The notes under the pieces: model-generated
Databases searched by the model: none
What the model was told of the DNA's origin: nothing
Seen by the model: only the letters and a program-made list of their open reading frames with translations
Position numbers and translations under genes: made by a program
Part shown: positions 1 to 64,000 of the stretch, one piece after another
Numbering within the stretch: position 1 is the stretch's first letter
Layout of the letters: every line of letters starts with the position of its first letter
DNA from: Shinella pollutisoli
GTDB taxonomy: Bacteria > Pseudomonadota > Alphaproteobacteria > Rhizobiales > Rhizobiaceae
Assembly: GCF_024609765.1 (NCBI RefSeq)
Contig: NZ_JANFDG010000002.1
Coordinates: 124,001-188,000, forward strand
DNA length: 64,000 bases
Direction: 5' to 3'

Positions 1-645
1 GCGCGCCACATGGGTGATCTTCATCAGGTGGTCGTCGACGACGTTGGCCATGTGATAGGTCGGCATGCCGTCGGCCTTGATCAGCACCTGCATGTCGACG
101 CTCTCCCACGGGATCGACACGTCGCCGTAGACGCCGTCGTGGAAGTCGCAGGAGCCCTCGACCGGGATCTTCATGCGCACGACGGAGGGCTCGCCGGCGG
201 CGAGCCGGCCCGTCACCTCCTCGGCCGAGAGGTTGAGGCAGTGGCCGTCATAGCCCGGCGGCTTGCCGGCGGCACGCTGCGCCTCGCGCATCGCCTCCAG
301 CCGTTCCGGCGTGCAGAAGCAGCGGAAGGCGTGGCCCTTTTCGAGCAGCTGCTCGGCATAGGGCCAGTACATCGCCTTGCGGTCGGACTGGCGGTAGGGG
401 CCGTAGGGGCCGCCGATATCCGGGCCTTCCGACCATTCGAGCCCGCACCATTTCAGCGCGTCCAGCACCTTCTGCTCGAATTCCGGCGTCGAGCGCGTGG
501 CGTCCGTGTCCTCGATGCGTAGGATGAAGGTGCCGTTGTGCTTCTTCGCGAAGAGATAGTTGAAGAGCGCGATATAGGCGGTGCCGACATGCGGCTCGCC
601 GGTGGGCGAAGGGGCGATGCGTACGCGGACGCCGGAAGTGCTCAT
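1..645 (-). CDS. gltX: Glutamyl-tRNA synthetase, N-terminal part (cut by window edge)
   Basis: Charges tRNA-Glu (in many alphaproteobacteria also tRNA-Gln, later amidated) in the cytosol. The start at 645 gives [20 protein letters not shown], with the class I nucleotide-binding signature [14 protein letters not shown] (HIGH-type motif at residues 19-22) and then LRIEDTD. A CxC...Y...C arrangement in the insert (FCTPERL to GYDGHC) resembles the zinc site of bacterial GluRS. The 215 codons stay open to base 1, so the KMSKS half and the anticodon-binding domain lie outside. Alphaproteobacteria often carry two gltX copies; which one this is cannot be told here. The SLC13 permease lies just upstream on the same strand, 112 bases away. 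Confidence 0.93.
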
Positions 646-757
646 GATGTGGCCCGTCCTGACAGGGTTCAAAGCCTCGCGGCGGCGGAGGCGTCGTTTC
701 AGGGGAAATCGGGCCGGGTGAGACCATATTCAGCCCGGCGCGTCAAGGGAGGAGAAC

Positions 758-2530
758 CTACCGCAACGGCCAGACGTAGAGCAGCGCCGGCACGCTCACC
801 AGCACGATGAGGAGGGACAGCGGCAGGCCGACGCGCGGGTAGTCGGCAAACCTGTAGCCGCCCGGTCCCATCACCAGCGTGTTGCACTGGTGGCCGACGG
901 GCGAGAGGAAGTCGCAGCCCGCGCCGATCGCCACCGCCATCAGGAAGGCCTCCGGCCGGAAGCCGAGCGTGGCGGCGAAGCTCGCGGCGATCGGCGCCAT
1001 GACGAGCACGGTCGCGGCATTGTTGAGGAAGGGCGTCACGGCCATGGCGGTGATGAGGATGAGCGCGAGCGCGCCGAAGGGCGGCAGGTGGATCGCGACG
1101 TCGCCGAGCCAGCCGGCGATGAGCTCGCTCGCCCCCGTCGTGCGCAGGCTGTCGGAGACCGGGATCAGGGCGGCGAGCATGACGAGGATCGGCCCGTCGA
1201 GCGCGCCGTAGACCTCGCGCAGCGGCACGGCGCGGAAGACGACCATGGCGACGGCGGCGGCGAAGAAGCCGGTCGCCACCGGCACGACGCCGAGCGCGGT
1301 CGCGGCCATCGCGGCGATCAGCACGAGGACCGGGATGAAGGCGCGGCGCGGCGCGCCGAGCAGGATCTCGCGCTGGGCGAGCGGCAGCAGGCCGAGCTCC
1401 GGCAGCAGCGTCGGCAGCGTCCGGTTGTTGCCCTGCAGCACGACCATGTCGCCGGGGCGCAGGCGCACCTGCGAGAGCTTTTCGCGCAGCCGCTCGCCCT
1501 GGCGGCTGACGGCGAGCAGGTTGATGCCGTAGGAATGGAAGAGCGCAATCGAGCGCGCGGAGATGTCGATGAGGCGGGAATCGTTGGCGACCACCGCCTC
1601 GATGGCGCTGATCTCGCCCGCCTCGCCGCGCCCGGCGCGGATCGGCTGGCCGGAGAGCGTCAGGCCGGCGGCGGAGACGACCTTGTCGAGCGCGCCCGCC
1701 GTGCCCTCCATCAGGATCGTGTCGCCCGCGGCGAGCCGCACGTCCGGCAGCGGCGCGATGTGGACGTGGCCGCGGATGATGGCGGTGGCGATCACGTCGC
1801 CGTCGCCGTTCTTCAGCACCTCGTTCAGCGACTTGCCGATGGCGGGCGAGTTTTCGCCCACGGTCGCGTCGGAGGAATAGGCGGCGGCCTCCAGCGATTC
1901 CTCGATCGAGGCGCTGCGGTTCGTCCGCTCCGGCACGATGCGGTTGAAGGCGAGCATGAACAGCACGCCGCAGGCCGTCAGCACCGTGCCGACCGGCGTG
2001 AAGTCGAACATGGTGAAGCTCTCGCCGGAAATCTCCTGGCGCAGCCGCGAGACGACGATGTTGGGCGAGGTGCCGATCTGCGTCATCAGCCCGCCGAGGA
2101 GGGCCGCGAACGCCATCGGCATCAGGAATTTCGAGGCCGGCGTGCCGGACTGGCGGGCGAACTGGAAGGCGAGCGGCATCATGATGGCGAGCGCGCCGAT
2201 GTTCTTGATGAAGGCCGACAGCACCGCGACGGAGACGAGCAGCAGCGCGAGCTGCGCGCGCATTCCGGTGAGGTTCGGGAAGAAGCGCTTCACCGCGACG
2301 TTGACGATGCCCGAGCGGGCGACCGCGGCGCTCACCATCAGCGCGCTGCCGACGATGATGACGATGTCGTCGGAAAAGCCGGAGAAGGCCTTGTCGAAGG
2401 GGACGATGCCGAGACAGAGCGCGAGCAGCAGAGAGCAGCAGGCGACGAGGTCGTAGCGGAAACGCCCCCAGATGAACGCGCCCATCATCAGGGCGATCAC
2501 GGCGAAGGCGAAGATCTGTTCCGTGGTCAT
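758..2530 (-). CDS. SLC13-family anion/sodium symporter with two TrkA-C domains
   Basis: Predicted inner-membrane permease of 590 residues. The N-terminal half has several hydrophobic helices with SLC13/ArsB-like stretches (GSALMVSAAVARSG, IGTSPNIVVS). The middle has two TrkA-C (RCK_C) cytoplasmic regulatory domains (around VGENSPAIGKSLNEVL and ISAIEAVVANDSRLID), and a second helix bundle follows with a repeated GCDFLSPVGHQ motif. This architecture is typical of large SLC13 permeases that import sulfate, dicarboxylates or related anions; the substrate cannot be read from sequence. The frame is open to 2605, but ATG 2530 (MTTEQIFAFAVIAL) puts the first membrane helix directly at the N-terminus and is preferred. 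Confidence 0.85.
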   Translation of the reverse strand: MTTEQIFAFAVIALMMGAFIWGRFRYDLVACCSLLLALCLGIVPFDKAFSGFSDDIVIIVGSALMVSAAVARSGIVNVAVKRFFPNLTGMRAQLALLLVSVAVLSAFIKNIGALAIMMPLAFQFARQSGTPASKFLMPMAFAALLGGLMTQIGTSPNIVVSRLRQEISGESFTMFDFTPVGTVLTACGVLFMLAFNRIVPERTNRSASIEESLEAAAYSSDATVGENSPAIGKSLNEVLKNGDGDVIATAIIRGHVHIAPLPDVRLAAGDTILMEGTAGALDKVVSAAGLTLSGQPIRAGRGEAGEISAIEAVVANDSRLIDISARSIALFHSYGINLLAVSRQGERLREKLSQVRLRPGDMVVLQGNNRTLPTLLPELGLLPLAQREILLGAPRRAFIPVLVLIAAMAATALGVVPVATGFFAAAVAMVVFRAVPLREVYGALDGPILVMLAALIPVSDSLRTTGASELIAGWLGDVAIHLPPFGALALILITAMAVTPFLNNAATVLVMAPIAASFAATLGFRPEAFLMAVAIGAGCDFLSPVGHQCNTLVMGPGGYRFADYPRVGLPLSLLIVLVSVPALLYVWPLR

Positions 2531-2771
2531 CGGCGGCGGCGCACTCGGCAGGCGGGTTTCAAGGCTGGGCGTCCGCGTCGGCAGGCCGGACGGATGTCGG
2601 AACAAATCGCGCGTCCGGCGGGTTTGTCAAGGGAAGGCGCGGCCCGTGTCAACCGGACGCGACGGAGATGGAGAACGCGGGAATTTTTCCGGTTTCTTCC
2701 CGCGGCCAACGAAACGGCAGTCGAGCTCCCCACCCGTCCGGCCCGTCTTCTTCCCCTTTTCGTCCGGCAGG

Positions 2772-2794
2772 AGCCGGCGGCGTCGCCGCCGGCT
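2772..2794 (-). terminator. GC-rich hairpin after terC
   Basis: A 10-bp perfect stem with a 3-base loop lies 8 bases beyond the TerC stop codon on the minus strand. There is no clear T-run after it, so it may be a transcript-stabilising or weak terminator hairpin. The rest of the 270-base gap to the SLC13 gene shows no gene. Confidence 0.4.
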
Positions 2795-2802
2795 TCTCCG
2801 CG

Positions 2803-3555
2803 TCAATGGACGGCCGCGCCCTTCGCCTTCTGCCGCGCGCGGCGCGACAGCATGTTGAGGAGCTCGACCAGCGCCGAGAAGGCCATGGCGGCGTAGACGT
2901 AGCCCTTCGGCACGTGGAAGCCCATGCCCTCGGCGATCAGCGTCGTGCCGATCATCAGCAGGAAGGCGAGCGCCAGCATGACGATCGTCGGGTTCTTCTC
3001 GATGAAGTTGGCGAGCGGCGTGGCGGCGACGAGCATCACCGTGACGGCGGCGATGACGGCGATGACCATGATCGGCAGATGCGGCGTCATGCCGACGGCG
3101 GTGATGATGCTGTCGACGGAGAAGACGAGGTCGAGCACGAGGATCTGGCCGATCGCCGCGGCGAAGCCCGTCGTCGCCGTCCCGCCCACCAGGTCCTCCT
3201 TGTGGTCGATCGGGTCGACGTTGTGGTGGATCTCCTTCGTCGCCTTCCAGACGAGGAAGAGGCCGCCGGCGATCAGGATCATGTCCTTCCATGAGAAGGC
3301 GTGGCCGAAGGCCTCGAAGACCGGCGTGGTGAGCTGCACGATCCAGGCCACGGTGCCGAGCAGCGCCAGCCGCATGACGAGCGCCAGCCCGATGCCGATG
3401 CGGCGCGCCTGGACGCGGTGCTCGGCCGGCAGCTTGTTGGTGAGGATCGAGATGAAGATCAGGTTGTCGATGCCGAGGACGACCTCCATCACGACAAGGG
3501 TGATGAGCGCGATCCAGGCGCCGGGATCCTGCGCGAGGGCGAGGATGCTGTCCAT
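2803..3555 (-). CDS. TerC family integral membrane protein (YjbE/YceF type)
   Basis: 250-residue membrane protein of the TerC family, linked to manganese export and metallation of exported proteins, and historically to tellurite resistance. Family signatures are clear: [21 protein letters not shown] near the N-terminus and [15 protein letters not shown] around residue 125, each supplying acidic residues inside membrane helices. About seven hydrophobic segments span the full family length. No yybP-ykoY manganese riboswitch is recognisable in the 105 bases upstream, where one could be expected. It is transcribed in the same direction as the SLC13 permease but separated by 270 bases. Confidence 0.88.
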
Positions 3556-3660
3556 GCGGTCTTCTCTCCGTGAGGGCTGTTGAATTGCCTCCCGTATTTA
3601 TGCGGATTTCGCCATCCGGCAAGCGGGGCGGCCTGCGATTTCTCAGCGATCACGAATTCG

Positions 3661-4329
3661 TCATCGCGCCGGCCGGTCCGCGCCGTAGGCGGCAAGGAAG
3701 ACGCGGACGGCCGAGGCGACGTTGCGCTCGATCTCGGCCCTGGCCGGCGGCTGCTGGAGGGCGCCGAAGAGGCGCTGCTTGAAGAGGCCGACGGTCGTCA
3801 GCTCGATGAACTGCTTGGCGGCGTGCACGGTGTCGTCGCAGACGATCGCGCCCGCCTCCTTCTGCCTGTCGAGATAGGCCTGCAGGACGGAGACCGGGTT
3901 GATGCGCATCGCCGAGAAGAAGCTGCTGCAGACCGTCGGCAGGCGATGGTTGGCGGCGATCACCATGCGCATGGCGCGGATCGTGGTGTCCGCGGTCAGG
4001 TGCGTGGCGAAGAGTGTGCCGAATGCCGTCAGGCTCTCGGCGACCGGCCGCGAGGCGTCGAGCGTGTTGCCCACCGTCTCGGTGATGCGCGCGCGCTCGC
4101 GTTCGATCATCGCGCCGAACAGGTCTTCCTTGTTCTCGAAATAGACATAGATCGTGCCCTTGGAGACGCCGGCCGCGCGCGTGATGTCGTTCATGCTGGC
4201 GGCCTCGAAGCCCTGCTCCATGAACGTCCTCTTGGCGCCGTCGAGGATCTGCTCGCGCTTTGCCGGGTCCTCGCCCGCCGCCCGCCTGCCGGGAGGCGGG
4301 GCTGCCGGCTTCGATTGCCTCGTGTCCAT
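3661..4329 (-). CDS. TetR-family repressor of the adjacent efflux pair
   Basis: 222-residue DNA-binding regulator. The N-terminal helix-turn-helix (AKREQILDGAKRTFMEQGFE to VSKGTIYVYFENKEDLF) is canonical TetR/AcrR; the C-terminal part is a ligand-binding helical bundle with a DUF-type C-terminal fold. It is divergent from a membrane-fusion protein and a DHA2 transporter, and the shared intergenic space holds two copies of GAACCGnnCGGTTC, so it probably represses both directions and is released by a pump substrate. ATG 4329 follows an AGGAAACGGAG ribosome-binding site; an ATG at 4353 in frame lacks one and is less likely. Confidence 0.88.
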   Translation of the reverse strand: MDTRQSKPAAPPPGRRAAGEDPAKREQILDGAKRTFMEQGFEAASMNDITRAAGVSKGTIYVYFENKEDLFGAMIERERARITETVGNTLDASRPVAESLTAFGTLFATHLTADTTIRAMRMVIAANHRLPTVCSSFFSAMRINPVSVLQAYLDRQKEAGAIVCDDTVHAAKQFIELTTVGLFKQRLFGALQQPPARAEIERNVASAVRVFLAAYGADRPAR

Positions 4330-4364
4330 CTCCGTTTCCTGTCCGTAAGCCATTCGGTGAATTT

Positions 4365-4380
4365 CGAACCGCTCGGTTCG
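4365..4380. promoter_or_regulatory. TetR operator, copy 1
   Basis: Perfect 7-2-7 inverted repeat CGAACCG-CT-CGGTTCG. It lies upstream of the TetR gene start and shares the half-site with the second copy 56 bp away (centre to centre), on either side of the presumed promoter of the efflux genes. Binding by the neighbouring TetR protein is inferred from position and symmetry. Confidence 0.65.
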
Positions 4381-4387
4381 ATTTCAC

Positions 4388-4416
4388 TTGATATGCGGTA
4401 GAAAGTGGCCTATGTC
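4388..4416 (+). promoter_or_regulatory. Candidate promoter for the emrAB-type operon
   Basis: TTGATA at 4388-4393 and TATGTC at 4411-4416 are separated by 17 bases, fitting the alphaproteobacterial sigma-70 pattern. It is bracketed by the two TetR operators, so repressor binding would occlude it. Confidence 0.4.
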
Positions 4417-4420
4417 AAAT

Positions 4421-4436
4421 CGAACCGAACGGTTCA
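4421..4436. promoter_or_regulatory. TetR operator, copy 2
   Basis: GAACCG-AA-CGGTTC is perfect from 4422 to 4435. It sits just after the candidate -10 box and 38 bases before the start of the membrane-fusion protein gene, a position where bound repressor would block transcription. The frame of that gene is open through this site, which argues for the downstream ATG at 4474 as the true start. Confidence 0.65.
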
Positions 4437-4473
4437 GTTCGATTTTTTCAATTCAGGATATGGTGGCAAGCGC

Positions 4474-5667
4474 ATGTCGACTTCCCATGGCGCCGGCACG
4501 GCGAAGGTTCGCCCGGTCAACGACGATTTCGAACCCGTACCGGCGGCGGACGCGCCCGTCGCCGAGCCTGTCGCGGCGCCTGCCGTGGCGGAAGGGAAGA
4601 AGAAGGGCGGGCGCCGGCTGGTGCTGCCGCTGCTCGTCGTCGCGCTCGTTGCGGCGGGCGGCTGGTACGGCCATCAGTGGTGGACGCACGGCCGCTTCAT
4701 GATCTCCACCGACGACGCCTATGTCGAGGGCGACATCGCGGCGATCTCGCCGAAGGTCTCCGGCTATGTCGCCGCCGTCAACGTCGTGGCGAACCAGCCG
4801 GTCAGGGCCGGCGACCCGCTGGTGACGCTGGAGGACGGCGACTACCGGCTGGCGCGCGAGCAGGCCGAGGCGCAGATCGCCACGCAGACGCTCGCGCTCG
4901 GCCGCATCGACGCGCAGATCGAGGGCGCGAAGGCGAGCCTCGCCCAGGCCGAGGCGCAGAAGACGGCGGCCACGGCCGCCCTCGGCGGCGCGGAGGTCGC
5001 CGAGAAGCGCGCCAAGGCGCTGAACGCCAAGGAGGTGGGCACCACCGCCGCGCTCGACAGCGCCACCGTGGCGCTCGACCAGGCGAAGGCCAACCTCGCC
5101 GGCGCGGACGCCAACATCGTCGCCGCCAGGGCGAACATCGCGGTCCTGCAGGCCCAGCGCGCCGAGGCCGAGAGCGGCATCCGCACGCTGGAGCTCGTCC
5201 GCGACAAGGCCGAGCGCGACCTCGGCTTCACTGTGCTGAAAGCGCCCTATGACGGCGTCGTCGGCAACATCTCCGTGCAGGTCGGCGACCTCGTCTCGGC
5301 CGGCCAGCGGCTCGCAGCCCTCGTGCCCGTCAACGACCTCTATGTCGAGGCGAACTTCAAGGAAACGCAGATCGCCGGCCTCGTGCCGGGCTCGAAGGTG
5401 CACCTGCACATCGACGCCTATGCCGAGGACGACATCGTCGGCACGGTGCAGTCGATCGCGCCGGCCTCCGGCTCGGTCTTCTCGCTTTTGCCGGCGGAGA
5501 ACGCCACCGGCAACTTCACCAAGGTCACGCAGCGCGTGCCGGTGCGCATCGCCATTCCGGCCGAGGCGCTCGCGAGCGGCAAGCTGCGCGCAGGCTTGAG
5601 CGTCGTCGTCGACGTCGACAGCCGCACGGCGCCCGACGCGACCCGCGTCGCCGCGAAAGCCGACTGA
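4474..5667 (+). CDS. EmrA/HlyD-type membrane-fusion protein of a drug efflux pump
   Basis: 397-residue periplasmic adaptor anchored by one N-terminal membrane helix (about residues 49-67) after a Pro/Ala-rich cytosolic tail. Then come a biotinyl-lipoyl-like half (STDDAYVEGDIAAISPKVSGYV), a long alpha-helical hairpin rich in Ala/Glu (about residues 115-225), the second lipoyl half (LKAPYDGVVGNISVQVGD) and a beta-barrel. It links the downstream DHA2 transporter to an outer-membrane channel, none of which is encoded here. The gap to emrB is 26 bases. The start at 4474 is chosen because upstream in-frame ATG 4405 would place coding sequence over the operator. Confidence 0.88.
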   Translation: MSTSHGAGTAKVRPVNDDFEPVPAADAPVAEPVAAPAVAEGKKKGGRRLVLPLLVVALVAAGGWYGHQWWTHGRFMISTDDAYVEGDIAAISPKVSGYVAAVNVVANQPVRAGDPLVTLEDGDYRLAREQAEAQIATQTLALGRIDAQIEGAKASLAQAEAQKTAATAALGGAEVAEKRAKALNAKEVGTTAALDSATVALDQAKANLAGADANIVAARANIAVLQAQRAEAESGIRTLELVRDKAERDLGFTVLKAPYDGVVGNISVQVGDLVSAGQRLAALVPVNDLYVEANFKETQIAGLVPGSKVHLHIDAYAEDDIVGTVQSIAPASGSVFSLLPAENATGNFTKVTQRVPVRIAIPAEALASGKLRAGLSVVVDVDSRTAPDATRVAAKAD

Positions 5668-5693
5668 ACCGATCCAGCAGAGGAGCGCGGGCC

Positions 5694-7286
5694 ATGGCCG
5701 CGACCGCCCAGGTGGGCCGAGGCGCCGTGACGGCGGCGCCGGCTCATGCCGACAAGGTTCCCGTCCGCCGCGTCATCGCCTTCTTCGCGATGGTCTTCGG
5801 CATGTTCATGTCGATCCTCGACATCCAGATCGTCTCCGCCTCGCTCTCCGAGATCCAGGCGGGGCTCGGGGCCGGCGCCGACGAGATCGCCTGGGTGCAG
5901 ACCTCCTACCTGATCGCCGAAGTGATCATGATCCCGCTATCGGGCACGCTCGCGCGCATCGTCTCGACGCGCGTGCTCTTCGCCGTCTCGGCGGCGGGCT
6001 TCACGGCGGCGAGCGCGCTCGCCGCCACCGCGACGAACATCGACCAGATGATCGTCTACCGTGCCATCCAGGGCTTCATCGGCGGCGGCATGATCCCGTC
6101 GGTCTTCGCCGCCGCCTTCACCATCTTCCCGCCGTCGAAGCGCAGCGTCGTCTCGCCGATGATAGGCCTCGTCGCCACGCTCGCGCCGACCATCGGGCCG
6201 ACGGTCGGCGGCTATCTCAGCCATGCCTTCTCCTGGCACTGGCTGTTCCTCGTCAACATCGTGCCGGGCATCATCGTCACGGTGCTCGCCTGGAACCTCA
6301 TCGACTTCGACAAGCCGGAGCTCGGCCTGATGAAGCGCTTCGACTGGTGGGGGCTCGCCTCGATGGCGGTGTTCCTCGGCTCGCTCGAATACGTGCTGGA
6401 GGAGGGCAACAACAAGGACTGGTTCAGCGACGCGCATATCGTCTACGGCTCGATCGCCGTGGCGGCCGGCGCCATCGTCTTCTTCTGGCGCGCCTTCAAG
6501 GTGCCGTTTCCGGTGGTGGATCTGCGCGCCTTCTCCGACCGCAACTTCGCCTTCGGCTCGCTCTTCTCCTTCGCCATGGGTATCGGCCTCTACGGCCTCA
6601 CCTATATCTACCCGCTCTATCTCGCCCGCATCCGCGGCTACGACTCGCTGATGATCGGCGAGACGATGTTCGTCTCGGGGCTTGCCATGTTCTTCACCGC
6701 ACCCGTCGCCGGCGCGCTCTCCACGCGGCTCGACCCGCGGGTGATGATGACCATGGGCTTCGCCGGCTTCGCGCTCGGCACCTGGACGATGACGCAGCTC
6801 ACCGCCGACTGGGACTTCTACGAGCTCCTCGTGCCGCAGATCCTGCGCGGCGTCTCGCTGATGATCTGCATGGTGCCGATCAACAACATCGCGCTCGGCA
6901 CACTGCCGCCGGACCGCATCCGCAACGCCTCCGGCCTCTTCAACCTCACCCGCAACCTCGGCGGCGCGGTCGGCCTCGCCGTCATCAACACGCTGCTCAC
7001 CCAGCGCTCGCAGGAGCACTACCTGCGTCTCTCCGAGCACGTCCAGTGGGGCAATCCGGAGGCGGTCGAACGCCTGCGCAACATGGCCGCGAACTACGGC
7101 GCGCACGGCCTCGACGGCGCGACCATCGCCGTCAAGCAGATGGCCGGCCTGGTTCACCAGCAGGCCTATATCCTCTCCTTCATCGACGTCTTCCTGCTCC
7201 TGACGGTCCTTTTCACCGTGCTCATCATCGGCGTGCTGGCGATCCGCAAGCCGCAATCGGGCGTCGGCGGCGGCGGAGGGCACTGA
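5694..7286 (+). CDS. DHA2-family (EmrB-like) multidrug MFS transporter
   Basis: 530-residue 14-helix major facilitator, the inner-membrane proton/drug antiporter partner of the preceding adaptor. Seen: MSILDIQIVSASLSEIQ in helix 1, AWVQTSYLIAEVIMIPLSGTLA, the motif-C-like VATLAPTIGPTVGGYLSH, and a family-typical C-terminal helix before a Gly-rich tail. The operon ends here; about 100 bases follow before the LacI regulator. The substrate is unknown, and the TetR regulator suggests induction by a toxic or plant-derived compound. Confidence 0.9.
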   Translation: MAATAQVGRGAVTAAPAHADKVPVRRVIAFFAMVFGMFMSILDIQIVSASLSEIQAGLGAGADEIAWVQTSYLIAEVIMIPLSGTLARIVSTRVLFAVSAAGFTAASALAATATNIDQMIVYRAIQGFIGGGMIPSVFAAAFTIFPPSKRSVVSPMIGLVATLAPTIGPTVGGYLSHAFSWHWLFLVNIVPGIIVTVLAWNLIDFDKPELGLMKRFDWWGLASMAVFLGSLEYVLEEGNNKDWFSDAHIVYGSIAVAAGAIVFFWRAFKVPFPVVDLRAFSDRNFAFGSLFSFAMGIGLYGLTYIYPLYLARIRGYDSLMIGETMFVSGLAMFFTAPVAGALSTRLDPRVMMTMGFAGFALGTWTMTQLTADWDFYELLVPQILRGVSLMICMVPINNIALGTLPPDRIRNASGLFNLTRNLGGAVGLAVINTLLTQRSQEHYLRLSEHVQWGNPEAVERLRNMAANYGAHGLDGATIAVKQMAGLVHQQAYILSFIDVFLLLTVLFTVLIIGVLAIRKPQSGVGGGGGH

Positions 7287-7333
7287 GCCTTCCGCCGTGC
7301 GGCCCTCGCCCGCGGGCCGTCGCCGGAACTTTC

Positions 7334-7349
7334 TGATTTACGTACATCA
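7334..7349. promoter_or_regulatory. Candidate operator of the xylose LacI regulator
   Basis: TGATTTACGTACATCA is a 16-bp palindrome with one mismatched pair and a TACGTA core, 35 bases upstream of the LacI-family gene and therefore of the whole regulator-xylB-xylA unit. Autoregulation through this site is inferred. Confidence 0.45.
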
Positions 7350-7383
7350 AAAAATCCTCTAAGGGTCTCCGGGCGGAGGAGAG

Positions 7384-8454
7384 ATGAGACCCACGGTTCA
7401 CGACATCGCCGAACGGGCGGGCGTCAGCCTCGCGACGGTCGACCGGGTGCTGAACGACCGGCCGGGCGTGCGCGCCGTCACGCGGGCGAAGGTCGAGGCG
7501 GCGATCGCGGCCCTCGGCTATGTCCGCGACGTCGCCGCCGCCAATCTCGCCAAGGGACGCGTCTATCCGCTCGTCTTCATCGTGCCTGCGGGCGAGAACC
7601 CGTTCATGCGCGGGCTGGAGGCGGAGATCCGCCATGCGGGACGGCATTCGGCCGCCGAGCGCACGCGCCTTTCCGTCGTCACCGTCCCCGCCTTCGATGC
7701 GGCCGCGCTTGCCGCCGCCATCGATGCGGCCGCCGCCTCGGACGATACCGCCGGCATCGCCGCCGTCGCCGTCGATGCGCCGGAGGTGGCCGCCGCCATC
7801 GCCCGGGCGCGCGAGGCCGGCATCCCGGTGGTGACGCTCGTTTCCGACCTCGCCGCCTCCGGCCGGGACCATTTCGTCGGCGTCGACAACGTCGCCGCGG
7901 GCCGCACGGCCGGCAGCCTGATGGGCCGTTTCCTCGGCGGCCGGCCCGGCCCCGTCGCGGTGCTCGCCGGCTCGATGCGCGTGCGCGACCACCGCGACCG
8001 CCTCGAGGGCTTTCTCGCCGCCATGGCCGCGATGCCGGTCGCCCGCCAGGTGCTGCCGGTGCTGGAGGGGCAGGACGATCCGGCCGTCTCGCGACGGCTG
8101 ATCGCCGGTCTTCTCGCCGCCACGCCGGACCTCGCCGGTATCTACAGCCTCGGTGCCGGCAACGGCGGCCTCGTCGCCGCGCTCTCCGGCCGCAGCGACA
8201 TCTGCGTCATCGCGCACGAGCTGACCGCGGATACCCGCGCGGCACTGGAGACGGGCGTCATCGACGCCGTGCTGAACCAGGATGCCGGCCACGAGGTGCG
8301 CAGCGCCGCCCGCGTGCTGCGCGCCAAGGCCGACGGCCTGCCGGTCGTCGCCGCGCAGGAGCGTATCCGCATCGACATCTTCATCAGGGAAAACCTTCCG
8401 CCCGCCGCGGAGGAGGACGAACGGTCCGGCGCGGGCCTCTATCAGGGAGACTAG
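7384..8454 (+). CDS. LacI-family regulator of the xylose operon
   Basis: 356-residue sugar-responsive regulator. The N-terminal LacI helix-turn-helix is clear (TVHDIAERAGVSLATVDRVLNDRPGVRAVTRAKVEAAI), followed by a periplasmic-binding-protein fold (PLVFIVPAGENPFMRGLE; DHFVGVDNVAAGRTAG; DLAGIYSLGAGNGG). It is separated from xylB by two bases, so it is co-transcribed with and most likely represses the xylose genes. Xylose or xylulose as inducer is inferred from the neighbours. The sequence DRVLN in the recognition helix resembles the subgroup of LacI regulators linked to pentose and inositol catabolism. Confidence 0.88.
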   Translation: MRPTVHDIAERAGVSLATVDRVLNDRPGVRAVTRAKVEAAIAALGYVRDVAAANLAKGRVYPLVFIVPAGENPFMRGLEAEIRHAGRHSAAERTRLSVVTVPAFDAAALAAAIDAAAASDDTAGIAAVAVDAPEVAAAIARAREAGIPVVTLVSDLAASGRDHFVGVDNVAAGRTAGSLMGRFLGGRPGPVAVLAGSMRVRDHRDRLEGFLAAMAAMPVARQVLPVLEGQDDPAVSRRLIAGLLAATPDLAGIYSLGAGNGGLVAALSGRSDICVIAHELTADTRAALETGVIDAVLNQDAGHEVRSAARVLRAKADGLPVVAAQERIRIDIFIRENLPPAAEEDERSGAGLYQGD

Positions 8455-8456
8455 AC

Positions 8457-9917
8457 ATGTATCTCGGGATCGACCTCGGCACGTCGAGCGTCAAGGCCAT
8501 GCTGATCGACGATGCCCAGCGGGTCGTCGGGTCGGCGTCGAGCAGGGAGGTGGCGACATCGCGGCCCCATCCGGGCTGGTCCGAGCAGGACCCGGCCGAC
8601 TGGATCCGCGCGACGGAGGAGGCGATCGCCGGCCTCAAGGCGGCGCATCCGGCGGAGCTTGCCGCCGTGCGCGGCATCGGTCTCTCCGGCCACATGCACG
8701 GCGCGACGCTCATCGACCGGCAGGACAGGATGCTCAGGCCCTGCATCATGTGGAACGACACGCGCAGCCATCGCGAGGCCGCTGCCCTCGACGCGGATGC
8801 GCGCTTCCGTGCCATCACCGGCAACATCGTCTTCCCGGGCTTCACCGCGCCGAAGCTCGCGTGGGTGAAGAACAACGAGCCGGACATCTTCGCCGCCGTG
8901 CGCTGGGTGCTGCTGCCGAAGGACTATCTGCGCTTCTGGCTCACCGGCGAGCACATGTCGGAAATGTCGGATTCGGCCGGCACGTCCTGGCTCGACACCG
9001 GCGCGCGCACATGGTCGGCCGAGCTTCTCGCAGCGACCGATCTCGACGAGAAGCAGATGCCGGACCTCGTCGAGGGCACCGACAGCGCCGGCACGCTGCG
9101 GCCCGAGCTTGCCGCGCGCTGGGGCCTCGGGGACGGCGTCGTCGTCGCCGGCGGGGCGGGCGACAACGCGGCGTCCGCCTGCGGCATGGGCACGGTGCGG
9201 GAAGGGGCCGCCTTCGTCTCGCTCGGCACCTCGGGCGTGCTCTTCGCCGCGAACGGCAGCTACCTGCCCAATCCGGCGAGCGCCGTGCATGCCTTCTGCC
9301 ATGCGCTGCCCGCCACCTGGCACCAGATGGGCGTGATCCTGTCGGCGACCGACGCACTCAACTGGCATTCGCGCGTCACCGGCGCATCGGCGTCCGACCT
9401 GACGGCGGAGCTCGGCGAGGCGCTTCGCGCGCCCTCCGGCGTCATCTTCCTGCCCTATCTTTCCGGCGAGCGGACGCCGCACAACGACGCCTCGATCCGC
9501 GGCGCCTTCGCCGGCCTCGGCCACGAGAGCGGCCGCGCCTTGCTGACGCAGGCGGTGTTGGAGGGCGTCTCCTTCGCCATCCGCGACAGCCTGGAGGCGC
9601 TGAGATCGGCCGGCACGAACCTCACGCGCGTCACGGCCATCGGCGGCGGCTCGCGCTCGCGCTACTGGCTGAAGTCAATCGCCACCGCGCTTAACCTGCC
9701 GGTCGACATCCCCGCCGACGGCGATTTCGGGGCGGCCTTCGGTGCGGCCCGCCTCGGCCTGATCGCCGCGACCGGCGCCGATCCGCTCGCCGTCTGCACG
9801 CCGCCGGCCACTGCGGAGACGATCGCCCCGGAACAGGCGCTCTCGGCCGCTTACGAGGACGCATACCAGCGCTACCGCCGCCTCTACCCCGCCATCAGCG
9901 CCGCCACCGCGCTCTGA
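8457..9917 (+). CDS. xylB: Xylulokinase
   Basis: 486-residue FGGY-family kinase that phosphorylates D-xylulose to xylulose 5-phosphate for the pentose phosphate pathway. The N-terminal phosphate-binding loop [18 protein letters not shown], the [11 protein letters not shown] segment typical of xylulokinases, and the C-terminal FGGY signature region ([13 protein letters not shown] ... [12 protein letters not shown]) are all present, and length matches the family. It starts two bases after the LacI gene and ends 31 bases before xylA; the second gap carries an AGGGAG ribosome-binding site for xylA. Confidence 0.95.
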
Positions 9918-9948
9918 CCGACAAAACGCCATCCAGGGAGACATCCAC

Positions 9949-11259
9949 ATGAGCACAGGCTTCTTCGGCGACACGCCCGAAATCCGCTACGAGGGACCGG
10001 ACAGCACCAATCCGCTCGCCTTCCGCCACTACAACCCCGACGAGATCGTGCTCGGCAAGCGCATGGAGGACCACCTGCGCTTCGCCGTCGCCTACTGGCA
10101 CACCTTCGTCTGGCCCGGCGGCGACCCCTTCGGCGGGCAGACCTTCGAGCGGCCCTGGTTTTCCGACACGCTCGACGCCGCGAAGCTCAAGGCCGACGTC
10201 GCCTTCGAGTTCTTCCAGCTCCTCGGCGTGCCCTTCTACTGCTTCCACGACGCGGACGTCCGGCCCGAGGGCCGCGACTTCGCCGAGAACACGAAGAATC
10301 TCAACGCCGTCGTCGATTACTTCGCCGAGAAGCAGGCCGCGACCGGCGTGAAGCTGCTCTGGGGCACGGCGAACCTCTTCTCCAACCGCCGCTACATGGG
10401 CGGTGCGGCCACCAATCCGGACCCGGACGTCTTCGCCTTCGCGGCGGCGACGGTGAAGACCTGCATCGACGCCACCCATCGCCTCGGCGGCGACAACTAC
10501 GTGCTGTGGGGCGGCCGCGAGGGCTACGAGACGCTGCTCAACACCGATATCGGCCAGGAGCTCGACCAGCTCGGCCGCTTCGTCAACATGGTGGTGGAAT
10601 ACAAGCACAAGATCGGCTTCAAGGGCGCGATCCTGATCGAGCCGAAGCCGCAGGAGCCGACCAAGCACCAGTACGACTACGACGTCGCGACCGTCTACGG
10701 CTTCCTCAGGCGCTACGGGCTGGAGAACGAGGTGAAGCTCAACATCGAGCAGGGCCACGCGATTTTGGCCGGCCATTCCTTCGAGCACGAGCTGGCGCTC
10801 GCCAACGCGCTCGGCATCTTCGGCTCGATCGACATGAACCGCAACGACTACCAGTCGGGCTGGGACACCGACCAGTTTCCCAACAACGTGCCGGAAATGG
10901 CGCTCGCCTATTACCAGGTCCTCGCCGGCGGCGGCTTCACCACCGGCGGCACGAATTTCGATGCGAAGCTGCGCCGCCAGTCGATCGATCCGGAGGACCT
11001 GCTGATCGGCCATATCGGCGGCATGGACTGCTGCGCGCGCGGCCTGAAGGCGGCGGCGCGGATGCTCGAGGACAAGGCGCTCTCCGGCCCGCTCGCCGAG
11101 CGCTACGCCGGCTGGCGCACGCCGGAGGCAGAGAAGATCCTCAAGGGCGGTTCGTCGCTGGAGGAACTGGAAGCCCGCGTGCTCTCCGCAGGCATCAATC
11201 CGAAGCCGCGCTCGGGCAGGCAGGAGTTCCTGGAGAACATCGTCAACCGCTACGTCTGA
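9949..11259 (+). CDS. xylA: Xylose isomerase
   Basis: 436-residue TIM-barrel enzyme converting D-xylose to D-xylulose with two divalent metal ions. Class II xylose isomerase motifs are intact: [13 protein letters not shown] (catalytic His and Asp), [27 protein letters not shown] (metal ligands) and [14 protein letters not shown]. The C-terminal part with [13 protein letters not shown] is also typical. It completes a minimal isomerase-pathway unit with xylB; no xylose transporter is visible in the window. A strong hairpin terminator follows 27 bases after the stop. Confidence 0.97.
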
Positions 11260-11286
11260 ACGGTTCTTCGAGGCGGACAATGCGAC

Positions 11287-11309
11287 AGGGCGCCCTCGCG
11301 GCGCCCTTT
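11287..11309 (+). terminator. Rho-independent terminator of the xyl operon
   Basis: Perfect 8-bp stem AGGGCGCC / GGCGCCCT with a five-base loop, followed by a short TT(C) run, 27 bases after xylA. Confidence 0.75.
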
Positions 11310-11599
11310 CCATTTGCCCTGTTCGCGGTGATTCCTCTGGTGCTGCCCGATTCTATACATGTGTGCAACGCCTCACGTTAGGGAAGGACTATCTCCGATT
11401 GAGGCGTGATTGTGTACGGTAGCGTACAAATCCAGTTGCGCCATGCCATTTCTCTTCATTCCGGCCTCTTTTGTCTGGAAATACATGGCGAAAGTGGCGC
11501 TCTATAGTGTTTTTTTACTATTTCATGCAAAAAATCGCTACATGCCGGAAGCGAAGGCCGACGGTGGTTCCACATCCAGCCGCACACTAAGGAATCCCG
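11310..11599 (+). promoter_or_regulatory. AT-rich leader of the globin-coupled receptor with an inverted repeat
   Basis: No gene is apparent in this stretch. It is more AT-rich than its surroundings. TGTACG-GTAG-CGTACA (11413-11428) is a perfect 6-4-6 inverted repeat, and ACGCCTCA near 11369 can pair with TGAGGCGT near 11399. The receptor start is preceded by AAGGAA. Regulation by a DNA-binding protein at the inverted repeat is possible but unidentified. Confidence 0.35.
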
Positions 11600-13111
11600 A
11601 TGTCAGCGCAGGATACCAAGACACAGCAACTCCAGGAGCGCCTCCACTTCGTCAATCTCGACGAGAAGCAGCGCGGGGCGCTCAAGCAAGCCTATCCCAC
11701 CATCTCCGCCTCGCTGGACGGCGCGCTCGACGCCTTCTACCGCAAGGTCCGCGCCCATCCCGAGACGGCGCGTTTCTTCGCGAACGAATCGCATATCCAG
11801 GGTGCCAAGGGCCGGCAGGTCAAGCATTGGGAACTGATCGCCTCGGCCCGCTTCGACGCACAGTACGTCGATGCGGTGACGACGATCGGCAAGACCCACG
11901 CCCGCCTCGGCCTGGAGCCGCGCTGGTACATCGGCGGCTACGCGCTGGTCATGGAGGCGATCGTCCGGGCGGTCATCGACAAGCATCTCGACGGCCTCCT
12001 CCACCGCCGGAAGGCGGCCGTGCTCGGCGAGGAGGTCTCGGCCATCCTCAAGGCGGCGATGGTCGACATGGACTATGCGATCTCCGTCTATCTCGAAGCC
12101 CTGCAGCAGGAGCGGGAGAAGGCCGAGGCCGAGCGCCAGGCGCTCAACGCCGAGCAGGAGGAGGCGCTGGCCGCGCTCGACGCCTCGCTCAACCGGCTCG
12201 CCGAGGGCGACCTGACGGCGGCGATCACCCAGCCGCTCGCCCCGCAGTTCGACCGGCTCAAGAGCAATTTCAACACCGCGATCGAGCGGCTGGACTCGAC
12301 GCTCGGTTCCATCGTCGTGGCGGCCGAGGATGCCGCGGGCGATGCCGGCGAGCTGGTGCACGCCACCGACGACATGGCCCGGCGCACCGAGCAGCAGGCC
12401 GCTTCGCTCGAGGAGACGGCCGCCGCCGTCGAGGAGATCACGACGATCTCCCACGAGGCCGCCCAGCGGGCGGAGGAGGCGCGCCGCGTCGTCGGCAGCG
12501 CCACCGAAGAGGCGAAACGTTCCGGCGAGGTGGTCGAGCAGGCCGTGACCGCCATGGGCGCGATCGAGGATTCCTCGCGCAAGATCACCCAGATCATCGG
12601 CGTGATCGACCAGATCTCCTTCCAGACCAACCTGCTCGCGCTCAACGCCGGCGTCGAGGCGGCGCGGGCGGGCGAGGCCGGCAAGGGCTTCGCCGTCGTG
12701 GCGCAGGAGGTGCGCGAGCTCGCGCAGAAATCCGCCGAGGCCGCCAAGGAGATCAAGACGCTCATCGACAAGTCCTTCTCGGACGTGCTGCTCGGCGTGT
12801 CGCTCGTCAACAAGACCGGCGAGGCGCTGCATCACATCGGCGAGCAGGTGATCCACATCAACGCCCATATCGACGCGATCGCCAGCTCGGCGCGCGAGCA
12901 GTCGGCCGGCATCGCCGAGATCAACACCTCCGTCGGCACCATGGACCAGATGACCCAGCAGAACGCGGCCATGGTCGAGGAGACCAACGCGGCGACGCAC
13001 AACCTGATGCAGATCAGCGCGTCGCTGAAGACGCTGGTCGACCGCTTCACGGTCTCGGCCGCCCGCAGCGAACGGGCCGTGCGGGCGCCGGCCGCGCGCC
13101 GCCGCGCCTGA
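11600..13111 (+). CDS. Globin-coupled methyl-accepting chemotaxis protein (HemAT-like)
   Basis: 503-residue soluble chemoreceptor with no membrane helix. Residues 10-170 form a globin sensor domain: WELIASARFDAQYVDAVTTIG then His100 in KTHARLGLEPRWYIGGY, the expected haem proximal ligand. A HAMP-like segment follows (about 185-235, LNRLAEGDLTAAITQPLAPQFDRL), then the MCP signalling hairpin with the tip QISFQTNLLALNAGVEAARA. It should sense oxygen and signal to CheA/CheW in the cytoplasm. No che genes are nearby and no CheR-docking pentapeptide is seen at the C-terminus. It stands alone between the xylose operon and a sugar isomerase gene, with its own terminator. Confidence 0.9.
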   Translation: MSAQDTKTQQLQERLHFVNLDEKQRGALKQAYPTISASLDGALDAFYRKVRAHPETARFFANESHIQGAKGRQVKHWELIASARFDAQYVDAVTTIGKTHARLGLEPRWYIGGYALVMEAIVRAVIDKHLDGLLHRRKAAVLGEEVSAILKAAMVDMDYAISVYLEALQQEREKAEAERQALNAEQEEALAALDASLNRLAEGDLTAAITQPLAPQFDRLKSNFNTAIERLDSTLGSIVVAAEDAAGDAGELVHATDDMARRTEQQAASLEETAAAVEEITTISHEAAQRAEEARRVVGSATEEAKRSGEVVEQAVTAMGAIEDSSRKITQIIGVIDQISFQTNLLALNAGVEAARAGEAGKGFAVVAQEVRELAQKSAEAAKEIKTLIDKSFSDVLLGVSLVNKTGEALHHIGEQVIHINAHIDAIASSAREQSAGIAEINTSVGTMDQMTQQNAAMVEETNAATHNLMQISASLKTLVDRFTVSAARSERAVRAPAARRRA

Positions 13112-13133
13112 CACGGCGGCCTGCAGACGACAC

Positions 13134-13175
13134 CGCGAAGGGGCGGGGGCGACAGGCCTCCGCCCCTTCGCGTTT
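13134..13175 (+). terminator. Terminator of the chemoreceptor gene
   Basis: A perfect 13-bp stem (13134-13146 with 13160-13172) and a 13-base loop, followed by TTT, 22 bases after the stop codon. Confidence 0.75.
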
Positions 13176-13254
13176 GCCCGGATTTTTTCGCGTCTCCCGA
13201 GGAATCGGATTGCCCGTCCAGACAAAGGCCGGTACGGTCCGCATCGTTGCAGTA

Positions 13255-13269
13255 CGTACCGCAGGTACG
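13255..13269. promoter_or_regulatory. Candidate operator upstream of the isomerase/dehydrogenase pair
   Basis: CGTACC-GCA-GGTACG is a perfect 6-3-6 inverted repeat 54 bases before the isomerase gene; another GGTACG lies at 13231. The TACGTA core (13253-13258) also occurs in the palindrome before the xylose regulator. The binding protein is not known. Confidence 0.35.
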
Positions 13270-13322
13270 GGATACGACGACCGGCCGGGGAGAGCGGCCG
13301 GCGCTAGGGAGAAAGCCGAGAG

Positions 13323-14375
13323 ATGAAGACGATCAAGGGTCCGGGCCTGTTCCTCGCCCAGTTCGCCGGCGACGCCGCACCGTTCAATTCCTGGGATTCG
13401 ATTACCAAGTGGGCCGCCGACATCGGCTACAGGGGCGTGCAGGTCCCGACCTGGGACGGCCGTCTGATCGACCTGAAGAAGGCCGCGGAATCGAAGGCCT
13501 ATTGCGACGATCTCGCCGGCCGGGCGCGCGACAACGGCGTCGAGATCACCGAGCTCTCCACCCATCTCCAGGGACAGCTCGTCGCCGTGCATCCCGCCTA
13601 TGACGAGGCCTTCGACGGCTTCGCCGCCCCGGAGGTCCGCGGCAACCCGAAGGCGCGGCAGGCCTGGGCGGTCGAGCAGGTGAAGCTCGCGCTCACCGCC
13701 TCGAGGAACCTCGGCCTCGACGCGATGGCGAGCTTTTCCGGCGCGCTCGCCTGGCCTTTCGTCTATCCCTGGCCGCAGCGCCCGGCGGGCCTCGTCGAGA
13801 CGGCCTTCGACGAACTCGCACGCCGCTGGAAGCCGATCCTCGACCACGCGGAGGACTGCGGCGTCGACGTCTGCTACGAGATCCATCCGGGCGAGGACCT
13901 GCACGACGGCATCACCTACGAGATGTTCCTGGAGCGCACCGGCAACCACGCCCGCGCCTGCATGCTCTACGACCCGTCGCATTACGTGCTGCAGTGCCTC
14001 GACTATCTCGACAATATCGACATCTACAGGGACCGCATCCGCATGTTCCATGTGAAGGACGCGGAGTTCAACCCGACCGGCCGGCAGGGCGTCTACGGCG
14101 GATTCCAGGGCTGGGTGAACCGGGCCGGCCGCTTCCGCTCGCTGGGCGACGGGCAGGTGGATTTCGGCGCGGTCTTCTCCAAGATGGCCGCCAACGACTT
14201 TTCCGGCTGGGCCGTGGTCGAGTGGGAATGCGCGCTGAAGCACCCGGAAGACGGCGCGCGCGAGGGTGCCGAGTTCGTCAAGGCGCATATCATCCGCGTC
14301 ACGGACAAGGCCTTCGACGACTTCGCCGACGCCGGCACGGACGAGGCCGCGAACCGGCGCATGCTGGGGCTTTGA
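13323..14375 (+). CDS. Sugar phosphate isomerase/epimerase (AP-endonuclease-2 TIM barrel)
   Basis: 350-residue cytosolic TIM-barrel protein of the xylose-isomerase-like superfamily. Metal-ligand segments are visible: ITELSTHLQGQL, VCYEIHPGEDLHDG, LYDPSHYV, FHVKDAEFNPTG and VVEWECALKHPEDGA. Family members act as isomerases, epimerases, or hydratases on keto-sugars and inositols; the exact reaction cannot be assigned. It is followed after 43 bases by a Gfo/Idh/MocA oxidoreductase, a pairing seen in keto-sugar and inositol catabolic units. Start ATG 13323 follows GGGAGAAAGCCGAG. Confidence 0.85.
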   Translation: MKTIKGPGLFLAQFAGDAAPFNSWDSITKWAADIGYRGVQVPTWDGRLIDLKKAAESKAYCDDLAGRARDNGVEITELSTHLQGQLVAVHPAYDEAFDGFAAPEVRGNPKARQAWAVEQVKLALTASRNLGLDAMASFSGALAWPFVYPWPQRPAGLVETAFDELARRWKPILDHAEDCGVDVCYEIHPGEDLHDGITYEMFLERTGNHARACMLYDPSHYVLQCLDYLDNIDIYRDRIRMFHVKDAEFNPTGRQGVYGGFQGWVNRAGRFRSLGDGQVDFGAVFSKMAANDFSGWAVVEWECALKHPEDGAREGAEFVKAHIIRVTDKAFDDFADAGTDEAANRRMLGL

Positions 14376-14418
14376 GGCCCGTCGCCGGGCCACGACAGAC
14401 GTTCAGGGAGAAAACACG

Positions 14419-15603
14419 ATGGCAATCGAAGGAAGCGCGGGCGGCGCCCGCGAGGCGCGTATCAGGCTCGGCATGGTCGGCGGCGGGACGGGCGCCTTCA
14501 TCGGTGGCGTCCACCGCATCGCCGCCCGGCTCGACGACCAGTTCGAGCTGGTGGCCGGCGCCCTTTCCTCCTCGCCGGAAAAGGCGCTGCAATCGGCGCG
14601 CGACCTCGGGCTCGATCCGTCGCGCAGCTACGGCGGCTTCAAGGAGATGGCGATCCGCGAGGCGAAGCTGAAGAACGGCATCGAGGCGGTGGCGATCGTC
14701 ACGCCCAACCACGTGCATTACGAGGCGGCGAAGGAGTTCCTGAAGCGCGGCATCCACGTCATCTGCGACAAGCCGCTGACCTCGACGCTCGCCGACGCGC
14801 GCAAGCTGAAGAAGCTCGCCGACGAGAGCGACGCGCTGTTCGTGCTCACCCACAACTATACCGGCTATCCGATGGTCCGCCAGGCGCGCGAGATGGTGCT
14901 GAACGGCGACCTCGGCGCGATCCGCATCGTGCAGATGGAATACCCGCAGGACTGGCTGACGGAAGACATCGAATCCTCCGGCCAGAAGCAGGCGGCCTGG
15001 CGCACCGACCCGTCGAAGACGGGCGCCGGCGGCTCGACGGGCGACATCGGCACCCACGCCTACAATCTCGGCTGCTTCGTCTCCGGCCTCGAGCTTGCGG
15101 AACTGTCGGCCGATCTCGACAGCTTCGTGCCCGGCCGCCGCGTCGACGACAACGCCCATGTGATGATGCGCTTCAAGGAGCGCGACGGCGTGCGGGCCAA
15201 GGGCCTGCTCTGGTGCAGCCAGGTGGCGCCGGGCCACGAGAACGGCCTCAAGGTGCGCGTCTACGGCACGAAGGGCAGCCTCGAATGGGTGCAGGCCGAC
15301 CCGAACTACCTCTGGTACACGCCCTTCGGCGAGCCGAAGCGGCTCATCACCCGCAACGGCGCCGGGGCGAGCGCCGCCGCCGCCCGCGTCAGCCGCGTGC
15401 CGTCCGGCCATCCGGAGGGCTATCTCGAAGGCTTCGCCAACATCTACAGCGAGGCCGCGCGCGCGATCCACGCCAGGCGCAAGGGCGTGGCGGTCGACTC
15501 GGCCGTCCTCTACCCGACCGTGGACGACGGCCTCAAGGGCATGCTCTTCGTCGACGCCTGCGTGCAGTCCTCGAAGCGCAACGGCGCCTGGGTCAAGGTC
15601 TGA
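14419..15603 (+). CDS. Gfo/Idh/MocA family NAD(P)-dependent sugar oxidoreductase
   Basis: 394-residue dehydrogenase. The N-terminal Rossmann fold begins IRLGMVGGGTGAFIGGVHR, followed by VAIVTPNHVHYEAAKEFLKRG and the conserved ICDKPLTSTLADA (EKP-type motif with Asp for Glu). The catalytic helix is GGSTGDIGTHAYNLGCFVSG, giving the D/H pair typical of the family. It should oxidise a sugar or cyclitol hydroxyl; the paired isomerase suggests a two-step pathway. The frame stays open upstream into the previous gene; ATG 14419 is chosen for its GGGAG ribosome-binding site and fit to the family N-terminus. Confidence 0.88.
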   Translation: MAIEGSAGGAREARIRLGMVGGGTGAFIGGVHRIAARLDDQFELVAGALSSSPEKALQSARDLGLDPSRSYGGFKEMAIREAKLKNGIEAVAIVTPNHVHYEAAKEFLKRGIHVICDKPLTSTLADARKLKKLADESDALFVLTHNYTGYPMVRQAREMVLNGDLGAIRIVQMEYPQDWLTEDIESSGQKQAAWRTDPSKTGAGGSTGDIGTHAYNLGCFVSGLELAELSADLDSFVPGRRVDDNAHVMMRFKERDGVRAKGLLWCSQVAPGHENGLKVRVYGTKGSLEWVQADPNYLWYTPFGEPKRLITRNGAGASAAAARVSRVPSGHPEGYLEGFANIYSEAARAIHARRKGVAVDSAVLYPTVDDGLKGMLFVDACVQSSKRNGAWVKV

Positions 15604-15629
15604 GATACCCTCCCTGTGGGGTCGCTCAC

Positions 15630-15655
15630 GGGCTCGCCGTTCCGGCGGGCCCTTT
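15630..15655 (+). terminator. Terminator after the oxidoreductase
   Basis: A 9-bp stem with one G-T wobble (15630-15638 with 15644-15652) and a five-base loop, followed by TTT, 27 bases after the stop. Confidence 0.65.
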
Positions 15656-15691
15656 CCGTGTCCGCTTCGCGGCTATTGGGCGAAATGACGG

Positions 15692-15730
15692 TTGACATTT
15701 CCGTCCGCATCCTTACTGCAACGTTGCAGT
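15692..15730. promoter_or_regulatory. Promoter with perfect LacI-type operator before the beta-glucosidase
   Basis: ACTGCAACGTTGCAGT (15715-15730) is a perfect 16-bp palindrome with a central CG, the form of LacI-family operators. A TTGACA -35 box lies at 15692-15697, so the palindrome covers the expected -10 region or transcription start. The start codon follows 20 bases later. Repression by an unlinked or neighbouring LacI-family protein is inferred. Confidence 0.6.
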
Positions 15731-15750
15731 TTCCCTGACAGACGGACGAT

Positions 15751-17127
15751 ATGACAATGGATCCCAAGGTGCTCGCCGCGCGTTTTCCCGGCGATTTCGT
15801 GTTCGGCGTGGCGACCGCCGCCTTCCAGATCGAGGGGGCTTCGAAGGCCGACGGCCGCAAGCCCTCCATCTGGGATGCCTTCTCCAATATGCCGGGCCGC
15901 GTCCACGGCCGGCACAACGGCGACATCGCCTGCGACCATTACAACCGGCTGGAGGATGACCTCGACCTCATCCGGTCGCTCGGCGTCTCGGCCTACCGCT
16001 TCTCGATCGCCTGGCCGCGGATCATTCCCGAAGGCACCGGCGCGGTGAACGAGAAGGGCCTCGACTTCTACGACCGGCTCGTCGACGGCCTGAAGGCGCG
16101 CGGCATCAAGGCCTTCGCCACGCTCTATCATTGGGACCTGCCGCTGATGCTGTCCGGCGACGGCGGCTGGACGGCACGGCAGACGGCCTATGCCTTCCAG
16201 CGCTATGCGCGCACCGCCGTCGCCCGCCTCGGCGACCGGCTCGATTCGATCGCCACCTTCAACGAGCCGTGGTGCTCGGTCTGGCTCAGCCATCTCTACG
16301 GTATCCACGCGCCGGGCGAGCGCAACATGGATGCAGCACTCCATGCGCTCCACGTCACCAATCTCGCCCACGGGCTCGGCGTCGCCGCCGTACGGGCGGA
16401 GCGGGCGGACCTGCCGGTCGGCCTCGTGCTCAACGCGCACCAGATCTATCCCGCAAGCGACAGCGCCGAGGACAGGGCGGCGGCGGAGCGCGCCTTCGAT
16501 TTTCACAACGGCGTCTTCTTCGGCCCGGTCTTCAAGGGCGAATATCCCGAACGCTTCCTCTCGGCGCTCGGCCACCGCCTGCCGGCGATCCAGCCCGGCG
16601 ACATGGAGACGATCTCCCAGCCGCTCGACTGGTGGGGCCTCAACTACTACACGCCGATGCGGCTTTCCGCCGATCCGTCTGCCGAGGCCGTCTTCCCGGC
16701 CGCCGTCGACGTGCCGCGGGCGGCGGCGGACAGGACCGACATCGGCTGGGAGATCAACGCGCCGGCGCTCGGCGACCTCATCCGCAGGCTCAATGCCGCC
16801 TACGACCTGCCGGAGTGCTACATCACGGAGAACGGCGCCTGCTACAACATGGAGGTCGAGGACGGCGCGGTCGACGACCAGCCGCGCCTCGACTACGTCG
16901 CCGCCCATCTCGACGTCACGGCCGACCTGATTGCGGAAGGCTATGGCATGCGCGGCTATTTCGCCTGGAGCCTGATGGACAATTTCGAATGGGCGGAAGG
17001 CTACAGGATGCGCTTCGGCCTCGTGCACGTCGACTATGCGACGCAGGTGCGAACGGTGAAGAAGAGCGGGCAATGGTATGCCGCGCTCGCCGGCGAGTTC
17101 CCGAAGGGCAACCATAGGGCGGGGTAG
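15751..17127 (+). CDS. bglA: GH1 beta-glucosidase
   Basis: 458-residue family 1 glycoside hydrolase that cleaves beta-glucosides (cellobiose, aryl-glucosides) in the cytosol; no signal peptide is seen. The acid/base glutamate is in TFNEPW and the nucleophile in YITENGACYN; the N-terminal FVFGVATAAFQIEGA and C-terminal WSLMDNFEWAEGYRMRFGLVHVDY are classic. Length matches the family. Its own promoter carries a LacI-type palindrome, separating it from the upstream isomerase/dehydrogenase unit, though a joint role in using plant glucosides is plausible. Confidence 0.94.
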   Translation: MTMDPKVLAARFPGDFVFGVATAAFQIEGASKADGRKPSIWDAFSNMPGRVHGRHNGDIACDHYNRLEDDLDLIRSLGVSAYRFSIAWPRIIPEGTGAVNEKGLDFYDRLVDGLKARGIKAFATLYHWDLPLMLSGDGGWTARQTAYAFQRYARTAVARLGDRLDSIATFNEPWCSVWLSHLYGIHAPGERNMDAALHALHVTNLAHGLGVAAVRAERADLPVGLVLNAHQIYPASDSAEDRAAAERAFDFHNGVFFGPVFKGEYPERFLSALGHRLPAIQPGDMETISQPLDWWGLNYYTPMRLSADPSAEAVFPAAVDVPRAAADRTDIGWEINAPALGDLIRRLNAAYDLPECYITENGACYNMEVEDGAVDDQPRLDYVAAHLDVTADLIAEGYGMRGYFAWSLMDNFEWAEGYRMRFGLVHVDYATQVRTVKKSGQWYAALAGEFPKGNHRAG

Positions 17128-17133
17128 GGCACT

Positions 17134-17183
17134 GCCCCTCATCCCGCTGCCGCGGCCTTCTCCCCGCAAGCAGGGAAAAGGGG
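17134..17183 (+). repeat. Dispersed palindromic repeat, copy A1 (RIME-like)
   Basis: Degenerate copy reading CCCCTCATCC, then CTGCCGCGG, then a CTTCTCCCCGCAAGCAGGG hairpin. It is the inverse orientation of copy A2, 50 bases away, between bglA and trhO, whose transcripts converge here; it can serve as a bidirectional terminator. Confidence 0.6.
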
Positions 17184-17230
17184 TGTGCCGAACCGGTTTC
17201 CCGATTTCAGGAAACCTTTGCCGTTTTTCT

Positions 17231-17277
17231 CCTTCTCCCCGCTTGCGGGGAGAAGGTGCCGGCAGGCGGATGAGGGG
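17231..17277 (-). repeat. Dispersed palindromic repeat, copy A2 (RIME-like)
   Basis: An 11-bp perfect hairpin CCTTCTCCCCG / CGGGGAGAAGG around CTTG, followed by TGCCGGCAGGCGGATGAGGGG. Near-identical modules occur at 22348, 25839 and 48873. Confidence 0.75.
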
Positions 17278-17292
17278 CGGAAATCCCCGGTC

Positions 17293-18222
17293 CTACTTCC
17301 CCAGATGCCGTTCCCCGCGCTTCCGCGCGAGGTCCATCTGCTTCTGCCGCTCGCGGAAGCGCAGGCGGTCCTCGTCGCTGCGGGCGGCGTGGCAATGGGG
17401 ACAGGAGACGCCGGGCTCGAAGAGGGGAGAGCGGATCTCCTCCGCGGTCAGCGGGTGGCGGCAGGCGCGGCAGAGGCGGTGCTCGCCCTCGACGAGCCCG
17501 TGCTCGACGGAGACCCGCTCGTCGAAGACGAAGCAGGCGCCGTCCCACAGGCTCTCCTCCGCCGGCACCTCTTCCAGGTATTTCAGGATGCCGCCCTTGA
17601 GGTGGTAGACCTCGTCGAAGCCCTCCGCCTTCATGAAGGCCGTCGCCTTCTCGCAGCGGATGCCGCCGGTGCAGTACATGGCGATCTTCGGCTTGTTGTG
17701 GAGCCCGGCGTTCCGCCGCACCCAGCCGGGGAACTCGCGGAAGGTCTTCGTCCTGGGGTCGACGGCGCCGCGGAACATGCCGATTGCCGTCTCGTAGTCG
17801 TTGCGCGTGTCGATGACGATCGTGTCGGGGTCGGAGATCAGCGCGTTCCAGTCGGCCGGCGCCACGTAGGTGCCGACGGAGCGCGTGGGGTCGATGTCCT
17901 CGATGCCCATGGTGACGATCTCCTTCTTGAGCCGCACCTTCATGCGCAGGAAGGGCATTTTTTCCGCGCGGCTCTCCTTGTGCTCCAGCCCGGCAAATTC
18001 CGGCTGGGCGCGCAGGAAGGCGATGACGGCGGCGATGCCGGCGTCCGGCCCGGCTATGGTGCCGTTGATGCCCTCGTGGGCAAGCAGCAGCGTGCCGCGC
18101 ACGCCGCTCGTCTCGCACAGCGCCTGCAGCGGTGCGCGCAGCTCGGCAAAACGCGGGATCGCGACGAAATGATAGAGCGCGGCGACGAGGAAGCCGTCGT
18201 TAGGGCAAGGGATGTCGGTCAT
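17293..18222 (-). CDS. trhO: tRNA uridine(34) hydroxylase, rhodanese type
   Basis: 309-residue oxygen-dependent tRNA hydroxylase (YceA family) making 5-hydroxyuridine at the wobble position. N-terminal UPF0176 ferredoxin-like domain ([31 protein letters not shown]), then a rhodanese domain with the active-site loop [12 protein letters not shown], and a C-terminal Cys-rich tail (CRACRHPL ... CPHCHA). The frame is open far upstream, but ATG 18222 ([16 protein letters not shown]) matches the family N-terminus. It converges with bglA across the A1/A2 repeats. The 59-base gap to the CYTH gene shows no promoter. Confidence 0.9.
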
Positions 18223-18281
18223 GGCCGTCCCATACCGCGTCGCCGCTTTCGAGGCAATGCGGACGAGGCAATCCGCCCGGC

Positions 18282-18767
18282 TCAGGCGAGCCTGTGCAGG
18301 CCGGCGCTCTCGCCCGTCCCGAAGGCCATCGCCTGGTTGGAATAGCGGCTCTCGCCGGTGACCTCGCGGCCGACCCAGTTCGGCATCTCCGGCTCGTCGT
18401 GGATCGAGGCGAGCTCGACCTCGGCGATCACCAGGCCGCGATGGACGCCGCCATAGACGTCGATCTCCCAGAGATGCCGGCCGAAGGGCACCTTGTAGCG
18501 CACCTTCTCGATGACGTTGCCGACGCGGTGGCGCAGCATGTCCTCGGCCTCGGCATGGTCGATCTCGAATTCGTACTCGTCGCGCACCAGCGCGGCATGG
18601 CCGACCTTCAGCGTCAGCCGCGCCCGCCCGTCGCCATAGAGGCGCACGCGCAGCGAGCGGTCCTCCTGGGCGACGACATAGGCCTGGCGGATCGCCACGC
18701 CCTCGTCCGCAAGCGCGCGCCAGCGCCGGTCGGACACCAGGAACTTCCGCTCGATTTCTTTCGCCAT
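18282..18767 (-). CDS. CYTH domain protein (inorganic triphosphatase-like)
   Basis: 161-residue single-domain protein of the CYTH/triphosphate tunnel family. The signature EIERKFLV is at residues 4-11, and alternating charged strands that line the tunnel are visible ([54 protein letters not shown]). Such short bacterial forms usually hydrolyse tripolyphosphate; adenylate cyclase activity is an alternative. It is divergent from eda, sharing about 150 bases. Confidence 0.88.
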
Positions 18768-18918
18768 CGGGTCGCTTTCGCTCGCGGGAAGGGCTTGGGC
18801 AGGGGGAGACTACACGATAAGCTCGCCGTGACAAGACGAGGCTTTCCGCTTTGGGCTCGACAGAGTGACGCGGAGCCTGTATTCCGGACCCGATTTCAAT
18901 CGTTTTAAAGGCCGAGCC

Positions 18919-19557
18919 ATGAGCGAGAAGAACGCAAGACTCCTTTCCGTCCTCAAGTTGCAGCCGGTGGTGCCGGTGCTGATCGTCGACGACGCGGCCT
19001 CGGCCGTGCCGCTCGCCCGCGCGCTGGTCGCCGGCGGCCTCAAGGCGATCGAGATCACGCTGCGCACGCCGGCCGCGCTCGAGGCGATCCGCGCGGTGGC
19101 GGACGAGGTCGAGGGCGCCGTCGCCGGGGCCGGCACGATCCTCAACGCGGCGCAGTACGAAGCGGCGGTGGAGGCGGGCTCGCAGTTCGTCGTCAGCCCC
19201 GGCACGACGCAGGAGCTGATCGACGCGGCCGCCGACAGCGACGTGCCGCTCCTGCCGGGGGCGGCGACGGCGAGCGAGGCGATGGGCCTGCGCGAGGAGG
19301 GCTACGAGGTCATGAAGTTCTTCCCGGCCGAGCAGGCGGGGGGCGCCGCCTATCTCAAGGCGCTCTCCTCGCCGCTCGCGGGCACGCTGTTCTGCCCGAC
19401 CGGCGGCATCTCGCTTGCCAATGCGCGCGACTACCTGTCGCTGCCGAACGTGGTGTGCGTCGGCGGCTCCTGGGTCGCGCCGAAGGACCTCGTCGCCAGG
19501 GGCGACTGGGCCGGCATCACGAAGCTCGCGGCGGAAGCGGCGGCGCTGAAGGGCTGA
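18919..19557 (+). CDS. eda: 2-dehydro-3-deoxy-phosphogluconate aldolase
   Basis: 212-residue class I aldolase splitting KDPG to pyruvate and glyceraldehyde 3-phosphate in the Entner-Doudoroff pathway. The motifs [36 protein letters not shown] (catalytic Glu), [16 protein letters not shown] and [12 protein letters not shown] (Schiff-base Lys) are complete. The frame is open from 18865, but ATG 18919 ([12 protein letters not shown]) fits the family. No edd or zwf is in the window, so this is a stand-alone eda. Confidence 0.93.
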
Positions 19558-19651
19558 GCTGGCCTCGACGGGGAGGTGAAGGCGGCGTTTGTAATTGGCC
19601 GAGCGCGTTCCTATCTTGCCCTGCAGTCGGCAGGAGAAACGGAGACGCCCG

Positions 19652-20344
19652 ATGTTTGACGCGAAGAAGTTGCTTGACCAGTTCCTCGGTTCGCAGGTGC
19701 CGGGTGCGGGAGGGACCGTGCGCGGCCGCGCCGAGCAGGTCGGCCAGCTTGCCAAGGACAATCCGCTTGCCACCATCGCCATCGCCGGCGTGCTGCTCGG
19801 CACCGACGGCGGCCGCAAGGTCGCGGGCTCGGCGCTGAAGCTCGGCAGCCTCGCCGCCATCGCCGGCCTCGGCTACCAGGCCTACAAGAACTACCGCGCC
19901 GGCCAGAACCCGGCCGAGACGGCCGAGGCCGGCACGCCCGAACTCCTGCCGCCGCCCGTCGATTCCGGCTTCCACCCCGAAGCCGTCAGCGCCGATTTCG
20001 CGCTGGTCCTCGTGCGCGCCATGATCGCCGCCGCCCGCGCCGACGGCCATATCGACGCGGCCGAGCGCGTGCGCATCCTCGACAGGCTGAAGGTTTCGGG
20101 CCTTGCCGCGGACGCCGCCGACTTCCTGGAGAAGGAGCTGGCGAACCCGGTCGATCTCGACGCCATCGTCGCGGCCGCTGCGAGCGAGGAGCAGAAGGTC
20201 GAGCTCTACACCGCCTCGCGGCTCGCCATCGAGCCGAAGACGCGGGCCGAGCGCGGCTATCTCGACCTCGTCGCCGGCCGGCTCGGCCTGCCGGATTCGC
20301 TGGTCGACCATATCGAGGCGACGGTCTCGGCGGCGAAGGTCTGA
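19652..20344 (+). CDS. DUF533 / TerB-like protein (YebE family)
   Basis: 230-residue protein. An N-terminal amphipathic region and a hydrophobic Gly/Ala stretch (about residues 45-75, [20 protein letters not shown] to [15 protein letters not shown]) suggest membrane association. The C-terminal half is a TerB-like helical domain ([27 protein letters not shown]) typical of DUF533. Function is unknown; E. coli relatives are stress-linked inner-membrane proteins. ATG 19652 follows GGAGACG; the frame extends upstream to 19595 without a ribosome-binding site. Confidence 0.8.
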
Positions 20345-20419
20345 CCGCCGCTTTGCCGATTGCGCGGCCGGGGCGCCTGTTCTATGCCTTCCGCACGCCG
20401 TGAGAGGGAAGGATTGTCC

Positions 20420-21112
20420 ATGCGCGATCTCAAAGACTGGAAGGGCTGCCCGCCGCCGGCGCCCGTAACGCTCGAAGGCCGCCACGTGCGTCTCGAACCC
20501 TACGATCGCGAACGGCATCTCCAGGCACTCTGGGATGCCTTCGGCGGCACGGCGATCAATCCGCTGCTGCGCTATTTCACCCAGCCCGACTTTTCCGGCG
20601 TCGCGGATTTCGACGCCTGGTCGGAATCGGTCATCAAGTCCGGCTGGGTGCGCGAGGTCATCGTCGACAAGGCAGATGGCCGGCCGGTCGGCATGGCGCA
20701 TTACATGCGGCCGGACCCCGTAAACGGCGTGGTCGAGATCGGCGGCATCGCCCACGGCCCCGGCATGGCGCGCTCGCCGCTCTCCACCGAGGCGCAGTAT
20801 CTGCTGGCGAAGCATGTCTTCGAGGATCTCGGCTATCGACGCTACGAGTGGAAGTGCCACGACGGCAACGCGGCGAGCAAGCGCACCGCCGCCCGCCTCG
20901 GCTTCACCTTCGAGGGCATCTTCCGCCAGCACATGCTGTCGAAGGGCGAGAACCGCGACACGGCCTGGTTCTCGATCATCGACGGCGAATGGCCGGTGAT
21001 CGGAAAGGCGTTCGAGGCGTGGCTGGCGCCGGAGAATTTCGACGCGGAGGGCCGGCAGAAGCGGCGGCTCGAAGACATCCGCGCCGAGATCGCCGGGGAG
21101 GACTCGGCATGA
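20420..21112 (+). CDS. GNAT acetyltransferase, RimJ/RimL type
   Basis: 230-residue GNAT-family enzyme. Begins with the RimL-like VTLEGRHVRLEPYDRERHLQALWDAF, and the acetyl-CoA region is STEAQYLLAKHVFEDLGYRRYEWKC...NAASKRTAARLGFTFEGIFRQH, as in RimJ/RimL-type N-acetyltransferases. The substrate may be a ribosomal protein terminus or a small molecule. ATG 20420 is preceded by GAGAGGGAAGG. Its stop overlaps the start of the next small gene (ATGA). Confidence 0.87.
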   Translation: MRDLKDWKGCPPPAPVTLEGRHVRLEPYDRERHLQALWDAFGGTAINPLLRYFTQPDFSGVADFDAWSESVIKSGWVREVIVDKADGRPVGMAHYMRPDPVNGVVEIGGIAHGPGMARSPLSTEAQYLLAKHVFEDLGYRRYEWKCHDGNAASKRTAARLGFTFEGIFRQHMLSKGENRDTAWFSIIDGEWPVIGKAFEAWLAPENFDAEGRQKRRLEDIRAEIAGEDSA

Positions 21113-21321
21113 GCGGCGCACCGGACCGCAGCGGCCGCTCGGCCGCGCTCGCCGCCCTGACGATCCTGCTCGGCACGGGGCTCGTCTTCTATTTCCTGCC
21201 GCGCATCATGGTGGCGCTCGGCGACGTCTCGCCCTGGCTTGCCGGCGTCTTCGGAACGCTGATGGTCCTCGGCTTCTTCCTCGTCTTCTGGCTGCGCGCC
21301 CGCTACCAGCGCCGACGCTAG
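21109..21321 (+). CDS. Small two-helix membrane protein
   Basis: 70-residue protein translationally coupled to the acetyltransferase by an ATGA overlap. Two hydrophobic segments are evident (AALAALTILLGTGLVFYFLP and LAGVFGTLMVLGFFLVFWLRA), with a basic C-terminus RARYQRRR. Function not recognised. Its stop codon overlaps that of the convergent NicO gene by three bases. Confidence 0.65.
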   Translation: MSGAPDRSGRSAALAALTILLGTGLVFYFLPRIMVALGDVSPWLAGVFGTLMVLGFFLVFWLRARYQRRR

Positions 21322-22412
21322 GCCTGCAAGGCCGCGCCGAGCAGCAGGAGACCGAGCAGCATGACAAGCGCTGCCCCGGCGATCTCGATGACCGTGCCGA
21401 CCCGTGCCGCGGCGGCCCCTTCGCCGGCGAAGCGCACGGCCGCGCCCTTCGCGGTGACGGCGAGTGTGGCAAGCACGGAGACGGTGATGGCGGTGCCGAC
21501 CGACATGGCGAGGACGGCGAGCACGCCGCCGAGATAAAGGCCGTTCAGAAGCGCGAAGGACAGCACGATCAGCGCGCCCGAGCAGGGGCGCAGGCCCACC
21601 GCGACGATGGCCGACCAGGCCTCGCCGAGCGAGAAGCGCTTGCCGCGGAGCATCGCCGGATCCGGCGCATGGGCATGGCCGCAGGTGGCGCAGACTTCGC
21701 CCGCCGCGTGGTGATGATGGTGATCGTGACCATGGTCTTCATGCCCGCTTGCCGCCGGCGCGGGGCGGAGCTTGCGGAAGAGCAGCCAGGCGCCGAAGAG
21801 GGCGATCAGGCCGTAGCTCGCAATCTCCAGCGCGCGGGTGGCGTCGGTCATCGAGACGGTGGTGCCGCGCAGGAACAGATAGGCCGCGCCGACGAGCAGG
21901 ATGGCGACGACGCCCTGCAGCAGCGCGGAGAGGAAGGAGAGCGCCACGCCGCGCTTCAGCTCCACCTCGTTCGCCAGCATGTAGGAGGAGATCACCGCCT
22001 TGCCGTGGCCGGGGCCGGCGGCGTGGAAGACGCCGTAGGCGAAGGCGAGCGCCACGAGCGTCGAGGCGGCGGCGGGGCTTTCGCGCATCTCCTTCAGCGC
22101 GCCGGTCATCAGCCGGTAGAAGCCCTGCTGCTGCGCGTTGATCCAGGAGAAGAGGCCGCCGAACACGCCGGTCGTGCTGAAGCCCGGCTCAGCAGTGCCG
22201 ATGCCGAGTGGCGACTGCGCATGGGCGACGGTCGCGGCGAGGGTGAGGGCGAGCGCGATGAGGAGGATGGGGGACGCCCCCCTCATCCGGCCCTTCGGGC
22301 CACCTTCTCCCCGAGGGGAGAAGGGGAATGCCGTCAGCGCCGCATATCCCTTCTCCCCTCGGGGAGAAGGTGCCGGCAGGCGGATGAGGGGAATTGCCTT
22401 GAACCCATTCAT
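21318..22412 (-). CDS. NicO-family nickel/cobalt exporter with a repeat in its 5' end
   Basis: 364-residue membrane protein of the NicO/RcnA group, exporting Ni/Co. Six or more helices flank a His-rich cytosolic loop (SGHEDHGHDHHHHHAAGEVC, CGHAHA) and the family motif GPGHGKAVISSYMLAN. It is coupled to the upstream DUF1007 gene by TGATG at 22412. Unusually, the first 40-odd codons (NGFKAIPLIRLPAPSPRGEKG ...) are translated from two dispersed repeats; the natural signal-like segment (SPILLIALALTLAATVAHAQ) begins only after them. An ATG at 22286 inside the repeat, after GAAGGTGG, could be the working start. Confidence 0.85.
   Translation of the reverse strand: MNGFKAIPLIRLPAPSPRGEKGYAALTAFPFSPRGEGGPKGRMRGASPILLIALALTLAATVAHAQSPLGIGTAEPGFSTTGVFGGLFSWINAQQQGFYRLMTGALKEMRESPAAASTLVALAFAYGVFHAAGPGHGKAVISSYMLANEVELKRGVALSFLSALLQGVVAILLVGAAYLFLRGTTVSMTDATRALEIASYGLIALFGAWLLFRKLRPAPAASGHEDHGHDHHHHHAAGEVCATCGHAHAPDPAMLRGKRFSLGEAWSAIVAVGLRPCSGALIVLSFALLNGLYLGGVLAVLAMSVGTAITVSVLATLAVTAKGAAVRFAGEGAAAARVGTVIEIAGAALVMLLGLLLLGAALQA
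22277..22326 (+). repeat. Dispersed palindromic repeat, copy B1, inside the NicO frame
   Basis: Reads CCCCCTCATCC, GGCCCTTCGGGCC, then the hairpin CTTCTCCCC / GGGGAGAAG. On the minus strand its ATGAGGGG supplies the in-frame ATG at 22286. Confidence 0.7.
22348..22391 (-). repeat. Dispersed palindromic repeat, copy B2, inside the NicO frame
   Basis: The hairpin CTTCTCCCC / GGGGAGAAG followed by TGCCGGCAGGCGGATGAGGGG, in inverse orientation to B1. Both copies keep the NicO frame open. Confidence 0.7.
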
Positions 22413-23053
22413 CAGCATGTCACTTCCAGCCGCGTGGCGAAGAGCTTGGACATGTCGGTGCCGGCGGGGTCGTCGAAGAAGGCCTCGGTCAGCTTGTCCT
22501 GGTTCTGGGCCAGCACCTCGTCCGGGTCGGGGCGGACGACCTTGCGCGTGCAGGCGGTGAATTTCTCGCCGACGGTGACGAGGTCGTCGTCGGAGGCGAA
22601 GTCCATCGCCGCATACATGGTCGGGTCGTAGACGCCGAAGCTGAGCCGGCCCTTCAGCGGCATCGCCTCGCCAGGCTTCAGCGTGAAGAACATCAGGAGC
22701 TGCCCGTCCTTGAAATCGACGTTAATCGCCTCGGGCTTGGCGACCTTCACGGTCCTCCCGTCCTCGGTGAGGGTCGTGTAGTAGCTGTATTCCTCCAGCG
22801 ATTCGAGCACGGTCTGGCCGACCTCGGCCAGTTCCTCGGGATCGAGCGTCGCGTTGCCGTTGGCATCGAAGTCCATCACCACGCTCGCCGAGAACATCTC
22901 GTCGAAGCGCCAGACGTTGCGCAGCTCGCTCACCGTGCCGTCCGCGCCCGCCACCACCTCCAGCCGCGCCTCGGCGAAGATGTGCGGATGGGCCGCCGCC
23001 GCGGCGGGTGTGGCGAGCGCGATGCCGGCAAGGAGAAGGGAGAGCGGTCTCAT
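22412..23053 (-). CDS. DUF1007 periplasmic protein, partner of the NicO exporter
   Basis: 213-residue exported protein with a signal peptide at residues 1-21 (MRPLSLLLAGIALATPAAAA) ending before HPHIFAEARLEVV, which begins the mature DUF1007 domain. An EF-hand-like acidic stretch follows (DFDANGNATLDPEELAEV). DUF1007 genes sit next to nickel/cobalt NicO exporters in many proteobacteria and are thought to assist metal handling. It is translationally coupled to the NicO gene by TGATG. ATG 23053 is preferred over the open frame to 23131, because it starts the signal peptide. Confidence 0.85.
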   Translation of the reverse strand: MRPLSLLLAGIALATPAAAAAHPHIFAEARLEVVAGADGTVSELRNVWRFDEMFSASVVMDFDANGNATLDPEELAEVGQTVLESLEEYSYYTTLTEDGRTVKVAKPEAINVDFKDGQLLMFFTLKPGEAMPLKGRLSFGVYDPTMYAAMDFASDDDLVTVGEKFTACTRKVVRPDPDEVLAQNQDKLTEAFFDDPAGTDMSKLFATRLEVTC

Positions 23054-23127
23054 GGGGCTTCGTCTTTCGGCGCGGCGTTCGGTTCGTCGGATGGCATGAA
23101 ACGCAAATGGGTCGGAATTGGGACTTC

Positions 23128-24033
23128 TCACCCCTCGACGCCGGCATTGCGGCGGAACCAGGCCGAGAGGAAATCGACGAAGGTGCGCACCTTCGCCGGC
23201 AGGTAGCGCCGGTGCGGATAGATCGCGTAGATGCCGCGGTCGGACGGCAGGAAATCCTCCAGCACCGAGACGAGCGCGCCCGATTCGAGATGGGTACGGG
23301 CGATGAAGGCCGGCACCTGGGCGATGCCGAGTCCGCTTGCGGCCGCCCGCAGCGAGGCCATCGGGCTGTTGACCTCGATATGGCCGCTGACCGGCACGCT
23401 GAACCCCGCGCCCTTGCCGTCGACGAAGCGCCAGTTGTTGTAGGACTTGCCGTTGGTGTCGATGATGCAGGGCAGGCGCGAGAGGTCGCCCGGATGCGTG
23501 ACCGGCCCGGCGCGTTCGAGGAAGGCGGGGGCGGCGCAGATCTTCAGGTGGAAGTCGCAGAGCTTTCGCGCGATGAGGGCGGAATCCTCAAGCCGGGTGA
23601 TGCGGATCGCCACGTCGAAACCCTCCTCGACCAGGTCGACGAAGCGGTCCTCCGCGACGATCTCCAGCGACAGCTCCGGATGCTCCTTGCCGAAATCGAT
23701 CAGCGACTGGCCGATGTCGGCATCGACGAAGGTGCGCGGCGCGGAGATCTTCAGCTTGCCGCGGAGATCGGCATTGTTCTCGCGCACGAGGTCGGCGAGG
23801 TTATCGATCTCCTTGAGGATGTCGGCGGCGGTGCGGTAGTAGGTGTGGCCGGCCTCGGTCATGGAGAACTGGCGGGTGGTGCGGTTGAGCAGCAGCGTGC
23901 CGAGCTCGTCCTCCAGTTCGCGCACGTATTTGGACAGCAGCGCCTTCGACCGGCCGGTCTTGCGCGAGGCGGCCGAAAATCCCTCGGCATCGACCACGTC
24001 GATGAAGGCGCGGATGCGGGTCAGCGTGTCCAT
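23128..24033 (-). CDS. LysR-family transcriptional regulator
   Basis: 301-residue regulator with an N-terminal winged helix-turn-helix (MDTLTRIRAFIDVVDAEGFSAASRKTGRSKALLSKYVRELEDELG) and a periplasmic-binding-like effector domain (KLKISAPRTFVDADIGQSLIDF; LPSDRGIYAIYPHRRYLPAKVRTFVDFL) of the CrgA/DntR-like subgroup that often regulates neighbouring oxidoreductases. No obvious divergent target: the ornithine decarboxylase lies 530 bases away behind its own long leader. ATG 24033 is the family-consistent start; the frame runs further upstream. Confidence 0.88.
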   Translation of the reverse strand: MDTLTRIRAFIDVVDAEGFSAASRKTGRSKALLSKYVRELEDELGTLLLNRTTRQFSMTEAGHTYYRTAADILKEIDNLADLVRENNADLRGKLKISAPRTFVDADIGQSLIDFGKEHPELSLEIVAEDRFVDLVEEGFDVAIRITRLEDSALIARKLCDFHLKICAAPAFLERAGPVTHPGDLSRLPCIIDTNGKSYNNWRFVDGKGAGFSVPVSGHIEVNSPMASLRAAASGLGIAQVPAFIARTHLESGALVSVLEDFLPSDRGIYAIYPHRRYLPAKVRTFVDFLSAWFRRNAGVEG

Positions 24034-24129
24034 ATGTCCCCACTCGTCTTGCAGTGCCGGCTCTGCGGCCGCGTTTTGCGAATGTCGTGGCCGGGGCATA
24101 ATTTTCAAGGGCGGCGGGCAAAAAACCTC

Positions 24130-24157
24130 TTGATTGCGACAGGGAATCTCCCTATCT
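24130..24157 (+). promoter_or_regulatory. Promoter of the ornithine decarboxylase leader
   Basis: TTGATT (24130-24135), 16 bases, CTATCT (24152-24157) fits the alphaproteobacterial housekeeping promoter (TTGAC, about 17, CTATAT). Transcription would begin near 24164, giving a leader of about 400 bases. The stretch 24034-24129 before it shows no gene. Confidence 0.5.
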
Positions 24158-24163
24158 CACCCC

Positions 24164-24567
24164 TGCCCAAAGTCGCACGTGCCTGTGGGTGTCCGCCGAC
24201 CCTCGATTTGGTGAGGATCATCGGTAAGGTACCTGGACCTAACCGCTCCAGTCGCTATCCCGGCCAACCGGGAAATGCGAGGACACCTTGAAGCAACGAC
24301 GGTGCGGGCCTTTCTGGTCTCTGCCGGCTTTCCATCAGCCGGGGTTACTGAAGAGGCACACCTTCATTGCCGGACGTGCGGTCGGGTCTTCCCAACCAAT
24401 CCATGGCAGACAAAGCCGGATCGAAGCCCTGGCAGGCGTCGTTCCATCGTTCGCGCATCATGCGCATGCCCGGTTCCGGTGTCTCCACCGGCTGGTTCCG
24501 GCGCGTGTCCGCATATGCCCTTTGTCCTCCGGGTTTCCGGAGCAACCTGGATATGGGGAATATTGGG
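24164..24567 (+). promoter_or_regulatory. speF-type structured leader RNA of ornithine decarboxylase
   Basis: A 400-base leader with multi-branched folding visible by eye. GGTGTCC (24188-24194) pairs with GGACACC (24281-24287), closing a junction that holds hairpin GGTAAGGT/ACCTAACC (24223-24244) and hairpin 24252-24280 (TCGC, then TCCCGG-CCAA-CCGGGA, then GCGA). Further hairpins are CCGGCT/AGCCGG at 24324-24342 and CTCCGG/CCGGAG at 24527-24542, just before the ribosome-binding site. In alphaproteobacteria the speF RNA motif precedes exactly this gene; its identity here rests on position and architecture, since no covariance search was run. Confidence 0.7.
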
Positions 24568-25701
24568 ATGACCACCGCTCGCATCATCGACTTTCTCGCC
24601 ACCCGACGTCCCGACGGCCCGTGCCTCGTGGTCGACCTCGATGTCGTGCGCGACAATTTCAAGGCCTTCCGCCACGCGCTGCCCGACAGCGCCATCTACT
24701 ATGCCGTCAAGGCCAACCCGGCGCCGGAGATCCTGCGGCTCCTCGCGAGCCTCGGCTCCAGCTTCGATTGCGCCTCCGTCGCGGAAATCGAGATGGCGCT
24801 CGACGCCGGTGCGACGCCCGCCCGCATCTCCTTCGGCAATACGATCAAGAAGGAGCGCGACATTGCGCGTGCGCATGCGCTCGGCGTGACACTCTTCGCC
24901 GTCGACAGTCACGAGGAAGTCGAGAAGATCGCCCGTGCCGCCCCCGGCGCCCGCGTCTTCTGCCGCGTGCTGACGGACGGCGAGGGGGCGGAATGGCCAC
25001 TGTCGCGCAAGTTCGGCTGCGTGCCGCAGATGGCCGTCGACGTGCTCGTCTACGCCCACCAGCTCGGTCTTGCCTCCCACGGCGTCTCGTTCCATGTCGG
25101 CTCGCAGATGACGAAGGTCGATGCCTGGGATTCGGCGCTCGCCGACGCCAAGCGCGTCTTCGTGTCGCTTGCCAAGCAGGGCATCACGCTGAAGATGGTC
25201 AACATGGGCGGCGGCTTCCCGGCGAAGTACCTGAAGGACGTGCCGACGGCGGAAGCCTACGGCCAGGCGATCTTCGGCGCGCTGAAGAAGCACTTCGGCA
25301 ACCAGATCCCGGAGACGATCATCGAGCCGGGCCGCGGCATGGTCGGCAATGCCGGCGTGATCAAGGCGGAGGTCGTCCTCGTCTCGAAGAAGTCGGACAA
25401 CGATGCGCATCGCTGGGTCTTCCTCGACATCGGCAAGTTCGGCGGTCTGGCCGAGACGATGGACGAGGCGATCCGCTACCCGATCCGCACGGCGCGCGAC
25501 GACGACGCGATGGAGCCCTGCGTGCTCGCGGGTCCCACCTGCGATTCGGCCGACGTGCTCTACGAGAAGAACATGTACCCGCTGCCGATCACCCTTTCGA
25601 TCGGCGACGAGGTGCTGATCGAGGGCACCGGCGCCTATACGACGACCTACTCGGCCGTCGCTTTCAACGGCTTCGAGCCGCTGAAGGCCTACGTCATCTG
25701 A
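24568..25701 (+). CDS. Ornithine/lysine decarboxylase, alanine-racemase fold
   Basis: 377-residue PLP enzyme of the eukaryotic-like (fold III) ODC family, making putrescine from ornithine and possibly cadaverine from lysine. The PLP lysine is K48 in YYAVKANPAPEIL; other motifs are FDCASVAEIEMAL, FHVGSQ, VNMGGGFPAKY, EPGRGMVGNAG and CDSADVLYEKNMYPLP with Cys325. Homologues in alphaproteobacteria lie behind the speF leader motif. ATG 24568 follows GGGGAATATT and gives the family's N-terminus; the upstream open frame to 24367 runs through leader RNA. Confidence 0.93.
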   Translation: MTTARIIDFLATRRPDGPCLVVDLDVVRDNFKAFRHALPDSAIYYAVKANPAPEILRLLASLGSSFDCASVAEIEMALDAGATPARISFGNTIKKERDIARAHALGVTLFAVDSHEEVEKIARAAPGARVFCRVLTDGEGAEWPLSRKFGCVPQMAVDVLVYAHQLGLASHGVSFHVGSQMTKVDAWDSALADAKRVFVSLAKQGITLKMVNMGGGFPAKYLKDVPTAEAYGQAIFGALKKHFGNQIPETIIEPGRGMVGNAGVIKAEVVLVSKKSDNDAHRWVFLDIGKFGGLAETMDEAIRYPIRTARDDDAMEPCVLAGPTCDSADVLYEKNMYPLPITLSIGDEVLIEGTGAYTTTYSAVAFNGFEPLKAYVI

Positions 25702-25748
25702 CGTCAAGCGCTCCCGTTGGGACGCAAGGTTGTCGCCCATGGCTTTTG

Positions 25749-25788
25749 CCCCTCACCCTAACCCTCTCCCCGCAAGCGGGGAGAGGGG
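25749..25788 (+). repeat. Dispersed palindromic repeat, copy C1
   Basis: CCCCTCACCCTAACC then the hairpin CCTCTCCCCG / CGGGGAGAGG around CAAG. It lies 47 bases after the decarboxylase stop and may act as its terminator. Confidence 0.7.
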
Positions 25789-25838
25789 ACCTGCCCGACG
25801 AAATGGAACCGCTTCGGGAAAAGCGGTGCGGCGCATTT

Positions 25839-25887
25839 CCTTCTCCCCGCTTGCGGGGAGACGGTGGCCGGCAGGCCGGATGAGGGG
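25839..25887 (-). repeat. Dispersed palindromic repeat, copy C2
   Basis: Hairpin CTTCTCCCCG / CGGGGAGACG followed by GCCGGCAGGCCGGATGAGGGG; inverse of C1. A preceding module (GGGAAAAGCGGTGCGGC) recurs before copy D, showing the mosaic build of these elements. Confidence 0.7.
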
Positions 25888-25984
25888 CCATATCCACACG
25901 CAATAACCCTGCATCTCGGCGGGAGCGCACATCCACCGATCCTTTCCGTACCGTCTGAAACGGTTTTGAGCATGGGAGGCCGTG

Positions 25985-26557
25985 ATGGCCGCTGTCCTCG
26001 ATCCTGTCCGCTCCTTCCTCGTCGACCGGGAGAACGCCGGTGACGTGCTCGCCCGCGAGCGCCTGCTCGACCGCGCCATGGGCGAGGGGCGTTTCAAGAA
26101 ATCCTCGGAGAAGCTGCGCCGCGGCCGCATGCCGGCCGAAGGGCTGGCGCTCGTCGCGCGCGATGCGGCCGGCCACGTCATCGGCACGGTGCGGCTCTGG
26201 GACGTCGAGGCCGGCGTCGACGGTGACGGCGAGGGCGCGCCGGCGCTGCTGCTCGGCCCGCTCGCGGTCGCTCCGGAGCATGAGGGCCTAGGCATCGGCG
26301 GCGCGCTGATGCGCGCAGCACTCGCCGAGGCGCGCGACCGCGGCCATGGCGCGGTCCTTCTCGTCGGCGATCCGGAATATTACGAGCGCTTCGGCTTCTT
26401 CGCCGAGAAGGCGCGGCATCTCGTCATGCCCGGTCCCTTCGAGCGTCGCCGCTTCCTCGCGCTGGAGCTGAAGGAGGGCTGGCTTGCCGATGCCGCCGGC
26501 GTGCTGGTGCCGAGCGGCCGCCGGCGGATCGCGGCCGGCCCGCGCAAGGCGGCCTGA
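25985..26557 (+). CDS. GNAT N-acetyltransferase
   Basis: 190-residue single-domain acetyltransferase of the group with C-terminal extension often annotated as predicted N-acetyltransferase YhbS. The core acetyl-CoA binding region is LLLGPLAVAPEHEGLGIGGALMRAALAEARDRGHGAVLLVGDPEYYERFGF. N-terminal residues before 45 are extended (VRSFLVDRENAGDVLARERLLDRAMGE), as in that group. The substrate is unknown. GTG at 25982 is an alternative start three bases earlier. Confidence 0.87.
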   Translation: MAAVLDPVRSFLVDRENAGDVLARERLLDRAMGEGRFKKSSEKLRRGRMPAEGLALVARDAAGHVIGTVRLWDVEAGVDGDGEGAPALLLGPLAVAPEHEGLGIGGALMRAALAEARDRGHGAVLLVGDPEYYERFGFFAEKARHLVMPGPFERRRFLALELKEGWLADAAGVLVPSGRRRIAAGPRKAA

Positions 26558-26566
26558 GCCCCTCGT

Positions 26567-26594
26567 TTGACTTGCCGGGGTCTTTGCGCTATCA
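26567..26594 (+). promoter_or_regulatory. Promoter and structured leader of the glyoxalase-like gene
   Basis: TTGACT (26567-26572) and CTATCA (26589-26594) with a 16-base spacer form a good alphaproteobacterial promoter ten bases after the previous stop. The 150-base leader begins with a nested hairpin: TTGCGCT/AGCGCAA (26584-26590 with 26627-26633) outside CGGCAGGG/CCCTGCCG (26598-26605 with 26613-26620). The family of this RNA, if any, was not recognised. Confidence 0.45.
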
Positions 26595-26749
26595 GGCCGG
26601 CAGGGTGAGAGCCCCTGCCGTCCGCGAGCGCAAGCTTTGGTGAAGTCTCTCCTTCGAACGAACGATCGGTCTTCCACGCTTCAGGCATGCGAACCGGCGG
26701 CAATGCGGGCTCCCTCCGAAACGACGCATGCGGACAATGGAGACTCGAC

Positions 26750-27193
26750 ATGCGTTCATCGACGCCCCTTCCATCCCTCGATGCCCTGAAAGAACAGGCG
26801 AAGCGCCTGCGCAGCCGCTTTGCCGGCGACGGTGAGCCGGTTTCCCATTCGCGCGCGCTGGAGCTCGTTGCCGCGCAATACGGCTTCCGCGACTGGAACA
26901 CGCTGCACGCGGCGGCCGGCAACCGCCCGGCCTTCGATCCGTGGGCTCTTGGCGCACGCGTGCGCGGCCATTATCTCGGCCAGCCCTTCGATGCCGAGGT
27001 GCTGGGCGTGCAGGTCCTGGCCGGCGAGCCGCGGCGCTACCGCATGACCCTGCATTTCGACACGCCGGTCGATGTGGTGACCTTCGAGAGCTTTTCCGCC
27101 TTCCGCCAGCGCGTCATCGGCACCGTGGACGAGACGGGACGGTCGGCCGCGAAAACCTCGAACGGCCGGCCCCATCTCGAACTCGAATGGTGA
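26750..27193 (+). CDS. Glyoxalase-related protein (Glyoxalase_8 type)
   Basis: 147-residue protein. Residues 5-50 (PLPSLDALKEQAKRLRSRFAG ... VSHSRALELVAAQYGFRDWNTLHAAAG) match the small glyoxalase-related domain that prefixes many proteobacterial glyoxalase-superfamily proteins; the remainder (GHYLGQPFDAEVLGVQVLAG...RMTLHFDTPVDVVTFESFSAFRQRV) is a beta-rich domain. No metal-binding glyoxalase site is evident, so enzymatic activity is doubtful. ATG 26750 follows GGAGACTCGAC. Its end abuts the convergent WD40 gene. Confidence 0.7.
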   Translation: MRSSTPLPSLDALKEQAKRLRSRFAGDGEPVSHSRALELVAAQYGFRDWNTLHAAAGNRPAFDPWALGARVRGHYLGQPFDAEVLGVQVLAGEPRRYRMTLHFDTPVDVVTFESFSAFRQRVIGTVDETGRSAAKTSNGRPHLELEW

Positions 27194-27194
27194 G

Positions 27195-28184
27195 CTATCC
27201 TGCGATGTCGATCACGCCGCAGTCGCCGGCCTCGCTGGCGAAGGCGGCGAGGCGGCCGTTGCGGCTCCAGGCGATCGACGTGATCGCGCCCTTGCCGGGG
27301 CGGCGCAGCAAGACCTCGCGGCTGTCGGCGAAGCGGGCGGCGAGCACCATGCCGTCGGAATAGCCGATGGCGACGACGTCCTCGGCGGGATGACAGGCGA
27401 CGGCCGTCACCATCACGTCGGCGCGGGTGCCGAGCTCCAGCGGCGGCTTGCCCATCGGCCCGTCCTTCGAGGAGAAGGGCCAGACGATGGCGGCCGGCGC
27501 ACCGGAGGAGGCGAGCCACTTGCCCTTCACCGACCAGGAGAGCGACTTCACCTTGGCGGGATAGCCGGTCATGCGCATGTGGCGAGTCTCCGCGCCCGGC
27601 TTGGTGTCGAGCTTCCAGCCGTGCAGCGCGTTCTCCTGCATGCTGGTGACGACGAAGCGGCCGTCCGGCGAGAAGGTGACGGCGTTGTGCGCGCCCTTCC
27701 ATTCGAGGTCGACCGGCGCCGCTGCCATCGCCACCCAGTGCATCGACACGCCGTTGTAGCGGGAAACGCCGATGCGCAACCCCTTCGGCGCGAAGGCGAT
27801 GCCCTCCACCGTGCGCGTCTCGGGAAATTCCCTGATCGTGCCGTCGGCAAGCCGCACGCGGCTGGTGCGGCCCTCGGCGAAGGCGACTGCGCCCTGCGGG
27901 CCGGCGGCGACCACGGAGATCCACTTGCGCGGCACCTGCGCCAGTTCCGCGACCGTGCCGTCGCCGGAGATCCGAAGCACGCGGCCGTCCTCGCCGCCGG
28001 TGACGAGCGTGTCGTTCGCCTCGTCGCGGACCGCGGCGAGCAGGCCGTCATGGGCCACAGTCACCTTGTGGCCGTGGTCGAGGCGGTGAATCTCGCCGGA
28101 AGAGGCGGCGAAGAAGGGCACGTCGCCGAGGAAGGCGGCCGAGAGCACATGGCCGTCGAGATCGAGAGGAGCGACTGTCGGCAT
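27195..28184 (-). CDS. WD40-repeat protein coupled to the metal GTPase
   Basis: 329-residue beta-propeller without signal peptide. WD-like blades are seen as repeats such as DTLVTGGEDGRVLRIS, NAVTFSPDGRFVVTSMQENALHGWKL, VKSLSWSVKGKWLASSGAPAAIVWPF and ITSIAWSRNGRLAAFASEAGDCGVIDI. The ATG overlaps the CobW stop by one base (TGATG), so translation is coupled and the proteins probably work together. A scaffolding role in zinc or other metal delivery is inferred from context only. Confidence 0.85.
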   Translation of the reverse strand: MPTVAPLDLDGHVLSAAFLGDVPFFAASSGEIHRLDHGHKVTVAHDGLLAAVRDEANDTLVTGGEDGRVLRISGDGTVAELAQVPRKWISVVAAGPQGAVAFAEGRTSRVRLADGTIREFPETRTVEGIAFAPKGLRIGVSRYNGVSMHWVAMAAAPVDLEWKGAHNAVTFSPDGRFVVTSMQENALHGWKLDTKPGAETRHMRMTGYPAKVKSLSWSVKGKWLASSGAPAAIVWPFSSKDGPMGKPPLELGTRADVMVTAVACHPAEDVVAIGYSDGMVLAARFADSREVLLRRPGKGAITSIAWSRNGRLAAFASEAGDCGVIDIAG

Positions 28185-29293
28185 CAGTGAGGCTGCACTT
28201 CACACGCCTTGAAGGTGCGCTCGATCTTCTCGCGGTCGAGGTCGCGGCCGATGAAGACGAGGCGGCTTTCGCGTTTCTCGCCCTCCTTCCAGGCGCGCTG
28301 ATGGTCGCCCTCGACGATCATGTGCACGCCTTGGACGACATAGCGCTCGTCGTCGCCGGCAAAGGCGATGATGCCTTTGAGGCGCAGGATGTTCGGGCCG
28401 TCCGTCTGGGTGATCTTCTGGATCCACGGGAAGAAGCGGTCCGGGTTCATCTCGCCGCCGCGCAGCGAGATCGACTGCACCGTCACGTCGTGGATCGGCG
28501 AGGGGCCGTGGTCGTGATGGTGATCGTGGTCGTGGTCGTGGTGATGATGGTCATGATCGTGATGATGGTGGTCATGATCATGGTGGTGATGGTCGTGGTC
28601 GCAATCCGGACCGCAGACGTGGTCGGGATGGTCGTGGTCGAGGAAATGCGGATCGTTTTCCAGGGCGCGATCGAGATTGAACGCCCCCTGGTCGAGCACT
28701 TTCGTCAGATCGATGTCGGAGCGGGTGGTGCGGTGGATGCGGGCGGACGGGTTGATGGCGCGCACGGTCGCCTCGACCTTGGCCAGTTCCTCCGGCGTCA
28801 CGAGGTCGGTCTTGTTGACGAGCACGACGTCGGCGAAGGCGATCTGGTCCTCGGCCTCGCGGCTGTCCTTGAGGCGCAGCGGCAGGTGCTTTGCGTCGAC
28901 CAGCGCCACGACGGCGTCGAGCTCGGTGCGGGCGCGCACGTCGTCGTCCATGAAGAAGGTCTGGGCGACGGGGACCGGATCGGCGAGGCCCGTCGTCTCG
29001 ACGACGATGGCGTCGAAGCGGCCGGGGCGGCGCATCAGGCCTTCGACGACGCGGATCAGGTCGCCGCGCACGGTGCAGCAGATGCAGCCGTTGTTCATCT
29101 CGTAAATCTCCTCGTCGGATTCGACGATGAGGTCGTTGTCGATGCCGATCTCGCCGAACTCGTTGACGATGACGGCGTATTTCTTGCCGTGGTTGCCGGT
29201 GAGGATGCGGTTGAGCAGCGTCGTCTTGCCGGCGCCGAGATAGCCGGTGAGCACGGTGACGGGAATGGGTTTCTGCGCGGCGGTGTCGGTCAT
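28184..29293 (-). CDS. CobW/COG0523-family metallochaperone GTPase with His-rich tail loop
   Basis: 369-residue GTPase. Walker [10 protein letters not shown] (residues 17-25), NEFGEIGID, the metal-binding CxCC motif [27 protein letters not shown], then a C-terminal CobW_C domain. Between the two domains lies a His/Asp-rich loop with some two dozen histidines around residues 240-295. Members insert metal (zinc, cobalt, iron) into client proteins; zinc is likely because of the His-rich loop and gene context, but no Zur box was recognised upstream. ATG 29293 gives the typical N-terminus; the open frame continues to 29356. Confidence 0.9.
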
Positions 29294-29368
29294 GGGAGCC
29301 TCGGGCGTGTCGGAATCCGTTGCGCCTGATATAGGAGATCGCACGGGGGAGCGCAAATATGCCCGCGC

Positions 29369-30166
29369 TCAATTCCGCCGGAACAGCTCCATGTCGAAGG
29401 TCGCCACGTCTTCAAGAAGCGCGACGAGGCCGCGCACGGCGTGGGCGATCAGCCGCTCGCCCTTCTCCGCCGTCGCGGCACTTGCGTCGCCTGCCACGCC
29501 CTTCGGGTTGAGGTCGGACATCTTCCAGCCGAAGGCGTGCGGGCCGTAGGCCCTCAGATGTGCGAAGCGGGCGGAGAATTCCGCCTGCCGCGAGCCGAAG
29601 CGCTCGGCGCGGGCCATGTCGACGCGCTCGGGATGAAGCGCCAGCATCGCCGAGGTCTCGATGTCGCCGCCGTGGATGTCGATCGCCCTGTCCTCGGGCG
29701 CGATCCAGCCGTCCGGCTGGCCGAAGCGCGTCCAGCTCGTGGCCACGGCGAGCATGCCGAAGCGCACGCGCGCTTCCGTCGCGACGATCGTCATCAGCGG
29801 GGAATTGCCGCCATGGGCGTTGAGCATGACGAACTTGCGGATGCCGAGCCCGGCAAGCTCTTCCGCGATGCCGAGCCAGCGCTCCACCGCCTCGGCATAG
29901 CCCAGCGAGCGGGTGCCGGGCACGTCGAGATGCTCGGGCGAATAGCCGACCGGCTCGGCGGGCAGGAACGTGACGGGCAGGTGCGCCGGCAGCACGGCGA
30001 TCAGCCGCGCGGCGATGCCTTCGGCGATCAGCGTGTCGGTCTCGAGCGGCAGGTGGGGGCCGTGGTCCTCGTGCGCGCCGAGCGGCAGGACGGCGATCCA
30101 GTCGGCCCGCCCGGCCGGATCGGGCGCCGGGTCGTTGTCGGCCCATCGAATGTGCGGGTGCGCCAT
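29369..30166 (-). CDS. Creatininase-family amidohydrolase
   Basis: 265-residue metal-dependent hydrolase. Motifs: LPLGAHEDHGPHLPLETDT (Glu/Asp/His metal ligands), GTRSLGYAEAVERWLGI, FVMLNAHGGNSPL and AIDIHGGDIETSAMLALHPERV. Members act on creatinine or cyclic amides, on riboflavin/F420 precursors, or mature the mycofactocin peptide; no mycofactocin genes are here, so the substrate remains open. A GGGAGGATCGG ribosome-binding site precedes ATG 30166. It is divergent from the MarR gene across 77 bases. Confidence 0.85.
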   Translation of the reverse strand: MAHPHIRWADNDPAPDPAGRADWIAVLPLGAHEDHGPHLPLETDTLIAEGIAARLIAVLPAHLPVTFLPAEPVGYSPEHLDVPGTRSLGYAEAVERWLGIAEELAGLGIRKFVMLNAHGGNSPLMTIVATEARVRFGMLAVATSWTRFGQPDGWIAPEDRAIDIHGGDIETSAMLALHPERVDMARAERFGSRQAEFSARFAHLRAYGPHAFGWKMSDLNPKGVAGDASAATAEKGERLIAHAVRGLVALLEDVATFDMELFRRN

Positions 30167-30243
30167 CGTCCGATCCTCCCTTGCCGCCGGCCTTCGTCCT
30201 CTGTCATACAGGGCCGTCCCCGCGATGCAAGGGAGGCGGACCG

Positions 30244-30768
30244 ATGGGCAAGAAGAACAAGGACGGCAAGAAGGGCAAGAAGAAGTCGCGCGAGGCCTCG
30301 AACGGCGCCGGCCTTGCGAGCGCCGTCATCAACGCCGCCCGCTCGATGCGCACGGTGCTCTCCCGCAACCTGCTGGCGACCGGCCTCTATGCCGGGCAGG
30401 ACGGCGTCATCCTCGCGCTCGCCGAGGCGGACGGGCTGACGGCGGGCGCACTCGCCGCGCGGCTCGGCGTCAAGGCACCGACCATGACGCGCACCATCGG
30501 CCGGCTGGAGGCGCAGGGCTTCGTCGAGCGCCGGCCCGACGGCGACGACGGGCGGCTGACGGTCGTGCATCTCACCGAGGCCGGACGCGCCTCGCTCGAT
30601 GCGATCGCCGAGGCCGGCCGGACGAGCGAGCGGCAGGCCGCCGAGGGGCTGAGCGAGAAGGACGTCCGCACGCTGCTGAAGCTCCTGCGCGCGATGGACG
30701 AGAACCTGCACGCGAATCTGCCCGACGGTCCGCGCAACGGCGGAAAGGCAGTTGCCGACGAGATTTAA
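30244..30768 (+). CDS. MarR-family transcriptional regulator
   Basis: 174-residue winged-helix regulator with a lysine-rich N-terminal tail (MGKKNKDGKKGKKKSREASN). The MarR core reads LLATGLYAGQDGVILALAEADGLTAGALAARLGVKAPTMTRTIGRLEAQGFVERRPDGDDGRLTVVHLTEAGRA. The start at 30244 is given by GGGAGGCGGACCG. It is immediately followed by a LacI-family gene, with a palindrome overlapping its stop codon. Confidence 0.87.
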   Translation: MGKKNKDGKKGKKKSREASNGAGLASAVINAARSMRTVLSRNLLATGLYAGQDGVILALAEADGLTAGALAARLGVKAPTMTRTIGRLEAQGFVERRPDGDDGRLTVVHLTEAGRASLDAIAEAGRTSERQAAEGLSEKDVRTLLKLLRAMDENLHANLPDGPRNGGKAVADEI

Positions 30769-30779
30769 ACTGTTTAAAT
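30763..30779. promoter_or_regulatory. Candidate operator of the LacI-family gene
   Basis: ATTTAAACTGTTTAAAT is a perfect 17-bp inverted repeat that contains the stop codon of the preceding MarR gene and lies 35 bases before the LacI-family gene; AAACGGTTTTAAACG follows. AT-rich symmetry in this GC-rich setting is conspicuous. Autorepression by the LacI protein is inferred. Confidence 0.45.
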
Positions 30780-30813
30780 AAACGGTTTTAAACGGGCTTC
30801 GTCGGGAGGAAAC

Positions 30814-31842
30814 GTGGCACAGAAGATCAAGCTATCGACCATCGCGGAGACGCTCGGCGTCTCCACGGCGACGGTCTCGCTTGCGCTCCGGGACAGTCCG
30901 CTGGTGGCGGCGTCGACCCGCGAGCGCATCAAGGAGCAGGCGCGTTCGCTCGGCTATATCTACAACCGCCGCGCGGCCAGCCTCAGGACCTCGCGCTCGG
31001 GCATCATCGGCGTCGTCGTGCACGACATCATGAACCCGTTCTATGCGGAGATCCTCAAGGCGATCGAGAGCGAGCTCGACCGCGACCGCCAGACCTTCAT
31101 CCTCTCCAACCATTACGACTCGGTCGAGAAGCAGCGCAATTTCGTCGAGACGCTGCTGCAGCTCGGCGGCGACGGCGTCATCATGTCGCCGGCGATCGGC
31201 ACGCCGCCGGAGGACATCCGCCTCGCCGAGGACAACGGCATGCCGGCGATCCTGATCGCCCGCTCCATCGAGGGGCTGGACGTGCCGATCTTCCGCGGCG
31301 ACGACACCTACGGCATCTCGCTCGCCACCAACCACCTGATCGGGCTCGGCCACCGGGTCATCGCCATGGTCGGCGGCACCGACCAGACGTCGACCGGCCG
31401 CGACCGCTACCAGGGCTATGTCAACGCGCTGCGCAAGGCCAATATCGAGGTCGATCCGGCGCTGCGCATCCCGGGGCCACGCTCCAAGCAGGGCGGCTTC
31501 GAGGCGGCGGTGCATTTCCTGTCGCTGCCGCAGAAGCCGACGGCCGCCGTCTGCTGGAACGACCTCGTCGCCATCGGCCTGATGAACGGCATCGCGCGCG
31601 CCGGCCTCGTGCCCGGCCGCGACGTCTCCGTCACCGGCTACGACGACCTGGAGGAGGCGGCGATCGCCACGCCCGCGCTCACCACCGTCTGGAACGGCCA
31701 GTCCGAGGTCGGACGAAGTGCCGCCCGCGCGCTGCTCGACAAGCTCTCGGGCAGCCACGAGCCGGACGGCATCCACCTCATCAAGCCCGAGATGCGCATC
31801 CGGCAGTCGACCGGGCCGCTGAAGCCGCATTCCGACGACTGA
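30814..31842 (+). CDS. LacI-family transcriptional regulator
   Basis: 342-residue regulator. LacI helix-turn-helix (IKLSTIAETLGVSTATVSLALRDSPLVAASTRERIKEQARSLGYIYNRRAASLR) and a sugar-binding-protein-like effector domain (GIIGVVVHDIMNPFYAEILKAIESELDRDRQTFILSN; MVGGTDQTSTGRDRYQGYVNALRKA; CWNDLVAIGLMNGIARAGL). Starts with GTG 30814 after GGGAGGAAAC. It is followed after 20 bases by a 2-hydroxyacid dehydrogenase, likely its regulated partner. Confidence 0.88.
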   Translation: MAQKIKLSTIAETLGVSTATVSLALRDSPLVAASTRERIKEQARSLGYIYNRRAASLRTSRSGIIGVVVHDIMNPFYAEILKAIESELDRDRQTFILSNHYDSVEKQRNFVETLLQLGGDGVIMSPAIGTPPEDIRLAEDNGMPAILIARSIEGLDVPIFRGDDTYGISLATNHLIGLGHRVIAMVGGTDQTSTGRDRYQGYVNALRKANIEVDPALRIPGPRSKQGGFEAAVHFLSLPQKPTAAVCWNDLVAIGLMNGIARAGLVPGRDVSVTGYDDLEEAAIATPALTTVWNGQSEVGRSAARALLDKLSGSHEPDGIHLIKPEMRIRQSTGPLKPHSDD

Positions 31843-31862
31843 TCCCGACAAGGAGGCCCGCC

Positions 31863-32852
31863 ATGACGGAAAAGGTCCGTATCCTCGTGCCCGGCGTGAT
31901 CCGCGAGCGCGTCGTCGACCGGCTGAACGAGCGGTTCACGGTCGTGCGCATCGAGCGCGACGACCCCGCGCTGCTCTCGCCGGAGGATGCGGCGGCGATC
32001 GCCGGCGCGGCCGTGTCCGGCACCTTCGGCGCGGCGCTGATCGAGCGCCTGCCGGCCCTGGAAATGATCGCGAGCTTCGGTGTCGGCTATGACGGCGTCG
32101 ACGTCACGGCGGCCGCCGCGCGCGGCATTGTCGTCACCAACACGCCGGACGTGCTGAACGACGAGGTGGCGGATGCCGCCATCGGGCTGCTGATCAACAC
32201 GGTGCGCCGGCTGCCGCAGGCCGAGGCGTGGCTGCGCGAGGGGCGCTGGGTCGGCGAGGGTGCCTTTCCGCTGAGCCCGCTCAGCCTGCGCGGCCGCCGC
32301 GCCGGAATCTACGGGCTTGGCCGCATCGGCATGGCGATCGCCAGTCGCCTGAAGGGCTTCGGCATCCCCGTCGCCTATCATACCCGCCGCCGGCGCGAGG
32401 ACGTGCCCTATCTCTACTACCCGTCGCTCGAGGAACTGGCGGCGGCGGTCGACATCCTGATCGCCATCGTGCCGAAGACGGCGGAGACCCACCGGACGGT
32501 CGATGCCCGTATCCTGCGCGCGCTCGGGCCGAACGGCGTGCTGATCAATGTCGGGCGCGGCTGGACGGTGGACGACGAGGCGCTCGCCGCCGCACTTGCG
32601 GACGGCACCATCGCCGCCGCCGGCCTCGACGTCTTCCACGACGAGCCCAACGTGCCGCCGGCCTTCCTCGACCTTCCCAACATGACGCTCACGCCGCATG
32701 TCGCCTCCGCCTCGGTCGTCACACGGAACGCGATGGCCGACCTGGTGGCGGACAATCTCGTCGCCTGGTTCGAGCGCGGCGCGGCACTGACGCCGGTGCC
32801 GGAGACGCCGGTCATGCGCCGGGCAGGGCCTGCCGCGGAAAGCCTTCGTTAA
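31863..32852 (+). CDS. D-isomer-specific 2-hydroxyacid dehydrogenase
   Basis: 329-residue NAD(P)H-dependent reductase or dehydrogenase of the glyoxylate/hydroxypyruvate/2-ketogluconate reductase family. Catalytic triad segments are present: VGRGWTVDDEAL (Arg), AGLDVFHDEPNVP (Glu) and TPHVASASVVTR (His); the nucleotide fold is GIYGLGRIGMAIASRLKGF. Grouping with a LacI regulator suggests a role in using a sugar acid or keto-acid. The substrate is unknown. Confidence 0.88.
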   Translation: MTEKVRILVPGVIRERVVDRLNERFTVVRIERDDPALLSPEDAAAIAGAAVSGTFGAALIERLPALEMIASFGVGYDGVDVTAAAARGIVVTNTPDVLNDEVADAAIGLLINTVRRLPQAEAWLREGRWVGEGAFPLSPLSLRGRRAGIYGLGRIGMAIASRLKGFGIPVAYHTRRRREDVPYLYYPSLEELAAAVDILIAIVPKTAETHRTVDARILRALGPNGVLINVGRGWTVDDEALAAALADGTIAAAGLDVFHDEPNVPPAFLDLPNMTLTPHVASASVVTRNAMADLVADNLVAWFERGAALTPVPETPVMRRAGPAAESLR

Positions 32853-32916
32853 CCCTTCGGCAAGCTTGCAGGCGCATGATTCCGTCATCGAGTCGTGTCG
32901 CGAAGGAGAGGCCCCC

Positions 32917-33324
32917 ATGAAGACGCTGATCGTTGCCGCCCTGGCCGGCGTCGTTTCCGTCGGAGCCTGGTCGCTCACCGGGCACGAGGAGGCGGGCGTC
33001 GATCCGGTCGTCTCCCATTCGGTGCCGGTCCATGCCGGCGCGCGCAGCTACACGATCTCCAACGTCTCGGCCGGTGCGGCCTGCCTGGCCGAGCGGGGCG
33101 GCAAGATCTCCAACCGCAGCGAGCGATTCACCGCGGAGGCGGATTGCGAGGCCGTCTGGCCGGGCCTGTCGCGGGCGCATACCTGGATCAACAACGGCGA
33201 CGGCACGATCGACCTTGCCGACGCGCAGGGCGAGGCGATCATCACCGTGGTCGACGGCGACGGCCTTGCCTACGAGGCGGTGGAGCCGTCGGAAGCGATG
33301 GTGACGCTGATGGTGGCCGACTAG
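32917..33324 (+). CDS. Periplasmic Inh/AprI-like protein
   Basis: 135-residue exported protein: N-terminal signal peptide (MKTLIVAALAGVVSVGAWSL), then a beta-barrel-like domain with two cysteines (AACLAERGG and EADCEAVWPGL) and a WINNGDGTIDLADAQGEAIIT motif resembling AprI/Inh metalloprotease inhibitors. No serralysin-type protease is in the window, so it may be an orphan inhibitor. GAAGGAGAG precedes the ATG. Assignment is moderate. Confidence 0.6.
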   Translation: MKTLIVAALAGVVSVGAWSLTGHEEAGVDPVVSHSVPVHAGARSYTISNVSAGAACLAERGGKISNRSERFTAEADCEAVWPGLSRAHTWINNGDGTIDLADAQGEAIITVVDGDGLAYEAVEPSEAMVTLMVAD

Positions 33325-33365
33325 GCGCCTTTATTCTGGCGGAGGCGCGGTGCCCCGGCGGCCGC

Positions 33366-34145
33366 TCATTCCGCGGCGGAGCGTTGCGCGACCGCCTGCT
33401 TCGCCGCCGCATAGGCGCGCACGGCGTCGCCGAAGGCGGCGAACAGCCGGTTCGACGGCTGGTCGGAGCCGACCCAATATTCCGGATGCCACTGCACGCC
33501 GACCGCGAAGGCCTTCGCGCCGATCACGGAAACGGCCTCGATCGTGCCGTCCTCCGCGACGGCCTCGACCGCCAGGTTGGGCGCGGCGCGCGAGATCGCC
33601 TGCCGGTGCAGCGAGTTGACCTGGATGTCGCCCGCGCCGAGCACGGAGGCGAGGCACGTCCCCTCCCTGACGATCACCTTCTGGCGGATGCCATAGGCCT
33701 CGTCGAGCACCGGCGTGTCCGGCTTGCGGTGGTCCCACATGCCGGGCTGCTCGTGGATCTCGTTGGCGAGCGTGCCGCCGAGGGCGACGTTCAGCTCCTG
33801 GATGCCGCGGCAGATGGCGAGAAGCGGGATGCCGCGCTCCAGCGCGCGGCGGATGAGCGGCAGGCTGGTGGCGTCGCGCGCCCGGTCGAACGGGCCGTCC
33901 GCCTCCGTCGCCTCTCGGCCGTAGAGCGAGGGATGCACGTTGGTGCGCGAGCCGCTCACCAGCAGCCCGTCGACATGGTCGAGGATGCCGTCGACGTCGT
34001 TGCCCGTCTCCAGCGCCGGCACCAGGAAGACGAGGACGTCCGCGCCCTTGACGGCGGCGCGCACGTACTGGTTCGGCGTGGCGTGCCAGACATTGCCTTC
34101 GATCTCCCGGATATCGGCCGGGATGGCGACGACGGGTTTTGACAT
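33366..34145 (-). CDS. PuuD-like gamma-glutamyl-gamma-aminobutyrate hydrolase (class I amidotransferase)
   Basis: 259-residue peptidase C26/glutamine amidotransferase. The nucleophile elbow is LAICRGIQELNVALGG and the catalytic His/Glu pair in VGVQWHPEYW, with LHRQAI before it. Members hydrolyse gamma-Glu-GABA in putrescine catabolism or related gamma-glutamyl amides. The decarboxylase for putrescine synthesis is about 9 kb away, but no other puu gene is present, so the substrate is inferred. ATG 34145 starts MSKPVVAIPADIREI; 41 bases upstream begins a strong operator array. Confidence 0.8.
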   Translation of the reverse strand: MSKPVVAIPADIREIEGNVWHATPNQYVRAAVKGADVLVFLVPALETGNDVDGILDHVDGLLVSGSRTNVHPSLYGREATEADGPFDRARDATSLPLIRRALERGIPLLAICRGIQELNVALGGTLANEIHEQPGMWDHRKPDTPVLDEAYGIRQKVIVREGTCLASVLGAGDIQVNSLHRQAISRAAPNLAVEAVAEDGTIEAVSVIGAKAFAVGVQWHPEYWVGSDQPSNRLFAAFGDAVRAYAAAKQAVAQRSAAE

Positions 34146-34164
34146 GACGGTCTCCGGAAAAGAA

Positions 34165-34190
34165 ATATCAAATGGGGATTTGATATCAAA
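34165..34190. promoter_or_regulatory. Operator array upstream of the amidotransferase
   Basis: ATATCAAAT, four G, ATTTGATAT (34165-34186) is a perfect 9-4-9 inverted repeat, and TTTGATATCAAA (34179-34190) is an overlapping 12-bp palindrome, so three TTTGATAT half-sites are stacked. It lies 20 bases before the amidotransferase start on the minus strand, where it would overlap the promoter. The binding regulator is unknown. Confidence 0.5.
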
Positions 34191-34587
34191 CCTGCCGGTA
34201 GTCAATTCCCATCTTTCCGGCGAAATGACGGCCGGCGCCCCCGGAAGGATAACGCGCCCTATCGTGACCCGCTCGGATTAGCTCCGTTTCGTAAGAACGG
34301 CGTTAACCAAGCGGCCACAAACGCCGATTGCGGATTGTAAATTCTGCATCCTGTCGCGCGCAATACTGTGTCGCCCGCGGCTAAGGAAGTTGCGCGTGCG
34401 GGCTATGCATGGTTGAATCTTTCGTCTTCTGCGCGAAATTGCGCAATATGGGGTTGAAAACGCCGCGACAAGGCCGTTTCGGGCGGCCGCAATACATGGA
34501 AATTCCCCATGTTATTCGGTAATCGCCCGAAATCATTCATTAAATTTTGGCCGGTATCGCTCGCTTGTCAAAGGGAGTACCGAGTCC
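34191..34587. other. Gene-free intergenic region
   Basis: No gene is seen. ACATGG / CCATGT (34493-34511) forms a 6-7-6 inverted repeat 75 bases upstream of the GGDEF-EAL gene; a GTTAACC half-site is at about 34303. AT content is raised near 34530-34560. Confidence 0.5.
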
Positions 34588-36903
34588 ATGAGGGATAAGG
34601 GTCAAAATGGACTGCCGGCCGACGTGTACCTGTCGTTCGTCAGCTCGCTCTATGGGAATCGGCAGACCCTTTTCGTGGGCATGCTTTCGCATGTGATCAC
34701 GTTCTCCTTCGTCTACGCGAAGACCGACGATCCCTTCTTCCTCGTCTGCAGTGCGCTCGTCGTGCTCGTCTGGTCGCTCCGCGCCTACGGCATGCGCTGC
34801 TTCGACCGGGTCGACACCGCCACGCTCGACATGGACGGCATCCGCGTCTGGGAGAACCGCTACAATCTCGGGGCGGTCGGCACGACGCTCGTGCTGGGCT
34901 CGGCCTGCGGCTACAGCCTGCTCGTCAGCCGCGACAGCTTCGCGGAGCTCGCCTGCATCTCCGTGACGCTGGCGACGATGGTCTCTGTCGTCGGCCGCAA
35001 CTACGGCTCGCGCCGGGCGGTGGACTACATCACGCTGTCGGCCTGCATTCCCATGGTGTTCGGCTTCCTGGCCCTGCAGGACTTCTACCATGCGGTCCTC
35101 GCGGTGCTGATCCTGCCCTTCATCCTGACGACGCGGATGATGGCGAACGGCGTGCGCGCCTTCCTCTACAAGAACGTGCTCGCCGCGCGCGAGATCGCCA
35201 CCATCGCCGAGCGGTTCGACACGGCGCTCAACAACATGCCGCACGGCCTGTTCATGCTGGACGCGGACCAGCGCATCCTCGTCGCCAACCGCCGCGCCTG
35301 CGAGCTGCTGCACCTCGGCAACCAGGAGCGGCTGAAGGATTGCCACCTCGACGTGGTGCTGCGCTTCGGCGTGCGCAACACCTTCCTCGACGCCGAGCAG
35401 AGCCGGGCGATCCTGCGCCAGCTCGACGAGCTCCTGAAGGGCGAGCGCTCGCGTGCGCTGGTGCAGGTGACGGACGCGCTCTATCTCGAATTCACCGCCT
35501 CCACGCGGGAAAACGGCGGCGCCGTGCTGATCTTCGAAGACGTGACCGCGCGGGTGCGCGCCGAGAACAAGATCCTGCACATGGTGCGCTACGACACGCT
35601 GACCGGCCTGCCGAACCGCACCTGGTTCGCCGAGATCGTCCAGGCCGCGCTCGCCGAGCGGCGCAAGCCCGGCACCGTCGGCTTCATGGTGCTCGACGTC
35701 GACGACTTCAAGCATGTCAACGACATGCGCGGACACATCACCGGCGACCGGCTGCTCTGCGCCATCGCCGAGCGCATCCGCCGGATGGCGGGCGACAAGG
35801 CGATCGCGGCCCATCTCATGGGCGACGAGTTCATGCTGTTCTTCCCCAACGAGGCGAACCGGCGCGACCTGGAGGCGCGCATGCGGCGCTTCCACGAGCA
35901 GCTTCGCGGCACCTACGACGTCGACGGCACCAACCTGCAGGTCTCCTTCAGCGTCGGCGCCGTCACGGTGCCGAGCGGGGAGTTCCGCCTCGAGGACATG
36001 CAGATCCGCGCCGACCTCGCCCTCTTCGAGACGAAGTCGCGCGCCAAGGGCGGCTTCACCCTGTTCGAGCAGGAGATGGACGCACGCTACGTCGACCGGC
36101 AGAAGCTTAAGGAGGAGTTGCGCGAGGCGCTCGCCGCCAATGCGCTCTCCGTCGCCTACCAGCCGATGTTCCTGCCGGACGGCTCGCGCATCGAATGCTG
36201 CGAGGCGCTGTCGCGCTGGGTCCATCCCGAGCGCGGTCCCGTCTCGCCGGAGGTCTTCATCCGCGTCGCCGAGGAGATGGGCATCGTCTCGTCGATCACC
36301 CGCTTCATGATCCACCGCGCCTGCGCCGACTGCGCGACCTGGCCCGCCCACATGAGCGTCTCCGTCAACCTCTCGGTGCAGGACCTGCGCGACACCGCGC
36401 TCGTCACGCTCGTCGCCGAGGCGCTGGAGGCGTCCGGCCTGGAGGCGCATCGCCTGCATCTCGAGGTGACCGAAAGCTGCCTGATGGAGGAGCCCGTCAA
36501 GGTGCGCACGATCCTGCAGGAGCTGCGCGCCCGCGGCATCACGATCGCCATCGACGATTTCGGCACCGGCTATTCGAGCCTCAGCTATCTCGACCAGCTC
36601 CCGCTCGACCTCGTCAAGATCGACCGCTCCTTCGTGCGCAACATCTGCGAGGATTCCCGCCGCTTCCAGCTCCTGCGCGGGACGGTCAACCTGTCGCGCG
36701 AGCTCGGCCTGCGCATCGTCATCGAAGGCGTGGAGACCCGCGAGCAACTCGCGCTCCTCAACAAGCACGGCTGCGCCGACCTCGTGCAGGGCTATGTCTT
36801 CGCCGCGCCCATGACGGCCACGGCGCTGCGAGACCTCACCGAGACCCTGGCGCGCGCCAAGGGCGGGGCATCCGTCCGCCGCCCCGGCCGCCAGGTCGCC
36901 TGA
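34588..36903 (+). CDS. Membrane GGDEF-EAL cyclic-di-GMP protein with altered GGDEF motif
   Basis: 771-residue inner-membrane protein. Residues 25-200 hold six hydrophobic helices; 205-325 a PAS-like domain (RFDTALNNMPHGLFMLDADQRILVANRRACELLHL); 330-500 a GGDEF domain; 515-765 an EAL domain. The GGDEF signature reads MGDEF at 411-415, so the first glycine is replaced by Met, predicting weak or no diguanylate cyclase activity. The EAL side is intact: EALSRW (539-541), NLSVQDL, EVTES, IDDFGTGYSS, KIDRSFV, IEGVET. It should degrade c-di-GMP under PAS/GTP control. The start at 34588 has AAGGGAG. Confidence 0.9.
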   Translation: MRDKGQNGLPADVYLSFVSSLYGNRQTLFVGMLSHVITFSFVYAKTDDPFFLVCSALVVLVWSLRAYGMRCFDRVDTATLDMDGIRVWENRYNLGAVGTTLVLGSACGYSLLVSRDSFAELACISVTLATMVSVVGRNYGSRRAVDYITLSACIPMVFGFLALQDFYHAVLAVLILPFILTTRMMANGVRAFLYKNVLAAREIATIAERFDTALNNMPHGLFMLDADQRILVANRRACELLHLGNQERLKDCHLDVVLRFGVRNTFLDAEQSRAILRQLDELLKGERSRALVQVTDALYLEFTASTRENGGAVLIFEDVTARVRAENKILHMVRYDTLTGLPNRTWFAEIVQAALAERRKPGTVGFMVLDVDDFKHVNDMRGHITGDRLLCAIAERIRRMAGDKAIAAHLMGDEFMLFFPNEANRRDLEARMRRFHEQLRGTYDVDGTNLQVSFSVGAVTVPSGEFRLEDMQIRADLALFETKSRAKGGFTLFEQEMDARYVDRQKLKEELREALAANALSVAYQPMFLPDGSRIECCEALSRWVHPERGPVSPEVFIRVAEEMGIVSSITRFMIHRACADCATWPAHMSVSVNLSVQDLRDTALVTLVAEALEASGLEAHRLHLEVTESCLMEEPVKVRTILQELRARGITIAIDDFGTGYSSLSYLDQLPLDLVKIDRSFVRNICEDSRRFQLLRGTVNLSRELGLRIVIEGVETREQLALLNKHGCADLVQGYVFAAPMTATALRDLTETLARAKGGASVRRPGRQVA

Positions 36904-36953
36904 TCCTCCGGCACCGGTCCGCGCCCCTCCCGCCCGGGGGGGGCGCATTTTAG

Positions 36954-36972
36954 CGTTAACTGTCCGTTAACC
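36954..36972. promoter_or_regulatory. CtrA-type box upstream of the N-acyltransferase
   Basis: TTAACTGTCCGTTAAC (36956-36971) matches the CtrA consensus TTAA-N7-TTAAC exactly, 90 bases before the acyltransferase ATG and just after the GGDEF-EAL gene. CtrA is the essential alphaproteobacterial cell-cycle regulator. Confidence 0.6.
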
Positions 36973-37060
36973 TTAATAGATAGTAGTTTACACAAATGCT
37001 CCGGAATTGACGATTGTAGGCCGGGCGGCGCGGGGGCGCCGGCAAACGGGGCTTCGCACG

Positions 37061-37828
37061 ATGACCGGTACGGGGACGACCAATCGCTTTTCGGACAAAC
37101 TCCTGGAACTGCTCGACCGGGTGGAATACCGGCGGGTGGAGACGGGCGAGGACATGGAGGAGGTCGCCCGCATCCGCTTCAAGGCCTACAAGATGGCCGA
37201 CATCCTGCCGCTCAAGGGCAACACGCTGATCGACGACATCGACTTCGACAGCCATGCCTATGTCTTCGGCATCTACTACGAGGAGCGGCTGATCTCGACC
37301 GTCAGGCTGCATCACGTGACGCCGGAGCATCGGGTCAGCTCCTCCGGCTCGATATTCCCGAACGAGATCGACGCCTTCCTCGACGCGGGCATGACGCTGA
37401 TCGACCCGGTCCGGCTCGCCGCCGATCCGGAAGTGCTGAGCGAGATGCCGGCGATCCCCTATCTCACGCTGCGCATCGCGACGATGGCGACCGACTATTT
37501 CGAGGTCGACCGCTGCCTGCAGCTCGTGAAGCCCCAGCACGCCGCCTTCTACAAGCGGGTCTTCGACGCGGATACGATCGTCTCGCCGCAGAAGAACTGC
37601 GGCAACTACAACATCGACCTGACGCTGATGGCGACGCGCACCAAGGAAACCCTGCCGCCGCTCTACAAGCGCTTCCCGTTCTTCAAGTCCGAGCCCTACG
37701 AGCGGCGCATGATGTTCGCCCGCGGCGAGGAGATGCCGTTCAGCCCGCTCACCGTGCGGCCGACGGCGCGGCGCGCCCATTTTGGGCAGGGTCGCGTGCA
37801 GATCGGCAATGCGGGCTACGCCGGGTAG
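37061..37828 (+). CDS. FeeM-like N-acyl amino acid synthase / GNAT-fold acyltransferase
   Basis: 255-residue protein. From residue 25, YRRVETGEDMEEVARIRFKAYKMADILP and VFGIYYEERLISTVRLHHV resemble GNAT-fold acyl-transferases of the FeeM/LuxI-like group that join acyl-ACP to an amino acid. No HSL-synthase arginine triad was checked. The gene stands alone behind a CtrA-type box next to a c-di-GMP protein, suggesting a cell-surface, lipid or signalling product. The product is inferred; other GNAT functions are possible. The ribosome-binding site at ATG 37061 is weak (GGGGCTTCGC). Confidence 0.65.
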   Translation: MTGTGTTNRFSDKLLELLDRVEYRRVETGEDMEEVARIRFKAYKMADILPLKGNTLIDDIDFDSHAYVFGIYYEERLISTVRLHHVTPEHRVSSSGSIFPNEIDAFLDAGMTLIDPVRLAADPEVLSEMPAIPYLTLRIATMATDYFEVDRCLQLVKPQHAAFYKRVFDADTIVSPQKNCGNYNIDLTLMATRTKETLPPLYKRFPFFKSEPYERRMMFARGEEMPFSPLTVRPTARRAHFGQGRVQIGNAGYAG

Positions 37829-38084
37829 GCTGCGCCGAGATGTCGCATGCCGGGGCGGCTGCGCGAGCGGACCGCCCCTTTTCCATGCCGATTCACGGCG
37901 GATTGCGCGGGCGGCATCCATGGCTTGCCGTTGCGCTTTGCCGATCCATTGTGTATGGCCTGAACGACGCGCGTCCCCGCGCTTTCGGAGGAATCGCCGG
38001 GCCCATCCGCCCGGCCTGTTTCGAGCCTGCATCGGCCGTCCAGCGCCGGCGGATGCGGCCTTCGCATTTTAGGAGAAGACGACG

Positions 38085-38309
38085 ATGGCTGAGCATCATT
38101 CCGGACCGGTCGAGACGGGCGCCGCGATGGATTACCCCGAGCACGAGAAGACCTACAACCTCTTCATCAACGGCGCCAAGTACGGCACGATGTTCTGCGT
38201 CACCCTGATGATCGCGATGGCCGCCGGCTTCTTCACCAGCGCCGGCTTCTTCTCCGCGCTCGTGCTGCTCATCATCCTGAACGTCGCCGGATACTTCATC
38301 CTTCGCTGA
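38085..38309 (+). CDS. aa3-type cytochrome c oxidase subunit IV-like protein
   Basis: 74-residue protein matching the small subunit family: PEHEKTYNLFINGAKYGTMFCVTLMIAMAAGFFT, with two hydrophobic segments. In Rhizobiales it commonly precedes pntA1, away from the main cytochrome oxidase locus. AGGAGAAG precedes the start. Residues 1-20 are polar. About 255 bases before it hold no gene. Confidence 0.8.
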   Translation: MAEHHSGPVETGAAMDYPEHEKTYNLFINGAKYGTMFCVTLMIAMAAGFFTSAGFFSALVLLIILNVAGYFILR

Positions 38310-38398
38310 TGCCGGATCCCGCGTGACGCGGGACCTGCCGGCGCCCGATCCCGGGCGCTGAGACCCTTATCACGACCGTACCGGGGGAGGAGTGGTTA

Positions 38399-39547
38399 GT
38401 GACTGACCGAGTATTCGTGCCCAGAGAAAGCGATCCCGCGGAGGGACGCGTCGCGGCATCGCCCGAAAGCGTGAAGAAGATGAAGGGGCTCGGCCTCGAC
38501 GTCGTCGTCGAAGCCGGCGCGGGCCTGCGCTCGCGCATCCTCGACGCCGACTACGAGGCGGCCGGCGCGCGGATCGGCGGGGCGTCGGACGCGGCGGAGG
38601 CCGACGTCGTCCTCAAGGTGCGTCGCCCCACGGCCGAGGAGATTTCCGGCTACAGGCGCGGCGCTCTCGTCATCGCCACCATGGATCCCTACGGCAACGA
38701 GGCCGCCATCGCGGGCATGGCCGAGGCCGGGCTTTCCGCCTTCGCCATGGAGCTGATGCCGCGTATCACCCGCGCCCAGTCGATGGACATCCTCTCCTCG
38801 CAGGCGAACCTCGCCGGCTACCAGGCGGTGATTGACGCGGCCTACGAATTCGACCGCGCCATGCCGATGATGATGACGGCGGCGGGCACCGTGCCGGCCG
38901 CGAAGGTCTTCGTCATGGGGGCGGGCGTCGCCGGGCTGCAGGCCATCGCCACGGCGCGCCGCCTCGGCGCCGTCGTGTCGGCGACCGACGTGCGCCCCGC
39001 CGCCAAGGAGCAGGTCGCCTCGCTCGGCGCGAAGTTCATCGCCGTCGAGGACGAGGAGTTCAAGGCGGCCGAGACCGCCGGCGGCTACGCCAAGGAAATG
39101 TCCAAGGAATACCAGGCCAAGCAGGCCGAGCTCGTCGCGTCGCACATCGCCAAGCAGGACATCGTCATCACCACGGCGCTGATCCCCGGCCGGCCGGCGC
39201 CGCGGCTCGTGACGCGGGCGATGCTCGCCGCGATGCAGGCGGGCTCCATCGCCGTCGACCTCGCCGTCGAGCGCGGCGGCAACGTGGAAGGCGCGGTCGC
39301 GGGCGAAGTCGTCGAGGTCGAGGGCGTGAAGGTCATCGGCCATCTCAACGTCGCCGGCCGCATCGCCGCCTCCGCCTCGGCGCTCTACGCCAAGAACCTC
39401 GTCACCTTCCTGGAGACGATGGTCGACAAGGAGAAGAAGGCGCTGGCGCTCAACATCGAGGACGAACTGGTGAAAGCCACGATGCTGACCCACGGCGGCG
39501 CCGTCGTGCATCCCGGTTTCGGTGCCGTTAGCAAGGAGAACGCGTGA
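38399..39547 (+). CDS. pntAA: NAD(P) transhydrogenase subunit alpha, part 1
   Basis: 382-residue NAD(H)-binding domain I of the proton-translocating transhydrogenase that makes NADPH from NADH at the cost of proton motive force. Motifs: VFVPRESDPAEGRVAASPESVKKM, PRITRAQSMDILSSQANLAGYQAV, KVFVMGAGVAGLQAIATARRLGAVVSATDVRPA. In alphaproteobacteria the alpha subunit is split as here. GTG 38399 follows GGGGGAGGAG. It overlaps pntAB by TGATG. Confidence 0.92.
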   Translation: MTDRVFVPRESDPAEGRVAASPESVKKMKGLGLDVVVEAGAGLRSRILDADYEAAGARIGGASDAAEADVVLKVRRPTAEEISGYRRGALVIATMDPYGNEAAIAGMAEAGLSAFAMELMPRITRAQSMDILSSQANLAGYQAVIDAAYEFDRAMPMMMTAAGTVPAAKVFVMGAGVAGLQAIATARRLGAVVSATDVRPAAKEQVASLGAKFIAVEDEEFKAAETAGGYAKEMSKEYQAKQAELVASHIAKQDIVITTALIPGRPAPRLVTRAMLAAMQAGSIAVDLAVERGGNVEGAVAGEVVEVEGVKVIGHLNVAGRIAASASALYAKNLVTFLETMVDKEKKALALNIEDELVKATMLTHGGAVVHPGFGAVSKENA

Positions 39548-39957
39548 TGGCGAACGAACTTCTCGACAAGGCGATCACCGATCTCGAGCGCGCCGTGGAA
39601 GCGGTGCGCACGGCCTCCGACTACGTGCCCGATGCGGCCGCCGCCGCGGCGCACGGCATTTCCGGGGGCGCGATCGATCCCTTCGTCTTCCGCCTGGCGA
39701 TCTTCGTGCTGTCGATCTTCGTCGGCTACTACGTCGTCTGGTCGGTGACGCCGGCGCTGCACACGCCGCTGATGGCCGTCACCAACGCCATCTCCTCGGT
39801 CATCGTCGTCGGCGCGCTGCTTGCCGTCGGCATCTCGCTCTCGGGGCTTGCCACGGGCTTCGGCTTCGTCGCGCTGGTGCTGGCCGCCGTCAACATCTTC
39901 GGCGGCTTCCTCGTCACCCAGCGCATGCTCGCCATGTACAAGAAGAAAGAGAAGTGA
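39547..39957 (+). CDS. pntAB: NAD(P) transhydrogenase subunit alpha, part 2
   Basis: 136-residue membrane segment of the split alpha subunit: a 45-residue soluble linker then three to four helices (FRLAIFVLSIFVGYYVVW; AISSVIVVGALLAVGISLSGLATGFGFVALVLAAVNIFGGFLVTQRMLAMYKKKEK). It is coupled to pntAA by a one-base overlap and followed after 9 bases by pntB. GTG 39544 is a possible alternative start three bases earlier. Confidence 0.92.
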   Translation: MANELLDKAITDLERAVEAVRTASDYVPDAAAAAAHGISGGAIDPFVFRLAIFVLSIFVGYYVVWSVTPALHTPLMAVTNAISSVIVVGALLAVGISLSGLATGFGFVALVLAAVNIFGGFLVTQRMLAMYKKKEK

Positions 39958-39966
39958 GGACGGCCG

Positions 39967-41364
39967 ATGTCTGAGAATCTCGCAGCCTTCCTCTATCTCG
40001 TCTCCGGCGTGCTCTTCATCATGGCATTGCGCGGCCTGTCGCATCCGACGACCAGCCGGCGCGGCAACACGCTCGGCATGGTCGGCATGGGCATCGCCAT
40101 CGGCACGACGCTGCTTCTGGCGACGCCGTCCTTCGGCGGCCTCGCGCTGATCGTGCTCGGCCTCGCCGTCGGCGGCGGCGCGGGGGCCTACATCGCCCGC
40201 TCCATCCCGATGACCTCGATGCCGCAACTCGTCGCAGGCTTCCATTCGCTGGTCGGCCTCGCCGCCGTGCTGGTGGCCGCCGCCGCGCTCTATTCGCCGG
40301 TCTCCTTCGGCATCGGCCAGGTCGGCGACATCCACGGCCAGGCGCTGGTCGAGATGGCGCTCGGTGCGGCGATCGGCGCGATCACCTTCACCGGCTCGAT
40401 CATCGCCTTCCTGAAGCTCGACGGGCGCATGTCCGGCAAGCCGATCATGCTGCCGTTCCGCCATGTCATCAACATCGTGCTGGTGGCGGCGATCGTCTTC
40501 TTCATCGTCGGCCTGACGCTGTCGGAAAGCCACATGGACTTCTGGCTGATCGTCGTGCTGTCGCTCGTCCTCGGCGTCCTGATCATCGTGCCGATCGGCG
40601 GGGCGGACATGCCCGTCGTCGTGTCGATGCTCAACTCCTATTCGGGATGGGCTGCGGCCGGCATCGGCTTCACGCTCGGCAACCTCGCGCTGATCATCAC
40701 CGGCGCGCTGGTCGGTTCCTCGGGCGCGATCCTGTCCTACATCATGTGCAAGGGCATGAACCGCTCGTTCATCTCCGTCATCCTCGGCGGCTTCGGCGGC
40801 GAGACGGCGGCGGCGGCCGACGACGGCGTCCAGCGCACGGTGAAGCAGGGTTCGGCCGACGACGCGGCCTTCCTGATGTCGAACGCCTCCAAGGTCATCA
40901 TCGTGCCGGGCTACGGCATGGCGGTGGCGCAGGCCCAGCATGCGCTGCGCGAGCTCGCCGACAAGCTGAAGGAGCAGGGCGTCGAGGTGAAGTACGCGAT
41001 CCATCCGGTCGCAGGCCGCATGCCCGGCCACATGAACGTGCTGCTCGCGGAAGCCAATGTGCCGTACGACGAGGTCTTCGAGCTGGAGGACATCAACTCG
41101 GAATTCGCGCAGGCCGACGTCGCCTACGTCATCGGCGCGAACGACGTGACCAACCCGGCCGCCCGCGACGACAAGTCGTCGCCGATCTACGGCATGCCGA
41201 TCCTCGACGTCGACAAGGCCAAGACCTGCCTCTTCGTCAAGCGCTCGCTCGGTTCCGGCTATGCCGGCATCGACAACACGCTGTTCTACAAGGACGGCAC
41301 GATGATGCTGCTCGGCGACGCCAAGAAGATGACCGAGGACATCGTCAAGGCGATGAACCACTGA
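39967..41364 (+). CDS. pntB: NAD(P) transhydrogenase subunit beta
   Basis: 465-residue protein with about nine membrane helices (proton channel) and the C-terminal NADP(H)-binding domain III (ASKVIIVPGYGMAVAQAQHALRELADKLKEQGVEVKYAIHPVAGRMPGHMNVLLAEANVPYDEVFELEDIN...YVIGANDVTNPAARDDKSSPIYGMPILDV...KRSLGSGYAGIDN). Length and motifs fully match the family. A rho-independent terminator follows. Confidence 0.95.
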   Translation: MSENLAAFLYLVSGVLFIMALRGLSHPTTSRRGNTLGMVGMGIAIGTTLLLATPSFGGLALIVLGLAVGGGAGAYIARSIPMTSMPQLVAGFHSLVGLAAVLVAAAALYSPVSFGIGQVGDIHGQALVEMALGAAIGAITFTGSIIAFLKLDGRMSGKPIMLPFRHVINIVLVAAIVFFIVGLTLSESHMDFWLIVVLSLVLGVLIIVPIGGADMPVVVSMLNSYSGWAAAGIGFTLGNLALIITGALVGSSGAILSYIMCKGMNRSFISVILGGFGGETAAAADDGVQRTVKQGSADDAAFLMSNASKVIIVPGYGMAVAQAQHALRELADKLKEQGVEVKYAIHPVAGRMPGHMNVLLAEANVPYDEVFELEDINSEFAQADVAYVIGANDVTNPAARDDKSSPIYGMPILDVDKAKTCLFVKRSLGSGYAGIDNTLFYKDGTMMLLGDAKKMTEDIVKAMNH

Positions 41365-41390
41365 GGGAACGAGGTCCCGAAACGAAGGAA

Positions 41391-41420
41391 GCCCGCGAGA
41401 CGACCGCGGGCTTTTTCTTT
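41391..41420 (+). terminator. Rho-independent terminator of the pnt operon
   Basis: A 7-bp stem GCCCGCG / CGCGGGC with a 7-base loop and the run TTTTTCTTT, 27 bases after pntB. One of the clearest terminators in the window. Confidence 0.88.
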
Positions 41421-41437
41421 ATCGCATGGCGTCGTCC

Positions 41438-41466
41438 ATGATATACATTGACTACATGTATATCAT
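41438..41466. promoter_or_regulatory. Autoregulatory operator of the toxin-antitoxin pair
   Basis: A perfect 11-7-11 inverted repeat: ATGATATACAT at 41438-41448 and ATGTATATCAT at 41456-41466. It is AT-rich, directly before the antitoxin gene, overlapping its promoter region; typical of AbrB/MazE-type autorepression. Confidence 0.7.
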
Positions 41467-41481
41467 TGGGAGCGAGAAGCG

Positions 41482-41712
41482 ATGCAGGTATCGAAATGGG
41501 GTAACAGCCTCGCCGTACGGCTGCCGGCCGCCGTCGTGAAGGCGCTGGAACTGAAGGAAGGCGACGAGATCGAGATTCGCGCGATCGATGCGCGCGAGTT
41601 CGAGGTGGCGCGCAAGCCGGGCCGCGAGGCGTTCCTGGCGCGGCTCAGGCGTTTCCGCGGAAGGCTTCCGGAGGACTTCGTGTTCGACCGCGACGAGGCG
41701 AATGCCCGGTAG
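41482..41712 (+). CDS. AbrB/MazE-family antitoxin
   Basis: 76-residue antitoxin. The N-terminal swapped-hairpin DNA-binding domain is MQVSKWGNSLAVRLPAAVVKALELKEGDEIEI; the C-terminal part (ARKPGREAFLARLRRFRGRLPEDFVFDRDEANAR) is a charged toxin-neutralising tail. It overlaps the downstream PIN toxin by 11 bases, and is preceded by GGGAGCGAG. It should repress its own operon, alone and with the toxin. Confidence 0.88.
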   Translation: MQVSKWGNSLAVRLPAAVVKALELKEGDEIEIRAIDAREFEVARKPGREAFLARLRRFRGRLPEDFVFDRDEANAR

Positions 41713-42100
41713 CTTCATCGACACCAACGTGATCGTCTATCTCGCTTCGGGCGATCCCGCAAAAGCCGACCGGGCCGAAGGCATCGTCGCGGAGGGTGGA
41801 ATCGTCAGCGTCCAGGTGCTGAACGAGTTCGTCAACGTGGCCCGGCGCCGGATGAGGCTGTCCTGGGAGGAAATCCACGCCTTCCTGTCGGGGCTTCGCG
41901 CCTTGCTGCGGGTGGAGCTGCTGACGCTCGCCGTTCACGAGACGGGCCTGCGGCTGGCGGAGCGCCATGGCCTCTCCACCTATGACGCGATGATCGCGGC
42001 CGCGGCTCTTTGGAATGATTGCGACGTCCTCTGGTCAGAGGACCTGCAGGACGGGATGCTGATCGACGGTCGCCTGCGCGTCGCCAATCCCTTCGTCTGA
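41702..42100 (+). CDS. PIN-domain (VapC-like) ribonuclease toxin
   Basis: 132-residue PIN nuclease. Catalytic acidic residues are in place: D7 (SFIDTNVIVYL), E42 (VLNEFVNVARR), D95 (STYDAMIAAAA) and D114 (LWSEDLQDG). Substrates of VapC toxins are often initiator tRNA or rRNA, cannot be told here. It overlaps the antitoxin gene by 11 bases, so translation is coupled. It converges with the TPR lipoprotein gene with only two bases between stops. Confidence 0.88.
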   Translation: MPGSFIDTNVIVYLASGDPAKADRAEGIVAEGGIVSVQVLNEFVNVARRRMRLSWEEIHAFLSGLRALLRVELLTLAVHETGLRLAERHGLSTYDAMIAAAALWNDCDVLWSEDLQDGMLIDGRLRVANPFV

Positions 42101-42102
42101 CC

Positions 42103-42963
42103 TCACGCCGTCTTGCCGCGCGTGCGGGCGAGGCCGTCCTTGGCGGGCTGGTAGTTCGGGTCGAGGCGCAGCGCGTGCGAGTAGGATTTCGCCGCGCGGG
42201 CCATCTCGCCGCGGCGTTCGTAGATCAGCGCCTGGTTGGCCCAGGATTCGGCGATCTTGCCATTCAGCGTGATCGCGGTGTTGAAATCGGAGAAGGCATT
42301 GTCGTCGTCGCCCTGCGCGGCATAGGAGAGGCCGCGGCCGTTGTAGGGTTCCGGCGAGTTCGGCGACAGCGAGATGGCCTTGGAGAAGTCCTCGATCGCC
42401 TGCGCGTGCTGGCGGCGGGCCTGGTAGATCAGGCCGCGGTTGTGATAGGCGCGCGGATCGGTCGTGTCGAGCTCGATGGCGCGGTTGAAGTCGCGGAAGG
42501 CGTCGTCCAGCCGGCCGGCCTGGCGGTAGAGGTTGCCGCGGCCGATATAGGCGACGTCGTAGTTCGGGTTGAGTTGCAGCGCCCTGTTATAGTCGGCGGC
42601 CGCCTCCGCCTGGTTGCCGAGGCTGCGCTGGATCAGCGCGCGGTTGGCGTAGGCCTGGTGGAAGCGCGGGTTGAGCGCGATCGCCTGGTTGAAGTCGTCG
42701 AGCGCGCGGCGCGGCTGGCCGGCGCGGCCATAGGCGGAGCCGCGCGTGTTGTAGCCTTCCGGATCCTGCGGGTTGGCGGCGATGACGGAGGAGAGCGAGG
42801 CTATGTTCTCCTGCGATCCCTGCTCGCGCTCGACCTTCAGCACATCGGTGGAGGAGGCGGTCGACTGGCAGCCGGCGAGCATGCCCGCCATGCAGGCCGT
42901 CATCAGCGCCGCCGCAAGCGGCAGGCGCGCGCGTGCGGACAAGGTTGCGGGAAGTGCTGCCAT
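42103..42963 (-). CDS. TPR-repeat lipoprotein
   Basis: 286-residue exported lipoprotein: signal peptide with lipobox MLAGC (Cys32), then six or seven tetratricopeptide repeats (such as AYGRAGQPRRALDDFNQAIALNPR, YRQAGRLDDAFRDFNRAIELDTTD, YQARRQHAQAIEDFSKAISLSPNS). Probably a scaffold in the periplasm or outer membrane; NlpI-like proteins are the nearest described type. ATG 42963 starts MAALPATLSARARLPL; the frame is open to 43206 over the rpsU gene, rejected. Confidence 0.87.
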   Translation of the reverse strand: MAALPATLSARARLPLAAALMTACMAGMLAGCQSTASSTDVLKVEREQGSQENIASLSSVIAANPQDPEGYNTRGSAYGRAGQPRRALDDFNQAIALNPRFHQAYANRALIQRSLGNQAEAAADYNRALQLNPNYDVAYIGRGNLYRQAGRLDDAFRDFNRAIELDTTDPRAYHNRGLIYQARRQHAQAIEDFSKAISLSPNSPEPYNGRGLSYAAQGDDDNAFSDFNTAITLNGKIAESWANQALIYERRGEMARAAKSYSHALRLDPNYQPAKDGLARTRGKTA

Positions 42964-43036
42964 GGTCAAGTGCTCGTCCTCAAGAGGGAATCCGGCCGGC
43001 CCGGCGGAGAACGCGCCCCGCCTCTGCCCCAACGTC

Positions 43037-43069
43037 AAAAAAGGCGGCGGCGAATACCTCGCCCCCGCC
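43037..43069 (-). terminator. Rho-independent terminator of rpsU
   Basis: On the minus strand, a 10-bp stem with one mismatch (43060-43069 with 43043-43052) and a 7-base loop, followed by six T (43042-43037), 37 bases beyond the rpsU stop. Confidence 0.75.
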
Positions 43070-43105
43070 CGGTCTTGCATCCGAAAACGTCGAAAAAACG
43101 ACCGA

Positions 43106-43333
43106 TCAACGGGCGCCAGGACGACCGCCGATGAGGCCTTCGCGCTGGGCGCGCTTGCGGGCCAGCTTGCGGACGCGGCGGACGGCTTCGGCCTTTTCGC
43201 GCGCACGCTTCTGCGACGGCTTTTCGTAGTAGTCGCGCATCTTCATTTCCCGGAAGATGCCTTCGCGCTGCATCTTCTTCTTGAGAGCGCGGAGAGCCTG
43301 ATCAACGTTGTTGTCGCGGACAAGTACCTGCAC
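43106..43333 (-). CDS. rpsU: 30S ribosomal protein S21
   Basis: 75-residue basic ribosomal protein: [53 protein letters not shown]. Family hallmarks and length match alphaproteobacterial S21, with the extended basic C-terminus. It functions at the 3' end of 16S rRNA in initiation. It stands alone with its own terminator, divergent from soxB. Confidence 0.97.
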
Positions 43334-43655
43334 GTGAGAATCCCGTTCCTTTGTTCAGTTGTGAGCCGTGCGAGTGAAGGGTCGCCGGGCAAATGAATAA
43401 CCTTCGTGCAGCCCGTGAGGCTGACGATTGGGGCGTCGGATAACAGATCGGTGACGGGAAGTCCAGTCTCGGCGCGGCGCGGCGCGGATATTTCCGCTTT
43501 CCCGCCGCAAAAAGGCTCCATTGGCGACATGTCGCATGCGGTACAAGGCGCGCCTGAATGCGTCGCAACCGATACGTTGTCCGGCCGCGAGATTTGCTTT
43601 CTATCTGGTCAGGAAAACACGGCCGGTCGCGGCCGGCAGGACGGAGCAGATTCGG
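43334..43655. promoter_or_regulatory. Divergent intergenic region rpsU-soxB
   Basis: Holds the promoters of both genes. GCGACATGTCGC (43524-43535) is a perfect 12-bp palindrome about 120 bases before soxB, a candidate operator for a sarcosine or betaine regulator. No gene is supported here. Confidence 0.4.
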
Positions 43656-44909
43656 ATGCGCAAATATTCGGTTTTCGCCGTGGCGCGCGAGGCGATGCGC
43701 GGCCACAAGGGATGGGAGGCGCAATGGGCCTCGCCCGAGCCGCGCAAGGAATACGACGTCGTCATCGTCGGCGCCGGCGGCCACGGGCTGGGGGCTGCCT
43801 ACTACCTCGCCAAGGAGCACGGCATCACCAATGTCGCGGTGATCGAGAAGGGCTGGCTCGGCGGCGGCAATACCGGCCGCAACACGACCATCATCCGCTC
43901 GAACTATCTCTATGACGAGAGCATGGACATCTACGAGCACTCGCTGAAGCTCTGGGAAGGGCTTTCGCAGGACCTCAACTACAACGTCATGTATTCGCCG
44001 CGCGGCGTCATGATGCTGTCGCACAACGTCCACGACAAGCAGTCCTTCCAGCGCCACGTCCATGCCAACCGCCTGCACGGCATCGACAACGAATGGCTGA
44101 CGCCGGAACAGGCCAAGGCCTATTGTCCGCCGCTCGACATCTCCGCCACCGCCCGCTACCCGATCAACGGTGCGGCGCTGCAGCGGCGCGGCGGCACGGC
44201 CCGCCACGACGCCGTCGCCTGGGGCTATGCGCGCGCGGCCTCCGACCGCGGCGTCCACGTCATCCAGAACTGCGAGGTCAAGGGCATCCGCCGCGGGCAG
44301 GACGGCGCGGTGACGGGCGTCGAGACGTCGAAGGGCTTCATCGGCGCCAAGAAGATCGGCGTTTCGGCCTCCGGCCACAACTCCGTCATCATGGCGATGG
44401 CCGACGTCAAGCTGCCGCTGCATTCCGTGCCGCTGCAGGCGCTCGTCTCCGAGCCGATGAAGCCGATCTTCCCCTGCGTGGTCATGTCCAACTCGGTGCA
44501 TGCCTATATCTCGCAGTCGGACAAGGGCGAGCTCGTCATCGGCGCCGGCACCGACCAGTACAACTCCTATTCCCAGACCGGCGGCCTGCAGATCATCACC
44601 CACACGCTCGACGCGATCTGCGAGCTCTTCCCGATGTTCCGCCGCGTCAAGATGATGCGGCAATGGGGCGGCATCACCGACAACACGCCGGACCGCTCGG
44701 CGATCCAGGGCGTGACGCCGGTGCCGAACCTCTTCGTCAACTGCGGCTGGGGGACGGGCGGCTTCAAGGCGACGCCGGGCTCGGCGCACCTCTTCGCCTA
44801 TCTCATCGCGAGAGGCGAGCCGCACAAGCTGGCGGCCGGCCTGACGCTCGACCGCTTCCGCACCGGCCGGCTGATCGACGAGGCCGCCGCCGCCGCCGTG
44901 GCGCACTGA
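43656..44909 (+). CDS. soxB: Sarcosine oxidase subunit beta
   Basis: 417-residue flavoprotein subunit of heterotetrameric sarcosine oxidase, oxidatively demethylating sarcosine to glycine with formaldehyde transfer to tetrahydrofolate. The FAD fold is YDVVIVGAGGHGLGAAYYLAKEHG; other motifs are GWLGGGNTGRNTTIIRSNYL and the C-terminal NLFVNCGWGTGGFKATPGSAHLFA. Length is that of the family. ATG 43656 follows CGGAGCAGATTCGG; the open frame from 43521 is rejected. First gene of soxBDAG. Confidence 0.95.
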   Translation: MRKYSVFAVAREAMRGHKGWEAQWASPEPRKEYDVVIVGAGGHGLGAAYYLAKEHGITNVAVIEKGWLGGGNTGRNTTIIRSNYLYDESMDIYEHSLKLWEGLSQDLNYNVMYSPRGVMMLSHNVHDKQSFQRHVHANRLHGIDNEWLTPEQAKAYCPPLDISATARYPINGAALQRRGGTARHDAVAWGYARAASDRGVHVIQNCEVKGIRRGQDGAVTGVETSKGFIGAKKIGVSASGHNSVIMAMADVKLPLHSVPLQALVSEPMKPIFPCVVMSNSVHAYISQSDKGELVIGAGTDQYNSYSQTGGLQIITHTLDAICELFPMFRRVKMMRQWGGITDNTPDRSAIQGVTPVPNLFVNCGWGTGGFKATPGSAHLFAYLIARGEPHKLAAGLTLDRFRTGRLIDEAAAAAVAH

Positions 44910-44932
44910 TCCCACGGACAGGAGAGACCCTT

Positions 44933-45277
44933 ATGCTTCTGATCTATTGCCCCTATTGCGAGGAAGAGCGCTCCGAGCTGGAATTCCGGCACGGCGGCGA
45001 CGCCCATATCGCAAGGCCGGCTAACATCGCCGACATCACTGACGAGGCGTTCCAGGACTACTTCTTCCTGCGCGACAACCCGAAGGGCCTCATCTTCGAA
45101 CGCTGGCGCCACATCCACGGCTGCGGCCGCTTCTTCAACGCGGCGCGCGACACGGTGAGCGACAGGTTCTTCGCAAGCTACAAGGCCGGCGAGCCGAAGC
45201 CCGACCTGCCGGGCGTCGCACCGGCTTCCGAAAAGACCGTCGAGACCTACGAAGCCACGGAAGGAAACGCGCAATGA
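44933..45277 (+). CDS. soxD: Sarcosine oxidase subunit delta
   Basis: 114-residue zinc-binding subunit. The zinc ligands are in CPYCEEERSELEF (two Cys, His of FRHGG) and HIHGCGRFF. It overlaps soxA by ATGA, with 23 bases to soxB. AGGAGAGACC precedes ATG 44933. Assembles with SoxBAG. Confidence 0.94.
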   Translation: MLLIYCPYCEEERSELEFRHGGDAHIARPANIADITDEAFQDYFFLRDNPKGLIFERWRHIHGCGRFFNAARDTVSDRFFASYKAGEPKPDLPGVAPASEKTVETYEATEGNAQ

Positions 45278-48267
45278 GCGGCGCCAATCGCATTGCCGGT
45301 CAGGGCCGCCTGACGCCCGCGAGGACCGCGCGCTTCACCTTCGACGGCGTGAGCTACGAGGCGCTCGCGGGCGACACCGTCGCCTCGGCGCTGATCGCCA
45401 ACGGCGTCCACCTCGTCGGCCGCTCGTTCAAGTACCACCGCCCGCGCGGCATCCTCTCGGCCGGGGCCGAGGAGCCGAACGCGCTCGTCGACGTCGCGCG
45501 CGACGCCGCGCGGCGCCAGCCGAACGTGCGCGCCACGGTGCAGGAAGTCTTCGACGGCATGAAGGTGGAATCGCAGAACCGCTGGCCGTCGCTTTCCTTC
45601 GACATCGGCGGCATCAACGACTTCTTCTCGCCCTTCTTCGCGGCGGGCTTCTACTACAAGACCTTCATGTGGCCGAAGGCGGCCTGGGAGAAGCTCTACG
45701 AACCCTTCATCCGCCGTGCCGCCGGCCTCGGCGTCGCGCCGACGGAGGCCGATCCGGACCACTATGCCAGCCGCTACGCCTATTGCGACGTGCTGGTCGT
45801 CGGCGCCGGCGTCGCCGGCCTGTCGGCGGCGCTTGCCGCCGCGGAGGCCGGCGCGCGCGTCATCCTCTGCGACGAGCAGCCGGAAGCGGGCGGCGCGCTC
45901 CACTTCGACACCTCCGTCACCATCGACGGCAAGCCGGGCTACGACTGGGCACAGGCGACCGCCGCGCGCCTCGCGGCGATGGAGAACGTCACGGTGCTCA
46001 GCCGCACCACGGCCTTCGGCTACTACAACCACAATTTCGTCGGGCTGGCCGAGCGCGTCACCGACCATCTGGCGCGGCCGGACCGGAAGCTGCCGCGCGA
46101 GCGTCTGTGGCAGGTCCGCGCCAAGCGGGTGATCCTGGCGACCGGCTCGATCGAGCGCCACATGGTCTTCGCCAACAACGACCGGCCCGGCATCATGCTG
46201 GCCTCGGCAGCGCGCACCTATCTCAACCATTTCGGCGTCGCCGTCGGCCGCAAGGTCGGCGTCTACACGGCGAACGATTCGGCCTACGAGGCGGCCTTCG
46301 ACCTGAAGCGCGCCGGCGTCACCGTCGCCGCCATCGTCGACAGCCGCGACAAGCCGGGCGAGGCGGTGCTGGCCGAGGCGCGCAAGCTCGGCATCGAGGT
46401 GCTGACGGGCCATTCGGTGGTGAACACCAAGGGCCATCGCCGCGTCTCCTCCATGTCGGTCGCCCGCAACGGCGGCGGCGCGGCGCGCTGGATCGCGGTC
46501 GATGCGCTGCTGATGTCGGCCGGCTGGACGCCCTCCGTCCATCTCTTCTCGCAATCGCGCGGCAAGGTCGCCTATGACGCGGCGAGCGGCCGCTTCCTGC
46601 CGGGCACCTACGCGCAGGACTGCCTCTCGGTCGGCTCGTGCAACGGCACGGACGGCCTGCAGGCGACGATCGAGGAGGCGCTGGCCGCCGGCGAGCTGAT
46701 GGCGCGCGCCACCGGCAACGAGGGCGGCGCCAAGGTCGAGCTTTCCGGCGAGAATGCCTTCGAATGGTCCGGCGGCATGGCCGGCGCCGGCGAGGGGGCG
46801 GGCGTCGACACGACCGTCAAGGCCTTCGTCGACTTCCAGCACGACGTCTGCGCCAAGGACATCCGCCTTGCCGTGCGCGAGGGCATGCACTCGATCGAGC
46901 ACATCAAGCGCTTCACCACCACCGGCATGGCGACCGACCAGGGCAAGCTCTCCAACATCCACGGGCTCGCCATCGCCTCGGAGGTCTTGAACCGCGAGAT
47001 CCCGAAGATCGGTCTCACCACCTTCCGCGCGCCCTACACGCCGGTGACCTTCGGCACGCTGATCAGCCATTCGCGCGGCGAGCTGTTCGATCCGGCGCGC
47101 AAGACGCCGATGCATGCCTGGGAGGAGGCGCACGGCGCCGTCTTCGAGGACGTCGGCAACTGGAAGCGCGCCTGGTACTATCCGCGCGCCGGCGAGACGA
47201 TGCACGACGCGGTCAACCGCGAGTGCCGCACGGTGCGAGAGGCGGCCGGCGTCTTCGATGCCTCCACGCTCGGCAAGATCGAGGTCGTCGGCCCGGATGC
47301 GGCCACCTTCCTCAACCTGATGTACACGAACGCCTGGGACACGCTGAAGCCCGGCCGCTGCCGCTACGGCATCATGCTGCGCGAGGACGGCTTCGTCTAT
47401 GACGACGGTGTCGTCGGGCGGCTCGCCGAAGACCGCTTCCACGTCACCACAACGACGGGCGGCGCGCCGCGCGTCATGCACCACATGGAGGACTATCTCC
47501 AGACGGAATTCCCGCATCTCAAGGTGTGGCTCACCTCGACCACCGAGCAATGGGCGGTGATTGCCGTGCAGGGGCCGAAGGCGCGTGAGATCATCGCGCC
47601 GCTGGTGGAGGGCATCGACCTCTCCAACGAGGCCTTCCCGCACATGAGCGTGCGCGAGGGAAAAATCTGCGGCGTGCCGACCCGGCTCTTCCGCATGTCC
47701 TTCACCGGCGAGGCGGGCTACGAGGTCAACGTGCCGGCCGATTACGGCCAGGCCGTGCTGGAGGCGATCTGGGCGCGGGCCGAGCCGCTCGGCGCCTGCG
47801 CCTACGGCACCGAGACCATGCACGTGCTGCGTGCCGAGAAGGGCTACATCATCGTCGGCCAGGATACCGACGGCACGGTGACGCCCTATGACGCCGGCGT
47901 CGGCTGGGCCGTCTCGAAGAAGAAGACGGATTTCGTCGGCATCCGCGGCCTGAAGCGCCCGGACCTCGTCAAGGAGGGCCGCAAGCAGCTCGTCGGCCTG
48001 CTGACGAAGGACCCGACGGTCGTGCTGGAGGAGGGCGCGCAGATCGTTGCCGATCCGAACCAGCCGAAGCCGATGACCATGCTCGGCCACGTCACCTCGT
48101 CCTACTGGTCGGAGAACTGCGGCCGGTCGATCGCGCTGGCACTCGTCGCCGGCGGCCAGGCGCGCATGGGCCAGACGCTCTACGTGCCGATGCCGGACCG
48201 TACCATCGCGGTGGAGGTCTCCGACATGGTGTTCATCGACAAGGAAGGAGGCCGCCTCAATGGCTGA
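45274..48267 (+). CDS. soxA: Sarcosine oxidase subunit alpha
   Basis: 997-residue large subunit with an N-terminal 2Fe-2S-ferredoxin-like (Fer2_4) domain (FTFDGVSYEALAGDTVASALIANG, FKYHRPRGILS), a pyridine-nucleotide flavin domain (YCDVLVVGAGVAGLSAALAAAEAG), and a C-terminal aminomethyltransferase (GCV_T) domain that loads the one-carbon unit onto tetrahydrofolate (GVPTRLFRMSFTGEAGYEVNVPADYG). Length is typical. It overlaps soxD and soxG, so all four genes are translationally linked. Confidence 0.95.
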   Translation: MSGANRIAGQGRLTPARTARFTFDGVSYEALAGDTVASALIANGVHLVGRSFKYHRPRGILSAGAEEPNALVDVARDAARRQPNVRATVQEVFDGMKVESQNRWPSLSFDIGGINDFFSPFFAAGFYYKTFMWPKAAWEKLYEPFIRRAAGLGVAPTEADPDHYASRYAYCDVLVVGAGVAGLSAALAAAEAGARVILCDEQPEAGGALHFDTSVTIDGKPGYDWAQATAARLAAMENVTVLSRTTAFGYYNHNFVGLAERVTDHLARPDRKLPRERLWQVRAKRVILATGSIERHMVFANNDRPGIMLASAARTYLNHFGVAVGRKVGVYTANDSAYEAAFDLKRAGVTVAAIVDSRDKPGEAVLAEARKLGIEVLTGHSVVNTKGHRRVSSMSVARNGGGAARWIAVDALLMSAGWTPSVHLFSQSRGKVAYDAASGRFLPGTYAQDCLSVGSCNGTDGLQATIEEALAAGELMARATGNEGGAKVELSGENAFEWSGGMAGAGEGAGVDTTVKAFVDFQHDVCAKDIRLAVREGMHSIEHIKRFTTTGMATDQGKLSNIHGLAIASEVLNREIPKIGLTTFRAPYTPVTFGTLISHSRGELFDPARKTPMHAWEEAHGAVFEDVGNWKRAWYYPRAGETMHDAVNRECRTVREAAGVFDASTLGKIEVVGPDAATFLNLMYTNAWDTLKPGRCRYGIMLREDGFVYDDGVVGRLAEDRFHVTTTTGGAPRVMHHMEDYLQTEFPHLKVWLTSTTEQWAVIAVQGPKAREIIAPLVEGIDLSNEAFPHMSVREGKICGVPTRLFRMSFTGEAGYEVNVPADYGQAVLEAIWARAEPLGACAYGTETMHVLRAEKGYIIVGQDTDGTVTPYDAGVGWAVSKKKTDFVGIRGLKRPDLVKEGRKQLVGLLTKDPTVVLEEGAQIVADPNQPKPMTMLGHVTSSYWSENCGRSIALALVAGGQARMGQTLYVPMPDRTIAVEVSDMVFIDKEGGRLNG

Positions 48268-48808
48268 TACCGCTCTTCGCCTCCCGCCGCTTGGCCTCCG
48301 CCACGGCGGTTCCGCTGCCGCCCGCGTCACGCCCGCGGCCCCCGCGACGCGGCTTTCGCTGCGCGCCGGGCCGGAGGCCCTCGACGCGCTCTCCGCCGCC
48401 TTCGGCCTGACGCTGCCGACGCGGCCGAAGGGTTCCGCCTTGGCGAACGGCCGCCATGCGCTCTGGCTCGGGCCGGACGAGTGGCTGCTGATCGACGAGA
48501 ACGAGGCCGACCTGATGGCGGTCGCCGCCGGCGCTTCGGCGCTCCATTCGGCGACGGATATCTCCCACCGCAACACGGCGATCCTCGTCTCCGGCCCGGC
48601 GGCGGCCGGCGCGATCGCCAGCGCCTGCCCGCTCGATCTCGGCAACGCGATCTTCCCGGTCGGCGCGGCAGCGCGCACGGTGCTCGGCAAGATCGAGATC
48701 GTGCTCTTCCGCTCCGGCGAGGAGGATTATCGCGTCGAGTGCTGGCGCTCGTTTGCACCCTACGCCTTCGGCCTGCTGTCCGAGGGCGCGGAGGACGCGG
48801 GGCTTTGA
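48260..48808 (+). CDS. soxG: Sarcosine oxidase subunit gamma
   Basis: 182-residue fourth subunit (SoxG, GcvT-like). Its start lies inside the last codons of soxA, with GGAAGGAGG as ribosome-binding site. The sequence LWLGPDEWLLIDENEADLMA and ATDISHRNTAILVSGPAAAGAIASACPLDL is diagnostic. End of the operon; a repeat (copy D) follows. Confidence 0.92.
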   Translation: MADTALRLPPLGLRHGGSAAARVTPAAPATRLSLRAGPEALDALSAAFGLTLPTRPKGSALANGRHALWLGPDEWLLIDENEADLMAVAAGASALHSATDISHRNTAILVSGPAAAGAIASACPLDLGNAIFPVGAAARTVLGKIEIVLFRSGEEDYRVECWRSFAPYAFGLLSEGAEDAGL

Positions 48809-48872
48809 CGGCCTGAACGGGTGCTTCTGCCTCGCATGGGCGTCGAGGATTGGGGAAAACGGTGCGGCATAT

Positions 48873-48923
48873 CCTTCTCCCCGTTTACGGGGAGAAGGAT
48901 ATGCCGGCAGGCCGGATGAGGGG
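48873..48923 (-). repeat. Dispersed palindromic repeat, copy D
   Basis: Hairpin CTTCTCCCCG / CGGGGAGAAG around TTTA, followed by ATGCCGGCAGGCCGGATGAGGGG, with GGGGAAAACGGTGCGGC before it as in copy C2. It lies between the convergent soxG and MaoC genes, a likely bidirectional terminator. Confidence 0.72.
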
Positions 48924-48927
48924 CAGC

Positions 48928-49416
48928 TCACGCCGTCGTCGGCCGGTCCTTCGGGTCGAACTGGATGATGGTGATCCAGTCCGCGGTGAGCGCGGGCTTC
49001 TTCTCGTTCTCGATCTCGACGGTGACGTCGTAGCGGACGGCGAGCATGCCGGCGCCGCGGAAACGGGCTTCGGCAAGCAGGAAGCGGCCGCGCACGCGCG
49101 CGCCGCTCCTCACCGGCGCGAGGAAGCGTACCTTCTCGAAACCGTAGTTGATGCCCATCGTCTGCTCGGCGATCTTCGGCACGCAGTCGAAATTCATCGC
49201 CGACAGCAGCGACAGCGTCAGGAAGCCGTGGGCGATGGTGCCGCCGAAGGGCGTCTCGGCGGCGGCGCGCGCCGGATCGGTGTGGATGAACTGATGGTCG
49301 TCCGTGGCCTCGGCGAAGCGGTCGATCGTCGCCTGGTCGACCGTGATCCAGCGCGAGACGCCGAGCTCCGTTCCGACGAGGGCCGCGACGTCCCTGAGAT
49401 GGATTTGCCTGGGCAT
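48928..49416 (-). CDS. MaoC-like (R)-specific enoyl-CoA hydratase family protein
   Basis: 162-residue hot-dog-fold protein. The MaoC hydratase signature ATDDHQFIHTDPARAAAETPFGGTIAHGFLTLSLLS holds the Asp/His pair. Likely an acyl-CoA dehydratase, in fatty-acid or PHA metabolism; nodulation NodN proteins are close relatives in rhizobia. ATG 49416 (MPRQIHLRDVAAL) is chosen over the open frame to 49482. Confidence 0.88.
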   Translation of the reverse strand: MPRQIHLRDVAALVGTELGVSRWITVDQATIDRFAEATDDHQFIHTDPARAAAETPFGGTIAHGFLTLSLLSAMNFDCVPKIAEQTMGINYGFEKVRFLAPVRSGARVRGRFLLAEARFRGAGMLAVRYDVTVEIENEKKPALTADWITIIQFDPKDRPTTA

Positions 49417-49482
49417 GGAGATTTCCCTTACCGGTCGAGCCTTCCCCGTTTCTAGCCCGGGGTCCTGTGCGATCAATGACAT

Positions 49483-51450
49483 TCAGCGTCTTTCGACAAA
49501 AATCTCCACTGTCCGGGGCTCGATCATGCCGGCGAGCGGCCGGTCGGCGACGAGGAGGCTCGTCCAGCCCGCGCCGCTGTCCGGCAGGGCGAGCGCCTGC
49601 TCGGCATGGGTGCGGTTGACCGCGACGGCAAGGCGGGTCTCGCCGCCGCGTTCGGCATCCGTCGTGCGGATCAGCATCAGCAGCGTGCCGGCGAGCGGCG
49701 CCTCCCAGTCGGCGGGCGCCATGGGCTCGCCGACGAAGGTCAGCCATTCCACGTCGCCGTCGCCGGTGAAGAAGCGGGTCTCGCCAAGGGCGGGAAAGCG
49801 CCTGCGGATCGCCGAGAGCCGGGCGGCGTGCGCGACGAGGTCGTCATCCATCCGCGACCAGTCGATCCAGGTGATGGCGTTGTCCTGGCAATAGGCGTTG
49901 TTGTTGCCCTGCTGGCTGCGCCCGCCCTCGTCGCCGGCCGTCAGCATGATCGTGCCGCGCGAGAGGAAGAGGCTCGCAAGCAGCGCCCGGACGTCGGCAC
50001 GCCGCGCGGCGAGCACGGCCGGGTCGGCCGTCCCGCCCTCGGCGCCGTTGTTCCAGGAATGGTTGTCGTTGTGGCCGTCGCGGTTCTCCTCGCCGTTCGC
50101 CTCGTTGTGCTTCACCGCATGCGAGACGAGGTCCATCAGCGTGAAGCCGTCATGGGCGGCGAGGAAATTCACCGAGCGGGTCCGCGTTCCGCCGTGGCGG
50201 GAGAAGACGTCGGAGGAGCCGGAAAGCGCGGTGGCGAAGGCGCCGAGCCTGCCGTCGTCGCCGCGCCAGAACAGCCGCATGTCGTCGCGGAAACGGTCGT
50301 TCCATTCGAGGAAGGGGGCCGGGAAATTGCCGAGCTGGTAGCCGCCGGGGCCGACGTCCCAGGGCTCGGCGATCAGCACGCGGTCGGTGAGCAGCGGATC
50401 GGCGCGCATGTCCGCGAACAGCGCGGCGGCCGGGGTGAAGCCGTCCGCCTCGCGGCCGAGGATCGTCGCGAGGTCGAAACGGAAGCCGTCGACGCCGGCG
50501 TGCCGCACGAAATGGCGCAGGCTGTCGAGGATCAGGCGGCGCACGACCGGGTGCTCGCAGGCGATGGTGTTGCCGCAGCCGGTATCGTTGACGAGTTCGC
50601 CCGGCCGGCCGGGGAGGTGGCGGTAATAGGTGCGGTTGTCGAGGCCGCGGAAGGAGAGCGTCGTGCCGTGCCGGTCGCTCTCGCCGGAATGGTTGAAGAC
50701 GAGGTCGAGGATGACGCCGATGCCCCCGGCGTGGAGCGCGGCCACCGTCGCGGCGAGCTCGGCCATGCCGCCCGGCGCGAGGCGCGGGTCGAGCGCCATC
50801 GGCACGACGGGATTGTAGCCCCAGCTGTTGGAAAGGCCGAGCGGCGGCAGGTGGCGCTCGTCGATCCAGGCGGTGACCGGCATCAGCTCGACCGCATCGA
50901 CGCCGAGGCGCTTCAGATGGGCGAGCACGGCGGGGTGCGCAAGTGCTGCGACCGTGCCGCGCTGCGTCTCCGGCACGTCGGGGTGGAGCTTGGTGAAGGC
51001 GCGCACGGCGATCTCGTAGACGAAGCCGCCCGGCCGGAAGAGGGGCGGGGCAATAGCGACGGGCGCATCGCGGGTGACGACGGCCTTCGGCACGAGGTCG
51101 GCGGTGTCCTTGCCGAAGAGGGTGAGGCGGGCGTCGTGCACAAAGGGGCGGTCGAGCTCCTTCGCGTAGGGGTCGACCAGAAGCTTTGCAGGATCGAACC
51201 AGAGGCCGTCCTCCGGCGCGAAGGGGCCGTCGGCGCGGAAGCCGTAGCGGGTGCCTTCGGCCGCGCCCTCGACGAAGACGCGGTGGAAGCCGTTCTCGTC
51301 CCGGCCCATGGCGAGACGGCACAGTTCCCTGTCGCCGCCGTCGAACAGGCAGAGCTCGACGCGGGCGGCATGCTGCGAATAGACGGCGAATTCCACCCCG
51401 TCGCCGGAGAGCGTGGCACCGGGCGCGAAGGTGGGGGCGGAGATCGCCAT
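49483..51450 (-). CDS. glgX: Glycogen debranching enzyme
   Basis: 655-residue GH13 isoamylase-type enzyme that removes limit-dextrin branches after phosphorylase. N-terminal CBM48 (ATLSGDGVEFAVYSQHAARVELCLFD), catalytic nucleophile in GFRFDLATILG, acid/base in LIAEPWDVGPGGYQ, and NFLAAHDGFTLMDLVSH. Sixth and last gene of the glycogen operon, two bases after pgm. Confidence 0.94.
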   Translation of the reverse strand: MAISAPTFAPGATLSGDGVEFAVYSQHAARVELCLFDGGDRELCRLAMGRDENGFHRVFVEGAAEGTRYGFRADGPFAPEDGLWFDPAKLLVDPYAKELDRPFVHDARLTLFGKDTADLVPKAVVTRDAPVAIAPPLFRPGGFVYEIAVRAFTKLHPDVPETQRGTVAALAHPAVLAHLKRLGVDAVELMPVTAWIDERHLPPLGLSNSWGYNPVVPMALDPRLAPGGMAELAATVAALHAGGIGVILDLVFNHSGESDRHGTTLSFRGLDNRTYYRHLPGRPGELVNDTGCGNTIACEHPVVRRLILDSLRHFVRHAGVDGFRFDLATILGREADGFTPAAALFADMRADPLLTDRVLIAEPWDVGPGGYQLGNFPAPFLEWNDRFRDDMRLFWRGDDGRLGAFATALSGSSDVFSRHGGTRTRSVNFLAAHDGFTLMDLVSHAVKHNEANGEENRDGHNDNHSWNNGAEGGTADPAVLAARRADVRALLASLFLSRGTIMLTAGDEGGRSQQGNNNAYCQDNAITWIDWSRMDDDLVAHAARLSAIRRRFPALGETRFFTGDGDVEWLTFVGEPMAPADWEAPLAGTLLMLIRTTDAERGGETRLAVAVNRTHAEQALALPDSGAGWTSLLVADRPLAGMIEPRTVEIFVERR

Positions 51451-51452
51451 GG

Positions 51453-53087
<1,635 letters not shown>

Positions 53088-54527
53088 TCAGGCTTTCGAA
53101 AGAAGGCTGGAATAGAGATCGGCGTAGAGCTTCGCGCTCTTTTCCCACGAGACGTCGGATTTCATGCCCTGACTCTGCAGGCGCGTCCAGGTTCCCGGCC
53201 GGTGCCAGGCGGCAAGCGCGCGGCGGATCGCCTGGCGCAGGCCGGCGGCGTCGATCGGCGTGAACTGGAAGCCGGTGGCGACGCCCGCGGAAAGGGCGGC
53301 CTCGTTGGCGTCGATGACGGTGTCGGCAAGGCCGCCGGTGCGCGCGACGATCGGCACGCAGCCGTAGCGCAGCCCGTAGAGCTGGGTCAGCCCGCAGGGC
53401 TCGAAGCGGGAGGGGATGAGGATCGCGTCGCTGCCTGCCTGCATGAGATGCGACAGCGGTTCGTCATAGCCGATGACGATGCCCATCCGGCCGCGATGGC
53501 GGGCGGCGGCGGAAAGCAGCGCCCCTTCCAGCCCCTCGTCGCCCGAGCCGAGCACGGCGAGCTTGCCGCCCTCCTCGACGATCCAGTCGGCGACCTCGGC
53601 GATGAGGTCGATGCCCTTCTGCCAGGTGAGGCGGCTGATGACGCAGAAGATCGGGCCGTCGTCGTGATCGAGGCCGAAGCGGTCGGCGAGGGCCTTGCGG
53701 TTTGCAGCGCGCTGCTTGAGGGTCGTGGCCGTGAAGGTCTTGGCGATGAGACGGTCGGTGCCGGGGTTCCAGACATCGGTGTCGATGCCGTTGACGATGC
53801 CGGTGAGATCGCCGGCGCGGGCGTTGACGAGACCGTCGAGGCCCATGCCATATTGCGGCGTCATGATCTCGGCGGCGTAGGTGGGGCTTACCGTGGTGAC
53901 GGCCCAGGCGGTGCGCAGCCCCCCCTTGAGGAAGCCGACGTCGCCGTAATATTCGAGCCCGTCGACGCTGTAGGCCTCCGCGGGCAGGCGCAGCTCCGCG
54001 AAGATGTCGGCGCCGAACTGACCCTGGAAAGCGAGGTTGTGAACGGTGACGACGGTCGGGATATGCTGGAGGCCGGTATAGCGCATGTAGACGGCGGTCA
54101 TCGCCGCCTGCCAGTCGTGGGCGTGGACGATGTCCGGCGTCCAGTCGGCAATGAGCCCGCGGGCGATCTCGGCGCCCGCGAGCGAGAGCGCGGCGAAGCG
54201 CCGCCAGTTGTCGGTGAAATCCTTGCCGACGGCGTCGACGTAGGGGCCGCCCGGCCGGTCGAAGAAGCCCGGCGCGTCGAGCACGAGGATGTCGAGCCCG
54301 GCATGGGTGGCGGAAAGCACCCGCGCCGGCTCGCCGAGCAGGTCGTCGAACGTGGCTGCGACCGTGACGTCGGCGAGCTTGGCCATCACCGCCGGATAGC
54401 CCGGCACGAGCGTGCGCATGCGCGTGCCGTGGCCGGCGAGCGCCAGGGGAAGCGCGCCCGCCACGTCGGCCAGTCCCCCGGTCTTGATCAGCGGGAAGAC
54501 TTCGGATGCCACCGAAAGGATGTTCAT
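53088..54527 (-). CDS. glgA: Glycogen synthase
   Basis: 479-residue GT5 glycosyltransferase adding glucose from ADP-glucose to glycogen. The ADP-glucose-binding KTGGLADV is at residues 15-22, and the C-terminal [33 protein letters not shown] is diagnostic. ATG 54527 ([14 protein letters not shown]) is used; the frame begins four codons earlier. Eight bases after glgC. Confidence 0.95.
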
Positions 54528-54535
54528 CGCGGGCC

Positions 54536-55798
54536 TCAAAGCTCCAGCTTGTCGATCATGGCCTGGGTGATGAGGCAGATGCCGTTGCCGGAGCGGCGGA
54601 AGCGCTTGGCGTCGAGCTCCGGGTCCTCGCCGACGACAAGACCTTCCGGAATGACCACGCCGCGGTCGATGACGACGTTCCTCAGCTGCGCGCGCCGGCC
54701 GATCAGCACGTCCGGCAGCACGACCGCGCCTTCGAGCCGCGCATAGGAATTCGCGCGCACGCCGGTGAAGAGCAGGCTGCGGTGCAGCGTCGAGCCGGAG
54801 ATGATGCAGTCGCCCGAGACGAGCGAGGAGATCGCCGAGCCGCGGCGGTTCTCGTCGTCATGGACGAACTTCGCCGGCGGCTTGATCTCGGCGAAGGTCC
54901 AGATCGGCCAGGAACTGTCGTAGATGTCGAGCTCGGGGGTGATGTCGGTGAGGTCGATGTTCGCCTGCCAGTAGGCGTCGACGGTGCCGACGTCGCGCCA
55001 GTAGGCCTCGCGCTCGAAGTCGGAGCGCACGCAGGAGGCGGTGAAGCGGTGGGCGACCGCCTTCCCGTTCTTGACGATGTAGGGGATGATGTCCTTGCCG
55101 AAGTCGCGGCTCGAATTCGGGTCCTCGGCGTCGCGGCGCAGCATCTCCATCAGGAACTTCGTGTGGAACACGTAGATGCCCATGGAGGCGAGCGCGAAGT
55201 CGGGATTGCCGGGAATGCCCGGCGGGTCGGCGGGCTTCTCGACGAAGTCGATGATCTGGTCCTTCTCGTCGACATGCATGACGCCGAAGCCGGTCGCCTC
55301 CATGCGCGGCACTTCCAGGCAGCCGATCGTCACCTCAGCGCCGGAATCGACGTGCTGTTGGAGCATCAGCTCGTAGTCCATTTTATAGATGTGGTCGCCG
55401 GCGAGGATGACCATGTATTCGACGCCGTAGTCCTCGATGATGTCGATGTTCTGGTAGACGGCGTCGGCGGTGCCCTCGTACCACTGCGTCTCGGAGACGC
55501 GCTGGCTCGCCGGCAGGATGTCGAAGCTCTCGTTGCGTTCCGGGCGGAAGAAGTTCCAGCCGCGCTGCAGGTGGCGGATCAGCGAGTGCGCCTTGTACTG
55601 GGTGGCGACGCCGATGCGGCGGATGCCGGAATTCAGCGCATTCGACAGCGCGAAGTCGATGATGCGCGCCTTGCCGCCGAAATAGACGGCCGGCTTGGCG
55701 CGCCGGTCGGTGAGTTCCTTCAGGCGGCTTCCTCGCCCGCCCGCAAGAACATAGGCCATCGCGTCACGGGCGAGGGGTTGATTCCGCTTCTGCTCCAT
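54536..55798 (-). CDS. glgC: Glucose-1-phosphate adenylyltransferase
   Basis: 420-residue ADP-glucose pyrophosphorylase, the committed and allosterically controlled step. N-terminal nucleotide motif [41 protein letters not shown], the substrate region, and C-terminal left-handed beta helix. Rhizobial GlgC are classically activated by fructose 6-phosphate and pyruvate. 22 bases after glgB. Confidence 0.96.
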
Positions 55799-55820
55799 AG
55801 GTGTCCTCCCGACAGTCTGA

Positions 55821-58034
55821 TCATGTGTCCAGCTCGAACATCACCGTCGCCAGCGGCGGCAGGGTGATGGCGGCCAGGATCCTCTCGTTCCCGTGCTTGA
55901 CGGCCTCAACGGCGCCCCCGTTCCCCTTGCCGCTGCCGCCGTAGATCTCGGCGTCGGTGTTGAGGATCTCCCGCCAGCGGCCCTCCACCGGCAGCGGAAT
56001 CGCGTAGTTCTCCCGATAGACGGGCGTGAAGTTGGTGACGACGGCGACCGGCTTCTCGCCCGGCGCCTTGCGGAGCCACGCGAAGACGGAATTGTCGCGG
56101 TCGTCGGCGATCAGCCACTCGAAGCCCTCGCCCTCGCAATCACGGGCATGCAGCGCCGGCTTGGCGCGGTAGGTGCCGTTGAGATCGCGCACGAGGCGGC
56201 GCATGCCGGCATGCGCCGGATATTCGAGGAGGTTCCAGTCGAGCGCGCGCGCCTCGCTCCATTCCTGCCACTGCGCGAATTCCTGGCCCATGAACAGGAG
56301 CTTCTTGCCGGGATAGCCCCACATGAAGCCGTAATAGGCCCTGAGATTGGCGAACTTCTGCCAGTCGTCGCCGGTCATCTTGGCGATCAGCGAACCCTTG
56401 CCGTGCACTACCTCGTCATGGGAGAGCGGCAGCACGAAATTCTCCGTGAAGGCGTAGAGCAGGCCGAAGGTCATGTCGTTGTGGTGGAACTTGCGGTGCA
56501 CCGGCTCGCGCGAGAGATACTGCAGCGTGTCGTGCATGAAGCCCATGTTCCACTTGAAGCCGAAGCCGAGCCCGCCGGCATGCACCGGATGCGAGACCTT
56601 CGGCCAGGAGGTCGATTCCTCGGCGATCGTCAGGATGCCGGGATGAGCGGCATAGACATGGGCGTTCATCGACTGCAGGAAGCGGACGGCCTCCAGGTTC
56701 TCGTTGCCGCCGTATTCGTTCGGCACCCATTCGCCGTGCTTGCGCGAATAGTCGAGATAGAGCATCGAGGCCACCGCATCGACGCGCAGGCCGTCGAGGT
56801 GGAACTTCTCCGCCCAGTAGAGCGCGTTGTTGATGAGGTAGGCGAGCACCTCCTGCCGGCCGAAATTATAGATCGCCGTGTTCCAGTCGGGGTGGAAACC
56901 CTTGCGCGGGTCCTCGTGCTCGTAGAGCGCGGTGCCGTCGAATTCGCGAAGCCCATGTGCGTCGGTCGGGAAATGCGCCGGCACCCAGTCGAGGATGACG
57001 CCGAGACCGACCTTGTGGCAGCCGTTGACGAAGCGGGCGAAGCCCTCCGGCTCGCCGAAGCGGGCGGTCGGCGCATAGAGGCCGGTCGTCTGGTAGCCCC
57101 AGGACGGGTCGAAGGGATATTCCGAAATCGGCAGGAACTCGATGTGGGTGAAGCCCATGTCGACGCAATAGGGGATCAGCCGGTCGGCGAGCTCGTCCCA
57201 GGTGAGCATGCCGCCGTCGTCGTGACGCTGCCAGGAGGCGGCATGGACCTCGTAGATCGAGATCGGCTGGCGGCGGGCGTCCGCCTTGGCCCAATGGGCG
57301 AGATGCGCCTCGTCTTCCCATTCCTGCGCGATCTCGCCGGTCGTCATCGAGGCGTTGGCGGGGCGCAGCTCCGAGCGGCGGGCGAAGGGGTCGGCCTTGA
57401 GCGGCAGCACCTCGCCGTGGATGCCGACGATCTCGTACTTGTAGGCATGCCCCTCGGTGATGCCGGGCAGGAAGATCTCCCAGATGCCGGTGTCCCGGCG
57501 CAGCCGCATCGGATGGCGCCGGCCGTCCCAGTCGTTGAAATTGCCGACGACCGAGACGCGCCGGGCGTTCGGCGCCCAGACGGCGAAGTGGAAGCCCTCG
57601 ACGCCTTCCAGCGTCATCGGATGGGCGCCCATCTTGTCGAACAGGCGCAGGTGCGAGCCCTCGCGGATGTAGTAGTCGTCCATCGGCCCGAGCACGGGGC
57701 CGAAGCTGTAGGGGTCGATCGCGGTCCACTCGCCGCCGCGGTTGCGGGCGCGGTAGAGGATCGGCTGGCGCTTCTTCACCGAGACGATGCCTGCGAAGAC
57801 GCCGGCCGGATCGAGCCGGGTCAGCGTGCCGATCTCCTTGCCGGCGAGCGTCTCGGCGACGACCTCCTCGGCGCCGGGCAGGAAGCAGCGCGCGACGAAC
57901 CTGTCGCCCGCCGCGTGCAGGCCGAGGACGGAGAAGGGATCGGGATGCCGGCTTCCCAGAATTGCGTCTATGTCCGCTCTCGCCAGAAGCTCGGACGGCG
58001 TTTCCGTCGGGCCTTTCGTCGGCGATGCGGTCAT
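55821..58034 (-). CDS. glgB: 1,4-alpha-glucan branching enzyme
   Basis: 737-residue GH13 branching enzyme with N-terminal CBM48 module (about residues 25-220) and catalytic barrel. The nucleophile is in [18 protein letters not shown], the acid/base in [10 protein letters not shown], and the transition-state Asp in [15 protein letters not shown] 58034 overlaps the glgP stop (TGATG), so translation is coupled; a GTG one codon upstream is less likely. Confidence 0.95.
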
Positions 58035-60493
58035 CACACTCTCCAGATTTCCTTGGCGTATTGGCGGATGGTGCGGTCGGAGGAGAACCAGCCCATGCGC
58101 GCGGTGTTGCGGATGGTCTTGGCGTACCAGGAGGCCTTGTCGGCCCAGATGGCGTCCACCTCGCGCTGCGCCTTCGCATAGGCGTCGAAGTCGGCGGCGA
58201 CCATGAACCAGTCATGGTTGTAGATGCCGTCGACGAGGCCGGCGAAGCGGTGCGGGTCGTCGGGCGAGAAGACGCCGGAGGAGATGGCCGACAGCGCCTG
58301 CGACAGCTCGCGCGAACCCTCGATGACGGCGCGGGGATTGTGGCCGTCGGCACGGACCTTGGCGACCTCCTCGGCCGTCATGCCGAAGATGACGATGTTG
58401 TCCTCGCCGACATGGTCGCGCATCTCGACATTGGCGCCGTCGAGCGTGCCGATCGTCAGCGCGCCGTTCAGCGCGAACTTCATGTTGCCGGTGCCCGACG
58501 CCTCCATGCCGGCGGTGGAGATCTGCTCGGAGAGGTCGGCGGCCGGCACCATGATCTCGGCGAGCGAGACGTTGTAGTTCGGCACGAAGACCACCTTGAG
58601 CAGGCCGCGCACGGAGGGATCGTTGTTGATCACCTTCGCCACGTCGTTGGCGAGCTTGATGATCAGCTTGGCGTTGTGGTAGCTCGGCGCCGCCTTGCCG
58701 GCGAACAGCTTCACACGCGGGACCCAGTCCAACTCGGGATGCGAGCGGATCTGGTCGTAGAGCGCCACGGCCTCGATGATGTTGAGCAACTGGCGCTTGT
58801 ATTCGTGGATGCGCTTGATCTGGATGTCGAACATGGCGGCCGGGTCGATGCGCACGCCCATGCGGCTGCCGACGAGATTGGCGAGCCGGTTCTTGTTCTC
58901 CCGCTTGATCGCGGCGAAGCGGGCTTGGAACTCGCGGTTCTCGGCGAAGCCGTCGAGCGCCTTCAGCGCCTCCAGGTCGTCCATGAAGGCATCGCCGATC
59001 GCCTCGCGGATCAGGCTGAACAGGCCGGGATTGCACTGCATTAGCCAGCGGCGCGGGGTGATGCCGTTGGTCTTGTTGTTGATGCGATCCGGATAGAGCT
59101 TGTGCAGGTCGGCGAAGACCGTCTCCTTCATCAGTTCCGTATGCAGCGCCGACACGCCGTTGATCGAATGCGAGCCGACGAAGGCGAGGTTGCCCATGCG
59201 CACGCGGCGCTCGCCCGATTCCTCGATCAGCGAGATGTTGCGGATGCCCTGGTCCTCGAAGCCCTTCTCCTTGCGCGCCTCGATGAGGATCTTGGCGTTG
59301 ACGGCGTAGACGATCTGCATGTGGCGCGGCAGCAGGCGCTCGAACAGCGGCACCGGCCAGCTCTCCAGCGCCTCCGGCAGCAGCGTGTGGTTGGTGTAGG
59401 AGAAGGTGCGGCGGGAAATGTCCCAGGCGGCGTCGAAGTCGAGCCCGTGCACGTCGGTGAGGAGGCGCACCAGCTCGGCGACGGAGACGGCCGGATGCGT
59501 GTCGTTGAGCTGGATGGCGACGGCGTCCGGCAGCGAGGTGAAATCCGGATATTGCTGCAGGTGGCGGCGCAGGATGTCCTGGAGCGATGCGGAGGAGAAG
59601 AAGAACTCCTGCCTGAGACGCAGCTCCTGGCCGGCGGGGGTCGCGTCGGCCGGATAGAGCACGCGCGTCAGGCTCTCGGCCTTGTTGCTCTCGCGCAGCG
59701 CGCCGATGTGGTCGCCGGCGTTGAAGGCTTCGAGCAGGATCGGGTCGATCGGGTTCGCCGCCCACAGCCGCAGCGTGTTGACGCGCTTGGCGCGCCAGCC
59801 GACGGCCGGCGTGTCGTAGGCGGTGGCGATGACGCGCTCGGCCGGCTTCCAGACGAAGCGCTGCTTGTCCTCGCCGATGGCGATCGTCTCGACCGAGCCG
59901 CCGAAGCCGATCTCGTAGGAGCTCTCGCGGCGCTCGAATTCCCAGGGGTTGCCGTGGGCGAGCCAGGTCTCCGGCAGCTCGACCTGCCAGCCGTCCGCCA
60001 TCTGCTGGCGGAACAGGCCGTGGACGTAGCGGATGCCGTAGCCGTAGGCCGGCACGTCGACGGTCGCCATGCTCTCGATGAAACAGGCGGCGAGCCGGCC
60101 GAGGCCGCCGTTGCCGAGGGCCGCGTCCGGCTCGATCTCGGCGATGACGTCGATGTCGACGCCGAGCGAGGCGAGCGCGTGGCGCATCTCGTCCATGATG
60201 CCGATATTGGTCATGGCGTCGCGCATCAGCCGGCCGATCAGAAATTCCAGCGAGAGATAGTAGACGCGCTTTGCGCCCGTCGCATAGGTGCGCCGGGTGG
60301 AGTCCATCCACTTGTCGGTGATGCGGTCGCGCGCGACGAGGATGGCGGCCGTCAGCCAGTCGTGCGGCTTGGCGACGTTGGGGTCCTTGCCGATGCGGTA
60401 TTTCAGGCGTTCGAGGATTTCCGTCGCAAGCTGTTCGCGATCCGACGACCGGGGGGCGGGGGCGAGGTCGTTTGTGGATACCCGGTTCATCAT
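58034..60493 (-). CDS. glgP: Glycogen phosphorylase
   Basis: 819-residue GT35 enzyme releasing glucose 1-phosphate. The PLP-lysine motif EASGTGNMKFALNGALTIGTLDGANVEM is intact, with LGNGGLGRLAACFIESMAT and TNGITPRRWL. First gene of the operon glgP-B-C-A-pgm-X. Two adjacent ATG codons (60493 and 60490) could start it. Confidence 0.95.
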   Translation of the reverse strand: MMNRVSTNDLAPAPRSSDREQLATEILERLKYRIGKDPNVAKPHDWLTAAILVARDRITDKWMDSTRRTYATGAKRVYYLSLEFLIGRLMRDAMTNIGIMDEMRHALASLGVDIDVIAEIEPDAALGNGGLGRLAACFIESMATVDVPAYGYGIRYVHGLFRQQMADGWQVELPETWLAHGNPWEFERRESSYEIGFGGSVETIAIGEDKQRFVWKPAERVIATAYDTPAVGWRAKRVNTLRLWAANPIDPILLEAFNAGDHIGALRESNKAESLTRVLYPADATPAGQELRLRQEFFFSSASLQDILRRHLQQYPDFTSLPDAVAIQLNDTHPAVSVAELVRLLTDVHGLDFDAAWDISRRTFSYTNHTLLPEALESWPVPLFERLLPRHMQIVYAVNAKILIEARKEKGFEDQGIRNISLIEESGERRVRMGNLAFVGSHSINGVSALHTELMKETVFADLHKLYPDRINNKTNGITPRRWLMQCNPGLFSLIREAIGDAFMDDLEALKALDGFAENREFQARFAAIKRENKNRLANLVGSRMGVRIDPAAMFDIQIKRIHEYKRQLLNIIEAVALYDQIRSHPELDWVPRVKLFAGKAAPSYHNAKLIIKLANDVAKVINNDPSVRGLLKVVFVPNYNVSLAEIMVPAADLSEQISTAGMEASGTGNMKFALNGALTIGTLDGANVEMRDHVGEDNIVIFGMTAEEVAKVRADGHNPRAVIEGSRELSQALSAISSGVFSPDDPHRFAGLVDGIYNHDWFMVAADFDAYAKAQREVDAIWADKASWYAKTIRNTARMGWFSSDRTIRQYAKEIWRV

Positions 60494-60570
60494 CGGCTCG
60501 CTTCGCCCCTTATTTTCTCTTCGATCGCCGACGCGAAAATCGACTTTAAATCAATTAATGCATCTATCCG

Positions 60571-60578
60571 AAGCGCTT
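60571..60578. promoter_or_regulatory. LacI-type core site upstream of the glycogen operon
   Basis: AAGCGCTT inside CGAAGCGCTTGC, 78 bases upstream of glgP in an AT-rich stretch; short, and only a weak match to LacI-family sites. The rest of 60494-60700 holds no gene. Confidence 0.25.
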
Positions 60579-60644
60579 GCAATATGCCTTTTCAAGAAAG
60601 CCTGTGTGCGCCGGACGCATGGCGGGAAGAGCCGCGGCGACGAC

Positions 60645-60680
60645 GGAAAGGCCCGCCGACGCGGGCTGCGTGGCGGGCCT
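60645..60680 (-). terminator. Terminator of the TadG-like gene
   Basis: A 9-bp perfect stem (60649-60657 with 60672-60680) and 14-base loop, with a TTT-containing tail on the minus strand, 28 bases after the stop. Confidence 0.6.
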
Positions 60681-60707
60681 CGAGCGGGCGGAACGGCCGG
60701 TCTGCGG

Positions 60708-61901
60708 TCACTTCGTCAGGCGGGACACCACGGCGGAAGTGCGCTCGCCGATCGCCTTGAAGGCCTTGACGAGGGCGGCCATATCCTCCGCCTCGAAATA
60801 GTGGCTGGCGCTCGTCGCGCAGTATTTCAGAAGCTCCTGGCCGCGGTCCGGCGCCATGAAGGCGACGGTGTAGACCTCGATCTTGTCGTTGCGGGCATTG
60901 TCGCAGATGGTCTTGGTCTTGGTGTCGTCCGACTTGTTGTTGTTGTCGCCGTCGGTCATGAAGACGATGTATTTCGTCGGGACCTGGCCGTTCTTGTTCT
61001 TGTGGGCGGTGTTCTCGGAGGCTTCCTTGAGCTTCTCGTAGGCCGTCTTCATCGCCCCCGTCGAGGCCGTGCCGCCGTCGGCGACGAGGTTGTTCACGTA
61101 GGTGAGGGCGGTGGACACGCCCCAGTCGAGCGTGGTCGGCGTGTAGGAGTAGAGGTCATAGGAGACGGCGGCGGTGCGGACGTAGGTCTTCGTCGGGTCC
61201 GCCACCGTGAGCTGGGTGAAGAGGCTTGCGACCGCGAGCTTCAGCGCGGCCATCTTCGGGATGTAGCAGGGGCTCGACGGCGAGACCTTCTTGCCCCAGT
61301 TCTTCTCCGTCCAGTTGATGCAGGAGGAGACCGACGTGTCCTTCTCGTTGGTGATCCAGGCCATCGAGCCCGACTTGTCGAGCACGAGGAACATCGACAG
61401 CGCGTTCTTCGATTCCGTGGCGCTTTCGGCCGTGCTCTTCGAGGTCAGGGTCGCCGAGGTCTGGCCGAGCAGCCGGGTGAAGGCGTTGAACTCGAGCGTG
61501 TGGTTCATCGACACCTCGACCTTGAACGACTTGCCGGTGCCGACCAGCGCCTTCTCGGTGATGTCGATGAGGGTCTCGGATTCAATGTCGTTCTCGTCCT
61601 TGGAGCTGCTGTCGACCGTGTTGCCGCCATGCACCTGCGTCTTGAGGAAGCGAAGCGCGACCAGCCTCGCCTCCGTCGCCGTCATGCCGTCGTTGGCGAG
61701 GGCGGAGGCGGCCGCGAGCGCCGCCGAATCCGTCGCGTCCTGAAGGGCCGCCTTGGTCATGACCATGTTGGTCAGATCCATCGCCACCCCGCCTGCCGCG
61801 AGCATGATCGGGAAGATGATGGCGGTCATCATCGAGAAGTTCCCGAAGCGGTCGCTCAGGAAACGGGAACCCAATGTCCGTTTTTGCGCATTCTTCGTCA
61901 T
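60708..61901 (-). CDS. TadE/TadG-like pilus-assembly protein with von Willebrand A domain
   Basis: 397-residue protein. N-terminal TadE/G-like helix (FLSDRFGNFSMMTAIIFPIMLAAGGVAMDLTNMVMTKAALQDATDSAALAAA), then a periplasmic vWA domain with metal-ion (MIDAS) residues DKSGSM (in LVLDKSGSM), KYIVFMTDGDNNN and an acidic strand. Rhizobia carry several stand-alone copies; here no other tad gene is near. Probably adhesion or Flp pilus tip related. Confidence 0.85.
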   Translation of the reverse strand: MTKNAQKRTLGSRFLSDRFGNFSMMTAIIFPIMLAAGGVAMDLTNMVMTKAALQDATDSAALAAASALANDGMTATEARLVALRFLKTQVHGGNTVDSSSKDENDIESETLIDITEKALVGTGKSFKVEVSMNHTLEFNAFTRLLGQTSATLTSKSTAESATESKNALSMFLVLDKSGSMAWITNEKDTSVSSCINWTEKNWGKKVSPSSPCYIPKMAALKLAVASLFTQLTVADPTKTYVRTAAVSYDLYSYTPTTLDWGVSTALTYVNNLVADGGTASTGAMKTAYEKLKEASENTAHKNKNGQVPTKYIVFMTDGDNNNKSDDTKTKTICDNARNDKIEVYTVAFMAPDRGQELLKYCATSASHYFEAEDMAALVKAFKAIGERTSAVVSRLTK

Positions 61902-62051
61902 GAGGAATCTTCCGCCATTGTCGTCACGTGGGCGAAAGCTACCAGCGAAGTGTTATTTAACGGTTCGGCTGCGTGGTATAGTTTTCGTAAAATTGCGCGC
62001 GTCCCGCAAATCCGGCGCTTGTCGTTGTTTACAAACGGGATTTTTCTCCGC

Positions 62052-62939
62052 TCAGGCCGTCTGGCGCACGGGGATGACGTCGACGGCCTGGGTGGTCTTG
62101 TGCTGGCCGTAGCCCTTCAGCACGCCGATGACGGGCGCGACGTCCGCATAGTCGCGGCCATGGGCGACGACGATGTGGTCGGAGCCGGAGGGCATGTCGT
62201 TGGTCGGGTCGAGCTCCATCCAGCCGTTGACGCGCCCGCACCAGAAGCGCACCCAGGCATGCATGGCGTCCGCGCCTTCGAGCCGCTCCTTGCCGGGCGG
62301 CGGGATCGTGCGCAGGAAGCCGCTGACATAGCCGGCCGGGATGCCGAGGCTGCGCAGCGCCACGATCATGACATGGCTGAAATCCTGGCAGACGCCGCGC
62401 TTCAGGCGGAAGGCCTCGCGCGGCGTGGTGTCGACGCTCGTCGCCTTGGTATCGTAGGTGAAGTCGGCATGGATGCGCGCGCAGATCGCCGTCGCCGCGG
62501 CGCGGATCGTCATGTCGGGCGTGACGATCGCGCGGGCGTAGTCGGAAATCTCCGGGCAGGCGGGCAGGCGGGGGCTCGCGCCCGTGTAGTGGTGCGGCGC
62601 GCCGGCGTCGAGCGACCAGTAGCCGGCGATATCCTCGGCGAGGCCGGAGACCGGGGGCGAGAAGTCGGCGGCCGGCTCCGGCGTCTCGACATGGACGCGG
62701 GCCTGCATACGGATGTCGAGCCGGTCGTGCGGGCTGCGGAAGAGGATCGAGCTCATCGGGTTGTCGAAGAAGTCCGTCCGGTCGGCGCGCTCGCCGGGCG
62801 CCGGATCGACGGACAGCGCGCCGGCGACGAGACGCTGGCGGCCGGGGATGGAGAGCGGCAGCACGCGCACCATGTGGCGGCCGCCGGAAACGGGCGTGTC
62901 GTAGCGGTAGCCGATGGTGAGGTTCACGTCGTAGAGCAT
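62052..62939 (-). CDS. Transglutaminase-like cysteine protease family protein
   Basis: 295-residue protein: N-terminal beta sandwich (bact_transglu_N, MLYDVNLTIGYRYDTPVSGGRHMVRVLPL) and a papain-like transglutaminase core with the triad C184 (GVCQDFSHV), H227 (AMHAWVRF) and D244 (LDPTND). It lies 17 bases after the ATP-grasp/alpha-E gene on the same strand. Such triads of genes are conserved but uncharacterised; a peptide-ligation or -cleaving role is predicted computationally. Confidence 0.88.
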   Translation of the reverse strand: MLYDVNLTIGYRYDTPVSGGRHMVRVLPLSIPGRQRLVAGALSVDPAPGERADRTDFFDNPMSSILFRSPHDRLDIRMQARVHVETPEPAADFSPPVSGLAEDIAGYWSLDAGAPHHYTGASPRLPACPEISDYARAIVTPDMTIRAAATAICARIHADFTYDTKATSVDTTPREAFRLKRGVCQDFSHVMIVALRSLGIPAGYVSGFLRTIPPPGKERLEGADAMHAWVRFWCGRVNGWMELDPTNDMPSGSDHIVVAHGRDYADVAPVIGVLKGYGQHKTTQAVDVIPVRQTA

Positions 62940-62956
62940 ATGCCGGTTGCCTCCGC

Positions 62957-64000
62957 TCAGCCGAGATAGGTCTGGCCGAGGATATCGGAAAGCCGTTCCA
63001 GCTCGGTCTCGAAACGGCCGTAGATCCTGTCGCTCATCCCTTCCGGCGTCATCACGGCGAGCCCGGCATGGAGCCGCATCGCCTCGCGGTAGAAGGGCGA
63101 CATCTGGCCGTTGACGAAGGCGTTCGGAAGCTGCTCGACCTCGTTCTTGATCTCGTTCAGCTGGTAGAGGACAGAGCGCGGGTTGAGCGGATCGAGCGCA
63201 AGCAGGTCGGTGACGGTGAGCCGCGCCGTCGCCACCGCGTAGCGTCGCCTGTGGGTCATGACGCTGTCGCCGATTTCCAGCAGCATGTCGAGCGCGCCGT
63301 CGGGCGCGTCCTCGCCGGACAGGTGGCCCAGGAGCCGCGTCATGTGCAGGCCGCGCTCCAGGTAGCGGCCGATCGACAGGAAGCGCCAGCCGGTGAAGCG
63401 GTACATGTTCTCGTGCACGAGGCCGGCGAAGCCGGCGAGCTTGCGCAAGAGCACCGTCATGGCCCGTGTGGCGTCGTCGCCGGGCTCGATGCTGGTGTGG
63501 AAGCGGCGGGCGGTCTTCGACAGGTCGTTGAGCGCCAGCCAGCCGTCCGGCGAGAAGCGGTCGCGGATGGCGCTCGCCGAGAAGACGGCGCTGTCGATGT
63601 TGCGGATGAGGCTGGTCGGCACGGGTTCGGCCGTGTCGATGTCGAGGGCGTCGAGGTAGCGTGTGACGTCCTTGAGGAGCGGCTGCCCGGGATCGGCATA
63701 TTCGGCGTAGCGGCCGTGCCAGGCGCGCAGGATGCGCAGCGCCCCCTCCGCCCGCTCGATGTAGCGGCCGAGCCAGAACAGGTTGTCGGCCGCCCGGCTC
63801 GGCAGGCTGCCCGGCATGGTGCGGGTGAAGTTCCTGTCGGCCGGCAGCAGCGTCGAGCGTTCGACCGGCCGGGGACTGACGATCCAGACGTCGGCGGCCG
63901 AGCCGCCCCGCTGCATGGCGATCGCCGCCACGTCGTCGCCGGCGCCGATGCGGGCGAAGCCGCCCGGCATGATCTGCCAGCCGTCGCGGGTGCGGGCGGC
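62957..64000 (-). CDS. Circularly permuted ATP-grasp / alpha-E fusion protein, C-terminal part
   Basis: The frame is open to the right edge: the 348 codons start AARTRDGWQIMPGGFARIG. The first 45 residues match the C-terminal end of circularly permuted ATP-grasp (CP_ATPgrasp) proteins. From MPGSLPSRAADNLFWLGRYIERAEGALRILRAW the rest is the all-helical alpha-E (DUF403) domain, about 300 residues. The two modules are usually encoded as separate genes; here they are joined. Function is unknown: a peptide ligase is predicted. Its 5' end lies outside. Confidence 0.85.
   Translation of the reverse strand, partial: AARTRDGWQIMPGGFARIGAGDDVAAIAMQRGGSAADVWIVSPRPVERSTLLPADRNFTRTMPGSLPSRAADNLFWLGRYIERAEGALRILRAWHGRYAEYADPGQPLLKDVTRYLDALDIDTAEPVPTSLIRNIDSAVFSASAIRDRFSPDGWLALNDLSKTARRFHTSIEPGDDATRAMTVLLRKLAGFAGLVHENMYRFTGWRFLSIGRYLERGLHMTRLLGHLSGEDAPDGALDMLLEIGDSVMTHRRRYAVATARLTVTDLLALDPLNPRSVLYQLNEIKNEVEQLPNAFVNGQMSPFYREAMRLHAGLAVMTPEGMSDRIYGRFETELERLSDILGQTYLG

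Follow-up and report, generated by a model that had tools for sequence, protein, structure and literature searches.

Does the long leader in front of a decarboxylase gene of Shinella pollutisoli carry an RNA switch and, if so, which of its strands compete? The leader lies in a stretch of 64,000 nucleotides (the window, whose numbering is used throughout), occupies positions 24165-24567, about 400 bases, and is followed by an ATG at 24568 that was placed by homologues. The original prediction described an untranslated leader of this length before ornithine decarboxylase and assigned it to the speF RNA; both statements proved correct, the second through an end-to-end match of the Rfam speF covariance model directly 5' of a COG0019-type decarboxylase, whose ATG lies 91 bases behind the match (Table 1). 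The ar45 family went unnamed there: the first 149 bases of the leader belong to this separate Rfam family, which has a single match in the S. pollutisoli genome. That the leader consists of ar45 followed by speF is practically certain; the element is already known, and the copy here is an ordinary member. In NCBIfam, the 377-aa decarboxylase had only sub-threshold matches (e.g., to lysA), and it is taken as an ornithine decarboxylase, with the substrate coming from the literature on the speF leader. Rfam matches to miRNA, snoRNA, and IRES families between 20000 and 30000 were below their gathering scores and were ignored; a palindrome at 22300-22373 draws weak miRNA matches of this kind, and further G+C-rich palindromes lie behind the decarboxylase gene (25753-25900).

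A promoter-like pair of hexamers precedes the first ar45 base in the window. Among 127 leaders, 73 have a strict -35/-10 pattern whose end lies 7 or 8 nt from GCCC, and 103 have a looser one; a generic E. coli-type scan found no promoter. Given this spacing in the 73 leaders, the transcript probably begins near G24165. On the minus strand of the window, a gene for a LysR-type regulator (23128-24108) points away from the leader, and in locus L057 another LysR-type regulator gene occupies the same place (300-1292, minus strand).

Table 1. Features of the leader and the adjoining gene, in window coordinates.
Feature	Positions	Strand	Basis
Promoter-like pair CTTGAT (24129-24134), 17 nt, CTATCT (24152-24157), 7 nt before G24165	24129-24157	+	Sequence
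Rfam ar45 (RF02347) match, folded as fold T, ends at U-run	24165-24313	+	171.8 bits vs gathering score 40; full model, positions 1-148
Fold T closing stem: GCCC 24165-24168:GGGC 24306-24309; GUCG 24172-24175:CGAC 24297-24300; UGC 24180-24182:GCA 24293-24295	24165-24309	+	Rfam ar45 structure
Long-range stem 24187-24194:24281-24288 and enclosed hairpins	24187-24288	+	First in helix scan
U-run behind fold T, UUU only	24311-24313	+	Sequence
Rfam speF (RF00518) match	24322-24476	+	106 bits vs gathering score 37; full length of model, positions 1-153
Fold R long hairpin	24293-24370	+	Pair counts, RNAalifold, MI scan, 249 loci
Fold R outer pairs: GCAA 24293-24296:UUGC 24367-24370; GA 24298-24299:UC 24364-24365			
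Fold R core: GGUG 24301-24304:CACC 24359-24362			
Fold R further pairs: GCCUUU 24308-24313:AGAGGC 24352-24357; UGGU 24315-24318:ACUG 24347-24350			
Fold R top hairpin: CCGGCU 24324-24329:AGCCGG 24337-24342			
Fold R closing pairs: GCAC 24175-24178:GUGC 24376-24379	24175-24379	+	117/123 leaders, nearly invariant; predicted in window
Long-range helix GACAAAG 24409-24415:CUUUGUC 24520-24526	24409-24526	+	Tenth in helix scan; outside Rfam model
Hairpin CCGGU-GUCUCCACCG-GCUGG, loop CUCCA 24483-24487, anti-Shine-Dalgarno-like	24476-24495	+	Outside Rfam model
Hairpin CTCCGG-GTTT-CCGGAG before ribosome-binding site	24527-24542	+	Minimum-energy fold
Ribosome-binding site GGGGA	24555-24559	+	Sequence; homologues G-rich at same place
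Pyridoxal-dependent decarboxylase gene, 377 aa	24568-25701	+	Orn_Arg_deC_N 197.1 bits

The original prediction rested on three words, GGTGTCC (24188-24194), GGACACC (24281-24287), and GCACACC (24356-24362), all of which lie at these positions. The long-range stem formed by the first two obtained the top score among the helices found in a scan of 123 non-redundant leaders (0.63, vs 0.62 for the next); all seven pairs are present in 107 of the 116 leaders having letters at every position, and TA/CG exchanges occur at 24190:24285 and 24192:24283. The lack of covariation across relatives that would have spoken against the original prediction was not observed. Fold energy alone is a weak argument for structure here (z = -1.69 for 24165-24320 and -2.14 for 24165-24600). 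It had also been suggested that GCACACC competes for GGTGT 24188-24192 and that the leader is therefore a switch. The general idea survives, in that two exclusive folds are likely; the partner strand was wrong. The five pairs with 24188-24192 are all formed in only 77 of 122 leaders, and position 24190 is a C in 36 of 123, so this competitor was rejected. GCACACC does pair with a GGTG, and the supported partner is the one at 24301-24304, in the 3' strand of the ar45 terminator stem, and not the one within 24188-24194.

This pairing is the core of a long hairpin that we call fold R. In an alignment of 102 sequences, the core pairs 24301-24303:24360-24362 were formed in 97.0% of the cells, as compared to 73.7% after shuffling; the covariation was 0.511 vs 0.185, none of 500 shuffles reached as high a value, and versions slid along the alignment did not exceed 0.077. 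Two of the five measures are no higher than in the shuffles, namely how many pairs show double changes and how many pair types occur. For the whole of fold R, 97.0% of the cells were paired vs 90.3% in the shuffles, with a covariation of 0.270 vs 0.154 (slid versions at most 0.087). The 102 rows were cut out by patterns that fix most of AAGCAACGA, a GAGGC-like word, and TTGCC; the invariance of GCAA:UUGC and of the AGGC strand in these rows is therefore partly by construction, while the covarying core was left free. A mutual information scan naming no structure placed two of the core pairs first and third among 6,903 column pairs, and RNAalifold yielded the whole R helix unprompted, as did the minimum-energy fold of the window. 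GCCUUU:AGAGGC forms in 120 of the 123 leaders found via Rfam speF alone.

Because MAFFT misplaces a few rows in this region, the R register was also read directly from the loci. It could be parsed in 249 of 253; three loci (L146, L148, and L186) end too soon, and the spacing in L241 is different. Standard pairs occupy all three inner positions in 244 of the 249, and the fourth position as well in 202. Two of the five failures are true mismatches (L163 and L218), and in the other three (L016, L020, and L050) the pattern split the loop wrongly. Between groups the core changes type, from GGU:ACC to GGA:UCC, GUA:UAC, GGA:UCU, and GAA:UUU. Mapped on a tree of 97 decarboxylase rows, the core needs 10 changes on its 5' side and 12 on its 3' side. 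Where branches are well supported, the second core pair gave four independent contrasts that all agree in direction, and the third gave two, of which one agrees and one shows no change; these contrasts are too few for a test. A distant locus (L294), which is matched by our own model and not by that of Rfam, has by eye a T stem rebuilt as CCGUC:GACGG and an R core of six pairs, GUAAGA:UCUUAC. We are highly confident that fold R exists.

Three other pairings of this region were considered and set aside. The hairpin GGCA:UGCC of the Rfam model (24355-24358:24368-24371) is weaker than fold R, and its A-U pair fails in 32 of 101 rows. A pseudoknot, in which the ar45 internal loop would kiss the speF hairpin loop through GGTG:CACC, was rejected in favor of one helix, since the neighboring pairs GCAA:UUGC, GA:UC, and GCCUUU:AGAGGC make GGTG:CACC a part of it. 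Pairing of GUCUGCC, at the base of the 24324 hairpin, with GGCAGAC (24406-24412) looked good by eye in some Rhizobiaceae and not in others. The extended speF element of Corbino 2005 (PMC1273637) begins, as described there, close to where transcription starts; it has a stem that carries a variable insertion at its top, followed by about 80 conserved bases forming a "long bulged stem-loop"; going by this description, the latter may be fold R, in whole or in part.

Fold T, the ar45 structure, is supported differently. Among 123 leaders, its GCCC:GGGC pairs form in 120, UCG:CGA in 123, and UGC:GCA in 120, and because these pairs are nearly invariant, they carry little covariation. The basal pair 24165:24309 is A-U instead of G-C in five loci; nine loci with A at 24165 and C at 24309 (A.C) speak against fold T. 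The 5' strand of T was read one base out of step in 11 loci and was not found in eight. Behind the stem, the window has GGGC followed by CUUUC, and many relatives have GGGC-UUUUUU; in the relatives that came from the scan with the ar45 end plus six T, the six T are there by construction of the search. A terminator scan of the window found nothing at the UUU run. In many relatives outside the family (L126-L255, upstream of AAGCAACGACG), other structures, often larger ones, stand in place of the ar45 middle; the GGACAAGAGGCCGG and CCGGCAGCCGGAGGCGAAACCGGCG motifs, found by eye, are examples.

Since both folds use 24293-24296 and 24306-24309, T and R exclude each other. The R partner could be read in 263 loci. 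Of these, 257 have C at 24309, always with G at 24356, and the other six have U there, always with A at 24356; in these six the T partner, 24165, is A in five and G in one. The pattern by which 24356 was read allowed only G or A, three further loci were unreadable, and the change of base at 24309 is one event on the tree. That this base fits into both folds suggests that both have been kept by evolution. The leader thus has two conserved, mutually exclusive folds before a metabolic gene, R by covariation and T mainly by invariance.

The order in which the folds would form was predicted by folding chains of increasing length. In the window, the basal T pair has P = 0.97 at chain end 24314, at which the GUCG:CGAC part reaches only 0.34. 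From 24322 to 24346, before the R strand exists, the basal pair is at or below 0.05; it returns to 0.91 at 24354 and is at 0 from 24362 on. Fold R has P = 1.00 from chain end 24386, with the freed GCAC 24175-24178 paired to GUGC 24376-24379. The predicted energies are -88.0 kcal/mol for T vs -97.0 kcal/mol for R. The same calculation was made for 104 loci, with six more skipped because the motif was not found. The basal T pair exceeded 0.5 at the U-run in 102 of them (L071 is without T, and L276 without either fold), and was present in none of the longer chains that contain the speF strand; the R outer pair formed in the longer chain in 101, the exceptions being L276 and the borderline loci L139 and L179. 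Mixing arms between loci of different core type lowered the stability by 4.4 kcal/mol on average (same type, 0.56), and 80% of the draws were worse. Judging from the chain-length predictions and the cost of mixed arms, the sequence seems built for T first and R second, and we consider it probable, on this modeling, that T and R alternate as folds in the cell. The R partner strand lies 3' of the U-run, so fold R cannot prevent termination there and would act on transcripts that have escaped it.

Within the family, 254 of 297 genomes have a speF match, which is over the cut-off in 249; within the class, 15 of 385 genomes have one, and the S. pollutisoli genome is in both samples. When public genomes were scanned for the ar45 end plus six T, at least 119 stretches were obtained; among the matches listed, 106 are from Hyphomicrobiales, two from Rhodospirillales, one from Rhodobacterales, and three from other alphaproteobacteria, and seven have titles without a class. 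The decarboxylase is present in 134 of the 135 sequences of the first set, window included. Among the 119 matches listed, it lies 100-650 bases behind the element in 109; nine others have 277 bases or fewer behind it. The one true exception is L057, which has a complete ar45-speF leader (1347-1745), from which the decarboxylase gene is gone, and in which the leader runs into a GNAT acetyltransferase gene. The gene behind the element is nearly always the decarboxylase. A GNAT gene is also found behind the decarboxylase in the window (25982-26557). Locus L247, the remaining one of the 119, contains two decarboxylase genes on one 8-kb stretch, one with the element before it, and more than one leader-like element. 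Second, weak speF matches in genomes G079 and G088 (L277 and L278) lack the AAGCAACGA strand and the decarboxylase, and were put down to chance.

Further hairpins lie between the speF core and the gene. The word CTCCA, which stands in the loop of the first of these, occurs in 140 of 186 non-redundant downstream leaders, as compared to 26.2 expected from mononucleotide shuffles; another conserved CCCTCCAATCC inflates the tally if it is counted in. Among four other five-base words, GTCCA was also raised (53 vs 23.4), and the rest were at 24 or fewer. In 138 of the 140, CTCCA is carried by a stem of at least four pairs (33% for random sites), and 38 different stems are used. Ribosome-binding sites of the form GGAG, GGGG, or GGGA, with which CUCCA is able to pair, are present in 167 of the 186 leaders; any anti-Shine-Dalgarno word would pair likewise, so sequestration of the ribosome-binding site by CUCCA is a suggestion only. 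Of 107 leaders of the first set, 83 form the long-range helix GACAAAG:CUUUGUC with its seven pairs complete; inspection of a further group of loci by eye did not show it. The original prediction had placed a last hairpin just before the ribosome-binding site; the minimum-energy fold has one there, and by eye several relatives have hairpins with other stems at its position.

From these results we put forward the following model. Transcription would start near G24165, and fold T (ar45) would form first, its stem closing directly before the U-run. A share of the transcripts would end at the U-run and be released as the ar45 sRNA, as is reported in other species. Once the polymerase has passed the U-run, the speF strand 24347-24370 would pair with the 3' strand of the terminator stem and open it, which gives fold R; the freed GCAC would pair with GUGC 24376-24379, and R would be the fold of the full-length leader. 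Further 3', the loop of the CUCCA hairpin could cover the ribosome-binding site and would probably set translation. The two folds, their mutual exclusion and conservation, the close link with the decarboxylase, and the CUCCA hairpin are supported by computation. We infer that a signal would shift T vs R or the dwell time at the U-run, and that this signal would be an end product of the pathway. A single bistable RNA is a likelier description of the leader than an sRNA gene with a separate leader behind it, and we lean, somewhat less firmly, towards regulated switching; against the switch model, no regulator of T was found in this analysis.

The strongest competing explanation is that there is no regulated switch, that termination is partial and constitutive, and that R is a stable mRNA fold protecting or spacing the leader. 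In line with this explanation, R is predicted to be the more stable of the two folds and to arise only once the U-run lies behind the polymerase. The explanation would also account for the in-line probing of the Agrobacterium tumefaciens RNA, in which ornithine, lysine, diaminopimelate, putrescine, cadaverine, and spermidine had no measurable binding (PMC1273637); the ligand is unsettled, as the original prediction had stated. It does less well with two strands that are near-invariant over many families, beyond the needs of pairing, and with the close association with one metabolic gene, and on balance we regard it as unlikely, though a serious competitor. Slightly less probable still is that the RNA binds no metabolite and that the conserved internal loop in the T stem is recognized by a protein, such as Rho, NusA, or an RNA-binding protein that responds to polyamines. 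The same negative probing of six metabolites (PMC1273637) and the long conserved strands of the internal loop agree with this; no candidate protein was identified.

We consider improbable the view of ar45 as an ordinary Hfq-bound sRNA that acts in trans and has a promoter and terminator to itself, with speF as an independent cis leader that happens to lie behind it. The published record on ar45 reads this way: it is reported as its own transcript in Sinorhizobium meliloti (SmrC45) and in Bartonella bacilliformis (Bbar45), in the latter separate from a longer speF transcript (PMC2780559, PMC7717549). SmrC45 was given as 181 nt and assigned to a U-run terminator (PMC2780559), was sequenced as 148 nt (PMC2873474), and is reported to co-precipitate with Hfq (PMC2848018). 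What argues against independence is that the 3' strand of ar45 covaries with the speF strand, and that, among the 119 matches listed, which were found by the ar45 end alone, 116 have a speF strand behind it, and three (L146, L148, and L186) end too soon to show one. A released ar45 could act in trans too.

In enterobacteria, the speF leader controls the inducible ornithine decarboxylase from a long leader by way of the SpeFL leader peptide. A peptide sensing ornithine or a polyamine in this manner, which the shared gene function and an ORF of the window overlapping the start codon (24275-24571) would suit, is very improbable here and was rejected, since no reading frame is conserved behind the core: in the 123 of 134 leaders with a placed start codon in which the anchor motif was found, the three frames shift and stop at different places (frames within ar45 were inspected by eye only). 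The main text of a ribosome-profiling paper on S. meliloti contains none of the words for this gene that were looked for (PMC10117765).

If the leader is a regulated bistable RNA, homospermidine is the leading candidate for its signal. Most rhizobia are said to make putrescine and homospermidine (PMC13293326), and homospermidine was not among the six compounds listed in the 2005 report (PMC1273637). The S. pollutisoli genome encodes a homospermidine synthase (a 483-aa protein with 792.6 bits to PDB 4plp), about 86 kb from the leader (G000:C12:148291-148412) on the same contig and on the other strand (G000:C12:234211-235659). In the class sample, whose genomes are not independent of each other, the synthase is present in 14 of 16 genomes with the element vs 65 of 369 without, and in 12 of these 14, by coordinates, it follows the element on the same strand at a distance of less than 3 kb; these 12 are among the 15 carriers sampled outside the family. 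At E 1e-40, the synthase was absent from 10 of 14 element-bearing genomes of the family that had been picked for small size or divergence. Its presence is therefore an ambiguous test of the ligand: the operon context speaks for homospermidine and the carriers without synthase against it, so we draw no conclusion, and a homospermidine-type ligand is doubtful for now. The S. pollutisoli genome also encodes a protein like carboxynorspermidine synthase (L257:352-2730; 452 bits vs a curated cut-off of 800), adjoining a decarboxylase-like ORF (Orn_DAP_Arg_deC, 28.2 bits), perhaps a second polyamine route.

The leader resembles RF00518 (speF, PMC1273637) in the end-to-end match and in the kind of gene behind it, and the extended element of that paper, as we read it, also covers the ar45 part. 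The Rfam model differs in that its match starts at 24322 and omits the strand pairing with its own loop, the CUCCA hairpin, and most of the GACAAAG:CUUUGUC helix. RF02347 (ar45, i.e., the sRNA SmrC45, SmelC706, or Bbar45) likewise matches end to end, closing stem and U-run included; it is filed as a stand-alone sRNA, whereas in the window its 3' strand is common to the speF fold, and many relatives outside the family have another middle and a U6 tail. The leader can also be likened to the SAM-II leader of metZ in S. meliloti, another metabolic leader in which premature termination is thought to yield an sRNA, and whose ligand, by contrast, is known (PMC9373788). From Clostridioides difficile, a "speF motif" with premature termination before a methyltransferase gene is reported (PMC11477304). 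In a literature search of titles and the openings of abstracts, we found no paper joining ar45 and speF in one switch; the 2005 supplement may draw part of R. What appears to be new is the union of the two catalogued halves in a single bistable RNA, for which an order of folding is predicted. Tentatively, and going well beyond this, ar45 and speF might be the halves of one undescribed class of switch, in which a terminator stem forms first and is then invaded by later RNA; a three-helix junction in the full-length leader would be the sensor, homospermidine or a pathway neighbor would be sensed, early termination and ribosome access would both be set, and the released ar45 might in turn act in trans on the same strand as feedback.

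No signal has been known for the speF element since its description in 2005, and the literature has handled ar45 as an sRNA whose target is not known. Should both belong to one switch, a construct beginning where the Rfam speF match begins would contain only half of the fold, ar45 would primarily be a by-product of how its own gene is controlled, and the mutations that would separate T and R could be named to the base. The operon context, with homospermidine synthase near the element, points to a ligand outside the 2005 list and makes an old question testable. Strand invasion from behind a terminator would be an unusual logic, and a leader that refolds from a transcription-stop shape to a second shape would make the signal easier to look for.
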